From: an uncultured Prochlorococcus sp.
Lineage (GTDB): Bacteria > Cyanobacteriota > Cyanobacteriia > PCC-6307 > Cyanobiaceae
Direction: 5' to 3'
DNA length: 64,000 nucleotides
Assembly: GCA_902564535.1 (NCBI GenBank)
Contig: CACFBG010000003.1
Coordinates: forward strand, 51,456-115,455
The notes below the pieces were generated by a model. It searched no databases and was not told where the DNA came from. It saw only the letters and a list, made by a program, of their open reading frames with translations. Made by a program: the position numbers and the translations under genes. Positions 1 through 64,000 of this stretch are shown piece after piece; the first letter of the stretch is position 1; the number at the start of each line of letters is the position of its first letter.

Positions 1-275
1 CTTGTGAATAAATTCTCATTTGTTAAAAATATATCTACTAATCTCGCAACAATCATATTTTCAAACTCAGCAAGGGCATTTATTGACTTCCTTCTAAGGT
101 TGATATCTTCATCATCTAGATAAACTATTAACCTATTAATTGATTCTTTCGAATAAAAAGCAATCATCTGAAAGATAGCCTTTTTATTAATATTTGGATT
201 AGGGTGAAGAAAATCCTCAAATAATGATTCTATCGAAGGTGCTATATCAACAATTCTTTTGCCTCCATTATCCAT
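1..275 (-). CDS. cpeZ: HEAT-repeat phycobilin lyase-like protein, CpeZ-like (partial, runs off the left edge)
   Basis: An open frame absent from the ORF track starts at ATG 273-275 and continues without a stop to the window edge, giving at least 91 residues (MDNGGKRIVDIAPSIESLF...). The visible part has the helical repeat pattern of HEAT/PBS-lyase proteins, with HPNPNINKKA and LDDEDINLRRKSINALAEF at the repeat turns. CpeZ and CpeY proteins of this type act as lyase or chaperone for attaching bilins to phycoerythrin. It lies 23 bp downstream of cpeA on the same strand, so it is probably the third gene of the phycoerythrin operon. The CpeZ assignment rests on position and the short N-terminus; another E/F-type lyase paralogue is possible. 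The C-terminus cannot be judged. Confidence 0.65.
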   Translation of the reverse strand, partial: MDNGGKRIVDIAPSIESLFEDFLHPNPNINKKAIFQMIAFYSKESINRLIVYLDDEDINLRRKSINALAEFENMIVARLVDIFLTNENLFT

Positions 276-298
276 TAATAAAAAAACACAGTAATCAA

Positions 299-769
299 CT
301 AGGAAAGTGCATTAATTAAATAATCAAGTAAGGCCTTAAACTCGGTTGCTGATTGCTGATCCATATCTTCTGGGATAGAAATACGATCTCTAAGGTATGC
401 AAAAGCCTCTATATATGCCGCTGTTGGCAAGCGATGAGCTCTAATAACCTCACGCATTCCAGCTATACCCCATTCGTCTAAAGGCCCAGTTCCACCTGTT
501 ACAAGACAATAATTGATAAGTCTTAAATAGTGATTAATATCTCGAACACATTTGTCCTTATTCTCTTGCTCATAAGAACTATTCGCTCCATATACAAAGT
601 CTACGGCTTCTGAAGAAAGCTTATCTATTTTAGAAGCAAGTTTTTCAGCAGCCTTCAATCGAGTAGGAGCTCTGTCCAAAGATCCCCTTACTGACTCTAT
701 GTCACTAATGCTTGGGAAGCGTCCTGCAGCATCAGCGGCAGTTAATACTGTTGTAACAGCTGATTTCAT
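299..769 (-). CDS. cpeA: Phycoerythrin alpha subunit, divergent (one bilin cysteine lost)
   Basis: A 156-residue member of the phycobiliprotein family, recognisable by the N-terminus MKSAVTTVLTAADAAGRFPS and the block VTGGTGPLDEWGIAGMREV. It would pair with CpeB as the alpha subunit of phycoerythrin, a light-harvesting or photosensory pigment protein at the thylakoid. The bilin site normally at Cys82 is kept as C74 in KCVRDINHYLRLI. The second canonical site, Cys139 in R-x-C-x-P-R-D-M, reads DRISIPEDMD, so Cys is replaced by Ser131. Relative to the usual 164 residues, about eight are missing before C74. It follows cpeB by 59 bp and precedes the cpeZ-like gene by 23 bp. The frame is intact and the core is conserved, so it looks functional with a reduced chromophore load, as expected for Prochlorococcus phycoerythrin. 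Confidence 0.95.
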   Translation of the reverse strand: MKSAVTTVLTAADAAGRFPSISDIESVRGSLDRAPTRLKAAEKLASKIDKLSSEAVDFVYGANSSYEQENKDKCVRDINHYLRLINYCLVTGGTGPLDEWGIAGMREVIRAHRLPTAAYIEAFAYLRDRISIPEDMDQQSATEFKALLDYLINALS

Positions 770-828
770 AATTAATTTACTATAGAAAGTGAAGAAAAAT
801 TAGTAATTAAGATTATGATGAATTTCAT

Positions 829-1719
<891 letters not shown>

Positions 1720-1923
1720 ATGCACAAAGCAAACAAAGAAGAAATTGAATCATCTATTCTTATGCTAAAAGAATATGAAAATCGACTTATAAGTGAAATC
1801 AATCATATGGCAAAGAAATTAAAAATTCCAAAAGAGCAGATAGAAGTATCTCTCAAAAATCATGAAGAGCTTAATAAAATTAAACAAATAATAGCAAGAT
1901 TAATTAAAGAGAAAATGGATTAA
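1720..1923 (+). CDS. Small coiled-coil hypothetical protein beside phycoerythrin genes
   Basis: A 67-residue ORF (MHKANKEEIESSILMLKEYE...) with no family I recognise. It is highly charged, rich in Lys, Glu and Ile, and shows heptad-like spacing of Ile/Leu over most of its length (for example LKNHEELNKIKQIIARLIKEK), so a short amphipathic helix or coiled coil is likely. There is no signal peptide and no membrane segment. No clear Shine-Dalgarno precedes the ATG (TTTCTCCTCTC), which is common in this group. It is transcribed divergently from cpeB. Amino-acid use is reasonable and no larger ORF competes, so I believe it is real, but its function is unknown. Confidence 0.6.
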   Translation: MHKANKEEIESSILMLKEYENRLISEINHMAKKLKIPKEQIEVSLKNHEELNKIKQIIARLIKEKMD

Positions 1924-2193
1924 TTTAATTACTATAAAAGCTTTTTTGGATAAATACCTTTTGCTCTGATATTTGCCATGAAAATATCACCAGATAATAA
2001 TTAGCAATCGTTTCCTAAGACAGAATTTATAAATTCGTTTTATTTTTTATTGAACAATATGGGCAATCAAAGTTTATATTTTGACTACTAAGAAATAGAT
2101 AGTCTTCTTCTCTAGCCCTAAGTGGCGGCTGAGGTGGTGGCCGCTTAAGCCGTCAAACTTGTCTGAATGGCCATAAGGTTTATCTAACCGCAA

Positions 2194-2205
2194 AAGCTTC
2201 GGCTT
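2194..2205 (+). other. cUUCGg tetraloop hairpin at the TTG start of the ABC exporter
   Basis: AAGC-TTCG-GCTT forms a four-pair stem closed by C-G around a UUCG loop, an unusually stable RNA tetraloop. It covers the first two bases of the proposed TTG start codon (2204-2206). The flanking ACC and GGT could extend it past small internal loops. It lies at the end of a locally GC-richer stretch (about 2110-2210) inside the otherwise empty 1924-2203 gap. A role in damping translation is only a suggestion. Confidence 0.35.
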
Positions 2206-4042
2206 GGGTGCTGCTTCTGTAATTCGCAGTGAAACGATTTCCGAGATAAGGCGATTACTCGCTTATTTACCTCGTCGACGTTTCCGAACCTTGCTTGTCT
2301 TAGTGCCGATTTCAATGTTGCCTGGGATAATTGACCTAGTCTCCATTGCGGTAGTTGGACGCTTAATGGGAGCTTTAGTTGGCTCCAAACTTGCAAATAT
2401 CATCCCAGGGCCAAGAATTTTTCAAGGTAATGGCATAGATCAAAGCCTATCGTTAATTGCAATTTTCATTGCACTAGCTTGGCTAGCTTCAACAACAAAA
2501 ATAACTTTAAGATTCTTTCAGTATCGTTTAACAGCTCAAGTTTGGGGTGACATATCTAATTTATTGCATACAAAATTGCTTCGACAAAATTATTCGTATC
2601 ACTTAAAACAAGGTAAAGGTAGATTTTCAGCATTGTTATTAAGTAATGCAAAAAGAGTTTCTGAATCAACAGTTACGCCTTTCTTGTTAATGCTTAGTGC
2701 AATACCTTCTGTCTTATTATTATCATTAGGGATTGTATTTATAGGAAAATTATTGTCAGTTGGACTCATAGTTTCATTAGTAATTGCATATTTAGTAATT
2801 TCATTAATTGCAACTCCTTACTTAAGGCATTCTGCAAAAGGGAGATTAAGAAATGAACAAAAGTCTTCAGGTCTTCTTTTAGAAATGCTAGGAACATTTC
2901 CAGATATTGAATTAAGTCAAACTCAATCATATTTTAATAAAAAATTTAGTTCTACAATTAGATCAACTCAAAGATATGTATGGGTAAGCGAGCTTTTACC
3001 AGAAATTCCTAGAATCTTAATTGAACCATTTGGAATTACTTTAATATTTGCAGTTGGAGCATTGCCAGCATTAATTAGTGGTGATCCTGAAAGGATTAGA
3101 GGAATTGTTCCTTTTCTTGCATCTGTTGCAGTTGCCGCATTAAGATTAACCCCTCCTTTACAAGATATATTTCGTTCAATCACGCAACTTCGAGGTGGAT
3201 TGCCTCAAGTGAGTGAACTTTTAGAGGTCCTTAATTTATCATCAGAAAAGCCAACCCTAACTACACCAGGTGTACCTTCTCCAGAAGGTCTTGCCCCAAG
3301 GAACACAATTAGCTTGAAAGGTATTAGTTATAGGTACAATGAAAATTCACCGTGGATTATCAACAATCTGAATCTTAATATTCCAGTTGGCTCAAGACTT
3401 GCTTTAGTAGGTAGAACAGGAAGCGGAAAAACAACCACAGCCAATCTGCTTTTAGGTTTACTACATCCTCAAAAAGGAAATCTAGAAATAGATGGTGTCC
3501 CTGTTACAGCATATGATTTACCAGCTTGGCAAGTTAATTGTGCACATGTTCCTCAATCCATTAATCTATTAAATGCAAATGTGATTGAAAATATTGCTTT
3601 CGGTGTAGAGGAAGAATTAGTTGAATTAGACAGAATTTGGGATGCTTTAGAATCAGCTCAATTAGCTGACTTTGTCATTGAACTACCGTATGGTTTATAT
3701 ACACCATTTGGAGAAAATGGTGTTCAATTATCAGGGGGTCAAAGGCAAAGGCTTGGTTTAGCAAGAGCATTTTATAGAAAAGCAAAGTTTTTAGTTTTAG
3801 ATGAAGCAACTAGTGCTCTTGATAACAGAACTGAATTAGATCTAATAGAAGCCTTACAGTTATTAGGGAGAAGATGTACAACCCTTGTTATTGCTCATAG
3901 ATTGAGTACGGTACAAAGATGTGATTGCATCTATGAATTTGAAAACTGTGGAATAAAAGCTTCTGGTACGTTTGATGAATTAATTCAATCCTCAAAAAGT
4001 TTTAGAGAACTTGCATCTTTAAGTCATAGGAATCCTATTTGA
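2204..4042 (+). CDS. ABC transporter, fused permease and ATPase (MsbA/PglK-like exporter)
   Basis: A 612-residue half-transporter for export across the inner membrane. Residues about 1-340 form the six-helix exporter domain (first segment around FRTLLVLVPISMLPGIIDLV). Residues about 365-612 form the ATPase, with Walker A GRTGSGKTT near 402, signature LSGGQRQRLGLARA near 508, Walker B LVLDEATSALD near 530 and the H-loop IAHR. This resembles lipid-linked oligosaccharide flippases and MsbA-type exporters. It sits next to a Wzy-like polymerase and two glycosyltransferases, which favours export of a surface-glycan precursor over drug efflux. The start is TTG at 2204; an in-frame stop lies 27 nt upstream and no ATG is suitably placed. 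It converges on the polymerase gene with 3 bp between stops. Confidence 0.88.
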   Translation: MGAASVIRSETISEIRRLLAYLPRRRFRTLLVLVPISMLPGIIDLVSIAVVGRLMGALVGSKLANIIPGPRIFQGNGIDQSLSLIAIFIALAWLASTTKITLRFFQYRLTAQVWGDISNLLHTKLLRQNYSYHLKQGKGRFSALLLSNAKRVSESTVTPFLLMLSAIPSVLLLSLGIVFIGKLLSVGLIVSLVIAYLVISLIATPYLRHSAKGRLRNEQKSSGLLLEMLGTFPDIELSQTQSYFNKKFSSTIRSTQRYVWVSELLPEIPRILIEPFGITLIFAVGALPALISGDPERIRGIVPFLASVAVAALRLTPPLQDIFRSITQLRGGLPQVSELLEVLNLSSEKPTLTTPGVPSPEGLAPRNTISLKGISYRYNENSPWIINNLNLNIPVGSRLALVGRTGSGKTTTANLLLGLLHPQKGNLEIDGVPVTAYDLPAWQVNCAHVPQSINLLNANVIENIAFGVEEELVELDRIWDALESAQLADFVIELPYGLYTPFGENGVQLSGGQRQRLGLARAFYRKAKFLVLDEATSALDNRTELDLIEALQLLGRRCTTLVIAHRLSTVQRCDCIYEFENCGIKASGTFDELIQSSKSFRELASLSHRNPI

Positions 4043-4045
4043 AAA

Positions 4046-5260
4046 TTATTTATATTTATAGGAGTAAATATTTTCAATACAAACTAGGGAGAATAAAAAC
4101 AACAATGAGATTAGGAATCCACCTAGAATTAAAATATTAGTAATTGATCCATATATAATCCATCCTGAAAAATAAATTGTAATTGCAATATTCAAAGGCC
4201 TGGAGGCATAAGATCCGAGGAATATAAAGCTCAATGTAATTAGGAATGGAATTATAAAGCAACCTAAAAAAGAAAAATCTCTAAGCAAATCACCTGCAAT
4301 TGTATAATTATTATATCCCCAAACTTGACTTCTTTCGATCGAATGAATTCCTGACCTCTCAATCAAAGGGTATAATCTAGATACAAGATTATATATCGGC
4401 AACAAAGTTCTTTCTCCCGCCCAATTAGGTTCTGGTAGTCTATTTAATAATTCTGTTAAAGTATTCAAATAAGAGAAACAATATCTTAGTACATCAGCAA
4501 ATAATATTTTTAATTCTGCGATTGATTGATGTCCATCTCTTAAAACCTTTGGCAATTGAGTAAAGATTGATATGCCGAGAATTCCTAACAAAAAGTTTAA
4601 AGGCCTAACAAAATTGACACGCCAATCCCAAAAGGCTGAAGCCAAGAACACAAAAACAATGAATGCCATTCCTGCTCTCCCAGAGGTTTGCAAGTCATTT
4701 AGAAAAATTGTCAGTACTGATAAAGCAACTAACAACAAAGAGTACGCCTTCCTTTGAATCCGATAACGAGAAAAAGCGAGACAAAATGAAGCAAAACATA
4801 GCCCATTAGGATAACTTAGCCATATTGGAACAACACTTTGCATTGCAATTGATGCGTTCCTTAAATTAGAAAAGAACTCCTTAGCTGTATCAACCAACTC
4901 AACATTAAAAAGGATATAAATCCAAGTAATAATCTGCAATATTAATGAAAATAATACTAGCCAATTGATACATCTATAATGATAGGTTAATTGTCTAATA
5001 TCTATATTTAAATGAGAATCCAAAAAAAGTTTTTTAGATCTACACAAGAATAATGCCAATGAGCAGCCCAGATAGGGGAGAAAAAAGACAAAGATACTAA
5101 CTAAAGATATGTTGCCTGGGACTGAAAATAGACTCTCAAATACTATACAGAAGAATACATAAATCGACGAGAAAACGACAGGAAATTTCCAGTCTAGATA
5201 TTGGATAGAGGCAGTGTCCCTAGACAAAACAAATTTATTCTTCCTAATAAAGAATAGCAA
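4046..5260 (-). CDS. Wzy-like O-antigen/oligosaccharide repeat-unit polymerase
   Basis: A 404-residue, very hydrophobic protein with about ten or more predicted membrane segments and a large polar loop in the C-terminal half (around residues 240-330), the usual layout of O-antigen polymerases. The segment LQTSGRAGMAFIVFVFLASAF is typical of this family, with the SGR motif near the membrane boundary. Its likely role is to join undecaprenol-linked repeat units at the outer face of the inner membrane. The proposed start is TTG at 5258-5260, with no good Shine-Dalgarno, so the true N-terminus may differ. It lies downstream of, and on the same strand as, two glycosyltransferase genes and faces the ABC exporter. 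Polymerases of this kind diverge quickly, so the assignment rests on topology and context. Confidence 0.75.
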   Translation of the reverse strand: MLFFIRKNKFVLSRDTASIQYLDWKFPVVFSSIYVFFCIVFESLFSVPGNISLVSIFVFFLPYLGCSLALFLCRSKKLFLDSHLNIDIRQLTYHYRCINWLVLFSLILQIITWIYILFNVELVDTAKEFFSNLRNASIAMQSVVPIWLSYPNGLCFASFCLAFSRYRIQRKAYSLLLVALSVLTIFLNDLQTSGRAGMAFIVFVFLASAFWDWRVNFVRPLNFLLGILGISIFTQLPKVLRDGHQSIAELKILFADVLRYCFSYLNTLTELLNRLPEPNWAGERTLLPIYNLVSRLYPLIERSGIHSIERSQVWGYNNYTIAGDLLRDFSFLGCFIIPFLITLSFIFLGSYASRPLNIAITIYFSGWIIYGSITNILILGGFLISLLFLFSLVCIENIYSYKYK

Positions 5261-5316
5261 TTAAATCACTTATAACAAGCATCGAATTATCATTATATTA
5301 AAAAATATTTATTGAT

Positions 5317-6390
5317 CTATAATTCCTTCAGAAGTTTTTCAACAATTGAAGCTGCGTTTGACCAATTATATAATTTTATACGTTCATTACCCTTAGCTAT
5401 AAGACTTTCGACCAACAAATTATCGGATAAAATATTTTTCATTGCATCTGCTAAGCAGAAAGGGTTTTTGGGGTCTATAAACAAACCAGCATCACCAATC
5501 ACCTCAGGTAAAGCACCTCGATTTGATGCTATTACAGGCGTTTCGCATGCCATAGCCTCTATTGCAGGCAATCCAAACCCTTCCCATAAGCTTGCAATAA
5601 TTAAAGAACTACAACTATTTAACAATATCAATCTATCTTCGTCGCTGACCCATGGAATCCATTTGCATCTGTCATTTACACATAAATCAATTGCTATCTT
5701 CTTAAGTTTTGGAGTATATCTTTTGTCTTGAGAACCTACAAACCACAACTCAATTTCCTGATCTTTTAACAATGATAATGATTGTAAAATAAGAGATATA
5801 TTCTTATGTGGGTCATGTCGTCCTAGAACAAGAAAAAAAGGTTTTCTTTGAAGCTTTAAAGGATATAATTTATCTGAATTATATCCTAAAGGGATAGTTA
5901 ATATCTTCTTACTAGGTACTTTTAATCTAGAATGAAGTTCTTTCGCTGTTACTTCAGAATTACAAAGAATTTTTGTAGCTTTATGTACTACTAAAGGGAC
6001 ATATATTAAATGATAACTTAAAAGAGGCGTAAGTTGAGGGTATCTAAGTGGAAGAAGATCATGTACTAAAACAATAGACTTTATATCTCTAAATAATGGG
6101 GCCTCTGGAAGAGGAGATAGAAAGAACTCAGCTTTAAACTTTTTAATTAAAGCAGGTACCTTATTTTGCGTCCAAACCAAACGTCTTAAATGACCTTTAG
6201 AGCCATATCTTGGAGAAAGATTATTAGGGATTTGAATACTACCCTTAGAAAAATATCCAATAGGGTCAAGAACTTGAACAAGTGTTTTATCTAATGATGT
6301 AGCAAGGTCTTTAGCTACAACGCCTATACCTGAAGGCTTGTTATCTAAATAACTACCGTTAAATAGAGCTAGAGGGCTTAAATTACTCAC
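5317..6390 (-). CDS. Glycosyltransferase family 4 (group 1)
   Basis: A 357-residue GT-B glycosyltransferase. The nucleotide-sugar-binding half is clear: VLGRHDPHKNISLILQSL at the start of the C-terminal domain, then SLWEGFGLPAIEAMACETPVI with the E-x7-E motif, then GALPEVIGDAGLFIDP. Such enzymes, often mannosyltransferases, build O-antigen or capsule units on a lipid carrier at the cytoplasmic membrane face. The start is GTG at 6388-6390. It overlaps the stop of the upstream GT2 gene by 4 bp (GTGA), which implies translational coupling. Its exact donor and acceptor cannot be inferred. Confidence 0.9.
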   Translation of the reverse strand: MSNLSPLALFNGSYLDNKPSGIGVVAKDLATSLDKTLVQVLDPIGYFSKGSIQIPNNLSPRYGSKGHLRRLVWTQNKVPALIKKFKAEFFLSPLPEAPLFRDIKSIVLVHDLLPLRYPQLTPLLSYHLIYVPLVVHKATKILCNSEVTAKELHSRLKVPSKKILTIPLGYNSDKLYPLKLQRKPFFLVLGRHDPHKNISLILQSLSLLKDQEIELWFVGSQDKRYTPKLKKIAIDLCVNDRCKWIPWVSDEDRLILLNSCSSLIIASLWEGFGLPAIEAMACETPVIASNRGALPEVIGDAGLFIDPKNPFCLADAMKNILSDNLLVESLIAKGNERIKLYNWSNAASIVEKLLKEL

Positions 6391-7265
6391 GTTAGAGGAT
6401 AGAAATATGCCTCAAGGCAGCCTCGCATTACAGCACAACTTCGCAATGGCTGCAAAGGAAATCTAATGGAAGCATTAATTAGTATACGAAGTGTTCTTAG
6501 GACAAGTACAAACCCTGGTCTATGGCGCTGTAGAAATCTTATGTAACTAGAGGTAGACAACCTAATCCTTCTCGCACAAGAAGTTCGACTGCCTTTACCT
6601 TTATTATGTCTAACACTAATCCAAGGCAACCATAAGACTGGAGAACATTGCCTAGAAAGTCTTAAACAAAGGTCCATATCTTCATAATACAAAGGTAATA
6701 ATTTTTCAAATCTGACTTTTGTTTTATGTGCTGAGGGTTTTAACAACATGCTGCATCCACTTACCCAATCAAGGAAAACTGGTTCCTCTTTTTTAGATTT
6801 TATTGTTTCATTATTGACTCGCCTACTTCGAAAATTAAGCCCTGGATCAATCCAACCTGCACTTTTTTCTAGATTCCCATCAGGATCTAAAACTGCTGTA
6901 CCAATAACAGCTGGAGAGGGCAATGAATCAATAGCGAGCTTCAAACGATTAATTGTCGATTGATCCGTGAGATGAATATCAGGATTTAACAACCACACCC
7001 AACCTTCCCAACCTTGACTCAATAATTCATCAAATCCTCGATTACAACCCTCAGAGAATCCCGCACCCTCAACTCCAGTAATTACAGAAATAGGAAATGA
7101 TGCATTTAAATGTACCGGTCCCGAACTATCAGGACTGTTATTGATTACTATCCATTTTTCAGGAGGCTCGGTCTGCAAGGAAAGATCCTTAGAGAGAGAC
7201 TTCAAAGCCTGATGGGAGTGATACGCAATTGTGAGTACCACTAGTCCAGGTTTTTGACTACTCAC
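6387..7265 (-). CDS. Glycosyltransferase family 2 (rhamnosyltransferase-like)
   Basis: A 292-residue GT-A family 2 enzyme. The N-terminal fold appears as LVVLTIAYHSHQALKSLSKD, followed by GVEGAGFSEGCNRGFDELL and the metal-binding region WVWLLNPDIHL, where an NPD replaces the more usual DDD. Further on are WVSGCSMLLKPS and YYEDMDLCLRLSR, as in WbbL-like rhamnosyltransferases. It probably adds a sugar to a lipid-linked surface glycan. The start is GTG at 7263-7265. It is the first gene of a three-gene minus-strand block (GT2, GT4, Wzy-like) and is divergent from the pcrA-like helicase across 163 bp. Confidence 0.88.
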   Translation of the reverse strand: MSSQKPGLVVLTIAYHSHQALKSLSKDLSLQTEPPEKWIVINNSPDSSGPVHLNASFPISVITGVEGAGFSEGCNRGFDELLSQGWEGWVWLLNPDIHLTDQSTINRLKLAIDSLPSPAVIGTAVLDPDGNLEKSAGWIDPGLNFRSRRVNNETIKSKKEEPVFLDWVSGCSMLLKPSAHKTKVRFEKLLPLYYEDMDLCLRLSRQCSPVLWLPWISVRHNKGKGSRTSCARRIRLSTSSYIRFLQRHRPGFVLVLRTLRILINASIRFPLQPLRSCAVMRGCLEAYFYPLT

Positions 7266-7428
7266 GAATCAAATATATTCGACCTTCCTTTATCCTGACA
7301 TTTTAATTACGAGTCAAACGATTTTTCAAATTTGGAATGCCTATTCTTCGCAAAGGCTCTATATGTAAAAAGTCTTAAAACTGTAATCTTCTGAAGCCTT
7401 AATCCTTTATAGGGCATACGATTAAACA

Positions 7429-9831
7429 ATGAGTTTTCTAGATGGACTTAACCCTGCTCAATCAAAGGCAGTAGATCATCATAATGGACCTTTATTGGTT
7501 GTTGCTGGGGCAGGGAGTGGGAAAACCAGAGCACTTACTCATCGCATTGCTCATCTCATAGGTAAACACGATATTGACCCTGCAGAAATTTTGGCAGTTA
7601 CTTTTACTAATAAGGCTGCTAAAGAAATGCGAGAAAGATTGGAAATTCTTTTAGCTCAAAAATTTGCTATTCAACAATTTGGTCAACCTTGGAGATCATT
7701 ACCACCAGTTGATCAAAGGTTTTTAAGAAATAAAGTCATAGAAAATATTACAAAGGATCTTTGGATTGGAACTTTTCATTCATTATTTTCAAGGTTATTA
7801 CGCTTTGATATAGATAAATTTAATGACAAAGAAGGACTTACATGGACTAGGCAATTCTCGATATATGATGAATCCGATGTATTAAGCCTCATCAAGGAAA
7901 TTGTTACTCAAGAAATGGGTTTAGACCCTAAACGTTTCGAACCCAAAAAAATCCGGTGGGCAATTAGCAATGCAAAAAATCAAGGTTTTCTACCTGACCA
8001 ATTAGAGTCCTTAGCAGACAACCCAAAAGATAGATTAATTGCAGAATCATATAAATTATATAGAAAATCATTAGCTTTAAATAATGCCCTTGATTTTGAT
8101 GATCTCCTTCTCCTTCCATTTAAATTGTTAGAGCAAAATGCACAAGTTAGATGTTATTGGCACAATCGCTTTAGGCATGTACTAATAGACGAGTATCAAG
8201 ATACTAACAGGACTCAATATGAACTGATCAAGTTATTAGTTACCAATGGAGATAATCCCTCACAATTTACAAATTGGAATAATCGCTCAGTATTTGTAGT
8301 AGGAGATGCAGATCAAAGTATATACAGCTTTCGTGCAGCTGATTTCAGAATACTTATGGGGTTTCAAGAAGACTTTGGAGATAATGCACCTGATCATGAA
8401 ACATTTACAATGGTTAAACTTGAAGATAACTATCGTTCTACATCAACGATTCTTGATGCTGCTAATGCTCTAATTGAAAATAATAATGAGAGAATTGATA
8501 AGACTTTAAGAGCAACTAAAAGTTCTGGTGAATTAATAAAAGTAACTCGTTGCGATGATGAAATTGCAGAAGCTGAGGCCGTTATACATAGGCTAAGGAT
8601 TCTTGAGGCTGGCAACCCAGACTTACATTGGGGCGAGATGGCTATTTTATATCGAACAAATGCACAATCAAGAGTAATAGAAGAATCTCTAGTTAGATGG
8701 CGAATACCTTATACAGTAATAGGAGGACTACGTTTTTATGATAGGAAAGAAATCAAAGATATAATTGCATATTTACGTTTGCTAATTAATACTGCAGATA
8801 GCATCAGTCTTCTTCGTGTAATTAATGTCCCTAAAAGAGGCATAGGCAAAACCACTATAGAACGTTTAACTGACGCTGCTAATCAATTAGGAATTACACT
8901 TTGGGATGTAGTAAGTGATCCAGAAGCTGTCAGATCCTTAGGAGGACGTTCAGCTAAAGGTGTTTTGGAATTTTGTGAAATTATTAATTATTTAAAAGAT
9001 CATCTTAACGAATCTAAACCCTCTGAAATTATTCAACTAATTGTAGAAAAAAGTGGGTATTTAAAACAACTTATTGAAGAATCAACTGACATAGCTGAAG
9101 AAAGAAGGCGTAATCTTCAGGAACTAATTAATGCTGCAATCCAATACGAAGAAGAAAATGACGCAGCAGATATTGTTGGTTTTTTAGAAGCATCGGCTCT
9201 AGCAACAGATATTGATAATAAAGATTTAGAAGCAAAAAGAGTTACTTTAATGACTCTACATAGTAGTAAAGGTTTAGAGTTTCAAGTTGTCAGCCTTGTA
9301 GGTATGGAACAAGGCTTATTCCCAAGTTATAGATCACTAAATGATTCTTCTTCTCTTGAAGAAGAGAGAAGATTATGTTATGTAGGAATTACTAGAGCAA
9401 AGGAAAGATTATTTATATCTCATGCTAATGAGAGACGTTTATGGAGTGGAATGAGAGAGCCTGCCATTCCATCAATATTCCTTAGTGAAATACCAGATGA
9501 ACTTTTAGAAGGTGATATTCCTTTATCTGGAGGAACAACAATAAGGCGAGAAGAACGTCTTAATCGATTAACTAGAGTTGATAGATATTCAGACAAAGAA
9601 AGTTCTTTGATTTCACCCAAGAATGCAGTAAGAAAGAGGAATTCACTGCCTAAACCTGGCAAAGATTGGGAAATTGGTGATTTAGTTAGACATTACAGCT
9701 TTGGGGAAGGTAAAGTTACACATATATTTGGCAATGGCGAAAAGAAAACCATTGCTGTTAAATTTAATGGCATGGGACCAAAAATCCTTGACCCTCGACT
9801 TGCACCTATAGAGCTATTGCAAAACAAATAA
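7429..9831 (+). CDS. pcrA: UvrD/PcrA-type superfamily 1 DNA helicase
   Basis: An 800-residue 3'-5' DNA helicase of the UvrD/PcrA/Rep family, acting in repair and in clearing replication obstacles. Visible motifs are Walker A VAGAGSGKTRAL (around 26-33), motif Ia AVTFTNKAAKEMRERL, motif II LIDEYQDTNRTQY (around 253), motif III VGDADQSIYSFRAAD, EDNYRST (motif IV), VTLMTLHSSKGLEFQVV (motif V) and EEERRLCYVGITRAK (motif VI). The C-terminal tail WEIGDLVRHYSFGEGKVTHIFG is the Tudor-like domain typical of PcrA, which contacts RNA polymerase in other bacteria. The length is usual for marine cyanobacterial members. It is followed after 65 bp by the CCA-adding enzyme gene. Confidence 0.95.
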   Translation: MSFLDGLNPAQSKAVDHHNGPLLVVAGAGSGKTRALTHRIAHLIGKHDIDPAEILAVTFTNKAAKEMRERLEILLAQKFAIQQFGQPWRSLPPVDQRFLRNKVIENITKDLWIGTFHSLFSRLLRFDIDKFNDKEGLTWTRQFSIYDESDVLSLIKEIVTQEMGLDPKRFEPKKIRWAISNAKNQGFLPDQLESLADNPKDRLIAESYKLYRKSLALNNALDFDDLLLLPFKLLEQNAQVRCYWHNRFRHVLIDEYQDTNRTQYELIKLLVTNGDNPSQFTNWNNRSVFVVGDADQSIYSFRAADFRILMGFQEDFGDNAPDHETFTMVKLEDNYRSTSTILDAANALIENNNERIDKTLRATKSSGELIKVTRCDDEIAEAEAVIHRLRILEAGNPDLHWGEMAILYRTNAQSRVIEESLVRWRIPYTVIGGLRFYDRKEIKDIIAYLRLLINTADSISLLRVINVPKRGIGKTTIERLTDAANQLGITLWDVVSDPEAVRSLGGRSAKGVLEFCEIINYLKDHLNESKPSEIIQLIVEKSGYLKQLIEESTDIAEERRRNLQELINAAIQYEEENDAADIVGFLEASALATDIDNKDLEAKRVTLMTLHSSKGLEFQVVSLVGMEQGLFPSYRSLNDSSSLEEERRLCYVGITRAKERLFISHANERRLWSGMREPAIPSIFLSEIPDELLEGDIPLSGGTTIRREERLNRLTRVDRYSDKESSLISPKNAVRKRNSLPKPGKDWEIGDLVRHYSFGEGKVTHIFGNGEKKTIAVKFNGMGPKILDPRLAPIELLQNK

Positions 9832-9896
9832 AGAGAAACTATCTGTTCCATGGATAAAAAAAATTCTTATTAAACAAAGTTCTCTTTAAATTTAAT

Positions 9897-11153
9897 ATGT
9901 GTAGTTTATCTGAAGAAAATCATCACAATCTTTATCCTCAAATACCATGGACATTGTTAGAAGAAATTAATGAAATTGCGAAAAAGGAAGGCTTCAATCA
10001 TTTGTTTTTAGTAGGAGGGGCGATTAGAGATAGTCTTATAAATCAACTAACTCAAAATAAAGCAATAAAAATTAAGGATATAGATTTGTTATTAGAAGGT
10101 TCTGCAACTAAATTAGCAGAAAAGATTTTTTCTAAATTCGGCAAAGAAAGAGTTTCTTCACTTAAAAATCATCAATCATTTAATACTGTAGATATAGTGA
10201 TTGATGACATATTAATTGATATAGCAAGTGCAAGAACTGAAATTTATCCTGTACCAGCAGAAAACCCAATTGTAAGTTTAACAAATATAGAGCATGATTT
10301 ATCAAGAAGAGATTTCACCATTAATGCTATTGCAATGAATATTTCCAGTGGGGAACTTATTGATTTGCATAATGGAAAGGATTCTATTTATAAACATAAT
10401 CTAGATTTTATTCATTCGAAAAGTGTTAAAGAGGATCCAACAAGAATAATTCGTGGTGCACGTTATGCTGCTAAACTTAACTTTAGCTTAAGTTTAAATA
10501 GCATCAATCAAATAAAAGAAACTATAGAGAATTGGCCATGGCAATGGTCTCCGGAAATGAATTCATCTGATGCTCCAGCGGGATTGTCTACTAGGCTAAA
10601 ATTTGAAATAGAACGCTTACTTCAACAAGAGACATGGGTTGATGCAATAAATTTATTACAAGACTGGGGCGCATTAAAATTATTAGATGATAAAATTCAA
10701 GATGACTATTCTTGGGAAAAAAGAATAAATTTAGCAATCAAACTTGAACTTGAGCCATTAATAGGACTTATAGCTATTTCAGAAAATTCTTATAACCTAG
10801 CTAAAAGACTAGGGATCGCAGAAAAACAAAAACAATCGTTATATCAAACGGCTAAATTCGATGACTGGATCAAGAGATTAATGTCTGATAATAATGCTAA
10901 AGGATGGGAACCTTCGCAATGGAGTGAAGCAATTGAGTCAAACAATTGGACCGCTGAAGTTATTGCAATTTCAATATGCAAACAAATAGACAATTGGGAA
11001 CCATTATTTAAATGGCTGACCAAATGGAGGCATATCAAATCACCCATATCAGCTAAAGAACTTATAGAAAAAGGCTGGGAAACTGGCCCAAGTCTTGGCG
11101 AAGAACTTGCAAGACTTCGCGCTATAAATATCAACAAGAGTGAAAAGATCTAA
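9897..11153 (+). CDS. cca: tRNA nucleotidyltransferase / poly(A) polymerase family (CCA-adding type)
   Basis: A 418-residue class II nucleotidyltransferase. The head domain carries LFLVGGAIRDSLI, the catalytic aspartates in IKDIDLLLEGSA, RRDFTINAIAMNI, and the ATP/CTP-selecting region KEDPTRIIRGARYAAKL. The enzyme adds or repairs the CCA 3' end of tRNA; the tRNA genes visible in this window do not encode CCA, which makes such an enzyme necessary. Cyanobacteria can split A- and CC-adding activities between two proteins, so this may be only one of them. The tail (about 270-418) is divergent. It converges with the oxidoreductase-SelD gene with 7 bp between stops. Confidence 0.85.
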   Translation: MCSLSEENHHNLYPQIPWTLLEEINEIAKKEGFNHLFLVGGAIRDSLINQLTQNKAIKIKDIDLLLEGSATKLAEKIFSKFGKERVSSLKNHQSFNTVDIVIDDILIDIASARTEIYPVPAENPIVSLTNIEHDLSRRDFTINAIAMNISSGELIDLHNGKDSIYKHNLDFIHSKSVKEDPTRIIRGARYAAKLNFSLSLNSINQIKETIENWPWQWSPEMNSSDAPAGLSTRLKFEIERLLQQETWVDAINLLQDWGALKLLDDKIQDDYSWEKRINLAIKLELEPLIGLIAISENSYNLAKRLGIAEKQKQSLYQTAKFDDWIKRLMSDNNAKGWEPSQWSEAIESNNWTAEVIAISICKQIDNWEPLFKWLTKWRHIKSPISAKELIEKGWETGPSLGEELARLRAININKSEKI

Positions 11154-11160
11154 AACTTTT

Positions 11161-13341
11161 TCATATGACTTTTCCTATTTGTTGCCAAGGTCCGGCATTA
11201 ATTAACTCATAAGCTGTCTCCCTGGGGCAAGAGATAAGTAATGGGCCACAAGTCTGCGGGTCAAAAATTAATTCTAAAATATTTTGATATTCTTTACTGT
11301 TCATATTAAGTCTATTAAAAATTAATTTAATACTTGATTGATTATTGTTCGAGAGGAATAAGTCAAAAGAATCACGGTTAGAAGGTGAAAATGAGCTCGA
11401 GAAACCTTTATCAATTAGGTCTATAGCTCCAGTTATTGCTGGAATCGAATCTGCATATAACTCTATTCTAAGAGAAGGCAATTTAGACTGATTTCTAATC
11501 CAATTAGCAGAGTCAAGCATTTCAGTAAGATGTCCTAATAATCCAAAACCGGTTATATCAGTACACGCATTAATAGATAAATAATTCAATGATTTTTGCG
11601 AAGGTTCCAAGAAAGAGTCAAGAAGATAATGTTGACTTTTACTAAGCACTGATAATAGATTATCAATATCTTTGGGATTAGCTTCACCAAGCATAGCGGC
11701 AGCAAAAATAACTCCACTACCTATTCCTCGACTTATCAATAAAAGGTCATCAGGTTGCATACCACTTATCGACCAAGGCCTTTTTTGATTTCTTACTATC
11801 CCATTAACACTTAAGGACAGCTGAAGACCTAAAGCAAATTGATTTGAATTAGGTTGAAGATCTCTTGCCTCCATTGAGTGACCTCCAATCAAATTTGCCC
11901 CCTGTGGTTCCAATACTGATTGGACACCCAAAATGCTTTGCTTCAATACTTCTTGCTGGAAAGTAGAAGGCATTTCCGGAATACTAATTACTAATTGAGC
12001 AGAAAGCACTGAACCTCCACGCGCCCAAATATCAGAACAAGCGTGCAATGCCGTTAAACGTCCATTCAACCAAGGGTCACTTATTATCGCAGGAAATCCA
12101 TCAACACTTTGAACATAACAATCTTCATTAGACATTCCTTCAATAAAAGATGCATTCTCAGGATGTGTAGCTAAATCAATTAAATTTGTTTTCTTTAAAA
12201 CATTTCTTAATTCTTTAGCAGGTAATTTTGCAGCACAACCTCTACATGACATTTGCTCTTTAGATTTATATTCTGACATATTTCTCTTCATCCTTTTTTG
12301 GAACATATTGATAAAATTTCTATCAATATATTCTTTATACATGCCTATCAAAAAGTTGGGTCCAACAAAAAATCGTCCCCAATAAGCCCATGCTACAAAT
12401 TTATTTGAATATATATTTGCACCAAGTAATTGCAATGCCCTTTTCTGAGGGCTCCAACGTCGAAGTTTTAGACCCTTAATAGACCTCTCAAGATTGATAG
12501 CCAATGGAGTGGCTGCTCTTACGGCCCATACTCCTGAAGGCGGCCTAAAGTTGTTTTGAATTACTCCACAATCTCCAACTGCAAAAATGCTTGGATTATT
12601 AATTACTTGCAAAGTATTAGAAGTTAAAACTCTCCCTGAGGAATCGACTGGTAATTGACTATTTTTTAACCACTTAGGGGCACTGTTCCCTGTACACAAA
12701 ATGCAAGGACCTTGTACTTCTTTAGAAGTTAATTCAATTTGAATTCCTGCAATTCGAAGTGAATTTTTCAACCCAATATCCAACTTTTTATTATTGACTA
12801 GCAATTGAATTAGTCTATCTGGCCAACGATGTCTTAAAGCAAATGCAATTTCCACAGCAGTAAATCCAGAACCAATAACAGTTATTCTTTCTGAATTTTT
12901 ATTAAACTTAGAATCTAATTTTTGTAGATACTTAAGCGCTGAATTTATTGGCCTTATGGGAACGACTGAATCTCTAGAGATAATATCCACTTTATTAACG
13001 ATAGTTTCTGATCCAACATCAAAACTAATCTTGTCAAAATACAATGAAGGTCGGTCATCTAATTGCAATAAATTATCATTTAAGTCAACTCCAATAATCT
13101 CACCTCTCACAAAAGAAATTCCAGCTTTAGAGGCTAAATAATCCAAATTAATTAAGCAATCATCTAATTTATATTTGCCAGCAATTAACCCTGGAAGCAT
13201 TCCTGAGTAAAGAGTAAAGCTTTCTCGATTAACAAGTGTAGTTAAACATTTTGGTTTCAGCCAAGGCTTCATAGCCCAGCGCAATAAAACAAGAGCATGT
13301 GTATGACCACCTCCGGCTAGAATAAGATGTTCATCAGACAT
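11161..13341 (-). CDS. selD: Fusion of NADH-dehydrogenase-like FAD oxidoreductase with selenophosphate synthetase (SelD)
   Basis: A 726-residue two-domain protein. Residues 1 to about 350 form a pyridine-nucleotide-disulfide oxidoreductase: FAD-binding LILAGGGHTHALVLLRW at the N-terminus, a second dinucleotide fold ITVIGSGFTAVEIAFALR near 153, and the C-terminal FAD contact IFAVGDCG near 252. Residues about 362-726 are SelD: the catalytic segment MSCRGCAAKLP gives Cys369 and Lys372, spaced as in E. coli Cys17/Lys20, followed by IISDPWLNGRLTALHACSD and the SelD tail LIFDPQTCGPLLISC. SelD makes selenophosphate from selenide and ATP. This architecture is known in cyanobacteria. The oxidoreductase may supply reduced selenium species, which is inference. 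No selenocysteine or SelU gene is visible here. Confidence 0.9.
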   Translation of the reverse strand: MSDEHLILAGGGHTHALVLLRWAMKPWLKPKCLTTLVNRESFTLYSGMLPGLIAGKYKLDDCLINLDYLASKAGISFVRGEIIGVDLNDNLLQLDDRPSLYFDKISFDVGSETIVNKVDIISRDSVVPIRPINSALKYLQKLDSKFNKNSERITVIGSGFTAVEIAFALRHRWPDRLIQLLVNNKKLDIGLKNSLRIAGIQIELTSKEVQGPCILCTGNSAPKWLKNSQLPVDSSGRVLTSNTLQVINNPSIFAVGDCGVIQNNFRPPSGVWAVRAATPLAINLERSIKGLKLRRWSPQKRALQLLGANIYSNKFVAWAYWGRFFVGPNFLIGMYKEYIDRNFINMFQKRMKRNMSEYKSKEQMSCRGCAAKLPAKELRNVLKKTNLIDLATHPENASFIEGMSNEDCYVQSVDGFPAIISDPWLNGRLTALHACSDIWARGGSVLSAQLVISIPEMPSTFQQEVLKQSILGVQSVLEPQGANLIGGHSMEARDLQPNSNQFALGLQLSLSVNGIVRNQKRPWSISGMQPDDLLLISRGIGSGVIFAAAMLGEANPKDIDNLLSVLSKSQHYLLDSFLEPSQKSLNYLSINACTDITGFGLLGHLTEMLDSANWIRNQSKLPSLRIELYADSIPAITGAIDLIDKGFSSSFSPSNRDSFDLFLSNNNQSSIKLIFNRLNMNSKEYQNILELIFDPQTCGPLLISCPRETAYELINAGPWQQIGKVI

Positions 13342-13455
13342 TTTTTAACAAATTTATGTTGAATAATTAACTGATTGAATTAGACTAAAAGTGACTTTAA
13401 TTAATAATTATAAGTCAGGAAGTCATCAAATAAAATCCTAAAGTAAATTCATTAA

Positions 13456-14823
13456 CTAACGTCCAGCAACTTTTAAAATCGTTTTAATTGTACGGAAAAG
13501 TATCAAAAGATCCAACCATGTACTGAAATATTTTAAATAATACAAATCATAAGAAAGTTTGAGCTCTGAATCTTCAATGCTTGCTGCATATGGAGAGCAT
13601 ACTTGAGCCCAACCACTCAATCCAGGACGCATCCAATGCCTTTTGCGATAGTGAGGAATACTCTCCTCAAGCTCTAATTCCAGCTCTGGTCGTTCAGGCC
13701 TCGGTCCTATTAAACTCATTTCTCCAATAACGACGTTCACAAGCTGCGGCAACTCATCAAGTCTTGATCTTCTTAACCATCTACCTACTCTTGTAATTCT
13801 GTTATCACCTGGCAATGTCCATGAGACTGGAGCTGATGAAGCATCCACTTTCATGGTGCGCAATTTCCAAACCTTGAAAGGCTGTCCCAACCATCCACTT
13901 CTTTCTTGAACATAAAAAACAGGTCCTCTATCCTCAATCCAAATTAATAAAGATGCAAATATGATTAATGGAGAAGTCAATGCCAAAAGACATAAGGAAA
14001 GCAAAACATCAGCAACTCTTTTGAGCTGTCTTTGAAAACTAAATAAACCATTCCAAGGAATACCAGAATAACTAAGCCAAAATTCTGGCAACAAAGTAGG
14101 TGGAATTCTCTCTAATTGCCTTTCAGCCAATGCCAAGGGGGTTGTCAAATCAACTTGCCGAGGGTCTCTCTGTTCAAGTTCTTCCAAGAATTCGCGATAC
14201 TTTGGATGTTGACGAACACTTTGAGATAAGGCTAGAACAACTGGACTTGGATGGGATAAGGCCTCCTCTGCAGATAACCATTTCGGCATAATGCGTTTAG
14301 GTGTTTTTCGCCAAGCTTGCAGCGCTTTTAAAGCTTCATCTTCAGGAGCAACCAAGACAAACCTTGGTTCATCTAGTTGCAAAGCTTTTCTTCTTAATCC
14401 AACTCTAATAATTAAAGACCAAAGAATAGTTGGGATAAGCCAAGATATTTGGCTACTTCGATAAACCAGCCAAATATCTAAAGAAGGATTTATAACCCAT
14501 CTTAAAATCGCCACAAACATTACTGTTGAAATAAAACTCAGACCTAATCGTTGAATCAGTGTCCACCTTGACAACCTTGACCAACCAAGAACTGTATAAG
14601 TACCTAATAACCATCCAAATAATAAATAAGCCGTGATAGTTATACAAATCCACAAAAACTGTCCATTAAGCGGTTGAGACCATAAGCTTGCTATCCCCAA
14701 GAGCAATAAAATCATCCCAACAAGGTCTAATAATGCACAAAGCAGAAGATCCCCTCTAGGATTGCGCCACGAAAACTGCTTAAAGCTGGGAAACAAATCT
14801 AATTTTTTTGAAGTCTTAACCAT
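13456..14823 (-). CDS. Undecaprenyl-phosphate sugar phosphotransferase (WcaJ/WbaP-like)
   Basis: A 455-residue polyprenyl glycosylphosphotransferase. Several membrane helices in the first 150 residues (for example LLCALLDLVGMILLLLGIASL) precede a soluble nucleotide-binding-like region. The catalytic C-terminal domain starts around 265 with RVADVLLSLCLLALTSPLI, then VQERSGWLGQPFKVWKLRTM, RRSRLDELPQLVNVVIGEMS, LIGPRPERPELE and RPGLSGWAQV, all family hallmarks. It transfers a sugar-1-phosphate to undecaprenyl phosphate and so starts assembly of a capsule or O-antigen unit. It lies 26 bp downstream of galE on the same strand, which fits a sugar-nucleotide plus initiation operon. The donor (glucose or galactose) is not certain. 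Confidence 0.92.
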   Translation of the reverse strand: MVKTSKKLDLFPSFKQFSWRNPRGDLLLCALLDLVGMILLLLGIASLWSQPLNGQFLWICITITAYLLFGWLLGTYTVLGWSRLSRWTLIQRLGLSFISTVMFVAILRWVINPSLDIWLVYRSSQISWLIPTILWSLIIRVGLRRKALQLDEPRFVLVAPEDEALKALQAWRKTPKRIMPKWLSAEEALSHPSPVVLALSQSVRQHPKYREFLEELEQRDPRQVDLTTPLALAERQLERIPPTLLPEFWLSYSGIPWNGLFSFQRQLKRVADVLLSLCLLALTSPLIIFASLLIWIEDRGPVFYVQERSGWLGQPFKVWKLRTMKVDASSAPVSWTLPGDNRITRVGRWLRRSRLDELPQLVNVVIGEMSLIGPRPERPELELELEESIPHYRKRHWMRPGLSGWAQVCSPYAASIEDSELKLSYDLYYLKYFSTWLDLLILFRTIKTILKVAGR

Positions 14824-14849
14824 TAAAATTTAATCTAATAACAAATCAT

Positions 14850-15896
14850 TTATTTATTAGTTTTATACCCAAAAGGATTTATTTTTTGCCAATTCCAAGA
14901 GTCATAGGACATATCCATCAAGTTTCTCTTTGTTTCCCATCCCAAAAGTTCTTTAGCCAGTCTTGCGTCTGCTATAGAACAGGCAACATCTCCTAATCTT
15001 CTGCCAACAAAATTGCAAGGACATTTTTTTCCTGACACTGTCTCAAAAGCATTTACCACTTCCAAAACAGAATGTCCTTTTCCACTCCCTAAGTTCACAA
15101 CGAAAGATTGTGGCTCTTGATCAATCAAAACTTCCAAAGCAGCTCTATGGCCTTCAACAAGATCCATCACATGAATGTAATCACGAATTGCGCTCCCATC
15201 AGGAGTAGGCCAATTTGCACCAAAAACCTCTAATTGGCTTCTTCGTCCTACACCAATTTGACTAATTAAAGGAAATAAATTATTTGGGACCCCATTAGGA
15301 TCTTCTCCTAAAAATCCACTAGGATGTGCTCCAACTGGGTTGAAATATCTTAAAGAAGCTATTCGCCAACCAGGCTCACTTTTTGCTAAATCAAATAATA
15401 TATTTTCTACTGCTGCTTTTGTGCTGCCATAAGGATTAATTGGCTCAATGGGCGCACTTTCACTAATTGGAATCTCCTTGGGATATCCATAAACCGTAGC
15501 GCTACTACTAAAAACTATTGTGCGACAATTATTCCTCTTCATAGCTTCTAGCAAACAAAGAGTACCTCCTACGTTCACTTCCCAGTATTTAAGAGGAATT
15601 TCAATGGATTCCCCTACAGCTTTCAAGCCCGCAAAGTGAATAACTGCATCAATCCGTTCGTCGACTGAATTGAAGGCAGAATCTAAATCTGAAATATTGC
15701 AAATATCTCCTGACAACAATTTCAATCTCTTACTACCTTTTTCTAAAGATGCCAATTGGGTTACTCTTTTCAGAGCCTCAATAGAGCCATTGGAGTAATT
15801 ATCAATTACGACCAAGGAATATCCTGACTCCAAAAATGAAAGGCAAGCATGACTTCCAATGAACCCAGCGCCCCCTGTAATCAAAAGCTGGGCCAT
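14850..15896 (-). CDS. galE: UDP-glucose 4-epimerase
   Basis: A 348-residue short-chain dehydrogenase-type sugar epimerase. It has the NAD-binding LLITGGAGFIGSHACLSFLE at the N-terminus, the catalytic Ser/Thr in FSSSATVYGYPKEIPISE, the Tyr-x3-Lys in NPYGSTKAAVE (about 150), and RYFNPVGAHPSGFLGEDPNG and IRDYIHVMDLVEGH, all diagnostic of GalE. It interconverts UDP-glucose and UDP-galactose for surface glycans. It is upstream of the sugar phosphotransferase gene on the same strand and divergent from hisS across 57 bp. Length and motifs are ordinary. Confidence 0.95.
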   Translation of the reverse strand: MAQLLITGGAGFIGSHACLSFLESGYSLVVIDNYSNGSIEALKRVTQLASLEKGSKRLKLLSGDICNISDLDSAFNSVDERIDAVIHFAGLKAVGESIEIPLKYWEVNVGGTLCLLEAMKRNNCRTIVFSSSATVYGYPKEIPISESAPIEPINPYGSTKAAVENILFDLAKSEPGWRIASLRYFNPVGAHPSGFLGEDPNGVPNNLFPLISQIGVGRRSQLEVFGANWPTPDGSAIRDYIHVMDLVEGHRAALEVLIDQEPQSFVVNLGSGKGHSVLEVVNAFETVSGKKCPCNFVGRRLGDVACSIADARLAKELLGWETKRNLMDMSYDSWNWQKINPFGYKTNK

Positions 15897-15953
15897 AAAA
15901 AGTAAAATCTTTCAAAACACCACCATAAAGGTTGCTAGAGGCTATCTAACAAG

Positions 15954-17243
15954 ATGTCAAAAAATCTTGGAAATACTCACAAGAAATTGCAAGGCCTTAG
16001 AGGAATGCCTGATCTCTTGCCTAATGAAATAAATTTATGGCAAAAGATAGAAAATACAGCTCGCTTACATTTCAAACGAACCTCAATATTAGAGATCAGA
16101 ACCCCAATACTTGAAGTTACAGAACTTTTTGCCAGGGGTATAGGAGAGGCAACTGATGTAGTCGGGAAGGAAATGTACTCCTTTTTAGATAAAGGCGAAA
16201 GAAATTGCACCTTAAGGCCAGAAGGCACTGCCTCAGTTGTTAGAGCCTCTATCCAACATGGCCTAATAAATCAAGGACCTCAGAAATTATGGTATTCAGG
16301 TCCAATGTTTCGCTACGAAAGGCCTCAAAATGGACGTCAAAGACAATTTCACCAAATTGGTGTTGAATATCTTGGCTTCAATGATCCAAGAAGTGATATT
16401 GAGGCGATATCATTAGCCTGGGATTTATTAATAGATTTAGGATTAAGTGAAATAATCAAATTAGAAATCAACTCTTTGGGAGACTTAAAAGACAGGTCAA
16501 TTTACAGACAAGAATTAGTTGAATGGCTCAATAAAAGGAAGGAAAGCCTAGATGAAGATTCAAAGATTAGGCTTTCAACGAATCCTTTAAGAATTTTAGA
16601 TTCTAAAAATCCTCAAACTCGCCAACTGCTCAAAGAAGCTCCTTCTTTAATAAATAGCCTATCTGATGAAAGCCTAGAGAGATATTGTGAAGTCAAGTCA
16701 GGCTTAACTAGCTTAGGTATTCCATTCACAGAGAATGTGAATTTGGTACGAGGATTGGATTACTACAGTCATACAGCTTTTGAAATCACCACTAAGAAGC
16801 TTGGATCTCAAGCAACTATCTGCGGTGGAGGAAGATATGACGGATTAGTTGAGCAACTAGGCGGCATATCTACCCCTTCAATAGGATGGGCAATGGGAAT
16901 GGAAAGGCTGGTTTTACTGATTTCACAAGGGAAATCAGTAAATAATGACCATATTCCTAATTTCTACGTAGTGAATAGAGGTAAAATGGCAGAAACATTT
17001 GCCCAAATTGTGACCCGAAGTTTACGCTTAAAAGATCAAACTGTTGAGATTGATTTTACTAGAGCAAATTTTAGTAAGCAGCTTAAGCGAGCTGATAAAA
17101 GTGGAGCTCGATGGGCAATAATGATAGGAGAAAACGAGGCCAAAGGAGGAAAAATTATTCTCAAAGATTTACGTTTAGACCCCAAGAAAGTTTCTAAAGA
17201 GGAACTTATCGATCTTGAGACTTTGTTAATACGATTTGATTAA
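15954..17243 (+). CDS. hisS: Histidyl-tRNA synthetase
   Basis: A 429-residue class II aminoacyl-tRNA synthetase charging tRNA-His. Motif 1 lies near [21 protein letters not shown], motif 2 near [23 protein letters not shown], and the histidine-specific segments [12 protein letters not shown] and [13 protein letters not shown] are intact. Motif 3 is [13 protein letters not shown]. The C-terminal anticodon-binding domain (about 330-429) has [30 protein letters not shown]. It is flanked by surface-sugar genes but is itself a housekeeping enzyme. Start ATG at 15954; the length is normal. Confidence 0.97.
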
Positions 17244-17272
17244 AAGTCTTATCTTCTCAACTGGATTATTTT

Positions 17273-18730
17273 GTGATCGCTAACTCAACTGACATAAACA
17301 ACATTTGCTGCATAGGAGCAGGCTATGTAGGGGGGCCAACCATGGCAGTTATTGCAGATAGATGTCCCCACATTCAAGTGAATGTTGTAGACCTAAATGA
17401 TTCCAGGATTGCATCATGGAATCAATCAGATCTAAGCAAACTACCTATATATGAACCAGGTCTTGATGCCGTTGTCTCAAGAGCTAGAGGTAAAAATTTG
17501 CATTTTTCTACCAATGTCAACAAAGCTATTTCTATAGCAGACATGGTCTTTATTTCTGTTAATACCCCTACAAAAGCCAAAGGCCTTGGATCAGGACAAG
17601 CAAGTGACCTTAGATGGGTTGAAGCATGTGCCAGACAAGTAGCCGAAAGTGCACAAGGCCATACGATTGTTGTTGAAAAAAGTACTTTGCCTGTAAGGAC
17701 AGCAGAAACAGTTCAAGCCATTCTTAGTGCAGCTCAAAACCCTGGTGCAACAGCAGGAAGGCCTAAAACATTTGTCGTCTTATCAAATCCTGAATTTCTT
17801 GCTGAAGGAACTGCTATTAATGATCTAGAAGATCCAGATAGAATACTTATTGGAGGAGAAGATTCTGCATCCATAGAATCTCTAGCCTCTATTTATAAAA
17901 ATTGGGTCCCAGAGAATAAAATCATACGAACTAATTTATGGAGTAGTGAACTATCCAAATTAACTGCCAATGCATTTTTAGCTCAACGAATCAGCTCTAT
18001 AAACTCTGTAGCTGCTCTTTGTGAAGTCACTGGGGCAGATGTAAGAGAAGTATCTATGGCGATTGGAGCAGACTCAAGAATAGGCACTAAGTTCTTAAAT
18101 TCTGGCCCAGGTTTTGGAGGAAGTTGTTTTAAGAAAGATATTCTTAATCTTGTATATTTAGCAAACTATTTTAATCTTCCTGAAGTGGCTGATTATTGGC
18201 AACATGTAGTTACATTAAATACTTGGCAGCAACATAGAATATCTAGACTTATTGTTAAAACACTTTTTGGTACAGTAACAGGCAAAAGAATAGCTATATA
18301 TGGCTTCACATTTAAAGCAGATACAAATGACACAAGAGAAGCTCCTTCAATAAATATTGCCAAAGACTTATTGGAAGAAGGTGCTCAATTAGCGATATTT
18401 GATCCCAAAGCAAAGATTGATCAAATAGAAATAGATTTAAATTTAAAAGCAATTTCTCCTCCCATTCACAATAACCCTCGCTCGAAAGAAGCTTCTATTA
18501 AAGGAGAGGGAATTTGGTGGGCACCCAAGTCTGCAATAGAAGCTGCAAATGGTGTTGATGCGATTATTATCTTAACAGAATGGGAAGAATTTAAAAATAT
18601 AAGCTGGGAAGAAGTAGCCCCAAAGATGAGAAAACCTGCATGGGTTTTTGATTCAAGAGGGATAGTAAATCCTTCAATAATTAAATCTGCCGGATTAAAA
18701 CTTTGGAGAGTTGGGGATGGAGCTCTTTAA
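17273..18730 (+). CDS. ugd: UDP-glucose 6-dehydrogenase, eukaryote-like type
   Basis: A 485-residue NAD-dependent enzyme that oxidises UDP-glucose to UDP-glucuronate for acidic surface polysaccharides. It has the Rossmann motif NICCIGAGYVGGPTMAVIAD, then SNPEFLAEGTAINDL, the lysine-containing LSKLTANAFLAQRISSINS, the catalytic-cysteine motif GPGFGGSCFKKDILNL, and KRIAIYGFTFKADTNDTREAPS in the C-terminal domain. The GAGYVGGPTMAVIA and LPIYEPGLD wording and the length match the animal/plant-like UGDH group rather than the shorter common bacterial type. The start is GTG at 17273, 29 bp after the hisS stop. Together with galE and the sugar transferase it forms a sugar-nucleotide cluster interrupted by hisS. 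Confidence 0.95.
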   Translation: MIANSTDINNICCIGAGYVGGPTMAVIADRCPHIQVNVVDLNDSRIASWNQSDLSKLPIYEPGLDAVVSRARGKNLHFSTNVNKAISIADMVFISVNTPTKAKGLGSGQASDLRWVEACARQVAESAQGHTIVVEKSTLPVRTAETVQAILSAAQNPGATAGRPKTFVVLSNPEFLAEGTAINDLEDPDRILIGGEDSASIESLASIYKNWVPENKIIRTNLWSSELSKLTANAFLAQRISSINSVAALCEVTGADVREVSMAIGADSRIGTKFLNSGPGFGGSCFKKDILNLVYLANYFNLPEVADYWQHVVTLNTWQQHRISRLIVKTLFGTVTGKRIAIYGFTFKADTNDTREAPSINIAKDLLEEGAQLAIFDPKAKIDQIEIDLNLKAISPPIHNNPRSKEASIKGEGIWWAPKSAIEAANGVDAIIILTEWEEFKNISWEEVAPKMRKPAWVFDSRGIVNPSIIKSAGLKLWRVGDGAL

Positions 18731-18763
18731 TTAAATCTTTATTTATGAATCTAATTATAAATT

Positions 18764-19876
18764 TTATATAGATAATTTATGATCTGGATATAATTCTTTC
18801 AATCCATCTTTGCTTGGGCATGCTATCCCCCTCTCGGTTATCAAACCACTTATAAGATGAGCAGGTGTTATATCAAAAGCAGGATTAAAAGCAACTACTT
18901 TAGAAGAACATATTCCTACCTTTGAGACTACATAAGGAAATAATTTACCCTGAACATATGTAACCTCTTCTTGTGACCTTTCTTCAATCGGAATTTCTTT
19001 TAAACCTTTGCTTATGTCCCAATCAATAGTTGTGAATGGCGCTGCTACATAAAAAGGTATTTTATTATCACTAGCTGCTAAAGCCTTTAGATATGTACCA
19101 ATCTTATTACAAACATCCCCTGTCATAGTAATTCTATCTGCACCAACAAAAATGACATCTACCTTGCCTTTTTGCATAAGGTAACCTCCAGCATTATCAA
19201 CAATTAGAGTATTTGGTATCCTTTCACAAGAAAGCTCAAAAGTAGTTAGATTTGCACCTTGATTTCTAGGACGAGTTTCATTCACCCAAACATGTATATT
19301 CATTCCTAATCTATGTGCCTTATAGATAGGAGCAAGAGCAGTTCCCCAGTCACCTGTAGCTAGCCATCCTGCATTGCAGTGAGTCATTATGTTTATAGGC
19401 TCATTTTTTAATTTTGCTGGTCTATCAGAAAATATTTTCCTTATAATCTTTAGACCATGATCTCCAATACTTTTACACATATTTATTTCTTCATTCAGGA
19501 TTAATTCTGCCTCCAAACGCGCAGCATCAGCTCTTTGGTCTAAAGGAAGAGGCATAACCCTAGTTAAAACTCTTTGTATGGAAAATTTTAAATTAATTGC
19601 AGTTGGTCTAGTCGAAATCAATTCCATTGAAGCCTTCTCAAGAGACCTGTCGCTAGGGTCATCAATAAGGGCCAACATTAATCCATAAGCCCCAGTAATC
19701 CCTATCAAAGGAGCTCCTCTAACCACCATTTTACTAATAGCTTTGACAACATCTTTAAAGGTCTTTAATGATCGAATTTTTAAAGAATGTGGGAGCTTTG
19801 TTTGATCAATCACAGCAACGGATTCTCCTCCCATCTCTAGCCATATAGATCTCCAGTGCTTCCCTTGTATATTCAT
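18764..19876 (-). CDS. mtnA: Methylthioribose-1-phosphate isomerase
   Basis: A 370-residue member of the eIF2B-like aldose-ketose isomerase family. Diagnostic segments are KMVVRGAPLIGITGAYGLML, THCNAGWLATGDWGTALAPI with the catalytic cysteine, NETRPRNQGANLTTFEL and KVDVIFVGADRITMTGDVCN with the catalytic aspartate. The enzyme isomerises 5-methylthioribose-1-phosphate to methylthioribulose-1-phosphate in methionine salvage, using the product of the neighbouring divergent mtnP. The 218-bp gap between the two starts probably contains both promoters. The start is ATG at 19874-19876. It converges with ugd; no clear hairpin terminator is visible in the 33 bp between them. Confidence 0.93.
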   Translation of the reverse strand: MNIQGKHWRSIWLEMGGESVAVIDQTKLPHSLKIRSLKTFKDVVKAISKMVVRGAPLIGITGAYGLMLALIDDPSDRSLEKASMELISTRPTAINLKFSIQRVLTRVMPLPLDQRADAARLEAELILNEEINMCKSIGDHGLKIIRKIFSDRPAKLKNEPINIMTHCNAGWLATGDWGTALAPIYKAHRLGMNIHVWVNETRPRNQGANLTTFELSCERIPNTLIVDNAGGYLMQKGKVDVIFVGADRITMTGDVCNKIGTYLKALAASDNKIPFYVAAPFTTIDWDISKGLKEIPIEERSQEEVTYVQGKLFPYVVSKVGICSSKVVAFNPAFDITPAHLISGLITERGIACPSKDGLKELYPDHKLSI

Positions 19877-20094
19877 ACTGATCCCTAAGCATTATTTATG
19901 AGCCTACTAAGATACAAATAATTTATAATGAATGGATATTAATATTTTAACAAAAAAGTATCTTATTAAATAATTTATTTTCATACAATCAATTCATAAT
20001 TGAAAGAATATGAGCCTTATAGAATCTTCCAAAAGATAGAGTAAAGCAACCGATTTTTTTTGGAATATAATGTTATCAATCGAATTTAAAATAA

Positions 20095-21003
20095 TTGAAA
20101 GATTTAACCTCAGAAGAACTTAATCAATCCACCCTAGGAATTTTAGGTGGTAGCGGAATTTATGCATTAGAAGGTCTAAGCAACGTTAAAGAACTAGAAA
20201 TCAACACACCTTTTGGCAATCCCTCAGACATTTTAAGAGTTGGTGAGCTGGGAGGAATTAAAACAGTATTTCTTGCTAGGCATGGAAGATTTCACACCTT
20301 TACTCCTACAAACATTCCTTATAGAGCCAATATTTGGGCAATGCGTTCATTGGGTGTCAAATGGATCCTTTCTCCATCCGCAGTCGGCTCACTCCAAGAA
20401 CAAATTCGACCTTTAGATATTGTTGTGCCAGATCAATTTATTGACAGAACTCATCAGCGCCCTTTGACTTTTTTTTCTGATGGTGTAGTAGCCCATGTGA
20501 CAATGGCAGATCCCTTTTGTCCCATCCTGTCTAAACTATTAGCCGATGAAGGCGAAAGGTTAATGCCTGATGGCAGGCAACTACATAAAGGTGGTACTTA
20601 CTTAGCTATGGAAGGCCCTGCCTTCTCAACTCGTGCAGAGTCAAATCTATATCGAAGCTGGGGATGCAGTGTTATTGGAATGACTAATCATACTGAAGCA
20701 AGATTGGCAAGAGAAGCTGAAATTGCCTATACCTCTCTTTCTATGGTTACAGACTATGACTGTTGGCATAACGAAGAAGAAAGTGTTTCTGTAGAAATGG
20801 TGATCGAAAATCTCAATGCAAATGCAAAACAAGCAACAAAAATCATAGAAGCCACCGCAAAGAAAATTTCATCAATTCGACCTGCCAGTGCATCTCATAG
20901 TTCACTCAAAGATGGCCTGATGACTTCCAAAGATAAGGTAACTTCATCAGCAAGAAAGAAAGTAAACCTATTCACCGCTCCCTACTGGGGAGAATTTACT
21001 TAA
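20095..21003 (+). CDS. mtnP: 5'-methylthioadenosine phosphorylase
   Basis: A 302-residue purine nucleoside phosphorylase family 2 enzyme. It has LGILGGSGIYALEGL and the phosphate-binding VFLARHGRFHTFTPTNIPYRANIWAMRSLGV, followed by GGTYLAMEGPAFSTRAESNLYRSWG and IGMTNHTEARLAREAEIAY with the substrate-binding Met-Thr. It cleaves methylthioadenosine, a polyamine-synthesis by-product, to adenine and methylthioribose-1-phosphate, which MtnA then isomerises. The track start is TTG at 20095 giving MKDLTSEELN; the fold needs the sequence from about residue 14, so this start is reasonable. It ends just before a strong bidirectional terminator shared with psbJ. Confidence 0.92.
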   Translation: MKDLTSEELNQSTLGILGGSGIYALEGLSNVKELEINTPFGNPSDILRVGELGGIKTVFLARHGRFHTFTPTNIPYRANIWAMRSLGVKWILSPSAVGSLQEQIRPLDIVVPDQFIDRTHQRPLTFFSDGVVAHVTMADPFCPILSKLLADEGERLMPDGRQLHKGGTYLAMEGPAFSTRAESNLYRSWGCSVIGMTNHTEARLAREAEIAYTSLSMVTDYDCWHNEEESVSVEMVIENLNANAKQATKIIEATAKKISSIRPASASHSSLKDGLMTSKDKVTSSARKKVNLFTAPYWGEFT

Positions 21004-21023
21004 ATCATAAATTTAAGTAAATA

Positions 21024-21073
21024 CTTTTCTCATAAAAAAACCTCCTTAAAAGGAGGTTTTTTTATGAGAAAAG
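21024..21073. terminator. Bidirectional terminator between mtnP and the psbEFLJ operon
   Basis: A perfect 24-bp inverted repeat with a 2-nt centre: CTTTTCTCATAAAAAAACCTCCTT pairs with its exact complement. The core CCTCCTT/AAGGAGG is followed by seven T on the plus strand and, by symmetry, seven T on the minus strand. It therefore can terminate both mtnP (plus) and psbJ (minus), which converge here. Confidence 0.92.
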
Positions 21074-21116
21074 GTCAATCAAATAATAGGATTGTTGATT
21101 TAAAGCCAATTTAAAA

Positions 21117-21320
21117 TTAAAAATTGGCGTTTCCAACCCCTGTATAAGAACCATAGAAGAAAAGACCAAGCACAAAGATAACTGCAATTCCTCCAGTTGT
21201 GGCTACTACCCATAATGGAAGTGAGCCTTCAGTCCATCTACGTTCCCAAGAAACAGATGGTCGTCCGTCAGGGAGTCGATCTGGTATGCGTCCATCAGGG
21301 CCGCGAAGTCCTTTACTCAT
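21117..21320 (-). CDS. psbJ: Photosystem II reaction centre protein J
   Basis: A 67-residue single-helix membrane protein of photosystem II, near cytochrome b559 and the quinone exchange region. The track ORF begins 17 codons too early (at 21371); the family start is [15 protein letters not shown], at ATG 21318-21320. The conserved body is [20 protein letters not shown], then the membrane helix, then the hallmark [14 protein letters not shown]. It is the last gene of psbE-psbF-psbL-psbJ, with 10 bp from the psbL stop. The 24-bp inverted-repeat terminator lies about 45 bp downstream. Confidence 0.96.
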
Positions 21321-21330
21321 GATTGGAAAT

Positions 21331-21450
21331 TCAGTTGAAGAAGTAGCTAGAGAACAAAATGCCCATGACAAAAACGAGCAATAAGCCTAGGTAAAGACTT
21401 GTGCGGTTAAGTTCAACCGGCAATTTGTTGGGGTTTGGATTTACTTGCAT
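21331..21450 (-). CDS. psbL: Photosystem II protein L
   Basis: A 39-residue protein missed by the ORF track because of its size: [20 protein letters not shown] followed by [19 protein letters not shown]. This is close to the universal PsbL sequence. It has one membrane helix at the photosystem II monomer interface, where the family is needed for dimer stability and plastoquinone function. The start is ATG at 21448-21450 and the stop TGA at 21331-21333. It lies 20 bp downstream of psbF. Confidence 0.97.
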
Positions 21451-21470
21451 TGATAAGTAATTGCGATCGA

Positions 21471-21608
21471 TCAACGACGAATAAACTGCATTGCAGCTAT
21501 TGCACCTAGGAAAAATACCGTGGGTACACCCAAGGCATGAACCGCAAAAAACCTAACTGTGAAAATTGGGTACTCGCGTTGAGATTGGAGTGGAGCAGAT
21601 TGTGTCAT
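21471..21608 (-). CDS. psbF: Cytochrome b559 subunit beta
   Basis: A 45-residue protein not in the ORF track: [20 protein letters not shown] then [25 protein letters not shown]. It is the beta subunit of cytochrome b559, one membrane helix. The axial haem-ligand His is present at residue 24 in [13 protein letters not shown]. That matters because the partner PsbE lacks its ligand. The start is ATG at 21606-21608, 3 bp after the psbE stop, and the stop is TGA at 21471-21473. Confidence 0.97.
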
Positions 21609-21611
21609 GGC

Positions 21612-21860
21612 TTATTTCAAGCGCAGGTCTAGTTGGGACTTGGCCTCATAACGCTGACTCACAACAGGAGCTTTGGCTTCAGAAGCCTGAAAGTAGGTAT
21701 CAGGTGTAGGTGTACCAAATGTGTCATAGGCAAGACCTGTGGACACAAACAAAAAACCAGAGACAAAAATTGCCGGCAGAGTCACGATTTGGATAATCCA
21801 AAACTTGATGTCGGTAACTATCTCAAAAAACGGACGTTCGCCCGTTGATCCGGCAGCCAT
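21612..21860 (-). CDS. psbE: Cytochrome b559 subunit alpha with Gln at the haem-ligand position
   Basis: An 82-residue PsbE beginning [20 protein letters not shown], with the membrane helix and the luminal [14 protein letters not shown] typical of the family. In nearly all PsbE proteins the stromal end of the helix reads R-Y-W-V-I-H, where the His is the axial ligand shared with PsbF His. Here it reads [14 protein letters not shown]: residue 24 is Gln, encoded CAA (one base from His CAT/CAC), and the nearby Arg-Tyr is Lys-Phe. FGTPRP has also become FGTPTP. The frame is intact and embedded in a normal psbEFLJ operon behind rubA and ycf48, so the gene is expected to be expressed. See the findings. 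Confidence 0.96.
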
Positions 21861-21967
21861 AGCCTCATGCGTATCAGCCCATAGATACTATCAAGGCTTT
21901 GGCTGAACTATGAAATCCTTCACGATCATGGTTACAGACCGTTGCGCAATTTACACAAAACTATGTG

Positions 21968-22981
21968 TTAGCCGATCCATCTCAACAAAACCCCTCTTTC
22001 TCCAAGAACAAAACCTTTCTGGTTTGAGGAATCAAATCCAGAAGGGAAAAGGATTCTTATTAAATTGGAAGGCTGATTTGCTCCTATGGGATCACTTTCC
22101 CAACCTTTACCTCCATCCTTACTCACTAACAGTGTTCCATTGCCGCCTGCTGCCCATATATTTTTATTTGGATCCCAAGCAAGGTCAAGATAGTTATATC
22201 CGTTAACAATAGGAACTATTGGCTTAGACCAATTTTCTAAATCCTCCGAATTCTCGTTAAAGCGAATCTCTGCACCTCTGGAAAGCATCCAAAGCCCTTC
22301 TTCATTGGGTTTATAGCCAATACTTTGGACCCTTTTACTACTAGCCCTTTGATGGGGCTCCCAAGTATCAGCTCCTTTATCCAACGTAGCGAAGAAATTC
22401 CCAAGACTACTAACACTCACATAATTTCCAGCATCAGCGCGCCTTAAATCACGAATTCCTCCTGAAGCGTCATTAACCTGACCTTCCCAAGTAGATCCTG
22501 CATCAGTAGTCCTATATATAGCTCCTGCGGTGGTAGCCAGTTCAGCTTCATCTGAACCAAGAGTTTTAATCAAGTAAGGATCGCCTGGCAATTTATTTCC
22601 CAACAGCAATCGTGTCCAATTCTTACCAGCATCACTTGTATGCATTACCAAGCCAGGCTGGCCAGCGATCCAACCTTCATCTCCTCTAAAATCAATACTT
22701 ATCAACCTAAAATTCTCTGAATCAGGAATATCCAAAGACCTTTCCTTCCAATGCTCTCCTCCATCATTTGTCTCTAGGATCAAACGATTTGTTCCAACTA
22801 AAAACCCATTGCTGTCATCAACAAAAGCAATATCTAAAGGATTTGCTTGGGTTTCTAATTGAACCTCTTCCCATGGACTAGCAGTTGCCATAGGAAGCCT
22901 TGAGGCCACACAGCCAGAAAGACCTAGTCCAATACAAAGAGTAAGCAACAAATTAAATGAATAATCAATGAGGCGTTTCAT
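21968..22981 (-). CDS. ycf48: Photosystem II assembly/stability factor Ycf48 (HCF136)
   Basis: A 337-residue lumenal beta-propeller protein that assists early photosystem II assembly around D1. The N-terminus is a lipoprotein signal, [20 protein letters not shown] ending in the lipobox LSGC at about residue 24. Repeated BNR-like units follow, such as [40 protein letters not shown] and [20 protein letters not shown]. It lies between rubA and psbE on the same strand, the conserved rubA-ycf48-psbEFLJ order of cyanobacteria. It is separated from rubA by 12 bp and from psbE by 107 bp. Confidence 0.96.
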
Positions 22982-22993
22982 AGCAAATTACTT

Positions 22994-23350
22994 TCAATTC
23001 AAAGAATAAAGGGAAAGGAAACAAGCCAAAGCAAATGCTAAACCTCCAAAAATGAGCACATTTTTTTGGCCAGATGTGAGTTTGTTGACTCCAAAACCAT
23101 AATCCAGGTTCTCCTGAAAGCCACTAACTTGAGCTGGAGGCCCAATATCTCTAAAAAACTCAATCCTTGAACGACAAACAGGGCACCGGAATTCATCTTT
23201 ATCTAATTCAGAGAAACTAGTGCCTGCACTAATTCCGTATTTCTTAACTCCTTCTTTTGGATCATAAACATAGGAGCAAGATCGGCACTCATACAAATGA
23301 GATGCCAAATCAACTTCCTGTTTTAAAGATTCTCGATTTGATGAAGACAT
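22994..23350 (-). CDS. rubA: Membrane-anchored rubredoxin (RubA) for photosystem assembly
   Basis: A 118-residue protein with a rubredoxin domain at about 15-70: the two iron-binding pairs are YECRSCSYVYDP and DEFRCPVCRSRIEFF. A single C-terminal membrane helix follows (NVLIFGGLAFALACFLSLYSL). This is the thylakoid rubredoxin needed for photosystem II (and in some studies photosystem I) biogenesis. It heads the rubA-ycf48-psbEFLJ cluster and is divergent from ndhC across 155 bp. The start is ATG at 23348-23350. Confidence 0.95.
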   Translation of the reverse strand: MSSSNRESLKQEVDLASHLYECRSCSYVYDPKEGVKKYGISAGTSFSELDKDEFRCPVCRSRIEFFRDIGPPAQVSGFQENLDYGFGVNKLTSGQKNVLIFGGLAFALACFLSLYSLN

Positions 23351-23505
23351 TTGATTAAGAGAAAGATTTTCAGCAACTTGCTGATTAGGATTGCAATTTA
23401 GAGGTTTGCTTCTTTACTCATTGAAGATTATCCATTTTTTCTCAACTCTAAAGGCGAAAGCAGCTTGGAGTGGATGAAAACCTAAAATTCTAATTCTTCA
23501 TTTCA

Positions 23506-23868
23506 ATGTTTTCACTACCTGGTTACGACGCCTTCCTAGGCTTTCTACTAATTTCAGCTGCTGTACCTGTTCTTGCCCTAGTAACCAACAAAGTTGTTTC
23601 GCCAAAAAGTAAAGCAGGTGAAAGAGAACTAACTTATGAGTCAGGAATGGAACCAATTGGAGGGGCTTGGATTCAATTCAATATTCGTTATTACATGTTT
23701 GCATTAGTTTTTGTGATTTTTGATGTTGAAACCGTCTTCCTCTATCCATGGGCAGTAGCTTTTCACCGGCTTGGATTATTAGCTTTTATAGAAGCTCTTA
23801 TATTCATTGCAATACTTGTAGTCGCATTAGCTTATGCATGGCGAAAAGGAGCTCTTGAATGGAGTTAA
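23506..23868 (+). CDS. ndhC: NAD(P)H-quinone oxidoreductase subunit 3
   Basis: A 120-residue membrane subunit of cyanobacterial NDH-1, which drives cyclic electron flow and respiration in the thylakoid. It has three membrane helices; the loop carrying [27 protein letters not shown] and [16 protein letters not shown] is diagnostic. It is first in the order ndhC-ndhK-ndhJ, as in other cyanobacteria and plastids. The 148-bp gap before ndhK is longer than usual for this operon and holds no gene that I can see. Confidence 0.97.
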
Positions 23869-24016
23869 GCTATTTCCAATGAGTAAATACACCTAATAAC
23901 TTGTAAAATATGATTAGCAGCTATTGCAAGTGGCACAAGAAAAACGAGATAATTCTCACAATATCGAATGACTTACATAACATTAATTAAGGGTCCCTTG
24001 AAGTTGATTTACCCCC

Positions 24017-24757
24017 GTGTCTGAAAATCCCTCTATTAATTCAGTTAGGGATCTCCGTGAGGCAAGCTGTGGCCCTATTGGGCCACCTACTATAACTACT
24101 GACCTTAGTGAAAATATTATCCTCACAAGTCTGGATGACTTACATAATTGGGCCAGATTAAGCAGTCTTTGGCCTCTTTTATATGGAACTGCATGTTGCT
24201 TCATTGAATTCGCAGCCTTAATTGGCTCAAGGTTTGACTTTGATCGTTTTGGACTTGTCCCAAGGAGTTCTCCTAGACAAGCAGATCTATTAATTGTTGC
24301 TGGAACAGTGACCATGAAAATGGCACCTGCACTAGTAAGACTTTATGAACAAATGCCAGAGCCAAAATATGTAATTGCAATGGGCGCCTGCACAATTACT
24401 GGTGGTATGTTTAGTGCAGACTCAACTACCGCCGTTAGAGGTGTTGACAAATTAATCCCTGTTGATCTTTATCTTCCTGGATGCCCTCCAAGGCCAGAAG
24501 CGATATTTGATGCAGTTATCAAACTAAGGAAAAAAGTTGGAAATGAATCGTTTACAGAAAGAGGCAAAATGGATCAAACTCATCGCTATCTAACCCTTCC
24601 GCATCGAATGAAAGCTGTAAAACCAATGATTACAGGTGCTTATTTAAATGCTGGCTCCCAAAAAGCAGCGCTAGAAGCTGCTACAACTGAATCTATTCAA
24701 CAAAATGAAATAAGTGTCCAAGAACCAATTAAGGAAGAGATTATGAAAAATGAATAA
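24017..24757 (+). CDS. ndhK: NAD(P)H-quinone oxidoreductase subunit K
   Basis: A 246-residue subunit that carries iron-sulfur cluster N2 of NDH-1. The cluster cysteines are visible in [32 protein letters not shown] and [18 protein letters not shown]. Start codons are ambiguous; GTG at 24017 gives [20 protein letters not shown], a usual N-terminal length. The C-terminal tail (about 205-246) is acidic and less conserved. Its stop overlaps the ndhJ start by 8 bp, so translation of the two is probably coupled. Confidence 0.96.
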
Positions 24758-25436
24758 GCAAAATGAAGAAAATAAAGTTCCCAAAAATCCTTTAGGATCT
24801 GATTTAGATAAAAGAAACATGCAAAACAATGAATCTGATAAACCACAAAATGAATTGAACAATTCCAATCAAAAAAAAGAGAATAAAGATGCTTTAAATA
24901 AGTCAGACAATGAAAATAAAGTAGAGGAAGTTCTTGATCCAGTAAGCAAATTTCTGCTAAGTAAAGGAATAAATAATAATTACATAGGCGAAGATCATAT
25001 TGGTATAGAAACAATTTCTATAGAGCCAAACACTTTATACAAAGCTATGTTGGCTCTTAAAGAAAATGGATTTGATTATCTCCAGTGTCAAGGAGGATAC
25101 GATGAAGGACCAGGGAAAAATCTAGTTTGTTTCTACCATCTTATCTCGATAGATGATTTTATTCTTAAAAATGAAAGTTTAGAATCTAAATATCAACCAA
25201 AAGAAGTAAGAATTAAAGTTTTTTTACCTCGAGAAGGTCAGCTTACTGTTCCAAGTTTATATAAAATTTTTAAAGGTTCTGACTGGCAGGAAAGGGAAAC
25301 TTTTGACATGTTTGGTATAAAATTTGAAGGGCATCCTCATCCAAAAAGATTACTTATGCCAGAAGATTGGAAAGGATGGCCATTAAGGAAAGATTATATT
25401 CAACCAGATTTCTATGAAATGCAGGATGCTTACTAA
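24750..25436 (+). CDS. ndhJ: NAD(P)H-quinone oxidoreductase subunit J with a low-complexity N-terminal extension
   Basis: A 228-residue subunit of the NDH-1 peripheral arm. The conserved domain begins near residue 65 ([20 protein letters not shown]) and includes [40 protein letters not shown] and [20 protein letters not shown], all standard. The first 60 residues are a hydrophilic stretch rich in Asn, Lys, Glu and Asp, whereas most NdhJ proteins are 170-190 residues long. The start ATG at 24750 overlaps ndhK and is preceded by AAGGAAGAG. An internal start (Met24) is possible, but there is no frame break. The extension is probably disordered. Confidence 0.95.
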
Positions 25437-25443
25437 AGTATTA

Positions 25444-26874
25444 CTAACTAACGCGTTTATATTTTCTATAAAACCTCATTATTGCCAAAGAAAGACTTCT
25501 GGGATCATGTCTTAAGGTTGCAGTTGGTCTTAACCCTTGAAGTGGAGCTTGCATTACATCATATCCCTGAGACTTCAACGCTCTCCTATTACAAATAACC
25601 GGATAAGCACCTCTTGCGCGATAATAATCAATCAAAGGAGAGGGCTCCATATCATCTTGAGCAAGAACTGATCCAAAAATTTTATTTTTAATTCCTAATA
25701 CACCCAACTGAGCTTCTATTGCTCTTAGGTGCCCAGTAACATCTAGCCCATCAGTTTCTCCAGGTTGAGTCATTAAATTACATATATATAATTTTGGCGC
25801 ATTACTTAATTGAACTGCTTCTACTAATTCTGGTACAAGCAAATTAGGAAGCAAAGAGGTATAAAGGCTTCCAGGCCCAAGCAAAATAAGATCAGCATTT
25901 GCTATCGCTTCAATTGCCCGAGGCAAAGCTGGAGGGCGCTCTGGCAAACAACCTATTCTAATAATTGGACTTGGGGCCTTCCCTATAGCAGATTCTCCTT
26001 CAATTCTCTGACCATTTTCAAGTTCAGCCCATAATCTAACATCAACATTTGTCGCTGGAACAACGCTTCCTTGAACTGCAAGCACACGACTTGAAGCAGT
26101 AATCGCAGTTTCAAAGTTCCCTGTAATTGCAGTCAATGCAGATAAAAACAAATTGCCAAAACTATGCCCCTCTAAACCACTCCCAGCAGAGAAACGATAT
26201 TGAAAGAGACGAGTCAATAGAGGCTCTTCATTTGACAAAGCTGCTAAACAATTTCTGATATCTCCTGGCGGTTGGACTCCCATTTCCCTTCGTAATATTC
26301 CGCTACTCCCTCCATCGTCTGCAACAGTAACTATTGCTGTGATTCGACTGCTATATCTTTTCAACCCATTTAAAAGTGTTGCGAGTCCTGTGCCGCCTCC
26401 AATAGCAACAATATTTGGTCCCCTATTAAGTTTGCTTTTAGCACGCAATGCATCAACAAGAACTGTCTCCTTATCTGGGGCTAAAGCCTGTTGAATGGAT
26501 TCGAAACTGCGACTTTGACCCAGCAAAAGCAACGCTGCGCCAATCAAAAGAACTAGAGGTCCCGTTATCGTTCGAGGTAAAAAAGTTGTTATTGCACCTA
26601 AAGCCGATATCAAATTTTCAATCATCCAATATATGGGCCTTAAATCAGCCCAAATTGCTGCTCCTAAAAGAGCCAATAGCAAACCTAAACCGGAGGTCAG
26701 CATCCATCGTTTAACAACTAAACCTGGCAAAAGCCATCTAATTGCACGACGAGAACGCGCAAGAAAATCCTTTCTTTTGCCTCTATTTGTGCGGATAAGT
26801 CTTTTAGAGGCCATAGATTGACCAAATTGATTCTTTGGAGATGGAGATTTAAACGAATTCAAATCTGATGGCAA
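25444..26874 (-). CDS. yvcK: YvcK/CofD-like protein (gluconeogenesis factor family)
   Basis: A 476-residue protein of the CofD/YvcK superfamily. After a basic N-terminus and two or three membrane helices (about 50-125), the domain begins NIVAIGGGTGLATLLNGLKR, then IVTVADDGGSSGILRREMGV and PPGDIRNCLAALSNEEPLL, all hallmarks. Further on are LEGHSFGNLFLSALT and ILLGPGSLYTSLLPNLLVPEL. In Bacillus, YvcK is needed for growth on gluconeogenic carbon and for cell-shape control, and it binds UDP-GlcNAc. The N-terminal membrane region is typical of cyanobacterial members. The track start is TTG; an ATG 20 codons in (26814) is equally possible. It converges with ndhJ with 7 bp between them. Confidence 0.9.
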   Translation of the reverse strand: MPSDLNSFKSPSPKNQFGQSMASKRLIRTNRGKRKDFLARSRRAIRWLLPGLVVKRWMLTSGLGLLLALLGAAIWADLRPIYWMIENLISALGAITTFLPRTITGPLVLLIGAALLLLGQSRSFESIQQALAPDKETVLVDALRAKSKLNRGPNIVAIGGGTGLATLLNGLKRYSSRITAIVTVADDGGSSGILRREMGVQPPGDIRNCLAALSNEEPLLTRLFQYRFSAGSGLEGHSFGNLFLSALTAITGNFETAITASSRVLAVQGSVVPATNVDVRLWAELENGQRIEGESAIGKAPSPIIRIGCLPERPPALPRAIEAIANADLILLGPGSLYTSLLPNLLVPELVEAVQLSNAPKLYICNLMTQPGETDGLDVTGHLRAIEAQLGVLGIKNKIFGSVLAQDDMEPSPLIDYYRARGAYPVICNRRALKSQGYDVMQAPLQGLRPTATLRHDPRSLSLAIMRFYRKYKRVS

Positions 26875-26961
26875 TTTTCGACCGGAAATAATTGTGGAAA
26901 TCTAAAAAAACTTCCCTAATTCCGCAGCCAAGGCAAGATACAAGAACTAGTTTCCAAGTCC

Positions 26962-27756
26962 TTGGTCATCGTGCCTCAAACCACGCCAGTGGTCGAGATG
27001 AAGAATCTAACAATGCAATGGGATTCAAACGTTGTGTTAGATCAACTTGACTTACTAATGCAGCCTGGAGAAAGGCTTGCGATTGTAGGCCCATCTGGCT
27101 GCGGTAAATCGACAATTCTTAGATTGCTTGCTGGGCTTTTACTTCCTAGCAAAGGAGACCTTCAATTATTTGGGAAGCAACAAAAATATCTAAGAATCGA
27201 TCAAAACAAGCCTCCTGACGTTCGGCTCGTCTTCCAAAATCCCGCACTACTAGCATCTTTAACTGTTGAAGAAAATGTAGGGTTTTTATTAATGAAAAAC
27301 GAAAATATCAATTTTAAAGAAAGGAAAGAGCTTGTAATGAAATCATTAGCAGAAGTAGGTCTATTTGATGTTGCAAATAAATACCCTGGTCAATTAAGTG
27401 GTGGGATGCAAAAACGAGTTAGCTTTGCAAGGGCTTTAATAAAAGATCCATATAAAGATCAAGGAAGAATGCCCTTATTGCTATATGACGAGCCTACTGC
27501 TGGCCTTGACCCGGTTGCTTGTACCCGTATTGAAGATTTAATTGTAAAGACAACAGATATAGCTAAAGGCTGCTCCATTGTTGTGAGCCATGTAAGAAGC
27601 ACTATTCAACGATCTGCAAAAAGGGTGGTAATGATCTATGACGGAAAATTTCAATGGGATGGTTGCATCGAAGATTTCAAACAAAGTAAGAATGCTTATG
27701 TTCAACAGTTCCGGTCAGGAAATCTAGAAGGACCAATGCAAGCTTCCGACCATTAA
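26962..27756 (+). CDS. ABC transporter ATPase of an MCE lipid-transport system (MlaF/TGD3-like)
   Basis: A 264-residue ABC ATPase. Walker A is IVGPSGCGKSTILRLLAGLL (about 48-55), the Q-loop is VFQNPALLASLTVEENVGF, the signature is LSGGMQKRVSFARAL and Walker B is LLLYDEPTAGLDP. The LSGGM signature and the VEENVGF segment are typical of MlaF/TGD3-type ATPases serving phospholipid transport between membranes. The next gene encodes the MCE-domain partner, 4 bp downstream. No MlaE/TGD1 permease gene is in the window. The start is TTG at 26962 or GTG at 26971. Confidence 0.88.
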   Translation: MVIVPQTTPVVEMKNLTMQWDSNVVLDQLDLLMQPGERLAIVGPSGCGKSTILRLLAGLLLPSKGDLQLFGKQQKYLRIDQNKPPDVRLVFQNPALLASLTVEENVGFLLMKNENINFKERKELVMKSLAEVGLFDVANKYPGQLSGGMQKRVSFARALIKDPYKDQGRMPLLLYDEPTAGLDPVACTRIEDLIVKTTDIAKGCSIVVSHVRSTIQRSAKRVVMIYDGKFQWDGCIEDFKQSKNAYVQQFRSGNLEGPMQASDH

Positions 27757-27760
27757 AACC

Positions 27761-28630
27761 ATGAAAAGATCTATTCGAGATGCAATTGTTGGTTTATCAA
27801 TCCTAGGAGGAATAATAATATTTACTGGCTCATCCCTCTGGCTAAGAGGGATAAAAATTGGAGCCAACCAGTGGAAAATTCAGGCGAATTTTTCCGACGC
27901 AAGTGGATTATCAGAATTATCTCCTGTTACTTTTAGGGGAATATTAGTAGGATCAATAAGCAAAATAAAAGTAAATCCTAACAATGTAGAAGCAACAATT
28001 GTAATCAATAATTCTTCTCTTAGATTGCCTAAGCCAGTAATTGCAAAGGTTATCACAAGTTCATTATTAGGAGGTGATGCTCAGGTTTCTTTAAGAACCA
28101 TGGGCAATTCAATTCCGCAAAATTCTCCAATGCCTGCATCTCCAAAATGCTCAAAAAGCAGCATTTTGTGTGAAGGAGATATTATTAAAGGGGAATCTTT
28201 AAAAAGCATTTCTACACTTTCTCAAGAACTAGAAAAGATAATTGAAAAAGCAGACAAAGAAGATATTGTTTCTAATTTGGTAGATTCTACAAAACAATTT
28301 GATCAAACACAGAAAAATTTAGATGAGTTGGTTGCCCAAGTAAAAGAAGAAGTCAGGAGATTAGAGCCTATTATTACTAACTTACAAGAAGCAAGTTCTC
28401 ATTTTAATAATATTTTAGCATCATTAGACAATCCTCAAACATTAAATGATATTCAACAAGCCGCAAGCTCTACAAGATCCTTAACAGGGAAAATAGATGC
28501 GCTAGGTACTGACTTTAGTAAAGTAATAGAGGACAAAGAACTAATGTCAGCAATTAGGAGTGTCACTATTGGCTTAGGTGAGCTTTTCAATGAGCTTTAC
28601 CCTAAAAAAACAAGACTATCTACGCCTTAG
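27761..28630 (+). CDS. MCE-domain lipid-binding protein (MlaD/TGD2-like)
   Basis: A 289-residue protein with an N-terminal membrane anchor (RDAIVGLSILGGIIIFTGSS) followed by an MCE domain at about 38-115: WKIQANFSDASGLSELSPVTF and RGILVGSISKIKV are characteristic. The C-terminal half (about 150-285) is helical and coiled-coil-like (KNLDELVAQVKEEVRRLEPI). In the Mla and TGD systems this subunit holds lipid between membranes while the ATPase and permease move it. It is in operon with the ATPase gene (4 bp). It converges with chlD, with 35 bp between stops and only a weak hairpin. Confidence 0.88.
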   Translation: MKRSIRDAIVGLSILGGIIIFTGSSLWLRGIKIGANQWKIQANFSDASGLSELSPVTFRGILVGSISKIKVNPNNVEATIVINNSSLRLPKPVIAKVITSSLLGGDAQVSLRTMGNSIPQNSPMPASPKCSKSSILCEGDIIKGESLKSISTLSQELEKIIEKADKEDIVSNLVDSTKQFDQTQKNLDELVAQVKEEVRRLEPIITNLQEASSHFNNILASLDNPQTLNDIQQAASSTRSLTGKIDALGTDFSKVIEDKELMSAIRSVTIGLGELFNELYPKKTRLSTP

Positions 28631-28665
28631 TTATTAGGTAAAATAAATCAAGAGTTCCTAGACTC

Positions 28666-30768
28666 TCATGTCACTGATCCAATCGCGTCCATAGCTATCG
28701 CAGCAATTGCCTGATCAGTCGCCTTAGGCAATTGCACATATTTACCTCCTGCTGCTTCTGCTAAATCTTTGCCCATTCCACTACCTATAAATTTTCGTTC
28801 AGTATCAATTACGAGTAATTTAATTCCTATCATTCGATAACGAGAAGCAACATCTAACACCTCTTGTTTTAAATCAACAGGTTCTTCTCCATCAAGTTCT
28901 GGCTGCCCAAGTGACAAACTTAAAGGCACATTCCCTCTCCCATCAGTTATTGCAACAACAACAACTTGCCCAAGATCTCCAGTAGCAAGAGCATTTGCTC
29001 CAACTCTTGCTGCTTGAGTTAAACCATGAGCCAATGGGGAGCCCCCACCGCAAGGCATAGTCTCTAATCTTCTCTTGGCTGCTGTAATAGATCTAGTAGG
29101 AGGCAATAAAACTTCGGCCTGATTACCTCTAAAAGGGATCAAAGACACCTCATCTCTATTTTCATAAGCTTCGGTTAATAATCGAATAACTGCCCCTTTT
29201 GCACTTTGCATACGATTAAGAGCCATTGAACCACTTGCGTCGACCAAGAAAATAACCAATGCCCCAGCTTTTCTTTGCAAGAGCTTGGCTCTTAAATCAA
29301 CTTCTTCAACAATGACTTTCTTTTCTGGATTCCTTTCTCTACGAGCCCTTTGGTAAGGCGCAGCTGCTCTTAAGGTTGCATCAACTGCAATTCTTCGGAC
29401 AGGCCCTCTTGGTATTACTGGCTTGACATATCTACCTCTACTGTCGCTAAGTACAGCAGCTCTACTTCCACTATTTCCGCTTTTTGATTTAACAGAAGAG
29501 AAAAGTAATAGATCTGGATCTATTGAACATGCTTCAGGATCGAGCATGAATTCTTCTGGAATAGGAGGACTTTCTTCTTGAGGAGTCTCGTCCTCCTCAT
29601 TTTCATCGTCATCCTCAGATGTTTGGTCCTCCTCAGAATTATCTTCAGGGGGAGGTTGTTGCTGTTCTTCTGGAGGCGGAGGTTCCATTTGCTCATCCTG
29701 AGGAGGAATCTGCAAAGCTCGAGGTGCAATTACTAATCGAACAGCAACTTTTAGATCTTCTGCATCAACAACATCTCTGCCACTTAAAGCGGCATGGGCC
29801 TTTGCAACCCTTACAGCATATAGCTCTGACCTATGTCCTTCTACCCCTCCTCGAATCGCTTCTGTTACTAGGTATGTAATTTGATCTTGACTAATTTGGA
29901 CATCAGGAAGCCACTGACGAGCTATAAGTAATTGAGTTGCTAAACCTTCTGTTTCCTCAGACCATTTGGCTGAAAAAGTGGAGCTACATTCACCATGAGA
30001 AATCACTGATTGTGTTATCTCTACTCTTTGTTCAGTTGTAATTAATTGATCAGCAGATAAAACTATTGCAAATCTATCAAGCAAATGATCCCTAACAGCT
30101 CCCTCCTCGGGGTTATAAGTAGCAAGGAGCAATGGTCTACAAGGGTGACTTAGGCTTAGGCCCTCTCTTTCAACTCGATTCTCTCCAGCTCCAACAGCAG
30201 CAAGTAAAAGATTAACAATACCCTCATCTAGCAGATTCAATTCATCTACATAAAGGACACCTCTATGAGATTCAGCTAAAAGACCTGGCTGAAAAATTGC
30301 GCTGCCACTAGATAAAGAAGCAGCCACATCAACCGCCCCAACTAATCTATCTTCAGTAACTCCAAGCGGAATTTGAATAAAAGGAGCAGATATTACTTGT
30401 GTAGGAATTTGCTTATTTTTATCTTTAAATTCAGTATTTAATTGATATTTATCTTTCATATACAATCTTGTTGATTCATCCCATTCATCTGGGAAAGCAG
30501 GGTCAAGATTTAATGAAATAGGTTTTGGGAAATCCTTATCTAGGGAACATTCGGAAGAATCGATAATCTCAATAGGAGGCAACAAAGCATGCAGACCTCT
30601 TGCCAATACAGATTTACCTGTACCTCTACCACCTGCAATAATGACTCCCCCAAGCCCAGGATCTACTGCTGCCAACAAAAGTGCCAATTTAAGAGTTCCA
30701 TGACCTGTTATGGCCGCGAGAGGGAAAGCTCGGTTAGCTCTTTCATTAGCTGCTAGCTTTGCAATCAT
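28666..30768 (-). CDS. chlD: Magnesium chelatase subunit D
   Basis: A 700-residue subunit of the ATP-dependent Mg-protoporphyrin chelatase, which commits porphyrin to chlorophyll. The N-terminal AAA+ domain (about 1-345) has [39 protein letters not shown] and [21 protein letters not shown] linker (about 360-405) is rich in Pro and acidic residues ([20 protein letters not shown]). The C-terminal von Willebrand A domain starts near 515 with the MIDAS site [20 protein letters not shown]. The length matches the cyanobacterial family. It stands alone; its partners chlI and chlH are not in the window. Confidence 0.97.
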
Positions 30769-30866
30769 TTAGGAACTTTGCTTATGAGTTGATTAACTCC
30801 CATTCACTTAATGTCCCATAAACAGTTACTTTTGCGCCAGTATCTCGAAAAAAAACAATAACTTCC

Positions 30867-31448
30867 TTGATCCCCCCCCCCTCAAACAGCATAGTCATTG
30901 GTCTAGGAGCAAATATGCCTAGTTCAGCAGGAGAACCTGTAGATACTTTGCTAGCCATTAGACCTCAAATCGAAGAAGTCATTTCCCAATGGGCCTACAC
31001 CTCTTCGAACTCAGAGAATAATAATGAGGGCAAAAGTAATCAAGAATTAATATGGAAATGGTCTCCGTTATTCAAAACCGAACCAATGGGAGGACCAAAA
31101 GGACAAAATCCATTTATAAATGCTGTATTAGTCGTCGAAGGGAATCAACTGGAAGCAATACAACCTTGTAAAAAAAAAGCTCTGAATTTGCTTAATGAAT
31201 TCTTTGGCTTAGAAAAAAAATATGGAAGACATGACATCAAAACTCAGTCAATTCGGTGGGGTCCCAGAACTCTAGATATTGATCTATTAGCGTGGGGTAA
31301 CTTTCAAATGAAAAGCAAAAAGCTCACAATTCCTCATCCCCGGATTTTTGAACGAAGTTTTGTAATCGTTCCTCTTGGAGCAGCCATAAGCTCTAAAGAG
31401 AATCCTCCAAAAAAAATCATCAAAGGAGGTTGGCCCGAATCCCAATAA
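30867..31448 (+). CDS. folK: 2-amino-4-hydroxy-6-hydroxymethyldihydropteridine diphosphokinase
   Basis: A 193-residue HPPK of folate biosynthesis. It has IVIGLGANMPSSAGEPVDTL at the N-terminus, FKTEPMGGPKGQNPFINAVL with the pterin-binding Asn/Phe, EKKYGRHDIKTQSIRWGPRTLDIDLL with the catalytic Arg and Asp pair, and IPHPRIFERSFVIVPL. The start is difficult: the frame opens at TTG 30867, then runs straight through ten consecutive C residues (30872-30881, Pro-Pro-Pro) before the conserved beta strand. The next ATG (residue 16) would delete the first strand. Any length change in the C-tract would shift the frame at codon 3. It is followed by a Nudix gene 51 bp downstream. Confidence 0.92.
   Translation: MIPPPSNSIVIGLGANMPSSAGEPVDTLLAIRPQIEEVISQWAYTSSNSENNNEGKSNQELIWKWSPLFKTEPMGGPKGQNPFINAVLVVEGNQLEAIQPCKKKALNLLNEFFGLEKKYGRHDIKTQSIRWGPRTLDIDLLAWGNFQMKSKKLTIPHPRIFERSFVIVPLGAAISSKENPPKKIIKGGWPESQ
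30872..30881 (+). repeat. C10 homopolymer tract at the folK start
   Basis: Ten consecutive C residues lie six nucleotides into the proposed folK frame. Runs of C this long are rare in an AT-rich genome and are prone to slippage. Confidence 0.9.
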
Positions 31449-31499
31449 TCAAAATCAAATCCAACACAAAAAACTTTTAAATCTTCAAATCTCTCCCGA

Positions 31500-32060
31500 A
31501 TGACTCCTATTTCTCCTAAAGAACCTGCATATTTAATAGAAAATAAAGCATCTCTTGATGCAAGAAAAATTCGTTTCGAGATTAATCGTATTAAACTTCC
31601 AATAGGAGTAGAAGGAACTTTTGGAGTAATAAAGCATCCAGGAGCATCACTAGCAGTTCCTATAAATGAAGAAGGCAAAATAGTAATACTTAGACAATAC
31701 AGATTTGCTGTAGAAAGAAGAATACTTGAATTTCCTGCAGGAACTTTAGAGTCTGGCGAAGACCCTTTAACTTCAATGAAAAGAGAACTTGCCGAAGAGG
31801 CAGGCTATTCTGCAAAAAGATGGGAAGCTATGGGGCAAATGCTTCCTTGCCCTGGATATTCAGATGAAATAATTCACCTGTTCTTAGCTAGCGAACTGAC
31901 TGCTCTGAATGAGCTTCCTCCTGGGGATGAAGACGAAGATCTAGAGGTTTTACATATGACGCCAGATGAACTTGACTCCCTCTTAATAAATAATGAGGAG
32001 ATTCTGGACGGGAAAAGTATTGCCGCCTGGTTCAGAGCAAAAAAAATACTTGATTTATAA
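31500..32060 (+). CDS. Nudix hydrolase, ADP-ribose pyrophosphatase-like
   Basis: A 186-residue Nudix protein. The Nudix box is complete: GTLESGEDPLTSMKRELAEEAGY fits G-x5-E-x7-R-E-U-x-E-E-x-G-U. Upstream, ILRQYRFAVERRILEFPAG matches the ADP-sugar pyrophosphatase subgroup, which cleaves ADP-ribose and similar molecules. Downstream, PCPGYSDEIIHLFLASEL fits the same subgroup. It lies 51 bp after folK and 4 bp before the photolyase gene, so the three may be co-transcribed. The substrate is an inference from subfamily motifs. Confidence 0.88.
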   Translation: MTPISPKEPAYLIENKASLDARKIRFEINRIKLPIGVEGTFGVIKHPGASLAVPINEEGKIVILRQYRFAVERRILEFPAGTLESGEDPLTSMKRELAEEAGYSAKRWEAMGQMLPCPGYSDEIIHLFLASELTALNELPPGDEDEDLEVLHMTPDELDSLLINNEEILDGKSIAAWFRAKKILDL

Positions 32061-32064
32061 ATAA

Positions 32065-33546
32065 ATGCCTAAACCTCGTTGGTTGTTTTGGCATAGACGG
32101 GATCTTAGATTATTTGACAATGTTGGACTATCCAAGGCCAAATCAAATACATCTGCAATTACAGGTGTATTTATACTTGATCAAAAAATATTCCCAAAAG
32201 AAGATTTAAAATCTATTTTCCCTGCTTCTCAAGTCTGGTTCCTAACAAAAAGCTTGGATGAATTAAAAAGAAACTGGTCGAAAACAGGAAGTGATCTATT
32301 AATTCTTCATGGAAACCCTATTAAATTAATACCACTATTAGCTGAAGCTATTAATGCTGATTGTGTTTGCTGGAATAAGGATATTGAACCAGAAAATATA
32401 TCAATAGATAAGCAAATAATTTATAAACTGCAAAAGCAATCTATCAAAGCATTATCTGAATGGGATCAACTTCTTATCGCTCCTAATCAGATCAGGACTG
32501 GCAACAATAATCCATATAAAGTCTATGGGCCATTCTTTAAAAAATGGAATTCATTAGTAGAGATGAAATTCTCAAAGGGATATATAGATGTAGAACATAC
32601 AAACAAACGATTAGTAGGTTTAAGTAATATCCAAAAAACTAAAATAGAAAATTATCTAGGAGAAAACTATATAAAAGATTCATTTAAATTAACACAAAGA
32701 ATAAGGGAAATAAATTATTTTGTAGGACACAACCTTTGTCCATGCAGGCCAGGAGAGAAAGTTGGCAGAGAACAATTAAAAGAGTTTATTGATAAGAATA
32801 CAATCCTTGATTATTCTTTAAATAGGGACATCCCTTCTTTTAATGGGACATCTAAACTTAGTGCAAGTTTTAGGTTTGGTACAATTAGCCCAAGAGAATC
32901 ATGGAATGCTTCTCTATTAGCATTAAATAATGCAAAAACAATTTATCAAAAAAAATCTATTAATACTTGGCAGAAAGAATTATGTTGGAGAGAGTTTTAC
33001 CAAAATATTTTATTTAATTTTCCCAGATTATTAAATGGTCCTTATAGAGAAAAATTAAAAGATTTCCCATGGGAAAATAATGAAAAATGGATTAATGCTT
33101 GGAGATTAGGTCTTACAGGAGTTCCTATTGTAGATGCTTCAATGAGGCAATTAAATCAAACAGGTTGGATGCACAACCGTTGTAGAATGATTGTGGCATC
33201 ATTTTTGGTAAAGGATTTGATCTGTAATTGGCAAATAGGAGAGAAATTATTCATGGATATTCTTGTAGATGGAGATATTGCAGCAAACAATGGAGGATGG
33301 CAATGGAGCGCAAGTAGCGGAATGGATACTAAACCATTAAGAATATTTAACCCTTATACACAAACAATTAAATTTGACCCTAAAGCAGAGTTTATAAAAA
33401 AATGGCTACCAGAGTTATCTCACATATCAAAAGAAGATTTAATTACAAGTGAAATAAATAATCTCGAAAGGAAGATCTATCCTAAAGCAATCGTGGCTCA
33501 TAAAGATCAACAAGCAAAGTTTAGATTTCTATATAAAAAATCCTAG
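32065..33546 (+). CDS. phrB: Deoxyribodipyrimidine photolyase (cryptochrome/photolyase family)
   Basis: A 493-residue flavoprotein that repairs UV-induced pyrimidine dimers using light. The N-terminal antenna-binding alpha/beta domain starts PRWLFWHRRDLRLFDNVGLS. The FAD-binding helical domain has SFRFGTISPRESW, WQKELCWREFYQNILFNFPR, GLTGVPIVDASMRQLNQTGWM and HNRCRMIVASFLVKDL. The motif DGDIAANNGGWQWSASSGMD followed by KPLRIFNP is characteristic of class I CPD photolyases. The start is ATG at 32065, 4 bp after the Nudix stop. It converges with the aminotransferase gene. Confidence 0.94.
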   Translation: MPKPRWLFWHRRDLRLFDNVGLSKAKSNTSAITGVFILDQKIFPKEDLKSIFPASQVWFLTKSLDELKRNWSKTGSDLLILHGNPIKLIPLLAEAINADCVCWNKDIEPENISIDKQIIYKLQKQSIKALSEWDQLLIAPNQIRTGNNNPYKVYGPFFKKWNSLVEMKFSKGYIDVEHTNKRLVGLSNIQKTKIENYLGENYIKDSFKLTQRIREINYFVGHNLCPCRPGEKVGREQLKEFIDKNTILDYSLNRDIPSFNGTSKLSASFRFGTISPRESWNASLLALNNAKTIYQKKSINTWQKELCWREFYQNILFNFPRLLNGPYREKLKDFPWENNEKWINAWRLGLTGVPIVDASMRQLNQTGWMHNRCRMIVASFLVKDLICNWQIGEKLFMDILVDGDIAANNGGWQWSASSGMDTKPLRIFNPYTQTIKFDPKAEFIKKWLPELSHISKEDLITSEINNLERKIYPKAIVAHKDQQAKFRFLYKKS

Positions 33547-33558
33547 TCTAGCTTGTTA

Positions 33559-34713
33559 TCAATTACTTAAAATTTCTTTAATTGAATCAGCGACATGAAC
33601 CTGCTCTTTTTCTGATATCTCAGGGAATATAGGTAAGCTCAATACCTCACTACAAAGCTTATCTGTGAAAGGCAGTTTCATCTTAGAAAAGGTCATATTC
33701 ATATATGCCGGCTGACGATGTATTGGTATTGGATAATATATAATGGTATAAACTCCTCTATCTTCAAGTCTACTTTTTAAGCAATCTCTATTGTCTTGAT
33801 TAGATGAAGAGAATTGATTATTAGAATGTACTTGAATAACAAATTGATTCCATGAATGTCTTCCTGCTTTTGAGTTTATAGAAGCAGGCAATCTAATTCC
33901 CTTAACACCTTCAAGAAGCTCTGTATATCGTGAAGCAATAATTCCCCTTTGTTCTACCCAACCATTAAGTCTAGATAGCTTTAAATTTAAGATAGCTGCC
34001 TGAATAGCATCTAATCGACTGTTATATCCTAGATGAGAATGAAGATATCTTCTTGGCATTCCGTGAACAGCTAATTCCCTAATCCTTTGAGCTATCAATT
34101 TATCTTTTGTAGTGATAGCACCAGCATCACCAGCCGCTCCAAGATTTTTTGTAGGAAAGAAGCTAAAGCATCCGACGTCTCCCCAACTTCCAACAGGCTC
34201 ACCATCCCATTCTGTTCCAGCAGCTTGAGCACAGTCTTCAATAATTTTAAGATGATGCTTCTCTGCAATTTGCCTCAATCTCTTCATATCCACAGGACAG
34301 CCAAAAAGATGTACCGGGAGGATTGCCTTCGTCGCAGATGTGATTACTGCTTCAATATCATCAAGTTCAATTAAATAATTATCAGGGTTAACATCAACAA
34401 ATACTGGTAAAGCCCCTACTGCACTAATAGCCTCTGCAGTTGCAAAAAAACTAAATGAAGTTGTAATCACTTCATCTCCAACACCAATTTCAAGAGCCCT
34501 AAGAGCAAGAATTAAAGCATCTGTCCCACTATTACAACTCACCGCAAATGGAACTCGTATGAATTCTGCGAATGATTCCTCAAAGGTCGTTACTTCAAGA
34601 CCTCCAACAAATTGTCCGCTATGAAGAACCTTTAAGACTGCAGCATCAAGTTCTTGTCCAAGATCTGAAAGCTGCCTTGAAAGGCTAAAAGGAGGCACCT
34701 GCATACAAATCAC
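33559..34713 (-). CDS. DegT/DnrJ/EryC1/StrS-family sugar aminotransferase
   Basis: A 384-residue PLP enzyme that forms amino-sugar nucleotides. It has VPFAVSCNSGTDALILALRA, VGDEVITTSFSFFATAEAIS, KAILPVHLFGCPVDMKRLRQ, IIEDCAQAAGTEWDG, and the PLP-binding lysine in CFSFFPTKNLGAAGDAGAI. RYLHSHLGYNSRLDAIQAAIL follows. Such enzymes act in O-antigen and glycan synthesis. The track start is GTG at 34713; the ATG three codons later (34704, MQVPPFSLSRQ) is more likely. It is monocistronic as far as can be seen, distant from the glycan clusters at 2-7 and 13-19 kb but probably serving the same surface polysaccharide. Confidence 0.9.
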   Translation of the reverse strand: MICMQVPPFSLSRQLSDLGQELDAAVLKVLHSGQFVGGLEVTTFEESFAEFIRVPFAVSCNSGTDALILALRALEIGVGDEVITTSFSFFATAEAISAVGALPVFVDVNPDNYLIELDDIEAVITSATKAILPVHLFGCPVDMKRLRQIAEKHHLKIIEDCAQAAGTEWDGEPVGSWGDVGCFSFFPTKNLGAAGDAGAITTKDKLIAQRIRELAVHGMPRRYLHSHLGYNSRLDAIQAAILNLKLSRLNGWVEQRGIIASRYTELLEGVKGIRLPASINSKAGRHSWNQFVIQVHSNNQFSSSNQDNRDCLKSRLEDRGVYTIIYYPIPIHRQPAYMNMTFSKMKLPFTDKLCSEVLSLPIFPEISEKEQVHVADSIKEILSN

Positions 34714-34762
34714 ATTAAGACTTGCTCTAAGGAAAAAGAGAAATCAACTTCCCCTTAATCAA

Positions 34763-35380
34763 TCAAAACCAATTTGGCTCTTTCCCAGGATGCCATTTGA
34801 TATTGCATCCAATTGATGGTTTTTGTTCATTAGCAGGCATCTTTCCCTCAAGTACTGCATCTAAAGCACTTCTTAAATCTTTTCCAGTGACAGGGATGTC
34901 ATTACCTGGTCTACTGTCATCAAGTTGACCTCTGTAAATCAAATCAGGTCCATGATTACTCCGATCTGAAAAAAGGAAGAAATCTGGAGTGCATGCAGCT
35001 CTTAAAGAGATAGCAAAACTTTGATCTAAATCCAACAGGTAAGGAAACTTCCAATCATTTAATTGAGCTTGAAGGGCTAATTGATCTGGACCATCTTGAG
35101 GGTGTGTCTCCAAACTATTGCTAGCAATGCCTATGAACTGAATTCTCTCCCCATAAGCTTTCTCTAGATTGGTTAACTCATTTTCTATGTGTTTGACGAA
35201 AGGACAATGAGCACACAAGACCATCAATAAAGAAGGTTTTTCCCCTAATGAGCTATTACTCATTCGATCAAGATTAAATCCTGGTTGATGCTGAGATGAA
35301 TTTGTGCATTTCACTACTGGCAAATCAAAGTTTGGCAACTTAGTGCCTATTGGAAGCATGGTTGAATTGGTTCTGACCAT
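34763..35380 (-). CDS. Thioredoxin-fold / AhpC-TSA-like protein
   Basis: A 205-residue protein with a thioredoxin fold. It begins PIGTKLPNFDLPVVKCTNSS, then LLMVLCAHCPFVKHIENELT carries a CxxC-like CAHC motif at the active-site position, followed by RIQFIGIASNSLETHPQDGP and FPYLLDLDQSFAISLRAACTPDFFLF with the cis-proline. It looks like the cytosolic peroxiredoxin/thioredoxin-like family found widely in cyanobacteria; no signal peptide is visible. The redox partner is unknown. It lies upstream of the aminotransferase gene on the same strand and is divergent from fabI. Confidence 0.8.
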   Translation of the reverse strand: MVRTNSTMLPIGTKLPNFDLPVVKCTNSSQHQPGFNLDRMSNSSLGEKPSLLMVLCAHCPFVKHIENELTNLEKAYGERIQFIGIASNSLETHPQDGPDQLALQAQLNDWKFPYLLDLDQSFAISLRAACTPDFFLFSDRSNHGPDLIYRGQLDDSRPGNDIPVTGKDLRSALDAVLEGKMPANEQKPSIGCNIKWHPGKEPNWF

Positions 35381-35503
35381 AGGAAATAACTTTTCTATTC
35401 CAAAGATTTAAAACAAAGAATATATAGCGATATCCTCTTGAGTATTAACACAAAGCACAACATAAGAGAGAATCTAAATAGTTCTCAAAGAGATTTCTGA
35501 AAG

Positions 35504-36286
35504 ATGCTTCTAGATCTCAAAGGAAAAAAAATCCTCGTTACAGGGATCGCTAATAGTCGATCAATTGCCTGGGGTGTTGCTCAACAGCTACATGCAGCTG
35601 GAGCAGAGCTCGGAATCACATACCTACCAGACGAAAAAGGGCGATTTGAATCAAAAGTGAAAGATCTGACAGCTCCGCTAAATCCTTCGCTTTTTCTTCC
35701 TTTAAACGTCCAAGATCATTCCCAAATCGAAGCAGTTTTTCAATCTGTTGAAGAAAAATGGGGAACTTTGGATGGAATGGTTCATTGCTTAGCTTTTGCT
35801 GGGAAAGAAGAACTAGTAGGAAATTACAGTGCAACTACTGCTGATGGTTTTTCTAGGGCTTTAGAAATAAGTGCTTATTCACTTGCTCCTCTTTGCAAAT
35901 ATGCAAAGCCCTTATTCAATAAAGGAGCTGGGGTAGTTACTCTTACTTACTTGGGCGCAGAAAGAGCAATCCCTAACTACAACGTTATGGGAGTAGCTAA
36001 AGCTGCACTGGAAGCCTCAGTGAGATACTTATCTGCTGAATTAGGCCCTGAGCATCAAGTCAGAGTGAATGCGATTAGCGCAGGACCTATAAGGACTTTG
36101 GCCAGTTCAGCAATTGGGGGCATCCTTGACATGATTCACAATGTAGAAGAGAAAGCACCACTAAGAAGAACTGTCACCCAGAAAGAAGTTGGGAATACTG
36201 CCACTTTCTTACTAAGTGATCTATCAAGTGGTATCTCTGGTCAAACCATTTATGTTGATGCCGGCTATTGCATCAATGGAATGTAA
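35504..36286 (+). CDS. fabI: Enoyl-[acyl-carrier-protein] reductase (NADH)
   Basis: A 260-residue short-chain dehydrogenase of fatty-acid synthesis. It has KILVTGIANSRSIAWGVAQQ, typical of FabI, then GMVHCLAFAGKEELVGNYS, TLTYLGAERAIPNYNVMGVAKAALEASVRYL with the FabI-type Tyr-x6-Lys, and RVNAISAGPIRTLASSAIGG. It catalyses the last step of each elongation cycle. The start is ATG at 35504 and the length is standard. It is followed by hisB after 36 bp, without a functional link. Confidence 0.96.
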   Translation: MLLDLKGKKILVTGIANSRSIAWGVAQQLHAAGAELGITYLPDEKGRFESKVKDLTAPLNPSLFLPLNVQDHSQIEAVFQSVEEKWGTLDGMVHCLAFAGKEELVGNYSATTADGFSRALEISAYSLAPLCKYAKPLFNKGAGVVTLTYLGAERAIPNYNVMGVAKAALEASVRYLSAELGPEHQVRVNAISAGPIRTLASSAIGGILDMIHNVEEKAPLRRTVTQKEVGNTATFLLSDLSSGISGQTIYVDAGYCINGM

Positions 36287-36322
36287 AGCTGTTTTTTATT
36301 TCGTCCCTATTTTTCATATTAA

Positions 36323-36940
36323 ATGACTTCAACTAGACAAGGAGAAATTCATAGAGTTACTGGGGAAACGAATGTAAAAGTTCGTTTAAATCTAGATGGG
36401 AATGGAAAATGTGAAATCGAAACTGGGGTTGCTTTCCTAGATCACATGCTTCATCAGATTTCAAGTCATGGCTTGATTGACTTAGAAATTCAAGCTAAAG
36501 GAGATACACATATTGACGACCATCACACAAATGAAGATGTTGGGATTGCCTTTGGTCAAGCTTTATCTAAAGCATTAGGGAATAGGAAAGGAATTAATAG
36601 ATTTGGCCATTTTATTGCACCTTTAGACGAAGCATTAGTTCAAGTGATTTTGGATTGCTCAGGCAGACCTCATTTAAGTTTTGGCTTAACAATTCCTAAT
36701 GAAAGGATTGGAAATTATGAAACAGAATTAGTAAAAGAATTTTTTATTGCAGTAGTTAATAATAGTGGGCTTACAATGCATATTTCTCAATTAAATGGGA
36801 GCAATTCTCATCATATAGTTGAAGCTTGTTTCAAGTCTTTTGCTAGAGCACTCAGAATGGCAACTGAATTTGATCCCAGAAGTTCAGGAAGAATACCTAG
36901 TAGTAAAGGCGTGTTAGAGCAAGCAGGTTCTCAAGATTAA
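36323..36940 (+). CDS. hisB: Imidazoleglycerol-phosphate dehydratase
   Basis: A 205-residue single-function HisB of histidine biosynthesis. The two metal-binding His motifs of each repeat are visible: [20 protein letters not shown] and [19 protein letters not shown] in the first half, [17 protein letters not shown] in the second. [13 protein letters not shown]-like ending ([17 protein letters not shown]) is typical. The enzyme dehydrates imidazole-glycerol phosphate to imidazole-acetol phosphate. Start ATG at 36323. Confidence 0.97.
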
Positions 36941-37014
36941 ACAAAGTAATAAGGCTAATCTCGCGTCTTCAAAAAAATTGCGCGAAAATTATTACACCAA
37001 AGATTTATCTGAAA

Positions 37015-38505
37015 GTGCTCCAATCTGGCTTCAAGGGAAAAGCAAAAGCTCAGCCGATAGGCTTTGACAGAGAAGATTGGGCAAGTGCCTATTGCAACGT
37101 AGAAAAAGAACTTGCCAATATACAAATTATCGCTAAACAGGGCACAGTTCCTAATGAATTATCTGGAACTTTTTATCGCAATGGTCCTGGGATACTAGAG
37201 AGGGGAGGACATTGGGTGCATCATCCATTTGACGGGGATGGAATGATTGCAGCCATAAGTTTTAATAATGGGAAGGTTAGTTTCAGTAATAGATTTATTC
37301 GAACTGAGGGATGGAAATCTGAAGAAGAAGCAGGAAAGTTTACATATAGAGGTGTTTTTGGGACTAAAAAGCAAGGAGGTTTTTTGGCTAATGCATTTGA
37401 TCTACGCCTGAAAAACATTGCAAATACAAATATAATTAAGTTTGGAGATGATTTATTAGCCCTTTGGGAAGCTGCGGGTCCTCATGCGATTGATCCAAAA
37501 ACACTTGAGACATTTGGTCTTTCTACTCTTAATGGCGTACTAAAGCCAAAAGAATCTTTAAGTGCTCACCCAAGGTTTGATCCAGGTCACCATGATCAAA
37601 AAAGAATGGTTACCTTTGGAGTTCAAACTGGTCCTAAAAGCACTATAAGATCAATGGAATTTGCCCTAGCAGGTGAAAAAGCTGGTCAATTAATTAGCGA
37701 TAGAAAGGATACCTTTAATGGTTTTGCATTCCTTCATGATTTTGCAATAACACCTAATTGGACTATTTTCTTACAAAATGCTATTTCGTTTAATCCTATA
37801 CCATTTATTTTTGGACAAAAAGGAGCAGCTCAATGCTTAACATCACAAAAGGGTAAGAAAGGAAAGTTGTGGTTAATTCCTAGAGATTGTGGTCAATTTG
37901 CAGGGGCTTCACCAAAAATAATAGAAGGGCCAGAAGGATTTGTATTTCACCACCTGAATGCCTATGAAGATGGTAATAAATTAATTTTAGAAAGTATTTT
38001 TTATCAAGATTTTCCATCCATCGGACCTAAAGATGATTTTCGTGAAATTGATTTTGATCTAATCCCTGAAGGTATTCTTAAAAGATGTACTATAAATATA
38101 ATCAATAATTCAGTCGATATAAAAACTATTAGTCAACAATGTTGTGAATTTGCGATGGTAAACCCTAATTTTCAAGGACTTCCTGCAAGATTTAGCTGGA
38201 TGGCAATTGCAGAATGTTCTACAGGAAATGGGCCTCTACAAGCGATCAAAAAGTTAGATCTTAAAAATCAAAAAGAATGGATTTGGAATGCAGGGCCTCG
38301 AGGTTTTGTTAGTGAGCCTCTTTATATTCCAAAAGTAAATTCACATAATGAAGATTCAGGCTGGGTAATTTCTTTAATTTGGAATGCTGCTGAAAGGATT
38401 ACGGAACTAGTTATTTTAAACTCAGAAAATCTAAAATTAGAATGTAAACTTGAAATGCCTATAGCTATACCTCATGGACTACATGGAAGTTGGGTTAATA
38501 ATTGA
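37015..38505 (+). CDS. Carotenoid cleavage dioxygenase family protein
   Basis: A 496-residue member of the carotenoid oxygenase (RPE65/CCD) family. The four iron-binding histidines fit conserved contexts: SAHPRFDPGHHDQ, FLHDFAITPNWTIF, FHHLNAYEDGNKLIL and IPHGLHGSWV near the C-terminus. The N-terminal region has LSGTFYRNGPGILERGGHWV and HHPFDGDGMIAAISF, as in apocarotenoid oxygenases. It would cleave a carotenoid or apocarotenoid to aldehydes such as retinal. The start is GTG at 37015. It stands between hisB and the convergent rdgB. The substrate cannot be named from sequence. Confidence 0.93.
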   Translation: MLQSGFKGKAKAQPIGFDREDWASAYCNVEKELANIQIIAKQGTVPNELSGTFYRNGPGILERGGHWVHHPFDGDGMIAAISFNNGKVSFSNRFIRTEGWKSEEEAGKFTYRGVFGTKKQGGFLANAFDLRLKNIANTNIIKFGDDLLALWEAAGPHAIDPKTLETFGLSTLNGVLKPKESLSAHPRFDPGHHDQKRMVTFGVQTGPKSTIRSMEFALAGEKAGQLISDRKDTFNGFAFLHDFAITPNWTIFLQNAISFNPIPFIFGQKGAAQCLTSQKGKKGKLWLIPRDCGQFAGASPKIIEGPEGFVFHHLNAYEDGNKLILESIFYQDFPSIGPKDDFREIDFDLIPEGILKRCTINIINNSVDIKTISQQCCEFAMVNPNFQGLPARFSWMAIAECSTGNGPLQAIKKLDLKNQKEWIWNAGPRGFVSEPLYIPKVNSHNEDSGWVISLIWNAAERITELVILNSENLKLECKLEMPIAIPHGLHGSWVNN

Positions 38506-38519
38506 TTATTAAACTAAAA

Positions 38520-39119
38520 CTAGAAATTAGCAAGTATATTTGTCAACGAAGGTTTTAAAAGTTCAAATGCTTTGCCTCTATGTCCAAGTTTTTGTTTTTT
38601 CACTTCTCCCATTTCTGCAAAAGTCTTACCTGTAGGAATCACTTCAAAAATAGGATCATATCCAAAACCTTTCTCCCCTCTAGGCGTATTAGTAATAACA
38701 CCTTCACACTTACCTTGAACCTCTATTAGGATTTCACCATCTGGAGAGGAAATACAAAGAGCGGATATGAAATAAGCTTTCCTATCTTGAACTCCAGATA
38801 ATTCTTTTAAAACTCTTTGAATCCTCTCATGATCTGTATTTGCATATCTAGCTGAATTAATTCCTGGGGCTCCATCTAGTGAAGCTATACATAAACCAGA
38901 ATCGTCAGCCAAACAATTCTTTCCGGTATATTTTGAGGTAGCCTTTGCTTTTATTCTTGCATTCTCTAAAAAAGTTTTACCAGTTTCATTCACTATTAAT
39001 CCATCCGGCTGCATTATTACTTCTAGCGGGAAATCTTCAAGTAAAGACTTAAACTCATTTACCTTCCCTTGATTAGTACTAGCAATTATTAATATAGGAC
39101 TCTTATTTTCGATATTCAT
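38520..39119 (-). CDS. rdgB: Non-canonical purine NTP pyrophosphatase (RdgB/HAM1)
   Basis: A 199-residue house-cleaning enzyme that hydrolyses ITP, dITP and XTP. It has LIIASTNQGKVNEFKSLLED at the N-terminus, ETGKTFLENARIKAKATSKY, CLADDSGLCIASLDGAPGIN, SARYANTDHERIQ and ARGEKGFGYDPIFEV-like TPRGEKGFGYDPIFEV. The start ATG (39117-39119) overlaps the stop of the upstream phosphohexomutase gene as ATGA, so the two are translationally coupled. It converges with the carotenoid oxygenase gene, with 14 bp between stops. Confidence 0.96.
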   Translation of the reverse strand: MNIENKSPILIIASTNQGKVNEFKSLLEDFPLEVIMQPDGLIVNETGKTFLENARIKAKATSKYTGKNCLADDSGLCIASLDGAPGINSARYANTDHERIQRVLKELSGVQDRKAYFISALCISSPDGEILIEVQGKCEGVITNTPRGEKGFGYDPIFEVIPTGKTFAEMGEVKKQKLGHRGKAFELLKPSLTNILANF

Positions 39120-40567
39120 TTTATTTCAGCTAATTCTTTAGCCCATTTTAAAGTCGATTGTAATTTTTCTTCGGATGGTGCCTCACAATAAATTCGCAAT
39201 AACGGTTCTGTTCCAGAGAAACGAAACATTAACCAATGATTTTCACCAAGTCTGAGCTTTACACCATCTATAGAAATTACTTCTAAAACAGATATTTGAT
39301 TAACGATCCTAGGAGGAGACTCACTAAGAAATCTCTCAAATCTTTCTCTCGTTTCCATATTAACAAGATCAATATCAATCCTGTCATAGTGACTCTCGCC
39401 AAAATGATTTTCTATCTCTTTTAAACGAGAGCCAAGTCCTTGGCCTGCATCTTTTAGAGCTTCAAGAACCAACAAAGCTGCAAATAATGCATCGCGCTCC
39501 GGTATATGCATACCAAATCCAATTCCTCCAGATTCTTCTCCACCTACAAGTACTTCTCTATTGTTCATTTCTTGCGCTATATATTTAAATCCCACTGGAA
39601 GTTCAACAACTTTTCTACCAATATCTTCTGCAACAAGTTTCATTAAATCTGAACCACTTACAGTTTTGACTACAGATCCAGGAAGCCCCCTGACTCTTGC
39701 TAAATGTTCAATTAAAAGAGGCATTAATAATTGTGTACTGCAAAATCTTCCATTTTCATCAATTGCTGCAATTCGATCTCCATCGCCATCAAATACCAAC
39801 CCTAAAGATTTAATACCTTTGGAGTTCAAATGCTTAATTTTAGCAATTAAGGTACTTAAATTCTTGGCAAGTGGTTCTGGAGAATTACCCCCAAATAATG
39901 GATCTCTAGACACCCTAATTTCTTCTACTAAATTAGAAATATCTTCATTCTCTCCAAGCAATTCGGAGATACAACCTGCAGCTGATCCATGCATCGGATC
40001 AACTATAACTTTTAAACCAATTTTTTTTAACCCTGCGACTAAAGCCTGAACATCAAATTTTTCTCTAAGGCCATCTAGGTGCTCCTTTCGCGCATCAAAT
40101 CTATTTATTGGACCTTCAATAGGTTCAGTGAAGACTCCTAAAGATAATCTTCTCTCTACGGCAGAAGTGAATGCTCGGTCAACAGATGCCCCATCAGGAC
40201 CTTTGATTTTCAAACCAATCCATTCAGGAGGGTTATGACTAGCCGTTATAACAATTGCACCCAAGGTTTTCCTCTTAACTGTGGCCCAACTACAAGCAGG
40301 AGTAGGGACAGGGCTTTCTGTTAGGAGTGGCTCAAGGTTGCATCCTCTAATTGCGGCAGCAACTGCAACGGCAAACTCTGGAGCTAAAAAACGTCTGTCG
40401 TAGCCAATAATGACAGTATTGCTTTGCAATTCTTTAGGTGCTCTATATTTCAATTCTTGTGCTGAGGCGGCGGCCACTGGTAAAAGTCTGTCAACAGTAA
40501 AATCAACTCCGAGAATTCCTCTCCAACCATCTGTGCCAAATTGAATAGGTTCTGACTTAAGTCGCAA
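39116..40567 (-). CDS. Phosphoglucomutase/phosphomannomutase family protein
   Basis: An alpha-D-phosphohexomutase. The four signature loops are present: IVITASHNPPEWIGLKIKG (phosphoserine), GLVFDGDGDRIAAID (metal), VGGEESGGIGFGMHIPERD (sugar specificity) and FRFSGTEPLLRIYCEA (phosphate). It interconverts hexose-1- and -6-phosphates for glycogen and glycan precursors. The track ORF begins at 40741, inside the divergent nuclease gene. The family N-terminus is close to PIQFGTDGWRGILG, so I place the start at TTG 40565-40567 (483 aa). ATG at 40643-40645 (509 aa) is the alternative but leaves only 19 bp between divergent starts. Whether glucose or mannose is preferred cannot be told. Confidence 0.9.
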   Translation of the reverse strand: MRLKSEPIQFGTDGWRGILGVDFTVDRLLPVAAASAQELKYRAPKELQSNTVIIGYDRRFLAPEFAVAVAAAIRGCNLEPLLTESPVPTPACSWATVKRKTLGAIVITASHNPPEWIGLKIKGPDGASVDRAFTSAVERRLSLGVFTEPIEGPINRFDARKEHLDGLREKFDVQALVAGLKKIGLKVIVDPMHGSAAGCISELLGENEDISNLVEEIRVSRDPLFGGNSPEPLAKNLSTLIAKIKHLNSKGIKSLGLVFDGDGDRIAAIDENGRFCSTQLLMPLLIEHLARVRGLPGSVVKTVSGSDLMKLVAEDIGRKVVELPVGFKYIAQEMNNREVLVGGEESGGIGFGMHIPERDALFAALLVLEALKDAGQGLGSRLKEIENHFGESHYDRIDIDLVNMETRERFERFLSESPPRIVNQISVLEVISIDGVKLRLGENHWLMFRFSGTEPLLRIYCEAPSEEKLQSTLKWAKELAEIK

Positions 40568-40664
40568 AGTATTTAATCCCAATAACCAATCAATAGATGA
40601 TCTGACGACATATGACAAGCTCTCTATCGTCAGGGAATAAAGCATCCACACACTAAATCGAAAC

Positions 40665-42125
40665 GTGCTTTCCGATAGATTGCTAAGAAGCTGGATTCGA
40701 TGTCGAAGGAAAGCATGGCTGGATTCTTTTGGCGATCGCAAACAAAGACATTGGAAAGCTCACCATAGTCTTCAATTAGATCACCAACAAAAAAGTTTTG
40801 CCGCATTACTTGAGGAGCCCCCAGGCAAAGGAATTCAAAGTTGCATAGCAGGGAGCTCTGGAATACTCGGCATAAAACTAAAAAATAGAATGCCTACCGG
40901 ACAATTAATTTCAGCGAATCCTCCTTTATTGCAAAAAGTTTCTGGAGAAAGTGTGTGGGGAGAATATGCCTATAGACCAGTATTAGCTCGACAAGGCAAA
41001 AGAAACACAAGAGAATTAAAGCAAGCATTGGCATTAACTGGTCTTTTACTTGAACCTCTTCAAAATGCCTTTGTCCCTAATGGAATTACTGTTTCAAAAA
41101 CAAATCAAGGTCTTGAAATTGACAGAATTTCACTCAATGAAGGTCTAAAAAAACAACTTAATTTATCCTTGTCTAAGCTCTCAGAAGATTTAAATCTAAA
41201 GAACCCACCTCCAATTATTTCAGACAGGAAAAAATGCACGATTTGTTCATGGCAATCGTTATGCGATTCTGAAGCCAAAGCAAAAGGTTTTTTAAGCGAA
41301 GTAAGTGGAATAGGTCATAAAAGAAAAGAAATTTTGGAAGAGCTTGGGATTAATCAAATAAAAGATTTAGCACTATCCAACCCAAATGAGCTAAGTAAAA
41401 AACTTCTTCCTATAAGTAAGCAAAATGATGACCTTGCTTACTTATTGATATCCCAAGCAAAAGTACAGTTAAATGGTAAGCCCAAAAGAATCAATCATAG
41501 TAAAGCTTTACAAGAACTTGAACATGCAAATGGCGTATTAATTTACGATATAGAATCAGATTCAGATTCACAAGAAGACTTCCTACATGGATTTGTTCGT
41601 ATAGACCGAAAAAAGAATGGAGATTGGGACCTAAAGAATGCTAAGTATCATCCGATATTAATACTTTTTGAGGATAAAAGAAGCAAGCAATGGGAGAGAT
41701 TAAGAACCAAGTTAAATAAATATCGCAACTGGCCTGTATTGCATTATGGAGAGACGGAAATTATAGCGATCAGGAAACTAGCTATTCAACAAAAAATTCC
41801 GGCTAAAGAACTTCAGCTCCTTGACCAAAGGTTTATTGATGTACATCAAAGAATTAGAAAACATTGGCTATTACCAGTAAATAGTTACGGGCTCAAAGTT
41901 GTAGCAGAATGGGTTGGTTTTAGATGGCAGCAAATAAATCCAGATGGTTCAAAAGCACTGCTTTGGTGGCGAAAATGGAATAGTAAAAATAGCAATAAAA
42001 AAAGAAGTCCTAATTGTTTAAAAAAAATATTTAGATATAATCAAGATGATTGCCTAGCTACATGGGCAGCAGCAGAATGGCTTTTAAATCAAGATAACAA
42101 GATCTTTAAAATTAACAAAGGCTAA
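40665..42125 (+). CDS. TM0106-family RecB-like nuclease with C-terminal RNase H-like exonuclease domain
   Basis: A 486-residue predicted nuclease. The N-terminus LLRSWIRCRRKAWLDSFGD is the TM0106 signature. The cysteine there and the cluster KKCTICSWQSLCDSEAKA (about 186-201) fit a Cas4/AddB-type iron-sulfur site closing a RecB-like fold. A helix-hairpin-helix-like segment follows (EVSGIGHKRKEILEELGINQ). The C-terminal part (about 288-486) is an RNase H-like domain with YDIESDSDS and the closing YNQDDCLATWAAAEWL. It is expected to be a DNA end-processing or repair enzyme; the role is inferred. The start is GTG at 40665. Its 3' end overlaps the convergent ygfZ by 14 bp. Confidence 0.85.
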   Translation: MLSDRLLRSWIRCRRKAWLDSFGDRKQRHWKAHHSLQLDHQQKSFAALLEEPPGKGIQSCIAGSSGILGIKLKNRMPTGQLISANPPLLQKVSGESVWGEYAYRPVLARQGKRNTRELKQALALTGLLLEPLQNAFVPNGITVSKTNQGLEIDRISLNEGLKKQLNLSLSKLSEDLNLKNPPPIISDRKKCTICSWQSLCDSEAKAKGFLSEVSGIGHKRKEILEELGINQIKDLALSNPNELSKKLLPISKQNDDLAYLLISQAKVQLNGKPKRINHSKALQELEHANGVLIYDIESDSDSQEDFLHGFVRIDRKKNGDWDLKNAKYHPILILFEDKRSKQWERLRTKLNKYRNWPVLHYGETEIIAIRKLAIQQKIPAKELQLLDQRFIDVHQRIRKHWLLPVNSYGLKVVAEWVGFRWQQINPDGSKALLWWRKWNSKNSNKKRSPNCLKKIFRYNQDDCLATWAAAEWLLNQDNKIFKINKG

Positions 42126-42960
42126 GCCAATTATTAAATGACAATTTAGGAGCGCTTATCTCAACTTTTTTTTCTAATGAATTAAGATAAAAGCTATTAG
42201 AAGATAAGAAGTTTTTATTCATTATCGCTAGTCCAATACTTCTTTCCTCCGATGGCAAGTAAATAGAAGAAGTTACAAGACCAGCTTTTTGATCAAAATC
42301 TTGATCATCTACATAACTAAGAATTGGTTCATTTACTTTTGCCATGAATTTAGAGGACCATAACATTAATTTCTTTCTTGAAGATCCAGCTCTTGATAAT
42401 TTTGCAATTGATTCTTGACCTAAATAACAACCTTTATCAAGACTTACTATCTCAGATAATCCTAACTCAAAAGGATTATAAGATTGATTAATTTCAAAAG
42501 CTCCTATTGGCAGCCCTTTTGCTAAGCGCCAAGCTTCTACTTCCAATTCAGTCGCCTTTTGAAAAGAATGAAGATTAATAGGTAAATTTGAATTTGGCTC
42601 TAACCAAATAATATTATCCAAAAAGGAAGATAGATTGCTATTAATTACTTGCAGTCTTCTTATAGAATGAGTTGATTGAATACTAACCTTATCTGAAGGA
42701 AATATCATAGAATTAAAAGCTTCTTTAACCTCATTATCATCTCCTCCTATTACCAGTAAAGAAGCTGCATCAGGATTTAGTATTATCTCAAAAATACCTC
42801 GCACTTTTCCAGAAGTAGAAAGCCAACAACTCAAAAAAATCTCCCCATCTTTTTTGTTTAAAACGTTATTTGATGTTTGACCATGCAAAAATTTTCTAGT
42901 TCCTTCTCCTGATAGCCTAATTAAAGGAAATATCTTTTCCCAATACAGATCTAAATACAT
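42112..42960 (-). CDS. ygfZ: YgfZ/GcvT-like folate-binding protein for iron-sulfur enzymes
   Basis: A 282-residue protein related to the glycine-cleavage T protein. The YgfZ signature K-G-C-Y-x-G-Q-E is present as DKGCYLGQESIAKLSRAG (about 175-185). The N-terminus LIRLSGEGTRKFLHGQTSNN and the SCWLSTSGKVRGIFEII segment are typical. YgfZ/IBA57 proteins bind folate and help maintain certain [4Fe-4S] enzymes. The start is ATG at 42958-42960, 9 bp downstream of pyrE, so the two are likely co-transcribed. The stop lies within the end of the nuclease gene on the other strand. Confidence 0.9.
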   Translation of the reverse strand: MYLDLYWEKIFPLIRLSGEGTRKFLHGQTSNNVLNKKDGEIFLSCWLSTSGKVRGIFEIILNPDAASLLVIGGDDNEVKEAFNSMIFPSDKVSIQSTHSIRRLQVINSNLSSFLDNIIWLEPNSNLPINLHSFQKATELEVEAWRLAKGLPIGAFEINQSYNPFELGLSEIVSLDKGCYLGQESIAKLSRAGSSRKKLMLWSSKFMAKVNEPILSYVDDQDFDQKAGLVTSSIYLPSEERSIGLAIMNKNFLSSNSFYLNSLEKKVEISAPKLSFNNWLSLC

Positions 42961-42969
42961 TTTAATTAA

Positions 42970-43554
42970 TCAAGAAAGTCTTTGAGATTTAGCAACAATT
43001 TCCTCTAGAGAGAAAAGAGATATAAGTTCTATTGCTTCTTTTTTCATAGCCAATTTCCCACCTTCCTGACGATCTACAATTGTTACTATTTTATCAATTA
43101 AGTAGCCAGCATTACGAAGTTGAATAACAGCCTTTAAAGCCGATCCTCCAGAAGTGACAACATCCTCCAGAACGGTTATCCATGAACCCGAAGGTGGTAG
43201 TGGACCCTCAAGCCATTGGCCAGTGCCATGACCTTTTGGTTCCTTCCTAACAATCAAAGCATCTAATGGCCTTCCAGAAAGTGCTGCATACATAGCAACA
43301 CCACTCACCAATGGATCTGCACCAAGTGTTAGTCCTGCAACAGCAACTGATTTCGATTCAACCCTTTCTAATAAAGCCTCACTCAACAATTTGAGTCCAA
43401 ATCCACTCAAGCTCAAAGGCTTGCAATTGACATAATGATTACTCTTAACTCCTGAAGACAGAGTGAAATCACCATATTTATATGCCTTGGCAGCCAAAAG
43501 ACTTAAAAGCTTCTCTCTTAAAGCATTTGATTCATGAGAGAGGGAGTTCATCAT
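42970..43554 (-). CDS. pyrE: Orotate phosphoribosyltransferase
   Basis: A 194-residue enzyme when started at ATG 43552-43554 ([20 protein letters not shown]). The track extends 34 codons further, but that part resembles no OPRTase N-terminus. The core has [58 protein letters not shown] and the PRPP-binding loop [20 protein letters not shown], all diagnostic. It joins orotate and PRPP to make OMP in pyrimidine synthesis. It precedes ygfZ in a likely two-gene unit and is divergent from the tRNA-Met gene. Confidence 0.95.
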
Positions 43555-43673
43555 TGTTTTTACTAAGGAATGCTTTAAGTTCGGGATATTTGAGAATGAA
43601 GCCAGACTATTTATTATTCTTTTGGTGGACCTCAAAATACTTGAAGTTCTGCACAAGACAATTCATCTTTCAA

Positions 43674-43746
43674 GGGGGATTAGCAATCTGGTGAATGCAC
43701 CGAACTCATAATTCGGCTAAGGAGAGTTCGATCCTCTCATCCCCCA
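43674..43746 (+). tRNA. tRNA-Met (anticodon CAT), probably elongator
   Basis: A 73-nt cloverleaf without encoded CCA. The acceptor GGGGGAT pairs with ATCCCCC, the anticodon stem CCGAA pairs with TTCGG around CTCATAA, and the T-arm is GAGAG-TTCGATC-CTCTC. The discriminator is A. The G1-C72 pair and lack of three G-C pairs in the anticodon stem argue against the initiator. A tRNA-Ile with lysidine-modified CAT is a less likely alternative. Confidence 0.92.
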
Positions 43747-43758
43747 TTAAACCCTTTA

Positions 43759-45042
43759 ATGCGTTTCATTTTTCTAGTTATATTGATTGCCTTACCAGCT
43801 TTCTTTGCTGCTGGAGAAGTATCTCTTTTAAGGCTTCGACCAAGTCGTGTTCAAAGACTAGTTGAAGAGGGCCGTTCAGGAGCTCAAGCAATCAAAAGGC
43901 TGCAAAAACGTTTACGTAGAGCTTTAATCATTGCCCAACTAGGTGGAACATTAGCCCTAATAGCAATCGGTTGGACTGGCAAAGGCATGGCAATGAGGTT
44001 CTGGCCTAGAGATATTGAATTAAGTCGTTATTGGGATTTAGGCCTATTTCTAGTCATTGTTTTATTTGCGACTCTTCTAGGAGGATTACTTCCAAAAGCC
44101 CTCGTATTAAATCGACCAGAGACTGCGGCACTCAAACTTGCTCCGCTTTTAGAAGCAGTGATGAGTTTTCTTGCTCCACTTTTAACCCTTTTGGAAACTA
44201 TCGCCGCAATGTTATTTCGCCTAGTTGGCTTAAATGCACAATGGGATTCATTAGTGCCTGCATTATCAGCAGAAGAACTAGAGACCCTTATTGAAACTGG
44301 TGGAGTAACAGGTTTACGTCCTGATGAAAGAAATATCCTTGAAGGAGTATTTGCTCTAAGAGATACACAAGTCCGAGAAGTAATGGTTCCTCGTTCAGGA
44401 ATGGTCACACTTCCAATTAATGGAAATTTTTCAGATTTAATGAAAGAAGTTCATCTAACAAGGCATGCAAGATTTCCTGTAATAGGAGAATCTTTAGATG
44501 ATGTACGAGGAGTTATTGACTTAAGAGAACTAGCTGAACAAATTTCTAGAGGTTCCATGAAAGCAGAAACCCTATTAGAGCCTTATCTGCAACCAGCCCA
44601 AATGGTTTTAGAAAGAAGTTCTTTAGCTGAAATTCTTCCATTATTTAGAAGCGGTCAACCTTTGCTATTAGTTGTAGATGAACATGGTGGCACTGAAGGA
44701 TTAGTTACAGCAGCAGATCTAACTGGAGAAATAGTAGGTGATGATATCGAACCAGATAATCAGTCTCCTGAACTTGAACAAATAGCTAATCAACCTAATA
44801 AATGGATAGTTGCTGGGGAGCTTGAAATAATTGAATTAAATCGTCAATTAAGACTCGAACTACCAGAAGCTAATGACCACCATACCCTTGCAGGCTTTCT
44901 TTTAGAGAAACTTCAACATGTGCCTTCCAATGGGGAATGTTTTATATATGAAGGTATTAAATTTGAGATTAATCAAATGAATGGCCCCAGGATAGAGCGT
45001 GTCAAATTAACCTTAAATAGAGAGGCGAGTGAGGCAACTTGA
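43759..45042 (+). CDS. CNNM/CorC-type membrane protein with CBS pair (hemolysin-like)
   Basis: A 427-residue protein with an N-terminal DUF21/CNNM membrane domain (about 1-175; FLVILIALPAFFAAGEVSLL and LIIAQLGGTLALIAIGWTGK). Two CBS repeats follow (about 200-320; VREVMVPRSGMVTLPINGNF, ARFPVIGESLDDVRGVIDL, LLLVVDEHGGTEGLVTAADL) and then a CorC_HlyC domain (about 335-420). Members influence magnesium or other cation balance; the old hemolysin label is not supported. It starts at ATG 43759, 13 nt after the tRNA-Met gene. It is followed by an oxidoreductase gene. Confidence 0.92.
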   Translation: MRFIFLVILIALPAFFAAGEVSLLRLRPSRVQRLVEEGRSGAQAIKRLQKRLRRALIIAQLGGTLALIAIGWTGKGMAMRFWPRDIELSRYWDLGLFLVIVLFATLLGGLLPKALVLNRPETAALKLAPLLEAVMSFLAPLLTLLETIAAMLFRLVGLNAQWDSLVPALSAEELETLIETGGVTGLRPDERNILEGVFALRDTQVREVMVPRSGMVTLPINGNFSDLMKEVHLTRHARFPVIGESLDDVRGVIDLRELAEQISRGSMKAETLLEPYLQPAQMVLERSSLAEILPLFRSGQPLLLVVDEHGGTEGLVTAADLTGEIVGDDIEPDNQSPELEQIANQPNKWIVAGELEIIELNRQLRLELPEANDHHTLAGFLLEKLQHVPSNGECFIYEGIKFEINQMNGPRIERVKLTLNREASEAT

Positions 45043-45070
45043 TACCTAAAAAATCATCCATACCAATCAT

Positions 45071-46084
45071 GTGGATCCAATGACAGCTCAAATGGAACCA
45101 GTAAAAGTTGGAGTTATAGGAATCGGCAACATGGGTTGGCATCATGCTCGAGTCCTTAGTTTGCTAAAAGATGCAGAACTTGTAGGAGTTGCGGACCCAG
45201 ATCCTGATCGGAGGCAACTGGCTCAAGAGCAATTCGAATGCAATTGTTTTAAAGATTATCAAAGTCTTTTTAATGAAGTTGAGGCTGTTTGTATTGCTGT
45301 CCCAACGCTTCTTCATCACAAAGTAGGGCTTTGCTGTCTCGAAGCTGGAAAACATGTATTAATCGAAAAACCAATTGCGGCAAGCCAAGATGAAGCCTCT
45401 TCATTAATTTCAGCAGCTAACAAGGCAGGTCGATTGCTTCAAGTAGGGCATATCGAAAGATTTAATCCAGCATTCAGAGAGCTCATAAAGGTTGTTGCAA
45501 ATGAGGAAGTAGTAGTACTTGAAGCCCGACGGCATAGTCCTCATGCTGAAAGAGCGAATGATGTATCAGTAGTTTTAGATTTGATGATTCATGATCTGGA
45601 CCTTGTACTTGAACTAGCGAGAGCTCCTGTAATTAAACTTGCAGCAGTAGGAGGTAGTAGCTCTGGAGGTCCACTTGATTATGTAAACGCAACTCTAGGC
45701 TTCTCAAATGGGGTAATAGCTAGTTTAAGTGCTAGTAAAATGAGTCATAGAAAAATTAGAAGCCTTAGTGCTCATTGCAAAGGGAGCCTTGTTGAGACTG
45801 ATTTTCTTAATCATTCATTAAATATTCATAGACGCGCACATGAATGGTATTCAGCTGATCACGGTGAAATTTTATATAGGAATGACGGCTTTATTGAAGA
45901 AGTCAGCACAACTTCCATAGAACCCCTTTACGCGGAACTGGAACACTTTCTTCAATGTGTAAGAGGTAGAGAAATACCCGCAGTTGATGGAGAGCAAGCC
46001 TCCAGAGCCCTCAGATTGGCTGATTTAATAGAAAATGCAGTAGATCATCCAGGGAAGGGGTTATCCCTCCCTGAAGCGATTTAA
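45071..46084 (+). CDS. Gfo/Idh/MocA-family oxidoreductase
   Basis: A 337-residue NAD(P)-dependent oxidoreductase. The Rossmann motif is VGVIGIGNMGWHHARVLSLL, followed by VCIAVPTLLHHKVGLCCLEA, the lysine motif HVLIEKPIAASQDEA and VGHIERFNPAF, typical of sugar-nucleotide dehydrogenases in glycan synthesis. VLDLMIHDLDLVLELA gives the catalytic His region. The track start is GTG at 45071; ATG three codons later (45080) is possible. It lies 28 bp after the CNNM gene. The substrate is unknown; UDP-sugar oxidation is a reasonable guess. Confidence 0.87.
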   Translation: MDPMTAQMEPVKVGVIGIGNMGWHHARVLSLLKDAELVGVADPDPDRRQLAQEQFECNCFKDYQSLFNEVEAVCIAVPTLLHHKVGLCCLEAGKHVLIEKPIAASQDEASSLISAANKAGRLLQVGHIERFNPAFRELIKVVANEEVVVLEARRHSPHAERANDVSVVLDLMIHDLDLVLELARAPVIKLAAVGGSSSGGPLDYVNATLGFSNGVIASLSASKMSHRKIRSLSAHCKGSLVETDFLNHSLNIHRRAHEWYSADHGEILYRNDGFIEEVSTTSIEPLYAELEHFLQCVRGREIPAVDGEQASRALRLADLIENAVDHPGKGLSLPEAI

Positions 46085-46089
46085 GTCTT

Positions 46090-46121
46090 ACTCTTCAAGT
46101 TTTAACCCTTAAGAGTTTTTT
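46090..46121 (+). terminator. Terminator after the Gfo/Idh/MocA gene
   Basis: ACTCTT (46090-46095) pairs with AAGAGT (46111-46116), the stem can be continued by AAG/CTT after a one-base bulge, and TTTTT follows. It lies just after the oxidoreductase stop and before the convergent psbK stop. The stem is modest. Confidence 0.5.
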
Positions 46122-46135
46122 ATCAGTGCAGGTTT

Positions 46136-46279
46136 TTAACGGAATCCAACTGCTGCTTGCCAAACAAAAACAAGCAAAAAAAAGAAAATTGGAATCAGTG
46201 GTAAAACATCCACTGTTGGAGCAAAGGCCCGATATGCCTCAGGCAGTTGAGCGAAAAGATCAAGAGTCAAAGCTGCCAT
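46136..46279 (-). CDS. psbK: Photosystem II reaction centre protein K
   Basis: A 47-residue protein missed by the ORF track, which lists its opposite-strand shadow (46126-46329). Translation from ATG 46277-46279 gives [20 protein letters not shown], then [27 protein letters not shown]. The mature form of PsbK starts at K/RLPEAY in other organisms and here the cleavage region is QLPEAYRAF. It has one membrane helix and binds near CP43. It lies 32 bp downstream of tgt on the same strand, the usual tgt-psbK order of marine picocyanobacteria. Confidence 0.96.
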
Positions 46280-46311
46280 TCCCAAAAAAGAAATTCATAT
46301 ATCAAAGAAAA

Positions 46312-47430
46312 CTACCACGTGTGATGTGAATCTGAGCTTTTATTCCATGGAGCGAAATCCTCTGAAAAACTTCCTTCCAGAATTGATTGGCTCATTGCTT
46401 TGGTAAAACGGATCAAATTAGTAAGGTTGTGCAAGCTCAAAAGGCTTAATCCAAGCAGTTCTTCGCTACGAATCAAATGATGTAAATATGCCCTTGTATA
46501 AAAAGTACAAGCTTCGCAATTACAGGTTTTATCTAAAGGTTGAAAATCATTTCGAAAACGAGCATTCCTCAAATTCCATCTTTCGTCTCGAACCAAAGCA
46601 GTCCCATGGCGACCCAACCTAGTAGGAATAACACAATCAAAAAGATCTACTCCATTTGCAACTGCGACAGCCATTTCCTTCAAAGACCCAATTCCCATTA
46701 AGTATCTTGGTTTCTCATAAGGCAGCAAAGGCATCAAATTCCTAACTATCGAATGGATTTCAGTGACTGGCTCTCCAACGCTCACTCCTCCAATAGCAAT
46801 TCCTGGTAAATCACAATCACTTACAAACTTGGCACAGTGCTCTCGCAAATGAGGGAAGCATCCTCCTTGAACAATGCCAAAAAGCGCCTGATCAGATCTT
46901 GTATGAGCTTCAATACAATGCTTTAACCAGGTGTTTGTTCTATTACAAGCATCTTTAACATCATTCTCTGTCGCAGGATAAGAAGGGCATTGATCAAAAG
47001 CCATTATTATGTCTGCTCCTAAAGCCATTTGGATCTGAATAGCTTTTTTAGGAGTTAATTCAATTTTCTTGCCATTACGAGGATTCTTAAAAGAAACACC
47101 ATGATCATTAATCTGATTTAATTTAGACAAGCTAAAAACTTGAAAACCACCAGAATCAGTCAGGATTGGTCCATCCCAAGCCATGAAGTCATGAAGACCT
47201 CCAGCTTCTGAGACAACACTTTCACCAGGCTGAATATGTAAATGGTATGTGTTTGATAAAACAATATTTGCACCAGTACTTTTCAACTGTTGTGATGTTA
47301 TGCCTTTAACTGTTCCCAATGTCCCCACAGGCATAAATGTAGGGGTACTTATAATTCCATGAGGAGTAGAAAAAGTTCCTGTTCTGGCATCTGTATTGGA
47401 ACAATTAGCTTTGATCTGGAAATTAAACAC
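46312..47430 (-). CDS. tgt: tRNA-guanine transglycosylase
   Basis: A 372-residue enzyme that replaces guanine 34 with a queuosine precursor in tRNAs for Asn, Asp, His and Tyr. It has [50 protein letters not shown] with the catalytic aspartate, [33 protein letters not shown] and [17 protein letters not shown]. The zinc site is [17 protein letters not shown] near the C-terminus. It is followed by psbK and divergent from cobS. Confidence 0.96.
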
Positions 47431-47508
47431 TTAAAAAACCGTAAATATGCTTTGCAATAATTAAAATCTAAAATTTAATCATAAAGGATTTAGATTTAGA
47501 TCAAAGAA

Positions 47509-47514
47509 AGGAGG
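47509..47514 (+). promoter_or_regulatory. Strong Shine-Dalgarno that defines the cobS start
   Basis: AGGAGG (inside AAAGGAGGTG) is 7 nt upstream of CTG 47522-47524. The GTG it contains runs straight into TAA, and no in-frame ATG, GTG or TTG is suitably placed. Confidence 0.8.
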
Positions 47515-47521
47515 TGTAAAA

Positions 47522-48289
47522 CTGAAAAATCAACACTGGCTAAATGATTTTGCAGGTGCATGGATATTTTATTCAATTTTACCTAAAATCCCCTTTATAA
47601 AAGAAAGCTTTTATCGAATAGCTAGATTTGCTCCCATCATAGGATTAATAATTAGCAGTCTTCAGAGTCTTGTATGGCTGATATTAAATAAAACTGACTG
47701 GTCATACCAAGCTAATGCTTTCTGCACAATAGCTTTTGGCATCTGGATTACTGGAGGTCTTCATATTGATGGACTTATGGATACATCTGACGGGATTGCC
47801 GCTGGGAAAGGGAAATGCCTAATGGCAATGAGAGATAGCACTATTGGAGCAAGTGGGATTATAAGTATTTTGATTGTCATCTTAATCCAAGTTGGATCTT
47901 TAATACAACTTAAAATATATGCACCTACAATATTAATGATATCAAGTTTCTTTGGAAGATTCTCTCCACTTATAGCGATAAATAATTATAACTATCTACA
48001 TTCACAAGGACTAGGATTACTTCACAAACAAAACTGGGAGGGAATTCGCAAGGAAAGCATTCCTACTTTAATATTTTTTTTAATCATAATGGCTATGATT
48101 CTTTTAGCATTAGAACCAACTATTAAATTAAAGATATTTTATTGTTTCATACTCAGTTTTTTATCAAGTTATATCACTCCAATTATACTGGGCAAGAAAT
48201 TAGATGGGCATAGTGGAGATTCTTATGGAGCATCTGTTGTGATAACCGAAACTGCTGCACTATTATTATCAGCACTAATACTAAGTTAA
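47522..48289 (+). CDS. cobS: Adenosylcobinamide-GDP ribazoletransferase (cobalamin synthase), probable CTG start
   Basis: The track begins at an internal ATG (47777), but the frame is open upstream and codes the conserved N-terminus: from CTG 47522 it reads KNQHWLNDFAGAWIFYSILP, then ARFAPIIGLIISSLQSLVWL. GGLHIDGLMDTSDGIAAGKG, RDSTIGASGIISILIVILIQ and LDGHSGDSYGASVVITETAA are CobS signatures; the DGLMDTSDG motif includes the track's first Met. The full protein is about 255 residues with multiple membrane helices. It joins adenosylcobinamide-GDP and alpha-ribazole, the last step of pseudo-B12 synthesis. Its stop overlaps the convergent kinase gene by 9 bp. Confidence 0.9.
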   Translation: MKNQHWLNDFAGAWIFYSILPKIPFIKESFYRIARFAPIIGLIISSLQSLVWLILNKTDWSYQANAFCTIAFGIWITGGLHIDGLMDTSDGIAAGKGKCLMAMRDSTIGASGIISILIVILIQVGSLIQLKIYAPTILMISSFFGRFSPLIAINNYNYLHSQGLGLLHKQNWEGIRKESIPTLIFFLIIMAMILLALEPTIKLKIFYCFILSFLSSYITPIILGKKLDGHSGDSYGASVVITETAALLLSALILS

Positions 48290-49414
48290 ATACAAGACAA
48301 ATCCATTGCCATTACCAGGTAATTTCGAATCAAAATCGCTTGGAATATCAAGTAATTCCAGAGAACCTCCCATCTCTTCTGCCAATGTCCTTGCCAACGC
48401 TAGTCCTGTTCCACTACCAGGCTTATTATCACTATTAAGTCCTCTAAATCCTTGATCAAAAATCCTTGCACGATCTTCTAAGCTAATTGGCTCTCCCTCA
48501 TCCCAAACACATAATCCTTCATCACTTAAATGAAGTCCAATTGAAGATAATTTATCACTATATATAAATGCATTCTCCAATAAATTAGCTACTATTTCTG
48601 CAATTATTCCTTCTTCTAAAGGCCGAACTTTTTCTGCCCATTGAGGCCAACGTGAAGGTCCTATCCATTGTCTACCTTGTAGTTTTGCCCTCGCAGCAGC
48701 TCTATCAATCAAAGGTTCAATTAAAGATCTAAAGTTTAAAGATGAGTTGTCTGACAAAACTGGAGGGAGTAATAACGGTGTTGGGCTCTCAGACTTGGAA
48801 GGCAATTTATCTTGGCTTAATAAATCCAATGCAGATATATATCTATTTAATTGTTCTTGTTCAATTATGAGACTTTCTACTAAATCTCGATCTTTATTAT
48901 CAGGACCAATTCGTCTAAGCAAAAGCTGGGCATATGTTCTTAAAGCTGTCAGAGGATTGCGAAGTTGATGAACCAAAAAGCCAATTTGCTCACCTTTTTG
49001 TGAGAGCTCTTCCATAAGCCTCTTTTTATCAAGCTCTAAGCCAAGGCAATGAGCCAGTGAAAAGGCAGCTGCTTGTAGACGCTGATCTAATGAATCAGAC
49101 CATGTTTCATCACTAGGAACTCTTTCAACTCTTAGAACTCCAAGCAAAATCGAACCATCTTGCAAGGGATACCATCTCCTATCTGAAGATGGTGCCCTGA
49201 GAGATGGGTCTAATTCAACTGGAGGAAATGCTTTTTCTATACTCGGCCAATGCCCTACAGCCTCTAGCGTTGGGGCCTGGTCATCTCTTGATTGAGCTAT
49301 ATAAACGACTAAAGAATCAATTTCAGACTCAAACTTAAAGCTTGTTAGCTGCTGATTAACCAAATTTAGAAACCTTTCCGATAACTGCATAGGAATGGCT
49401 TTGGGAATGGTCAC
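48281..49414 (-). CDS. Sensor histidine kinase, Hik2/CSK-like
   Basis: A 377-residue soluble histidine kinase. Residues about 10-130 form a GAF-like sensor region. The dimerisation domain contains the phospho-accepting His in IGFLVHQLRNPLTALRTYAQ (about 153). The catalytic domain has IVANLLENAFIYS (N box), LCVWDEGEPI (G1) and GSGTGLALARTLAEEMGGSL (G2). The HQLRNPLTALRT wording and absence of membrane helices resemble Hik2, the cyanobacterial relative of chloroplast sensor kinase, which reports plastoquinone redox and salt state. The family assignment is by recollection. The start is GTG at 49412 or ATG at 49390. It is orphaned; no response regulator gene is adjacent. Confidence 0.85.
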   Translation of the reverse strand: MTIPKAIPMQLSERFLNLVNQQLTSFKFESEIDSLVVYIAQSRDDQAPTLEAVGHWPSIEKAFPPVELDPSLRAPSSDRRWYPLQDGSILLGVLRVERVPSDETWSDSLDQRLQAAAFSLAHCLGLELDKKRLMEELSQKGEQIGFLVHQLRNPLTALRTYAQLLLRRIGPDNKDRDLVESLIIEQEQLNRYISALDLLSQDKLPSKSESPTPLLLPPVLSDNSSLNFRSLIEPLIDRAAARAKLQGRQWIGPSRWPQWAEKVRPLEEGIIAEIVANLLENAFIYSDKLSSIGLHLSDEGLCVWDEGEPISLEDRARIFDQGFRGLNSDNKPGSGTGLALARTLAEEMGGSLELLDIPSDFDSKLPGNGNGFVLYLT

Positions 49415-49474
49415 CTAAAAGATCGGCAGGGGCAAGTGTGGGAAAATTCAAAAAAAAGTATTAAGATGATTTTA

Positions 49475-49582
49475 TAGACCAGGAAACACCTCTCAAGTGA
49501 GGGGAAACTCAAAATCAACTCAGATGAGTTGCACTCAGTGTGCAACTAAAACTACATCAAAGATAGGTATAAAACCTTTTTT
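49475..49582 (+). ncRNA. Candidate Yfr2/Cyano-1-family small RNA
   Basis: The 345-bp gap between the kinase and DUF3155 genes contains AGGAAACACCTCTCAAGTGA followed by GGGGAAACTC: two GGAAAC elements around the stem CCTC-TCAAGT-GAGG. I recall this arrangement as the hallmark of Yfr2-type cyanobacterial RNAs. A perfect 8-bp hairpin, AGTTGCAC-TCAGT-GTGCAACT (49527-49547), follows. A short AGGT/ACCT stem with six T (about 49564-49582) may terminate it. A TATTAA at 49459-49464 could be its -10 box. The ends are estimates. No function can be given; Yfr2 RNAs are abundant and poorly understood. Confidence 0.55.
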
Positions 49583-49759
49583 AGGTGCCTTGAGTTGTTT
49601 TTGAATTAAATTTTCGTCTATGTATGGACGATCAATGTTCTTCAAGGCCTGCTGACGCTTTGACGTCTCAAAACTCGTCATTATCAGAGCGAGTTTTTTT
49701 AAGGAAGGCACATAAGCCATCCCTGATTTCCCTTTCAAACTCATTCAGGAATTTCTTCT

Positions 49760-50128
49760 ATGTCAAAAAAACGTAAGCGCATTAGCCGTAGGAGGCTTGC
49801 AGGTCAAAGAGTTCTGGCACATGTCCCTATTTTTCATATAGGAACAGGCGAACATAAGCCTGTAACTGCTGCGCGTCGTTACATCGCTGAACAAGGATTA
49901 AATTCTCCTGCGATACTGAACGTAAGAAGAAACGAACACACTACAGATCGCTTCTTTTGGGGAGAAAAAGGTTTATTTAGTGCTCAATATGCAGAAGAAA
50001 ATCATTTTCTATTCCCTTCTTTGAGAACAATAGTAGATGGTATAGGTGAAGAATATATCTTTGAAGGCCTTGAGCTTACAGCAGATGACTGGGAGGAAAT
50101 AGAAGAATATGAATATGCATTTGTTTAA
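49760..50128 (+). CDS. DUF3155-family conserved cyanobacterial protein
   Basis: A 122-residue protein beginning with a basic segment, MSKKRKRISRRRLAGQRVLA, then HVPIFHIGTGEHKPVTAARR and ending in an acidic tail (TADDWEEIEEYEYAFV). It matches my memory of DUF3155, a family restricted to cyanobacteria. No catalytic motif or membrane segment is visible; the bipolar charge suggests a nucleic-acid- or protein-binding role, which is speculation. It starts at ATG 49760 after GGAATTTCTTCT. It is downstream of the candidate small RNA on the same strand and converges with an esterase gene. Confidence 0.8.
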   Translation: MSKKRKRISRRRLAGQRVLAHVPIFHIGTGEHKPVTAARRYIAEQGLNSPAILNVRRNEHTTDRFFWGEKGLFSAQYAEENHFLFPSLRTIVDGIGEEYIFEGLELTADDWEEIEEYEYAFV

Positions 50129-50138
50129 TGCTAATAAG

Positions 50139-50744
50139 TTAATTTAACCAAGCTTTTAAAGTCAAACTAATTCTGCTCGATGCCTCAATTGGGATTTCAT
50201 GTCCCCCATTAAAGGCAAATAACTCTACAAATATATTTTGTTTGTTTAAATCATTAAACAAAGCTTCAGAAGCACTGAAGGGAACTATTTCGTCCATAGT
50301 TCCATGAGTCATAAATATTTTTGGCCTATGAGAGGGTGGACGCCAACCAGGATGAGGATAAGAACTGCATGCGATTATTCCTCCCACAGGCATTTCGCAA
50401 CAAGCCCCTAAGGCCATTGCTCCACCCTGAGAAAAGCCCAAAACAATTGTTTTGGATAAAGATATTTCTTTAGTCTCAAGAGCCTTAAGACGACTTTTTA
50501 AATTCTCAATGGCTAAAGGTACAGAAGCCCAATCAGCAGGAAATAATTTATACCACTGCCTTCCTACATTGTCTGGGTGAAGTTCAGGAGCTCTTAAAGC
50601 GACTAATTCCAATCTTTGATCAACAGAATGGATTAATTCCTCTCCTAAAGGAACTAAATCGTGAAAATCTGCTCCCCAACCATGGAGTAATACCAAGCGA
50701 AAAGAAGCTGTTTCGTCACCGAATCTTAGTAAGTCTGAATCCAT
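50139..50744 (-). CDS. Phospholipase/carboxylesterase family alpha/beta hydrolase
   Basis: A 201-residue serine hydrolase. FRLVLLHGWGADFHDLVPLG carries the oxyanion-hole region, TIVLGFSQGGAMALGACCEM the nucleophile elbow G-F-S-Q-G, and the acid and base are in THGTMDEIVPFS and NGGHEIP. This is the acyl-protein thioesterase/carboxylesterase group. The physiological substrate is unknown. The start is ATG at 50742-50744, divergent from purH by 61 bp. Confidence 0.9.
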   Translation of the reverse strand: MDSDLLRFGDETASFRLVLLHGWGADFHDLVPLGEELIHSVDQRLELVALRAPELHPDNVGRQWYKLFPADWASVPLAIENLKSRLKALETKEISLSKTIVLGFSQGGAMALGACCEMPVGGIIACSSYPHPGWRPPSHRPKIFMTHGTMDEIVPFSASEALFNDLNKQNIFVELFAFNGGHEIPIEASSRISLTLKAWLN

Positions 50745-50805
50745 GCAAGCAATTTGCCTATTAAATGCGTAAGTTAGCCATCTAAAAACATAAAGGACTT
50801 TTTAG

Positions 50806-52374
50806 ATGGCTCCATTAGCCTTATTAAGTGTTTCAAACAAAACGGGCTTAATTCCCCTTGCCAAGGCTCTTACAGAATCTTTTGGGTACCAACTCTTATC
50901 AAGTGGCGGAACTGCCAAAATTCTTGAACAACAAGGTATCGCTGTAACACGAGTTGCTAAATACACTGGCGCCCAAGAAATCCTAGGAGGAAGAGTAAAG
51001 ACCCTCCATCCTAAAATTCATGGCGGGATTTTGGCCCAAAGGCAAAATGAATCTCATATTTCAGACCTAAAAAACAATGGAATTCAAGAAATTGACTTGG
51101 TAGTAGTAAACCTATATCCATTTCTAGAGGTTATCTCCAAGAAAAATGTGACCTTAGAGAAAGGATTAGAGAATATTGATATAGGAGGACCAACCATGGT
51201 TAGAGCGGCAGCTAAAAACTATGCCGATGTATCAATACTTACCAATCCAGAACAATATGAAACATTCCTAAAAGTCCTTCAAGAAAATAAAGGAGTTGTC
51301 TCCCAAGAAGTTCGTTTTCAACTAGCTCTAGAGGCATTTGAACATACTGCTAATTATGATATTGCTATTAGTAATTGGTTGGGAGAAAGAAGTTCTTCTC
51401 AGTCATCACCTTGGCTTAAATCAATCCCAATTAAACAAAATCTAAGATATGGTGAAAACCCTCATCAAAAAGCAAGTTGGTATAGCGAACCCCATGCTGG
51501 TTGGGGTGGTGCTCGCAAAATTCAAGGAAAAGAATTAAGCACAAATAATCTGCTCGACTTAGAAGCAGCACTCTCAACAGTCAGAGAGTTTGGCTATTCA
51601 GAAAATCAAACTACCTCACAAAAAGACTTCACGCCCGCAGCAGTTGTGATTAAGCATACGAATCCCTGTGGTGTATCAATTAGCGACACACTTGAATCTG
51701 CTTTAAAAAAAGCACTCGATGCTGATAGGACAAGCGCTTTTGGAGGAATTGTTGCTTTAAATACTTTAGTTAATGAGGATGTCGCTCTAGAGTTAAAAAC
51801 CTTATTTTTAGAATGTGTTGTAGCTCCTAAATTTGACGAATCGGCCTTGAAGATCCTTTCTTCGAAGCAAAATCTAAGATTATTAGAATTAAATTCAGAA
51901 GCAATAACTAAGGCCGAAAAAAATCATATCAGGAGCATACTAGGTGGATTTTTAATTCAACAAAAAGATGAGCAACCAAATAATATTAGCGACTGGAAAG
52001 TTGTAACTAATAAAGCTCCTTCAATTCAAGAAAAACAAGACCTTGAATTTGCATGGAATATAGTTAGACATGTTAGATCTAATGCAATTGTAATTGCCAA
52101 TTCAGGACAAAGCTTAGGCATTGGAGCGGGGCAAATGAATAGAGTGGGATCAGCCCAAATAGCACTTAATGCTTCTGGAGATAAGGTAAAAGGGTCAGTA
52201 CTTGCAAGTGATGGATTCCTCCCTTTTGATGATACTGTTCGATTAGCAGCAGAACATGGAGTCAAATCCATTATTCAACCCGGAGGAAGTATTAGAGATC
52301 AAGATTCAATAAATGCTTGCAATGAATTCAATATCTCTATGATATTTACTGGCAAAAGACATTTCTTACATTAA
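50806..52374 (+). CDS. purH: Bifunctional AICAR transformylase / IMP cyclohydrolase
   Basis: A 522-residue enzyme for the last two steps of purine synthesis. The N-terminal cyclohydrolase (MGS-like) domain has [59 protein letters not shown] and [20 protein letters not shown]. The transformylase domain has [32 protein letters not shown] with the catalytic Lys-His, [10 protein letters not shown], and the C-terminal [17 protein letters not shown]. Start ATG at 50806. The stop codon lies inside an inverted repeat shared with the convergent doxX. Confidence 0.97.
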
Positions 52375-52409
52375 TAAACAAATATTACTTATAATATTTG
52401 TTTATTAAT
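52370..52409. terminator. AT-rich 18-bp inverted repeat between purH and doxX
   Basis: ATTAATAAACAAATATTA pairs perfectly with TAATATTTGTTTATTAAT around CTTA. It contains the stop codons of both convergent genes (purH TAA at 52372, doxX TAA at 52405-52407). It has only one G-C pair and no clean T-run, so it is an atypical terminator; a protective 3' end stem for both mRNAs is possible. Confidence 0.5.
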
Positions 52410-52956
52410 CATTACTTTTCGGGTAATAAGTAATTTTATTTGTTTTCCTAAAAGCTGAGAGGCGTCCTGGACCAGCAAAGACAAAATATAAGAAAATACA
52501 TGCATAAATAGCTGACAATTCAAAAATATAATTATGATTCTCTACTACTGCCAAAGGGAAGCCTTCAAGGCCTGTATCAATAAGGTGAAAATATACTGCA
52601 AATGCCATAGTTGAAAACAAACCTAATGCTGCAAATCTTGGAAAAATTCCTATAGCAAGTCCTATTGGACAAATGATTTGAGTTGTCGCTGCAGCATATG
52701 TCCAAATTATCGAATCTCCAGGAAGGAATCCAAAATACTTTCCAACAACAAATTCAGAAAAGCCTTCAGGATCTTGGAATTTTTCTAAGCCATGGTGAAT
52801 CATCATTACACTCACGGCTATTCGGAGGAGGAAAATGGCCAGTTCAGCCAAAATATTCACCTCTACATCGGCAGAAGGGCCCTGAACAACCACTTCAACC
52901 TTTTGAGAACCTTTAGGTTGGGATTCTTGAGACCTTGAATTTCCAGCTTCAGGCAT
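52405..52956 (-). CDS. DoxX family membrane protein
   Basis: A 183-residue protein with a polar N-terminal 35 residues and then about four membrane helices. LLRIAVSVMMIHHGLEKFQD with the conserved H-G-x-x-K, GFSEFVVGKYFGFLPGDSII, PIGLAIGIFPRFAALGLFST and LSAIYACIFLYFVFAGPGRL are typical of DoxX. Its function is uncertain; homologues are tied to redox and sulfur metabolism in some bacteria. It starts at ATG 52954-52956 and lies downstream of ispH on the same strand with a 136-bp gap in which I see no gene. Confidence 0.88.
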   Translation of the reverse strand: MPEAGNSRSQESQPKGSQKVEVVVQGPSADVEVNILAELAIFLLRIAVSVMMIHHGLEKFQDPEGFSEFVVGKYFGFLPGDSIIWTYAAATTQIICPIGLAIGIFPRFAALGLFSTMAFAVYFHLIDTGLEGFPLAVVENHNYIFELSAIYACIFLYFVFAGPGRLSAFRKTNKITYYPKSND

Positions 52957-53092
52957 TTGAACTATTTTTTAACGCATCCATTTTAGTTCTTGAATAGAGA
53001 AGAATGTGATCTTTTTCGAAAAAAACCTACTTTTTCAATAAAAAGAGCATGCCAGAATTTACCAAAAGATTGAACTCCTACAAGGGAAAAAA

Positions 53093-54307
53093 TCAACTTG
53101 CCAGTACTGAACTATCACTAAGCTTCATGATTTTTTGAATCACATCTTCTACAACCCTATCTGGAGTAGAAGCACCAGATGTTATTCCTACAGTAACGTC
53201 ACCAGAGGGTAGAAAATTATTTTCGGTAATAATTGATTCGCCTAAAGGCATATGAGTAATAGTGTTGTCATTATCACCAATTCGTTCAGGAGTATCTATA
53301 TGAAAAGATCTAAGCCCCCTGCTAATAGCAATCTCCTGAAGATGAGTAGTGTTAGAGGAATTAAAACCACCTATAACAACAAGAAGATCTAAAGGTTCAT
53401 CTACTAAAGAAAACATTGCTCCTTGTCGTTCTTCAGTAGCATCACAAATAGTATTAAAAGCAAGAAAATGATCATTCAATTGTTGTGGGCCATATTTTTG
53501 GAGCATAGTTTTCTCAAATAAACGTCCTATTTCCTCGGTTTCGCTTTTCAACATCGTAGTTTGATTAGCAACTCCAAGACACTTAAGATCACGATCAGGA
53601 TCAAATCCTGGTGAAGAAGCTTTAGCAAATCTCCTTAAAAATTCTGTTCTATCTCCCTTACCTAAAATAAAATCTGCAACATACTTCGCTTCTTCTAAAT
53701 CTAAAACCACTAAATATGTACCGGCGAAGGAACTAGTAGCAAGTGTTTCTTCATGTTTATATTTTCCATGAATAATCGATGTAAAAGTATGTTTTTTATG
53801 CTTCTCAACTGTATGCCAAACCTTGGAAACCCATGGGCAAGTGGTATCAATAATGTGGCATCCTCTATCATGAAGTAATTGCATCTCCTGCACTGTTGCT
53901 CCAAAGGCTGGCAAGATAACTACATCTCCATCTTTCACTCCGGAAAAATCTTTTATTCCTTTCTCTTCTGAAATAAAACGAACATCCATCTTACGAAGAT
54001 GATCATTTACTGACGGGTTATGAATAATTTCATTAGTTATCCAAATCCTCTCATTTGGATAATGTTTTCTTGTTTCATAGGCCATCGCTACAGCTCTTTC
54101 TACCCCCCAACAAAATCCAAAAGCTTCTGCAAGCTTTACTTCTAATCTTCCATGTTTAAGGGAATAACCATTATCTCGTATTGAAGCAATCAAACTACTT
54201 TGATAAGCCTCTCCAAGAGCTTGAGCTCGCTTTGTAGGCGAAGCAAAACCTCGCCTGTTATAGCGATCCGATTGATGAAGAGATCGCTTAAAAGCTTGGG
54301 TATCCAT
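53093..54307 (-). CDS. ispH: 4-hydroxy-3-methylbut-2-enyl diphosphate reductase
   Basis: A 404-residue iron-sulfur enzyme ending the MEP isoprenoid pathway with IPP and DMAPP. The three cluster cysteines are in [40 protein letters not shown] and [15 protein letters not shown]. The length is typical of the long cyanobacterial/plastid form, compared with about 316 residues in E. coli. [10 protein letters not shown]-like [18 protein letters not shown] is near the C-terminus. The start ATG is at 54305-54307. It feeds carotenoid, phytol and quinone synthesis. It is separated from amt by the terminator. Confidence 0.96.
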
Positions 54308-54362
54308 TCCACAACTTTACAATGGATTAGGCATGAAATTAAATCGAAAATAAAAAAAAGAA

Positions 54363-54409
54363 CAAACAATAAAAAAGCCTGGCATAAAGCCAGGCTTTTT
54401 TATTGTTTG
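54363..54409 (-). terminator. Rho-independent terminator of amt
   Basis: A perfect 21-bp inverted repeat with loop ATAAA: CAAACAATAAAAAAGCCTGGC and its complement. The GCCTGGC core is flanked by A6/T6, so it works as a strong terminator for amt on the minus strand. It begins 11 bp after the amt stop and lies between amt and ispH. Confidence 0.92.
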
Positions 54410-54419
54410 CAATGAAAAT

Positions 54420-55883
54420 TTAATTGCCTGATGAAGCAAAGTCAGGATAAGCCTCCATTCCATGCTCACCTATATCAAGCCCAGAGATTTCCTCTGATTC
54501 AGTAACTCGAATACCTCCAAAGAAAGTACCAATAACTTTCCAGGCAATAAAACAAGTAACTACAGTCCAAATTGCATAAGCTGCACATCCCACAAACTGA
54601 ATCCTTAGCTGATCAAAAAGACCTCCAGTGAAAAGTCCTATCCCAGCTCCAGAACCTTGAATGTCATAACCCCATAGACCAATAACTAATGTTCCCCAAA
54701 TACCACATACTCCATGAACTGAAAAAGCCCCAACTGGATCATCAATACCTAATGAATCAAGGGCAGAAACTGCAAAAACAACAATTACTCCACCAACCAA
54801 ACCTGCAAGCCAAGATCCAGACATGGTTAAATTGGCACAACCTGCAGTAATACTTACCAAACCTGCAAGTATTCCATTGATTATCATCGTTAAATCAGGC
54901 TTACCTGAAGTAATTGTTGAAATAATAGTTGCTCCTATTGCACCACCAGCTGCCGCAAGTGTTGTTGTAACGGCAACGTAGGGGACCCATTGATCCATTG
55001 CCAACTGAGAGCCAGGATTAAATCCATACCAACCAATCCACAAAATCAATGCACCAAGAGTTGCAATTGCCATGTTATGACCAGGCATTGCTTGAGCTTT
55101 TCCATCTACAAATTTGCCAATACGAGGTCCCAAAAGCATTGCACCAACTAATCCAGCCCAAGCTCCAACTGAGTGAACAATTGAAGAACCTGCAAAATCT
55201 ATAAAGCCAGCTTCACTAAGCCAGCCTCCATTCCATTGCCAGCTACCAGAAATAGGATAAATAAATGCAGTTAAGATCAATGAGAAAACTACAAATTCTC
55301 CGAATTTGACCCTTTCAGCTACAAGTCCAGAAACAATAGTTGCAGCGGTACCTGCGAAAGCGGCTTGAAAAAGGAAGTCAACTGTAGGGACAAGACCACC
55401 TTCACTTATGACTTCTGGAGTAACAGTTGGATCAAAGAAAAGACCACTGAAGAACAACCATCCAGCAGCTATTGGGTCTCCATACATTATTGAGTAACCA
55501 ACAAACCAATATGCAGTCACTGCAAGAGCAAAAACAAAAAGGTTCTTTGCCAAAATATTTACAGCATTTTTCTGTCTACACATCCCGGCCTCAACCATTG
55601 CAAATCCTGCATTCATAAAGATGACAAGAATTGTTGCTACTAAAAGCCAAAGATTATTCGCTAAAAAAGCAGCATTCAATTCAGGCATCTCAGCAGCATG
55701 AGCCGAGAGATTGAATAGACCCAGTCCCATCAATGCAAGTGGAACACAAGCAAACCACATTAATGATTTTCGAGAACTCAATCCCCGAATATTCTTGAGA
55801 AGAAGGGCTGGCCCATTCAAAAGGCTGGCATCTTGTAGCCGTGATTTCCTCCGTTTAGGAGGAGAGTGCATAGCAATGGTCAT
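54420..55883 (-). CDS. amt: Ammonium transporter
   Basis: A 487-residue Amt/MEP/Rh channel of the plasma membrane. About eleven helices follow a signal-like N-terminus (KSLMWFACVPLALMGLGLFN). It has VMFMNAGFAMVEAGMCRQKN-like FMNAGFAMVEAGMCRQKN, FAGSSIVHSVGAWAGLVGAM with the first pore His, HNMAIATLGALILWIGWYGF and VGAFSVHGVCGIWGTLVIGL with the second. It brings in ammonium, the main nitrogen source of Prochlorococcus. Its upstream region carries an NtcA box and a possible -10 element; a strong terminator follows. Start ATG at 55881-55883. Confidence 0.97.
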   Translation of the reverse strand: MTIAMHSPPKRRKSRLQDASLLNGPALLLKNIRGLSSRKSLMWFACVPLALMGLGLFNLSAHAAEMPELNAAFLANNLWLLVATILVIFMNAGFAMVEAGMCRQKNAVNILAKNLFVFALAVTAYWFVGYSIMYGDPIAAGWLFFSGLFFDPTVTPEVISEGGLVPTVDFLFQAAFAGTAATIVSGLVAERVKFGEFVVFSLILTAFIYPISGSWQWNGGWLSEAGFIDFAGSSIVHSVGAWAGLVGAMLLGPRIGKFVDGKAQAMPGHNMAIATLGALILWIGWYGFNPGSQLAMDQWVPYVAVTTTLAAAGGAIGATIISTITSGKPDLTMIINGILAGLVSITAGCANLTMSGSWLAGLVGGVIVVFAVSALDSLGIDDPVGAFSVHGVCGIWGTLVIGLWGYDIQGSGAGIGLFTGGLFDQLRIQFVGCAAYAIWTVVTCFIAWKVIGTFFGGIRVTESEEISGLDIGEHGMEAYPDFASSGN

Positions 55884-55902
55884 AGAAATAAAATCTAATT
55901 TT

Positions 55903-55926
55903 TGAACTAATTAAAAAATTAGTTCA
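55903..55926 (-). repeat. 10-bp inverted repeat in the amt leader
   Basis: TGAACTAATT and AATTAGTTCA are perfect complements around AAAA, 20-43 bp upstream of the amt ATG and downstream of the presumed start of transcription. It would form a hairpin in the 5' untranslated mRNA. Confidence 0.5.
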
Positions 55927-55971
55927 TAGCTATACAAATTTGGTCTAATAGAAAGAAGTACTAAGTCGCAA

Positions 55972-56010
55972 AAGATACAGAATTCAGAATTTTTCGGTAT
56001 CTATGACTAC
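55972..56010 (-). promoter_or_regulatory. NtcA-activated promoter of amt
   Basis: GTA-TCTATGAC-TAC at 55997-56010 matches the NtcA consensus GTA-N8-TAC exactly. On the minus strand, 19 nt further toward amt, TATCTT (55977-55972) fits the TA-N3-T -10 box; known NtcA promoters have about 20-24 nt here. The site lies about 115-130 bp upstream of the amt start codon, where NtcA activation under nitrogen shortage is expected. Confidence 0.75.
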
Positions 56011-56048
56011 CTAATTAAACTCTATAGATTCTGACTTTAAATTCCAAA

Positions 56049-56810
56049 TCAGAAATTATTCATTTTTTCAAGATAAGGTCTTTTCCCTTCCCATGTGATC
56101 TGATCATTATAAAAACCAAAACAACATGGAATAATTTCAACTCCTGCATTCAGAGCAGCTCTATAAAGTTTCCCATAAATTGGATCTGCTGTATCCCCAG
56201 GAGCAAACGTATCTACATCTTGACGACTAATGCAAGGCACTAAAACCGCTCTAGATTCAGGAAGGACAGAAATAAGTTCTTGCAGATGCTTTTGGCCTCT
56301 TTCAGTTACTGTGTCAGGGAAAAGGGCTTGTGATCCTTCGGTCCAAGTAGTATTTTTCACTTCTAAATAAATAGGCCTTTTATCTTCTTCATGTTCCATT
56401 GGACTTAACAAGAAATCTATACGACTACTTCTTTTAACTCCATAAGTAACTTCTTGACGGATTAAACTAATTTCACCCAAATCTTTTGTTAATAAGTCAG
56501 CTTCAATAGCTAATTTTACAATTTTATTTGAAAGGGAAGTGTTTACTCCGACCCAACTATAAGAACCATTAGGATTATGAACTTGAGCTTGCTCCCAAGA
56601 CCAAGATAATTTTCTTGTTGGTGAGGGAGTGTACCTAATCCGAACTTGGCCTCCATTAACCAAAACTCCTTTCATTGGACCAGTATTGGCGCAATGTGCG
56701 GTTACAATTTCACCGGTTTTTAGTTTTACATCAGCTAAAAATCTCTTGTATCTTTTAATTAATACGCCTTCTTCTAGAGGAGGGAATTTAAGCAGTGTTT
56801 TTCCAATCAT
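56049..56810 (-). CDS. sfsA: Sugar fermentation stimulation protein SfsA
   Basis: A 253-residue member of the SfsA family. It has LIKRYKRFLADVKLKTGEIV, HCANTGPMKGVLVNGGQVRI, YSWVGVNTSLSNKIVKLAIE, RSSRIDFLLSPMEHEEDKRP, YLEVKNTTWTEGSQALFPDT with the nuclease-like E-V-K, and ERGQKHLQELISVLPESRAV. SfsA has been described as a DNA-binding protein with a nuclease-like fold, so the historical name tells little. It precedes amt on the same strand, but amt has its own promoter. Confidence 0.93.
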   Translation of the reverse strand: MIGKTLLKFPPLEEGVLIKRYKRFLADVKLKTGEIVTAHCANTGPMKGVLVNGGQVRIRYTPSPTRKLSWSWEQAQVHNPNGSYSWVGVNTSLSNKIVKLAIEADLLTKDLGEISLIRQEVTYGVKRSSRIDFLLSPMEHEEDKRPIYLEVKNTTWTEGSQALFPDTVTERGQKHLQELISVLPESRAVLVPCISRQDVDTFAPGDTADPIYGKLYRAALNAGVEIIPCCFGFYNDQITWEGKRPYLEKMNNF

Positions 56811-56889
56811 TTGATTTTAATCCCTCCTTGCATAGTCAATAGTAAAAAATGAAATGACATTTCTCTATAAAATTAATTTTGAATAAAAC

Positions 56890-58497
56890 ATGCCGGAATC
56901 CCTCAAAAAAATAGCCCTTGTAGTCACTTTTGGAACTCTTGCAAGTAAATTTGGAGGACTAGCAAGACAACTAATAATTGCAACGGTTTTTGGAGTTGGA
57001 TCGGCATATGACGCATATAACTACGCCTATATAGTCCCTGGTTTCTTTTTAATACTCTTAGGTGGAATCAATGGGCCTTTCCATAATTCTATGGTTAGCG
57101 TTCTCAGTAAACTTCAGAAAAGTGAACAACGTCACGTACTGTCAGCAATCACGACTATAACAAGTAGTGTATTGATTTTAATTACTATAATTATATTTTT
57201 TAATTCTAACCTCATAATCCATATTGTTGGCCCAGGCTTAAGCAAAGAAGCTCACATTATTGCTGTTAAGCAATTACAAATAATGTCACCTATTGCATTA
57301 TTTGCAGGATTAATAGGACTTGGATTTGGATCTTTAAATGCCAGCAATGAATTCCTAATTCCATCTATTTCTCCATTAATATCTAGCATTACATTAATAT
57401 TATTTATATTAACTTTTTGGATTCATACTGGAAGCAATAATCCGTCTAATGAAATATTAATCAATGGAGGAATTGTATTAGGTTTCGGGACTTTAGTAGG
57501 AGCATTTTTTCAATGGGCATTTCAATTGCCTTATTTAATCAGAAAACAATTAGGGAAAATAAAAATTATTTGGGACTTAAAGCATCATGGAGTGAAAGAA
57601 GTCCTTCGAATACTAGGTCCAGCAACTCTTTCGGCTGGAATGTTGCAAATCAATGTTTTTACGGATTTATTTTTTGCCTCTAGTATTGCTGGCGCTGCAG
57701 CAGGGCTTAGCTATGCAACTTTCCTAATTCAGGCTCCCTTAGGTCTCCTTTCTAATGCATTATTAATTCCCCTTCTTCCAGAATTTGCAAAGCTTTCTGC
57801 AGCAGGGAAACGAATTGATCTAATCAAACGTATCCAGCAAGGCCTAATATTTTCAGCAACAAGCATGATCATTCTAGGCTCAATATTTATATCTCTAGCT
57901 GAGCCAATAGTGGAATTAATTTATCAACGGGGAGCTTTCAATAGCAACGCCGTATCACTTGTAACTAGTTTACTAATAGCTTACGGAATAGGCATGCCTG
58001 CATATCTGTGTAGAGATTTATTAGTAAGAATCTTTTATTCCTTTGGGGAAGCAAAAATACCTTTTTTTATATCCACATTAGGAATTGTTTTAAATATAAT
58101 TTTTGACTGGATACTTATAGGCGGTCCAACCTTAGGAGGCAACCAATTTTCCTTTAACTATGGAGCACAAGGTCTTGTATTAGCAACTGCAATTGTGAAT
58201 TCCATATGCTGCATAATTCTCATTTTTCAGCTTAGTAAAACACTCAAGGGGCTTCCAATTTATGAATGGATTGGCAATATTTTTAAATTGTTAATAGCTG
58301 GTATTTTCGCTGGATTAGCATCTTTATTATTAAGAACTTCAATATCATGGCCGGCCAATATAATTGGTCTAATACTAGAAATATTTTTATCTAGTGGAAT
58401 TAATTTGATAGTTTTTATTTATTTAGGACTTCTCTTAAAAGTAAAAGAAATAAGCGAGCTTCTATTAATCATTTACAAGAGATTTATTCCTCATTAA
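56890..58497 (+). CDS. murJ: Lipid II flippase MurJ/MviN
   Basis: A 535-residue MOP-superfamily membrane protein with about fourteen helices. The N-terminus LKKIALVVTFGTLASKFGGLARQLIIATVFG and the block GGINGPFHNSMVSVL are typical MviN features, as are GLSYATFLIQAPLGLLSNAL, LPEFAKLSAAGK and LVELIYQRGAF-like VELIYQRGAFN. It flips the lipid-linked peptidoglycan precursor. Start ATG at 56890. Its last 14 bp overlap the end of the convergent small gene. Confidence 0.93.
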   Translation: MPESLKKIALVVTFGTLASKFGGLARQLIIATVFGVGSAYDAYNYAYIVPGFFLILLGGINGPFHNSMVSVLSKLQKSEQRHVLSAITTITSSVLILITIIIFFNSNLIIHIVGPGLSKEAHIIAVKQLQIMSPIALFAGLIGLGFGSLNASNEFLIPSISPLISSITLILFILTFWIHTGSNNPSNEILINGGIVLGFGTLVGAFFQWAFQLPYLIRKQLGKIKIIWDLKHHGVKEVLRILGPATLSAGMLQINVFTDLFFASSIAGAAAGLSYATFLIQAPLGLLSNALLIPLLPEFAKLSAAGKRIDLIKRIQQGLIFSATSMIILGSIFISLAEPIVELIYQRGAFNSNAVSLVTSLLIAYGIGMPAYLCRDLLVRIFYSFGEAKIPFFISTLGIVLNIIFDWILIGGPTLGGNQFSFNYGAQGLVLATAIVNSICCIILIFQLSKTLKGLPIYEWIGNIFKLLIAGIFAGLASLLLRTSISWPANIIGLILEIFLSSGINLIVFIYLGLLLKVKEISELLLIIYKRFIPH

Positions 58498-58747
58498 CAA
58501 TGACATTTCGTTCTTTTTTTACTTTAATAGGGACTTTAATAGATTGTGATCCATCTAAAGTTGGGCCTTGAACTGAAAGGATCTTGGCTTCAATACCAAA
58601 TTCTTGAAATGCTATTTCCATCTCTTCTATCAAAGCTTTTTCAACTTGCGAATCTGCGTCAACCAACTTCCCAATCAATCGATTACCTAATGATCCCAGT
58701 CGCTTTCGCATTACCTCGCGAGCATTAGTAACCTCGATTATCAGCAC
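58484..58747 (-). CDS. Conserved small hypothetical protein (87 aa)
   Basis: An 87-residue ORF, MLIIEVTNAREVMRKRLGSL..., with no family I can name. It has an alpha/beta look: a strand, a long basic-amphipathic helix (REVMRKRLGSLGNRLIGKLV), a second helix (VEKALIEEMEIAFQEF) and two strands (IEAKILSVQGPT, QSIKVPIKVKKERNVIV). No membrane segment. It lies 25 bp downstream of the DUF3181 gene on the same strand, so the two may be co-expressed. The balanced composition and operon position argue that it is real. Confidence 0.72.
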   Translation of the reverse strand: MLIIEVTNAREVMRKRLGSLGNRLIGKLVDADSQVEKALIEEMEIAFQEFGIEAKILSVQGPTLDGSQSIKVPIKVKKERNVIVNEE

Positions 58748-58772
58748 AGAAGGATTGTAGTTATCTTCAACC

Positions 58773-59060
58773 TTATCTGCAGTAGGGGTCCAAAATCTCT
58801 TCTAAGTCAAAAATTTGACCTGGTGGAATTAATCTAGCCAAAGGCAATCGTGTTGAGCCTCCACCTAATGGAACCTGAATAGCCTCAATTGCCTTTCGCG
58901 AAGCAACGCTAGCTCCCAATTGGAGATGAGCGCTGCATTCAATAGCAAGCTTTTCTGACAATCCCGCATCTCCAAGATATAGATGCCAGCTAGCAACCTG
59001 AATATAAATACGATCGGCTATGGCAATTTGCAGATCTAATAACTCAGCTGATTTAAGCAT
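58773..59060 (-). CDS. DUF3181-family protein
   Basis: A 95-residue protein, MLKSAELLDLQIAIADRIYI..., whose segment IADRIYIQVASWHLYLGDAG recalls DUF3181, a small cyanobacterial family. It ends LPLARLIPPGQIFDLEEILD. It is helical at the start with no membrane segment or catalytic motif. It is first of a two-gene minus-strand unit with the 87-aa ORF and is divergent from the tRNA-Arg gene. The function is unknown. Confidence 0.72.
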   Translation of the reverse strand: MLKSAELLDLQIAIADRIYIQVASWHLYLGDAGLSEKLAIECSAHLQLGASVASRKAIEAIQVPLGGGSTRLPLARLIPPGQIFDLEEILDPYCR

Positions 59061-59156
59061 TTTGAAAAAGCATCAAATTCATTATCTTGGATTCTGATGC
59101 TTTTTGATTCTTTAGTTGACGAAGGTGCCCTTAATGGAGTGTTATTAATTGAACAT

Positions 59157-59230
59157 GCGCCTGTAGCTCAGCGGATTAGAGCATCTGACTACGGATCAGA
59201 GGGTCGGGAGTTCGAATCTCTCCAGGCGCG
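59157..59230 (+). tRNA. tRNA-Arg (anticodon ACG)
   Basis: A 74-nt cloverleaf. The acceptor GCGCCTG pairs with CAGGCGC, the D-arm is GCTC-AGCGGATTA-GAGC, the anticodon stem TCTGA pairs with TCAGA around CTACGGA, and the T-arm is GGGAG-TTCGAAT-CTCTC with one G-T style irregularity. Discriminator G, no encoded CCA. The first base of the anticodon is expected to become inosine. Confidence 0.96.
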
Positions 59231-59313
59231 TTCCTTCCCAAGGTTTTTATCCCTGAATGCATTTGTCTCCATAGGATCAAAAACATATAAGGTTCACTGA
59301 AATTCAATAATCA

Positions 59314-60615
59314 TTGCCTACTATCGCAAAGATTAGTCAAACTCAAAAGATGCAGAACAGTTCCTTGTCAAGTATTAATTCCAATTTAGAAGAGAAAGAT
59401 TCAGCAATAGCAGAATTAATCAAACAAGAAAATCAGCGCCAAAAAAATCATCTTGAATTAATTGCTAGTGAAAACTTCACCTCAAAAGCAGTAATGCAGG
59501 CTCAAGGATCTGTATTAACTAATAAATATGCTGAAGGATTACCAAACAAACGTTATTACGGAGGATGTGAGCATATAGACCGAATTGAAGAATTAGCAAT
59601 AGGTCGCGCCAAGCAACTATTTGCAGCTAATTGGGCAAATGTCCAACCACATAGTGGTGCACAAGCAAACTTTGCTGTTTTCTTAGCGCTGCTGCAGCCA
59701 GGACAAAAGATTATGGGTATGGACTTATCTCACGGGGGGCACCTGAGTCATGGATCACCAGTAAATGTCAGCGGAAAATGGTTTAAGGCAGTTCATTACG
59801 GAGTCAGTCCAACAAGCCAAATGCTTGATTTGGAATCAATCAGGAAACAAGCAATTCAAGAAAAGCCAAATTTAATAATTTGCGGTTACTCTGCTTACTC
59901 CAGAAAAATTGATTTTGAAGCCTTTCGATCAATTGCTGATGAAGTAGGCGCATACCTACTTGCTGACATTGCTCATATTGCTGGATTAGTCGCTTCAGGT
60001 CTGCACCCAAATCCTCTTCCATATTGTGATGTCGTCACCACAACAACTCACAAAACTCTAAGAGGGCCAAGAGGCGGATTAATTCTTTCAAGAGATGCAG
60101 AGCTTGGAAAGAAATTGGATAAAGCTGTTTTCCCTGGAGCTCAAGGTGGACCTCTTGAACATGTAATCGCTGCTAAAGCAGTTGCATTTGAGGAAGCACT
60201 TCAACCAAGTTTCAAAGAATATAGTCAACAAGTAATAATTAATGCCCAAGCTTTAGCAACTCAACTTATAAAAAGAGGGATTTCAGTAGTAAGTAAAGGT
60301 ACTGATAATCATATAGTCCTTCTTGATTTAAGAAGCATAAAAATGACAGGGAAAGCAGCAGATATTCTTGTAAGTGAAATAAATATCACTGCCAACAAAA
60401 ATACAGTTCCTTTTGATCCAGAGTCTCCATTTATCACGAGTGGATTGCGACTTGGGACTGCTGCTCTTACTACTAGAGGCTTCAATGAAACAGCTTTTAT
60501 TGAAGTGGCAAATATTATTTCAGACAGATTATTAAATCCAAATGATAAGAACGTTGAACAAGAATGCAAAAATAGAGTAAATAAATTATGCATTTCTTTC
60601 CCTTTATATGACTAA
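59314..60615 (+). CDS. glyA: Serine hydroxymethyltransferase
   Basis: A PLP enzyme interconverting serine and glycine with folate one-carbon units. It has [60 protein letters not shown], and the PLP-lysine motif [32 protein letters not shown]-like [14 protein letters not shown] is near the C-terminus. The track starts at TTG 59314 (433 aa); ATG 59350 ([17 protein letters not shown], 421 aa) is at least as likely, because the extra 12 residues have no family counterpart. Its stop overlaps the cinA start by 8 bp. Confidence 0.96.
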
Positions 60616-61897
60616 ATTCCTTCAAAATTCAATGGAGAATAAAAATATTAACGTTGAAATATTATGTATCGGAACTGAACTACTATTAGGTAATATTGTT
60701 AATTCCAATGCTCGTTGGTTGGCAGAGCAATTAAGTTCCTTAGGCATTAATCATTATAGACAAACTGTAATAGGAGATAATTTCACTAGGCTTAAGCAAG
60801 TCATCAAAGAAGCTTCCAATAGATGTCAAGTTGTTATAACTACTGGGGGACTAGGGCCCACACCTGATGACCTCACTACTGAAGCAATTGCGTCGGCATT
60901 TAATACACCTTTGATAAAAAGAGAAGACATTTGGGAAGAGATAGAAAAAAAATTAATAATTTCAGGTAAAAGTCCTTCTAAAAATAATGAAACACAAGCC
61001 TATTTCCCAAAAAAATCAGTAACAATTGACAACCCAACTGGGACAGCCCCTGGCATGATTTGGAGTCCATTAAAAGATTTCACCATACTAACTTTCCCAG
61101 GAGTACCTAGTGAAATGAAGAAAATGTGGAAGGCTAGTGGAGAAACTTGGTTTAAGAATAATATACAGAATGAAGCAATTTATTTAAGTCGAGTTTTAAA
61201 AATAGTTGGTATATCTGAATCAAGTTTAGCGGAAGACATTGATGATATAATTTTCAATCAAAATCCTACTGTTGCACCTTATGCAAGTTTAGGCGAAGTT
61301 AAATTACGCATAACTGCAAAAGCCTCTAACTATATAGAAGCAGAAAATCTTATTAAGCCAATTGAAAGTGAGTTATGTAAAAGAGTTGCATCTAAATGTT
61401 ATGGAACTGATAATGATACATTAAGCTCTGTTTTAATTAATCTTTTAAGAGAGAGAAAAGAAACATTATCTGTTGCTGAGTCATGCACAGGAGGTTTATT
61501 AGGAGCAGAATTAACTTCAATTAGTGGTGCCTCTGATGTTTTTTTGGGAGGCGTTATTGCATACAACAATTCTATAAAAGAAAATTTCTTAGGAGTTCCA
61601 AAGAAATTAATTGAAAATCATGGGGCCGTTTCACAGCAAGTAGTTGAATCTATGGCGAAGGCTTCTCTTAAGAATTTCGGCTCCACCTGGAGTATTGCCA
61701 TTAGCGGATTAGCAGGTCCTAATGGTGCCACTGAAGATAAACCAATTGGATTGGTACATATTGCAATCGCTGGTCCTTTTGGCATTCAAACAAAACAGCA
61801 ATTATTTAATGCAAGCAAAGGCAGGCATAACATCCAAAAATTGAGTGTTATATACAGTCTGGATAGATTACGCTTACTTCTTCTAGCAAAGAGTTAA
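60608..61897 (+). CDS. cinA: CinA-like protein (nicotinamide-nucleotide amidase family)
   Basis: A 429-residue two-domain protein. The N-terminal MoCF-like domain has [40 protein letters not shown] and [12 protein letters not shown]. The C-terminal CinA amidase domain (about 265-429) has [20 protein letters not shown] with the catalytic Ser, [20 protein letters not shown] and [20 protein letters not shown]. PncC-type domains recycle nicotinamide mononucleotide. The start ATG at 60608 overlaps glyA; ATG at 60632 ([11 protein letters not shown]) is an alternative. Confidence 0.93.
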
Positions 61898-61930
61898 TGT
61901 CATCTTGCTTAGGTTCCTAATTCGAAAAAA

Positions 61931-63347
61931 GTGAGCTCAGGCACTCTTTATGACAAAGTTTGGGATCTGCATCGGGTAGCAGAACTTCCTGGCGGATCTA
62001 CTCAGCTTTTTATAGGGCTGCACTTAATACATGAAGTTACGAGTCCACAAGCTTTTGCTGCACTTAAAGAAAAGAATCTTTCTGTTCGCTGCCCTAATAG
62101 GACTGTGGCAACTGTTGATCATATAGTTCCAACTATTAGTCAGCAACGTCCTTTTGCAGACCCACTAGCAGAAGAGATGCTGCAAACCCTTGAAAAGAAT
62201 TGTCTATCCAATGGAATTAATTTGTATGGGATAGGCAGCGGTAAGCAAGGAGTTGTTCATGTAATGGCTCCTGAATTAGGTCTTACTCAACCAGGAATGA
62301 CAGTAGCTTGTGGAGACTCTCATACTTCTACGCACGGAGCATTTGGTGCAATTGCTTTTGGGATTGGAACCAGTCAAGTTAGGGACGTGCTTGCAAGCCA
62401 AAGTCTTGCGATGAACAAACTTAAAGTCAGGAGACTTTGGTTCGAAGGGAATCTTTCTCAAGGTGTTTACGCGAAAGATCTCATACTGCATGTCATAAGA
62501 AAGCTTGGTGTGAAAGGCGGTGTTGGATATGCGTATGAATTTGCAGGACCTGCAATTGAAGCGCTTTCCATGGAAGAAAGAATGACTATCTGCAATATGG
62601 CTATAGAAGGTGGAGCTCGATGTGGCTATATGAATCCTGACAAAAATACTTTTGATTATTTAAAAGGAAAAGAACATTCACCAAAAGGCTTACATTGGGG
62701 AAAAGCAATTAAATGGTGGACAAGTCTTTCAAGCGATTCTTCAGCAATATTTGATGATGAAATTCGTTTTGACGCAACAGAAATTGCTCCAACTGTTACT
62801 TGGGGAATAACTCCTGGACAAGGAATTGCCATTAATGAATGCATCCCTATTCCAAAATCACTTGAATACAATGAAAGCGTATTAGCAGAAGAAGCTTGTA
62901 CCTATATGGACCTCAAGCCAGGGACTCCAATATCAGGAATCCCTATAGATGTTTGTTTTATTGGAAGCTGTACAAATGGACGACTTAGTGATTTAAAAGC
63001 AGCTGCTCAAATTGCTCAAGGTAGAAAGGTTGCTAAAGGCATCAAAGCGTTTGTTGTCCCAGGATCCGAGCAAGTTGCAAAAGCAGCAAAAAAAAGAAGG
63101 TTTAGATTCAATTTTTATTTCTGCAGGTTTTGAATGGCGTGAACCAGGTTGCTCAATGTGTCTTGCAATGAATCCAGATAAATTAGAAGGAAGGCAAATT
63201 AGTGCTAGCTCGAGCAATAGGAATTTCAAAGGAAGGCAGGGTTCTGCCAATGGCAGAACTTTACTAATGAGTCCTGCAATGGTTGCTGCTGCAGCGATTA
63301 ATGGCAAAGTCACTGATGTCCGAGAAATGATTAGCCCACAAAAGTAA
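61931..63347 (+). CDS. leuC: 3-isopropylmalate dehydratase large subunit, interrupted by a +1 frameshift in an A8 run
   Basis: The aconitase-family large subunit of leucine synthesis. Frame 0 from GTG 61931 is normal through [40 protein letters not shown] and [20 protein letters not shown] (first cluster cysteine), then degenerates after eight A (63088-63095) and stops at 63133. From that run the +1 frame continues the family sequence: [40 protein letters not shown], to a stop at 63347. Dropping one A restores a 471-residue protein of normal length. The truncated form lacks the PGCSMC cysteines and cannot bind the cluster. leuD follows after 19 bp. Sequencing error, mutation or slippage are all possible. 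Confidence 0.92.
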
Positions 63348-63366
63348 ATTTCACTAACCAATAACT

Positions 63367-63987
63367 ATGAAGGAATCATCCTTTCCTGCAGGAATCATCG
63401 AAAAAGTAAAAGGTGTAGGACTTGTACTCAAAGGAAATGATATAGATACAGATAGAATAATACCCGCAAGATTTCTTAAATGTGTAAATTTTGATGCTTT
63501 GGGTGAACAAGTATTTGCAGATGATCGAAATGAATTAAAAGGCTCTCATCCATTTGACAAACTATCAAATAAAGATGCATCAATTTTGATTGTTAATGAT
63601 AATTTTGGATGCGGTTCCAGCAGAGAACATGCTCCTCAAGCACTTATGAGATGGGGAATAAGAGGAATAATTGGTCAAAGTTTTGCGGAGATATTTTTTG
63701 GAAATTGTTTAGCACTTGGGATTCCATGCACAACCACTTCAGAAGAAAATATCAAAGAAATACAAGATATAGTTAATCAAAATCAGCAATGTCATTGTGA
63801 AATAGATTTGAAATATAAAAAATTTATAGGAGGACTAAAATCATGGCCAATAGAAATAGATAATGGTCCCTTAGAAATGCTACTTACTGGACAGTGGGAT
63901 GCCACATCACAACTTATTTCACAAAAAATAGCTTTAAAAAAAATAATAAAAACACTTCCTTATTTAAATGGTTTCGAAGCAAAGTGA
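63367..63987 (+). CDS. leuD: 3-isopropylmalate dehydratase small subunit
   Basis: A 206-residue swivel-domain subunit that pairs with LeuC. It has VLKGNDIDTDRIIPARFLKC, FGCGSSREHAPQALMRWGIR with the catalytic serine-arginine motif, and GQSFAEIFFGNCLALGIPC. The length is standard. It starts at ATG 63367, 19 bp after the restored leuC stop, in the usual leuCD operon. Its intact state argues that the pathway is still used. The gene is complete, with TGA at 63985-63987. Confidence 0.96.
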   Translation: MKESSFPAGIIEKVKGVGLVLKGNDIDTDRIIPARFLKCVNFDALGEQVFADDRNELKGSHPFDKLSNKDASILIVNDNFGCGSSREHAPQALMRWGIRGIIGQSFAEIFFGNCLALGIPCTTTSEENIKEIQDIVNQNQQCHCEIDLKYKKFIGGLKSWPIEIDNGPLEMLLTGQWDATSQLISQKIALKKIIKTLPYLNGFEAK

Positions 63988-64000
63988 GTCAAAATTTGTG

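Follow-up and report, generated by a model that had tools for sequence, protein, structure and literature searches.

The psbE gene of an uncultured Prochlorococcus sp. encodes a cytochrome b559 alpha subunit (PsbE) that carries Gln24 in place of the haem-ligand histidine, and this glutamine belongs to a coordinated PsbE-PsbF-D2 module whose association is perfect in the genomes sampled. Judging from the sequences, the most likely reading is that the b559 haem has been lost in the lineages that carry Gln24. Throughout, the window denotes the whole 64,000-nt stretch of DNA that was analyzed, and the Gln and His genomes are those with the respective residue at PsbE position 24.

In the window, psbE occupies positions 21612–21860 of the minus strand, and its codon 24 (21789–21791, read from 21791 to 21789) is CAA. 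As originally predicted, the reading frame is open (82 aa) and the operon is intact: psbF (21471–21608; PF00283, 54 bits), psbL (21331–21450; PF02419, 81 bits) and psbJ (21117–21320; PF01788, 53 bits) follow on the same strand. The lumenal part of PsbE matches PF00284 with 62 bits against a cut-off of 25, and the haem-helix segment scores 26.5 bits for PF00283, just under the cut-off of 30. That cut-off was passed by only one of the 14 Gln PsbEs that we found (G001, 31 bits), and PsbE scored ~58–63 bits in 12 genomes that belong to other cyanobacterial families. By its lumenal domain and its position in psbEFLJ, the gene in the window is the cytochrome b559 alpha subunit by descent. Upstream of psbE on the minus strand lies an open frame at 21968–22981, presumably a ycf48-like gene for a putative PSII assembly factor, named from the gene order that we take to be usual; it adjoins psbE in the 117 loci compared. 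The next open frame (22994–23350, minus strand) is a rubredoxin-like gene, putatively rubA, a name that we base on the gene order and its CxxC pattern, and tblastn matches to it adjoined psbE in 33 of 34 genomes. Full-length D1 and D2 were found in the window genome, in the presumed MIT1307 genome and in others. The C-terminus of PsbJ differs among the Gln genomes (loci L193, L195, L196 and L200), reading YGSYNTM... in four of them (G041, G020, G021 and G045) and YGSYTG... in others, as in the His genomes.

Gln24 recurs. Our family sample held 400 genomes, 347 of them bearing psbE, and Gln24 was present in 14 of the 347, namely 13 drafts and one closed isolate genome; 13 of the 14 use CAA as the codon and one uses CAG. 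Five further pattern matches in the family sample sit away from psbE. Among 80 named Prochlorococcus loci retrieved from genome contigs, 12 have Gln and the other 68 have His, and the named Gln genomes were sampled at depths of 72–203 m in the Atlantic and Pacific. The closed Gln genome (G051, 2,032,419 bp) is presumed to be strain MIT1307xe, an LLVII-grade isolate with a closed genome at 317x coverage that grows phototrophically in culture (PMC11559063). The genomes presumed to be MIT1300xe (G057) and MIT1341xe (G031) are both of the His type. MIT1300xe is the LLVII strain with studied photophysiology, and the paper on it makes no mention of ‘psb’ or ‘cytochrome’ in its main text. Outside the family, a pattern scan of 390 genomes of the class gave many matches, and none of the eight loci retrieved from these was psbE; 12 genomes of other families, including the owners of those eight loci, have high-scoring b559 genes. 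The two solved PsbE chains that were compared in alignment, out of a set with 33 other matching sequences, have His.

We compared 117 loci (26 Gln and 91 His; some genomes enter two times, once under a record name and once under a G handle). First, the residues preceding the ligand differ throughout. The Lys-Phe noted in the original prediction in place of Arg-Tyr at codons 19–20 is part of a general pattern, since PsbE Arg19 and Tyr20 are absent in 26/26 Gln loci and present in 91/91 His loci. In the window, codons 17–20 (21801–21812, minus strand), on the haem-propionate side, read Asp-Ile-Lys-Phe instead of the usual Ser-Ile/Val-Arg-Tyr. Gln24 always occurs with Phe20, Lys19 or Asp19, Ser34 and a bulkier residue at position 25 in the 26 Gln loci, whereas the 91 His loci carry Ser17, Arg19, Tyr20 and Ala34 without exception. 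All Gln genomes have an Asp at PsbE 17 or 19, with Asp19 wherever Asp17 is missing. Second, PsbF is also changed: codons 20–21 (21546–21551, minus strand, in the window) encode Phe-Phe in 26/26 Gln loci and Trp-Leu in the 80 of 91 His loci that were readable. Of the two histidines of the haem site, then, the PsbE ligand is absent from the window genome and 13 further genomes, and PsbF His24 (CAT at 21539–21537, minus strand) is present in all Gln genomes, as was claimed for the window; PsbF Arg19 and PsbE Arg9 are likewise kept. In mature numbering, the haem propionates are held by PsbE Arg8 and Arg18 with PsbF Arg19, and changes at PsbE Arg18, Tyr19 and His23 alter haem ligation or potential (PMC4709441). 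Several of the haem-anchoring residues, though not all, thus appear to have been lost. The change of FGTPRP to FGTPTP in PsbE, which had been counted as part of the feature, does not belong to it, for several Gln genomes keep FGTPRP.

The substitutions extend to D2, although psbD is unlinked, lying ~155 kb from psbE in the presumed MIT1307 genome. D2 T118, L135 and L279 (numbered from the Prochlorococcus start) occur in 8/8 of the Gln genomes but in 0/21 of the His genomes; for A70 and L137 the counts are 8/8 and 1/21. The D2 link is drawn from the eight of 14 Gln genomes that gave a D2 sequence (the other six gave none). Residue 118 follows the ChlZ-D2-ligating His at a distance of two positions. 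D1 has no fixed Gln/His difference. D2 and b559 make up the first assembly module of PSII (PMC12661325). One His genome, G006 (psbD at L225), has a partially Gln-type D2 with Q9, I62, A70 and S154 and without T118, L135, L137 and L279, which is possibly an intermediate or a recombinant. Together, the changes in PsbF and D2 overturn the suggestion that the drift is local to this subunit; what we see is a conserved multi-subunit module rather than drift.

Among the Gln sequences, pN/pS came to 0.079 in psbE and 0.009 in psbF (counted from Tyr13 onward), with a synonymous difference of ~47%, and a single base change would turn the Gln codon into a His codon. The Gln-type PsbE is maintained under strong purifying selection and is not decaying. 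Conservation of the Gln itself indicates some function for it, possibly that of a weak ligand. These values also bear on the idea that Gln24 is a sequencing or assembly error, or marks a decaying psbE beside a canonical copy elsewhere. The window genome is indeed an incomplete draft (75% complete); however, Gln24 is shared by 14 genomes, one of them closed with high published coverage, pN/pS is low and the PsbF substitutions are coupled to it. A second, canonical psbE, named beforehand as one of the observations that would speak against the feature, was sought in the 14 Gln genomes and none was found, each having exactly one PsbE and one PsbF. We therefore consider error or decay to be practically negligible as an explanation.

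The history of the allele differs from that of its surroundings. The genome trees do not make the carriers of Gln24 a clade: a grouping of the Gln genomes by themselves is rejected by the concatenated genes flanking psbE (4176 columns; p-AU 2.6e-5), and rpoB/C1/C2 alone and rqcH alone point in the same direction without significance (p 0.139 and 0.092). The Ycf48 tree by itself was unresolved. In the tree from the combined genes (8093 columns), all Gln genomes used fall in one clade with 100/100 support in which eight His genomes are nested, including a branch with the high-light row G017, and the His genome G007 stands beside the Gln genomes G012 and G020 (support 98/99). When the trait codons were removed, psbEFL DNA rejected the flanking topology (p-AU 2e-8) and the fit of a Gln/His split equalled that of the best tree; the same was true of D2 once its trait columns had been taken out (p-AU 0.002). 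Since psbEFL groups the Gln lineages even without the trait codons and the genome trees do not, the data suggest that the Gln allele arose once and later recombined. D1 (loci L161–L172 and L242–L253), intended as a control, also strongly rejects the flanking topology; the conflict between gene and flanking trees is therefore not specific to b559 and D2, and PSII core genes in general seem to recombine in these lineages. A phage source for the Gln allele was considered and rejected: psbE matched nothing in 50,697 phage records; viral contigs gave a single weak partial psbE match, and phage D2 reached at most ~89% identity among the matches listed.

The combined tree also accommodates another history, in which the entire 21-genome clade descends from a Gln ancestor and its nested His lineages, with the branch that leads to the high-light Prochlorococcus among them, later regained His-type PsbE, PsbF and D2 by recombination. 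The 100/100 clade that unites all tested Gln genomes around eight nested His genomes fits this order of events; yet G007, with a His-type b559 and psbV, beside the Gln genomes G012 and G020 is more simply explained if Gln alleles were imported, and the evidence of the rpo genes or of rqcH by themselves against a single Gln clade falls short of significance. We regard ancestral Gln as a possibility of some weight, though not the one that we prefer. It concerns history only, says nothing about haem content and is compatible with a haem-free b559.

Compared to canonical b559, the Gln-type protein retains the psbEFLJ operon, the length, the lumenal domain, PsbF His24 and the gene order beside the ycf48-like and rubredoxin-like genes, but differs at the PsbE ligand, the propionate-side residues, PsbF Trp20-Leu21 and several D2 residues. 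The ligand residue has been replaced in a similar way in laboratory mutants of Synechocystis, where changing either His22 to Gln (among other residues) abolishes photoautotrophy and severely reduces PSII, and autotrophy is regained through 5–15 tandem copies of psbEFLJ (PMC4709441, PMC9214863). Unlike these mutants, the wild Gln lineages carry just one copy together with changed PsbF and D2, so that the PsbF and D2 changes may take the place of the gene amplification seen in the laboratory. In T. elongatus, PsbE H23A and H23M give apo-b559 with wild-type levels of active PSII (PMC4709441, PMC9214863), indicating that a haem-free scaffold can work. There, too, the PsbE ligand is lost and PSII is assembled, as we infer for the wild lineages; those mutants are engineered, in a PsbA3 background and with one residue changed, whereas the Gln lineages are natural, have the low-light type Gln130 in D1 and carry coadapted partners.

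We think it likely that b559 in the Gln lineages assembles without haem and serves only as a PsbE-PsbF scaffold for D2 and then for PSII assembly. The original prediction of altered or lost haem ligation, in a PSII that is presumably otherwise intact, gains from the recurrence, the PsbF and D2 coupling, the purifying selection and the single psbE; of the outcomes that it listed (a His/Gln site, a His-only site or lost haem), loss appears the most likely. The remodeled module of PsbE, PsbF and D2 has given up the two-histidine haem site. Gln24 may pack or hydrogen-bond against the retained PsbF His24; the added Asp at PsbE 17 or 19, which would repel haem propionates, could substitute for them next to the Arg residues that are left; and PsbF Phe20-Phe21 and the D2 substitutions would repack the pocket. 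The allele would have arisen once, and deep low-light lineages would have kept it or passed it on by recombination. Possible benefits include a smaller demand for photoprotective cycling where light is dim, an Mn cluster that is photoactivated more readily, and saved iron. The haem loss, the packing, the single origin and the benefits are inferred. In Chlamydomonas, H23C gives faster Mn cluster assembly in low light and inhibition in high light (PMC4709441, PMC9214863).

The counterpoint to a haem-free b559 is that PsbF His24, PsbF Arg19 and PsbE Arg9 are kept and could hold a five-coordinate haem. Accordingly, b559 might still bind haem, either five-coordinate through the PsbF His only or as His/Gln, at a much lower redox potential and with the PsbF and D2 changes retuning the pocket. 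The retained PsbF His24 with two propionate-side Arg residues is consistent with this, as is Synechocystis H22K-alpha, which keeps the haem with one ligand displaced and accumulates PSII with low-potential b559 (PMC4709441). On the other hand, the missing PsbE Arg18 and Tyr19 (mature numbering), the extra Asp and the change of PsbF Trp20 to Phe, taken together, make for a weaker site, and Gln for either His failed to support PSII in Synechocystis (PMC4709441). We hold retention of the haem to be rather unlikely.

The other PSII cytochrome, PsbV (cytochrome c550), gave no full match in any of the 14 Gln genomes, the closed one included. psbV is present in G007, in the presumed MIT1300 (G057), in the LLIV genome G029 and in G025; many His genomes lack it too, and its absence is therefore not diagnostic of the Gln type. 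G007 (G007:C1:73657–74064) and G057 (G057:C1:1656588–1656995) are the only two LLVII-like genomes tested that have psbV, and it may have been lost several times among LLVII-like genomes. With PsbV absent, an empty b559 would leave the PSII of the presumed MIT1307 entirely without haem. On balance, we favor the view that these lineages have a natural, widespread oxygen-evolving PSII with zero haem, in which b559 is a haem-free scaffold and the non-haem iron would be the sole PSII iron.

The role of the b559 haem in PSII is still unsettled (PMC12661325), and mutants of its ligands are confounded by poor assembly. The Gln lineages offer a natural experiment on whether this haem has an essential redox role: they have one cultured member, the water sample that yielded it also yielded isolates of His-type relatives, and their PsbF and D2 bear substitutions that may compensate. 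Should the haem indeed be absent, these Prochlorococcus would have a PSII that saves iron deep in the dim euphotic zone.
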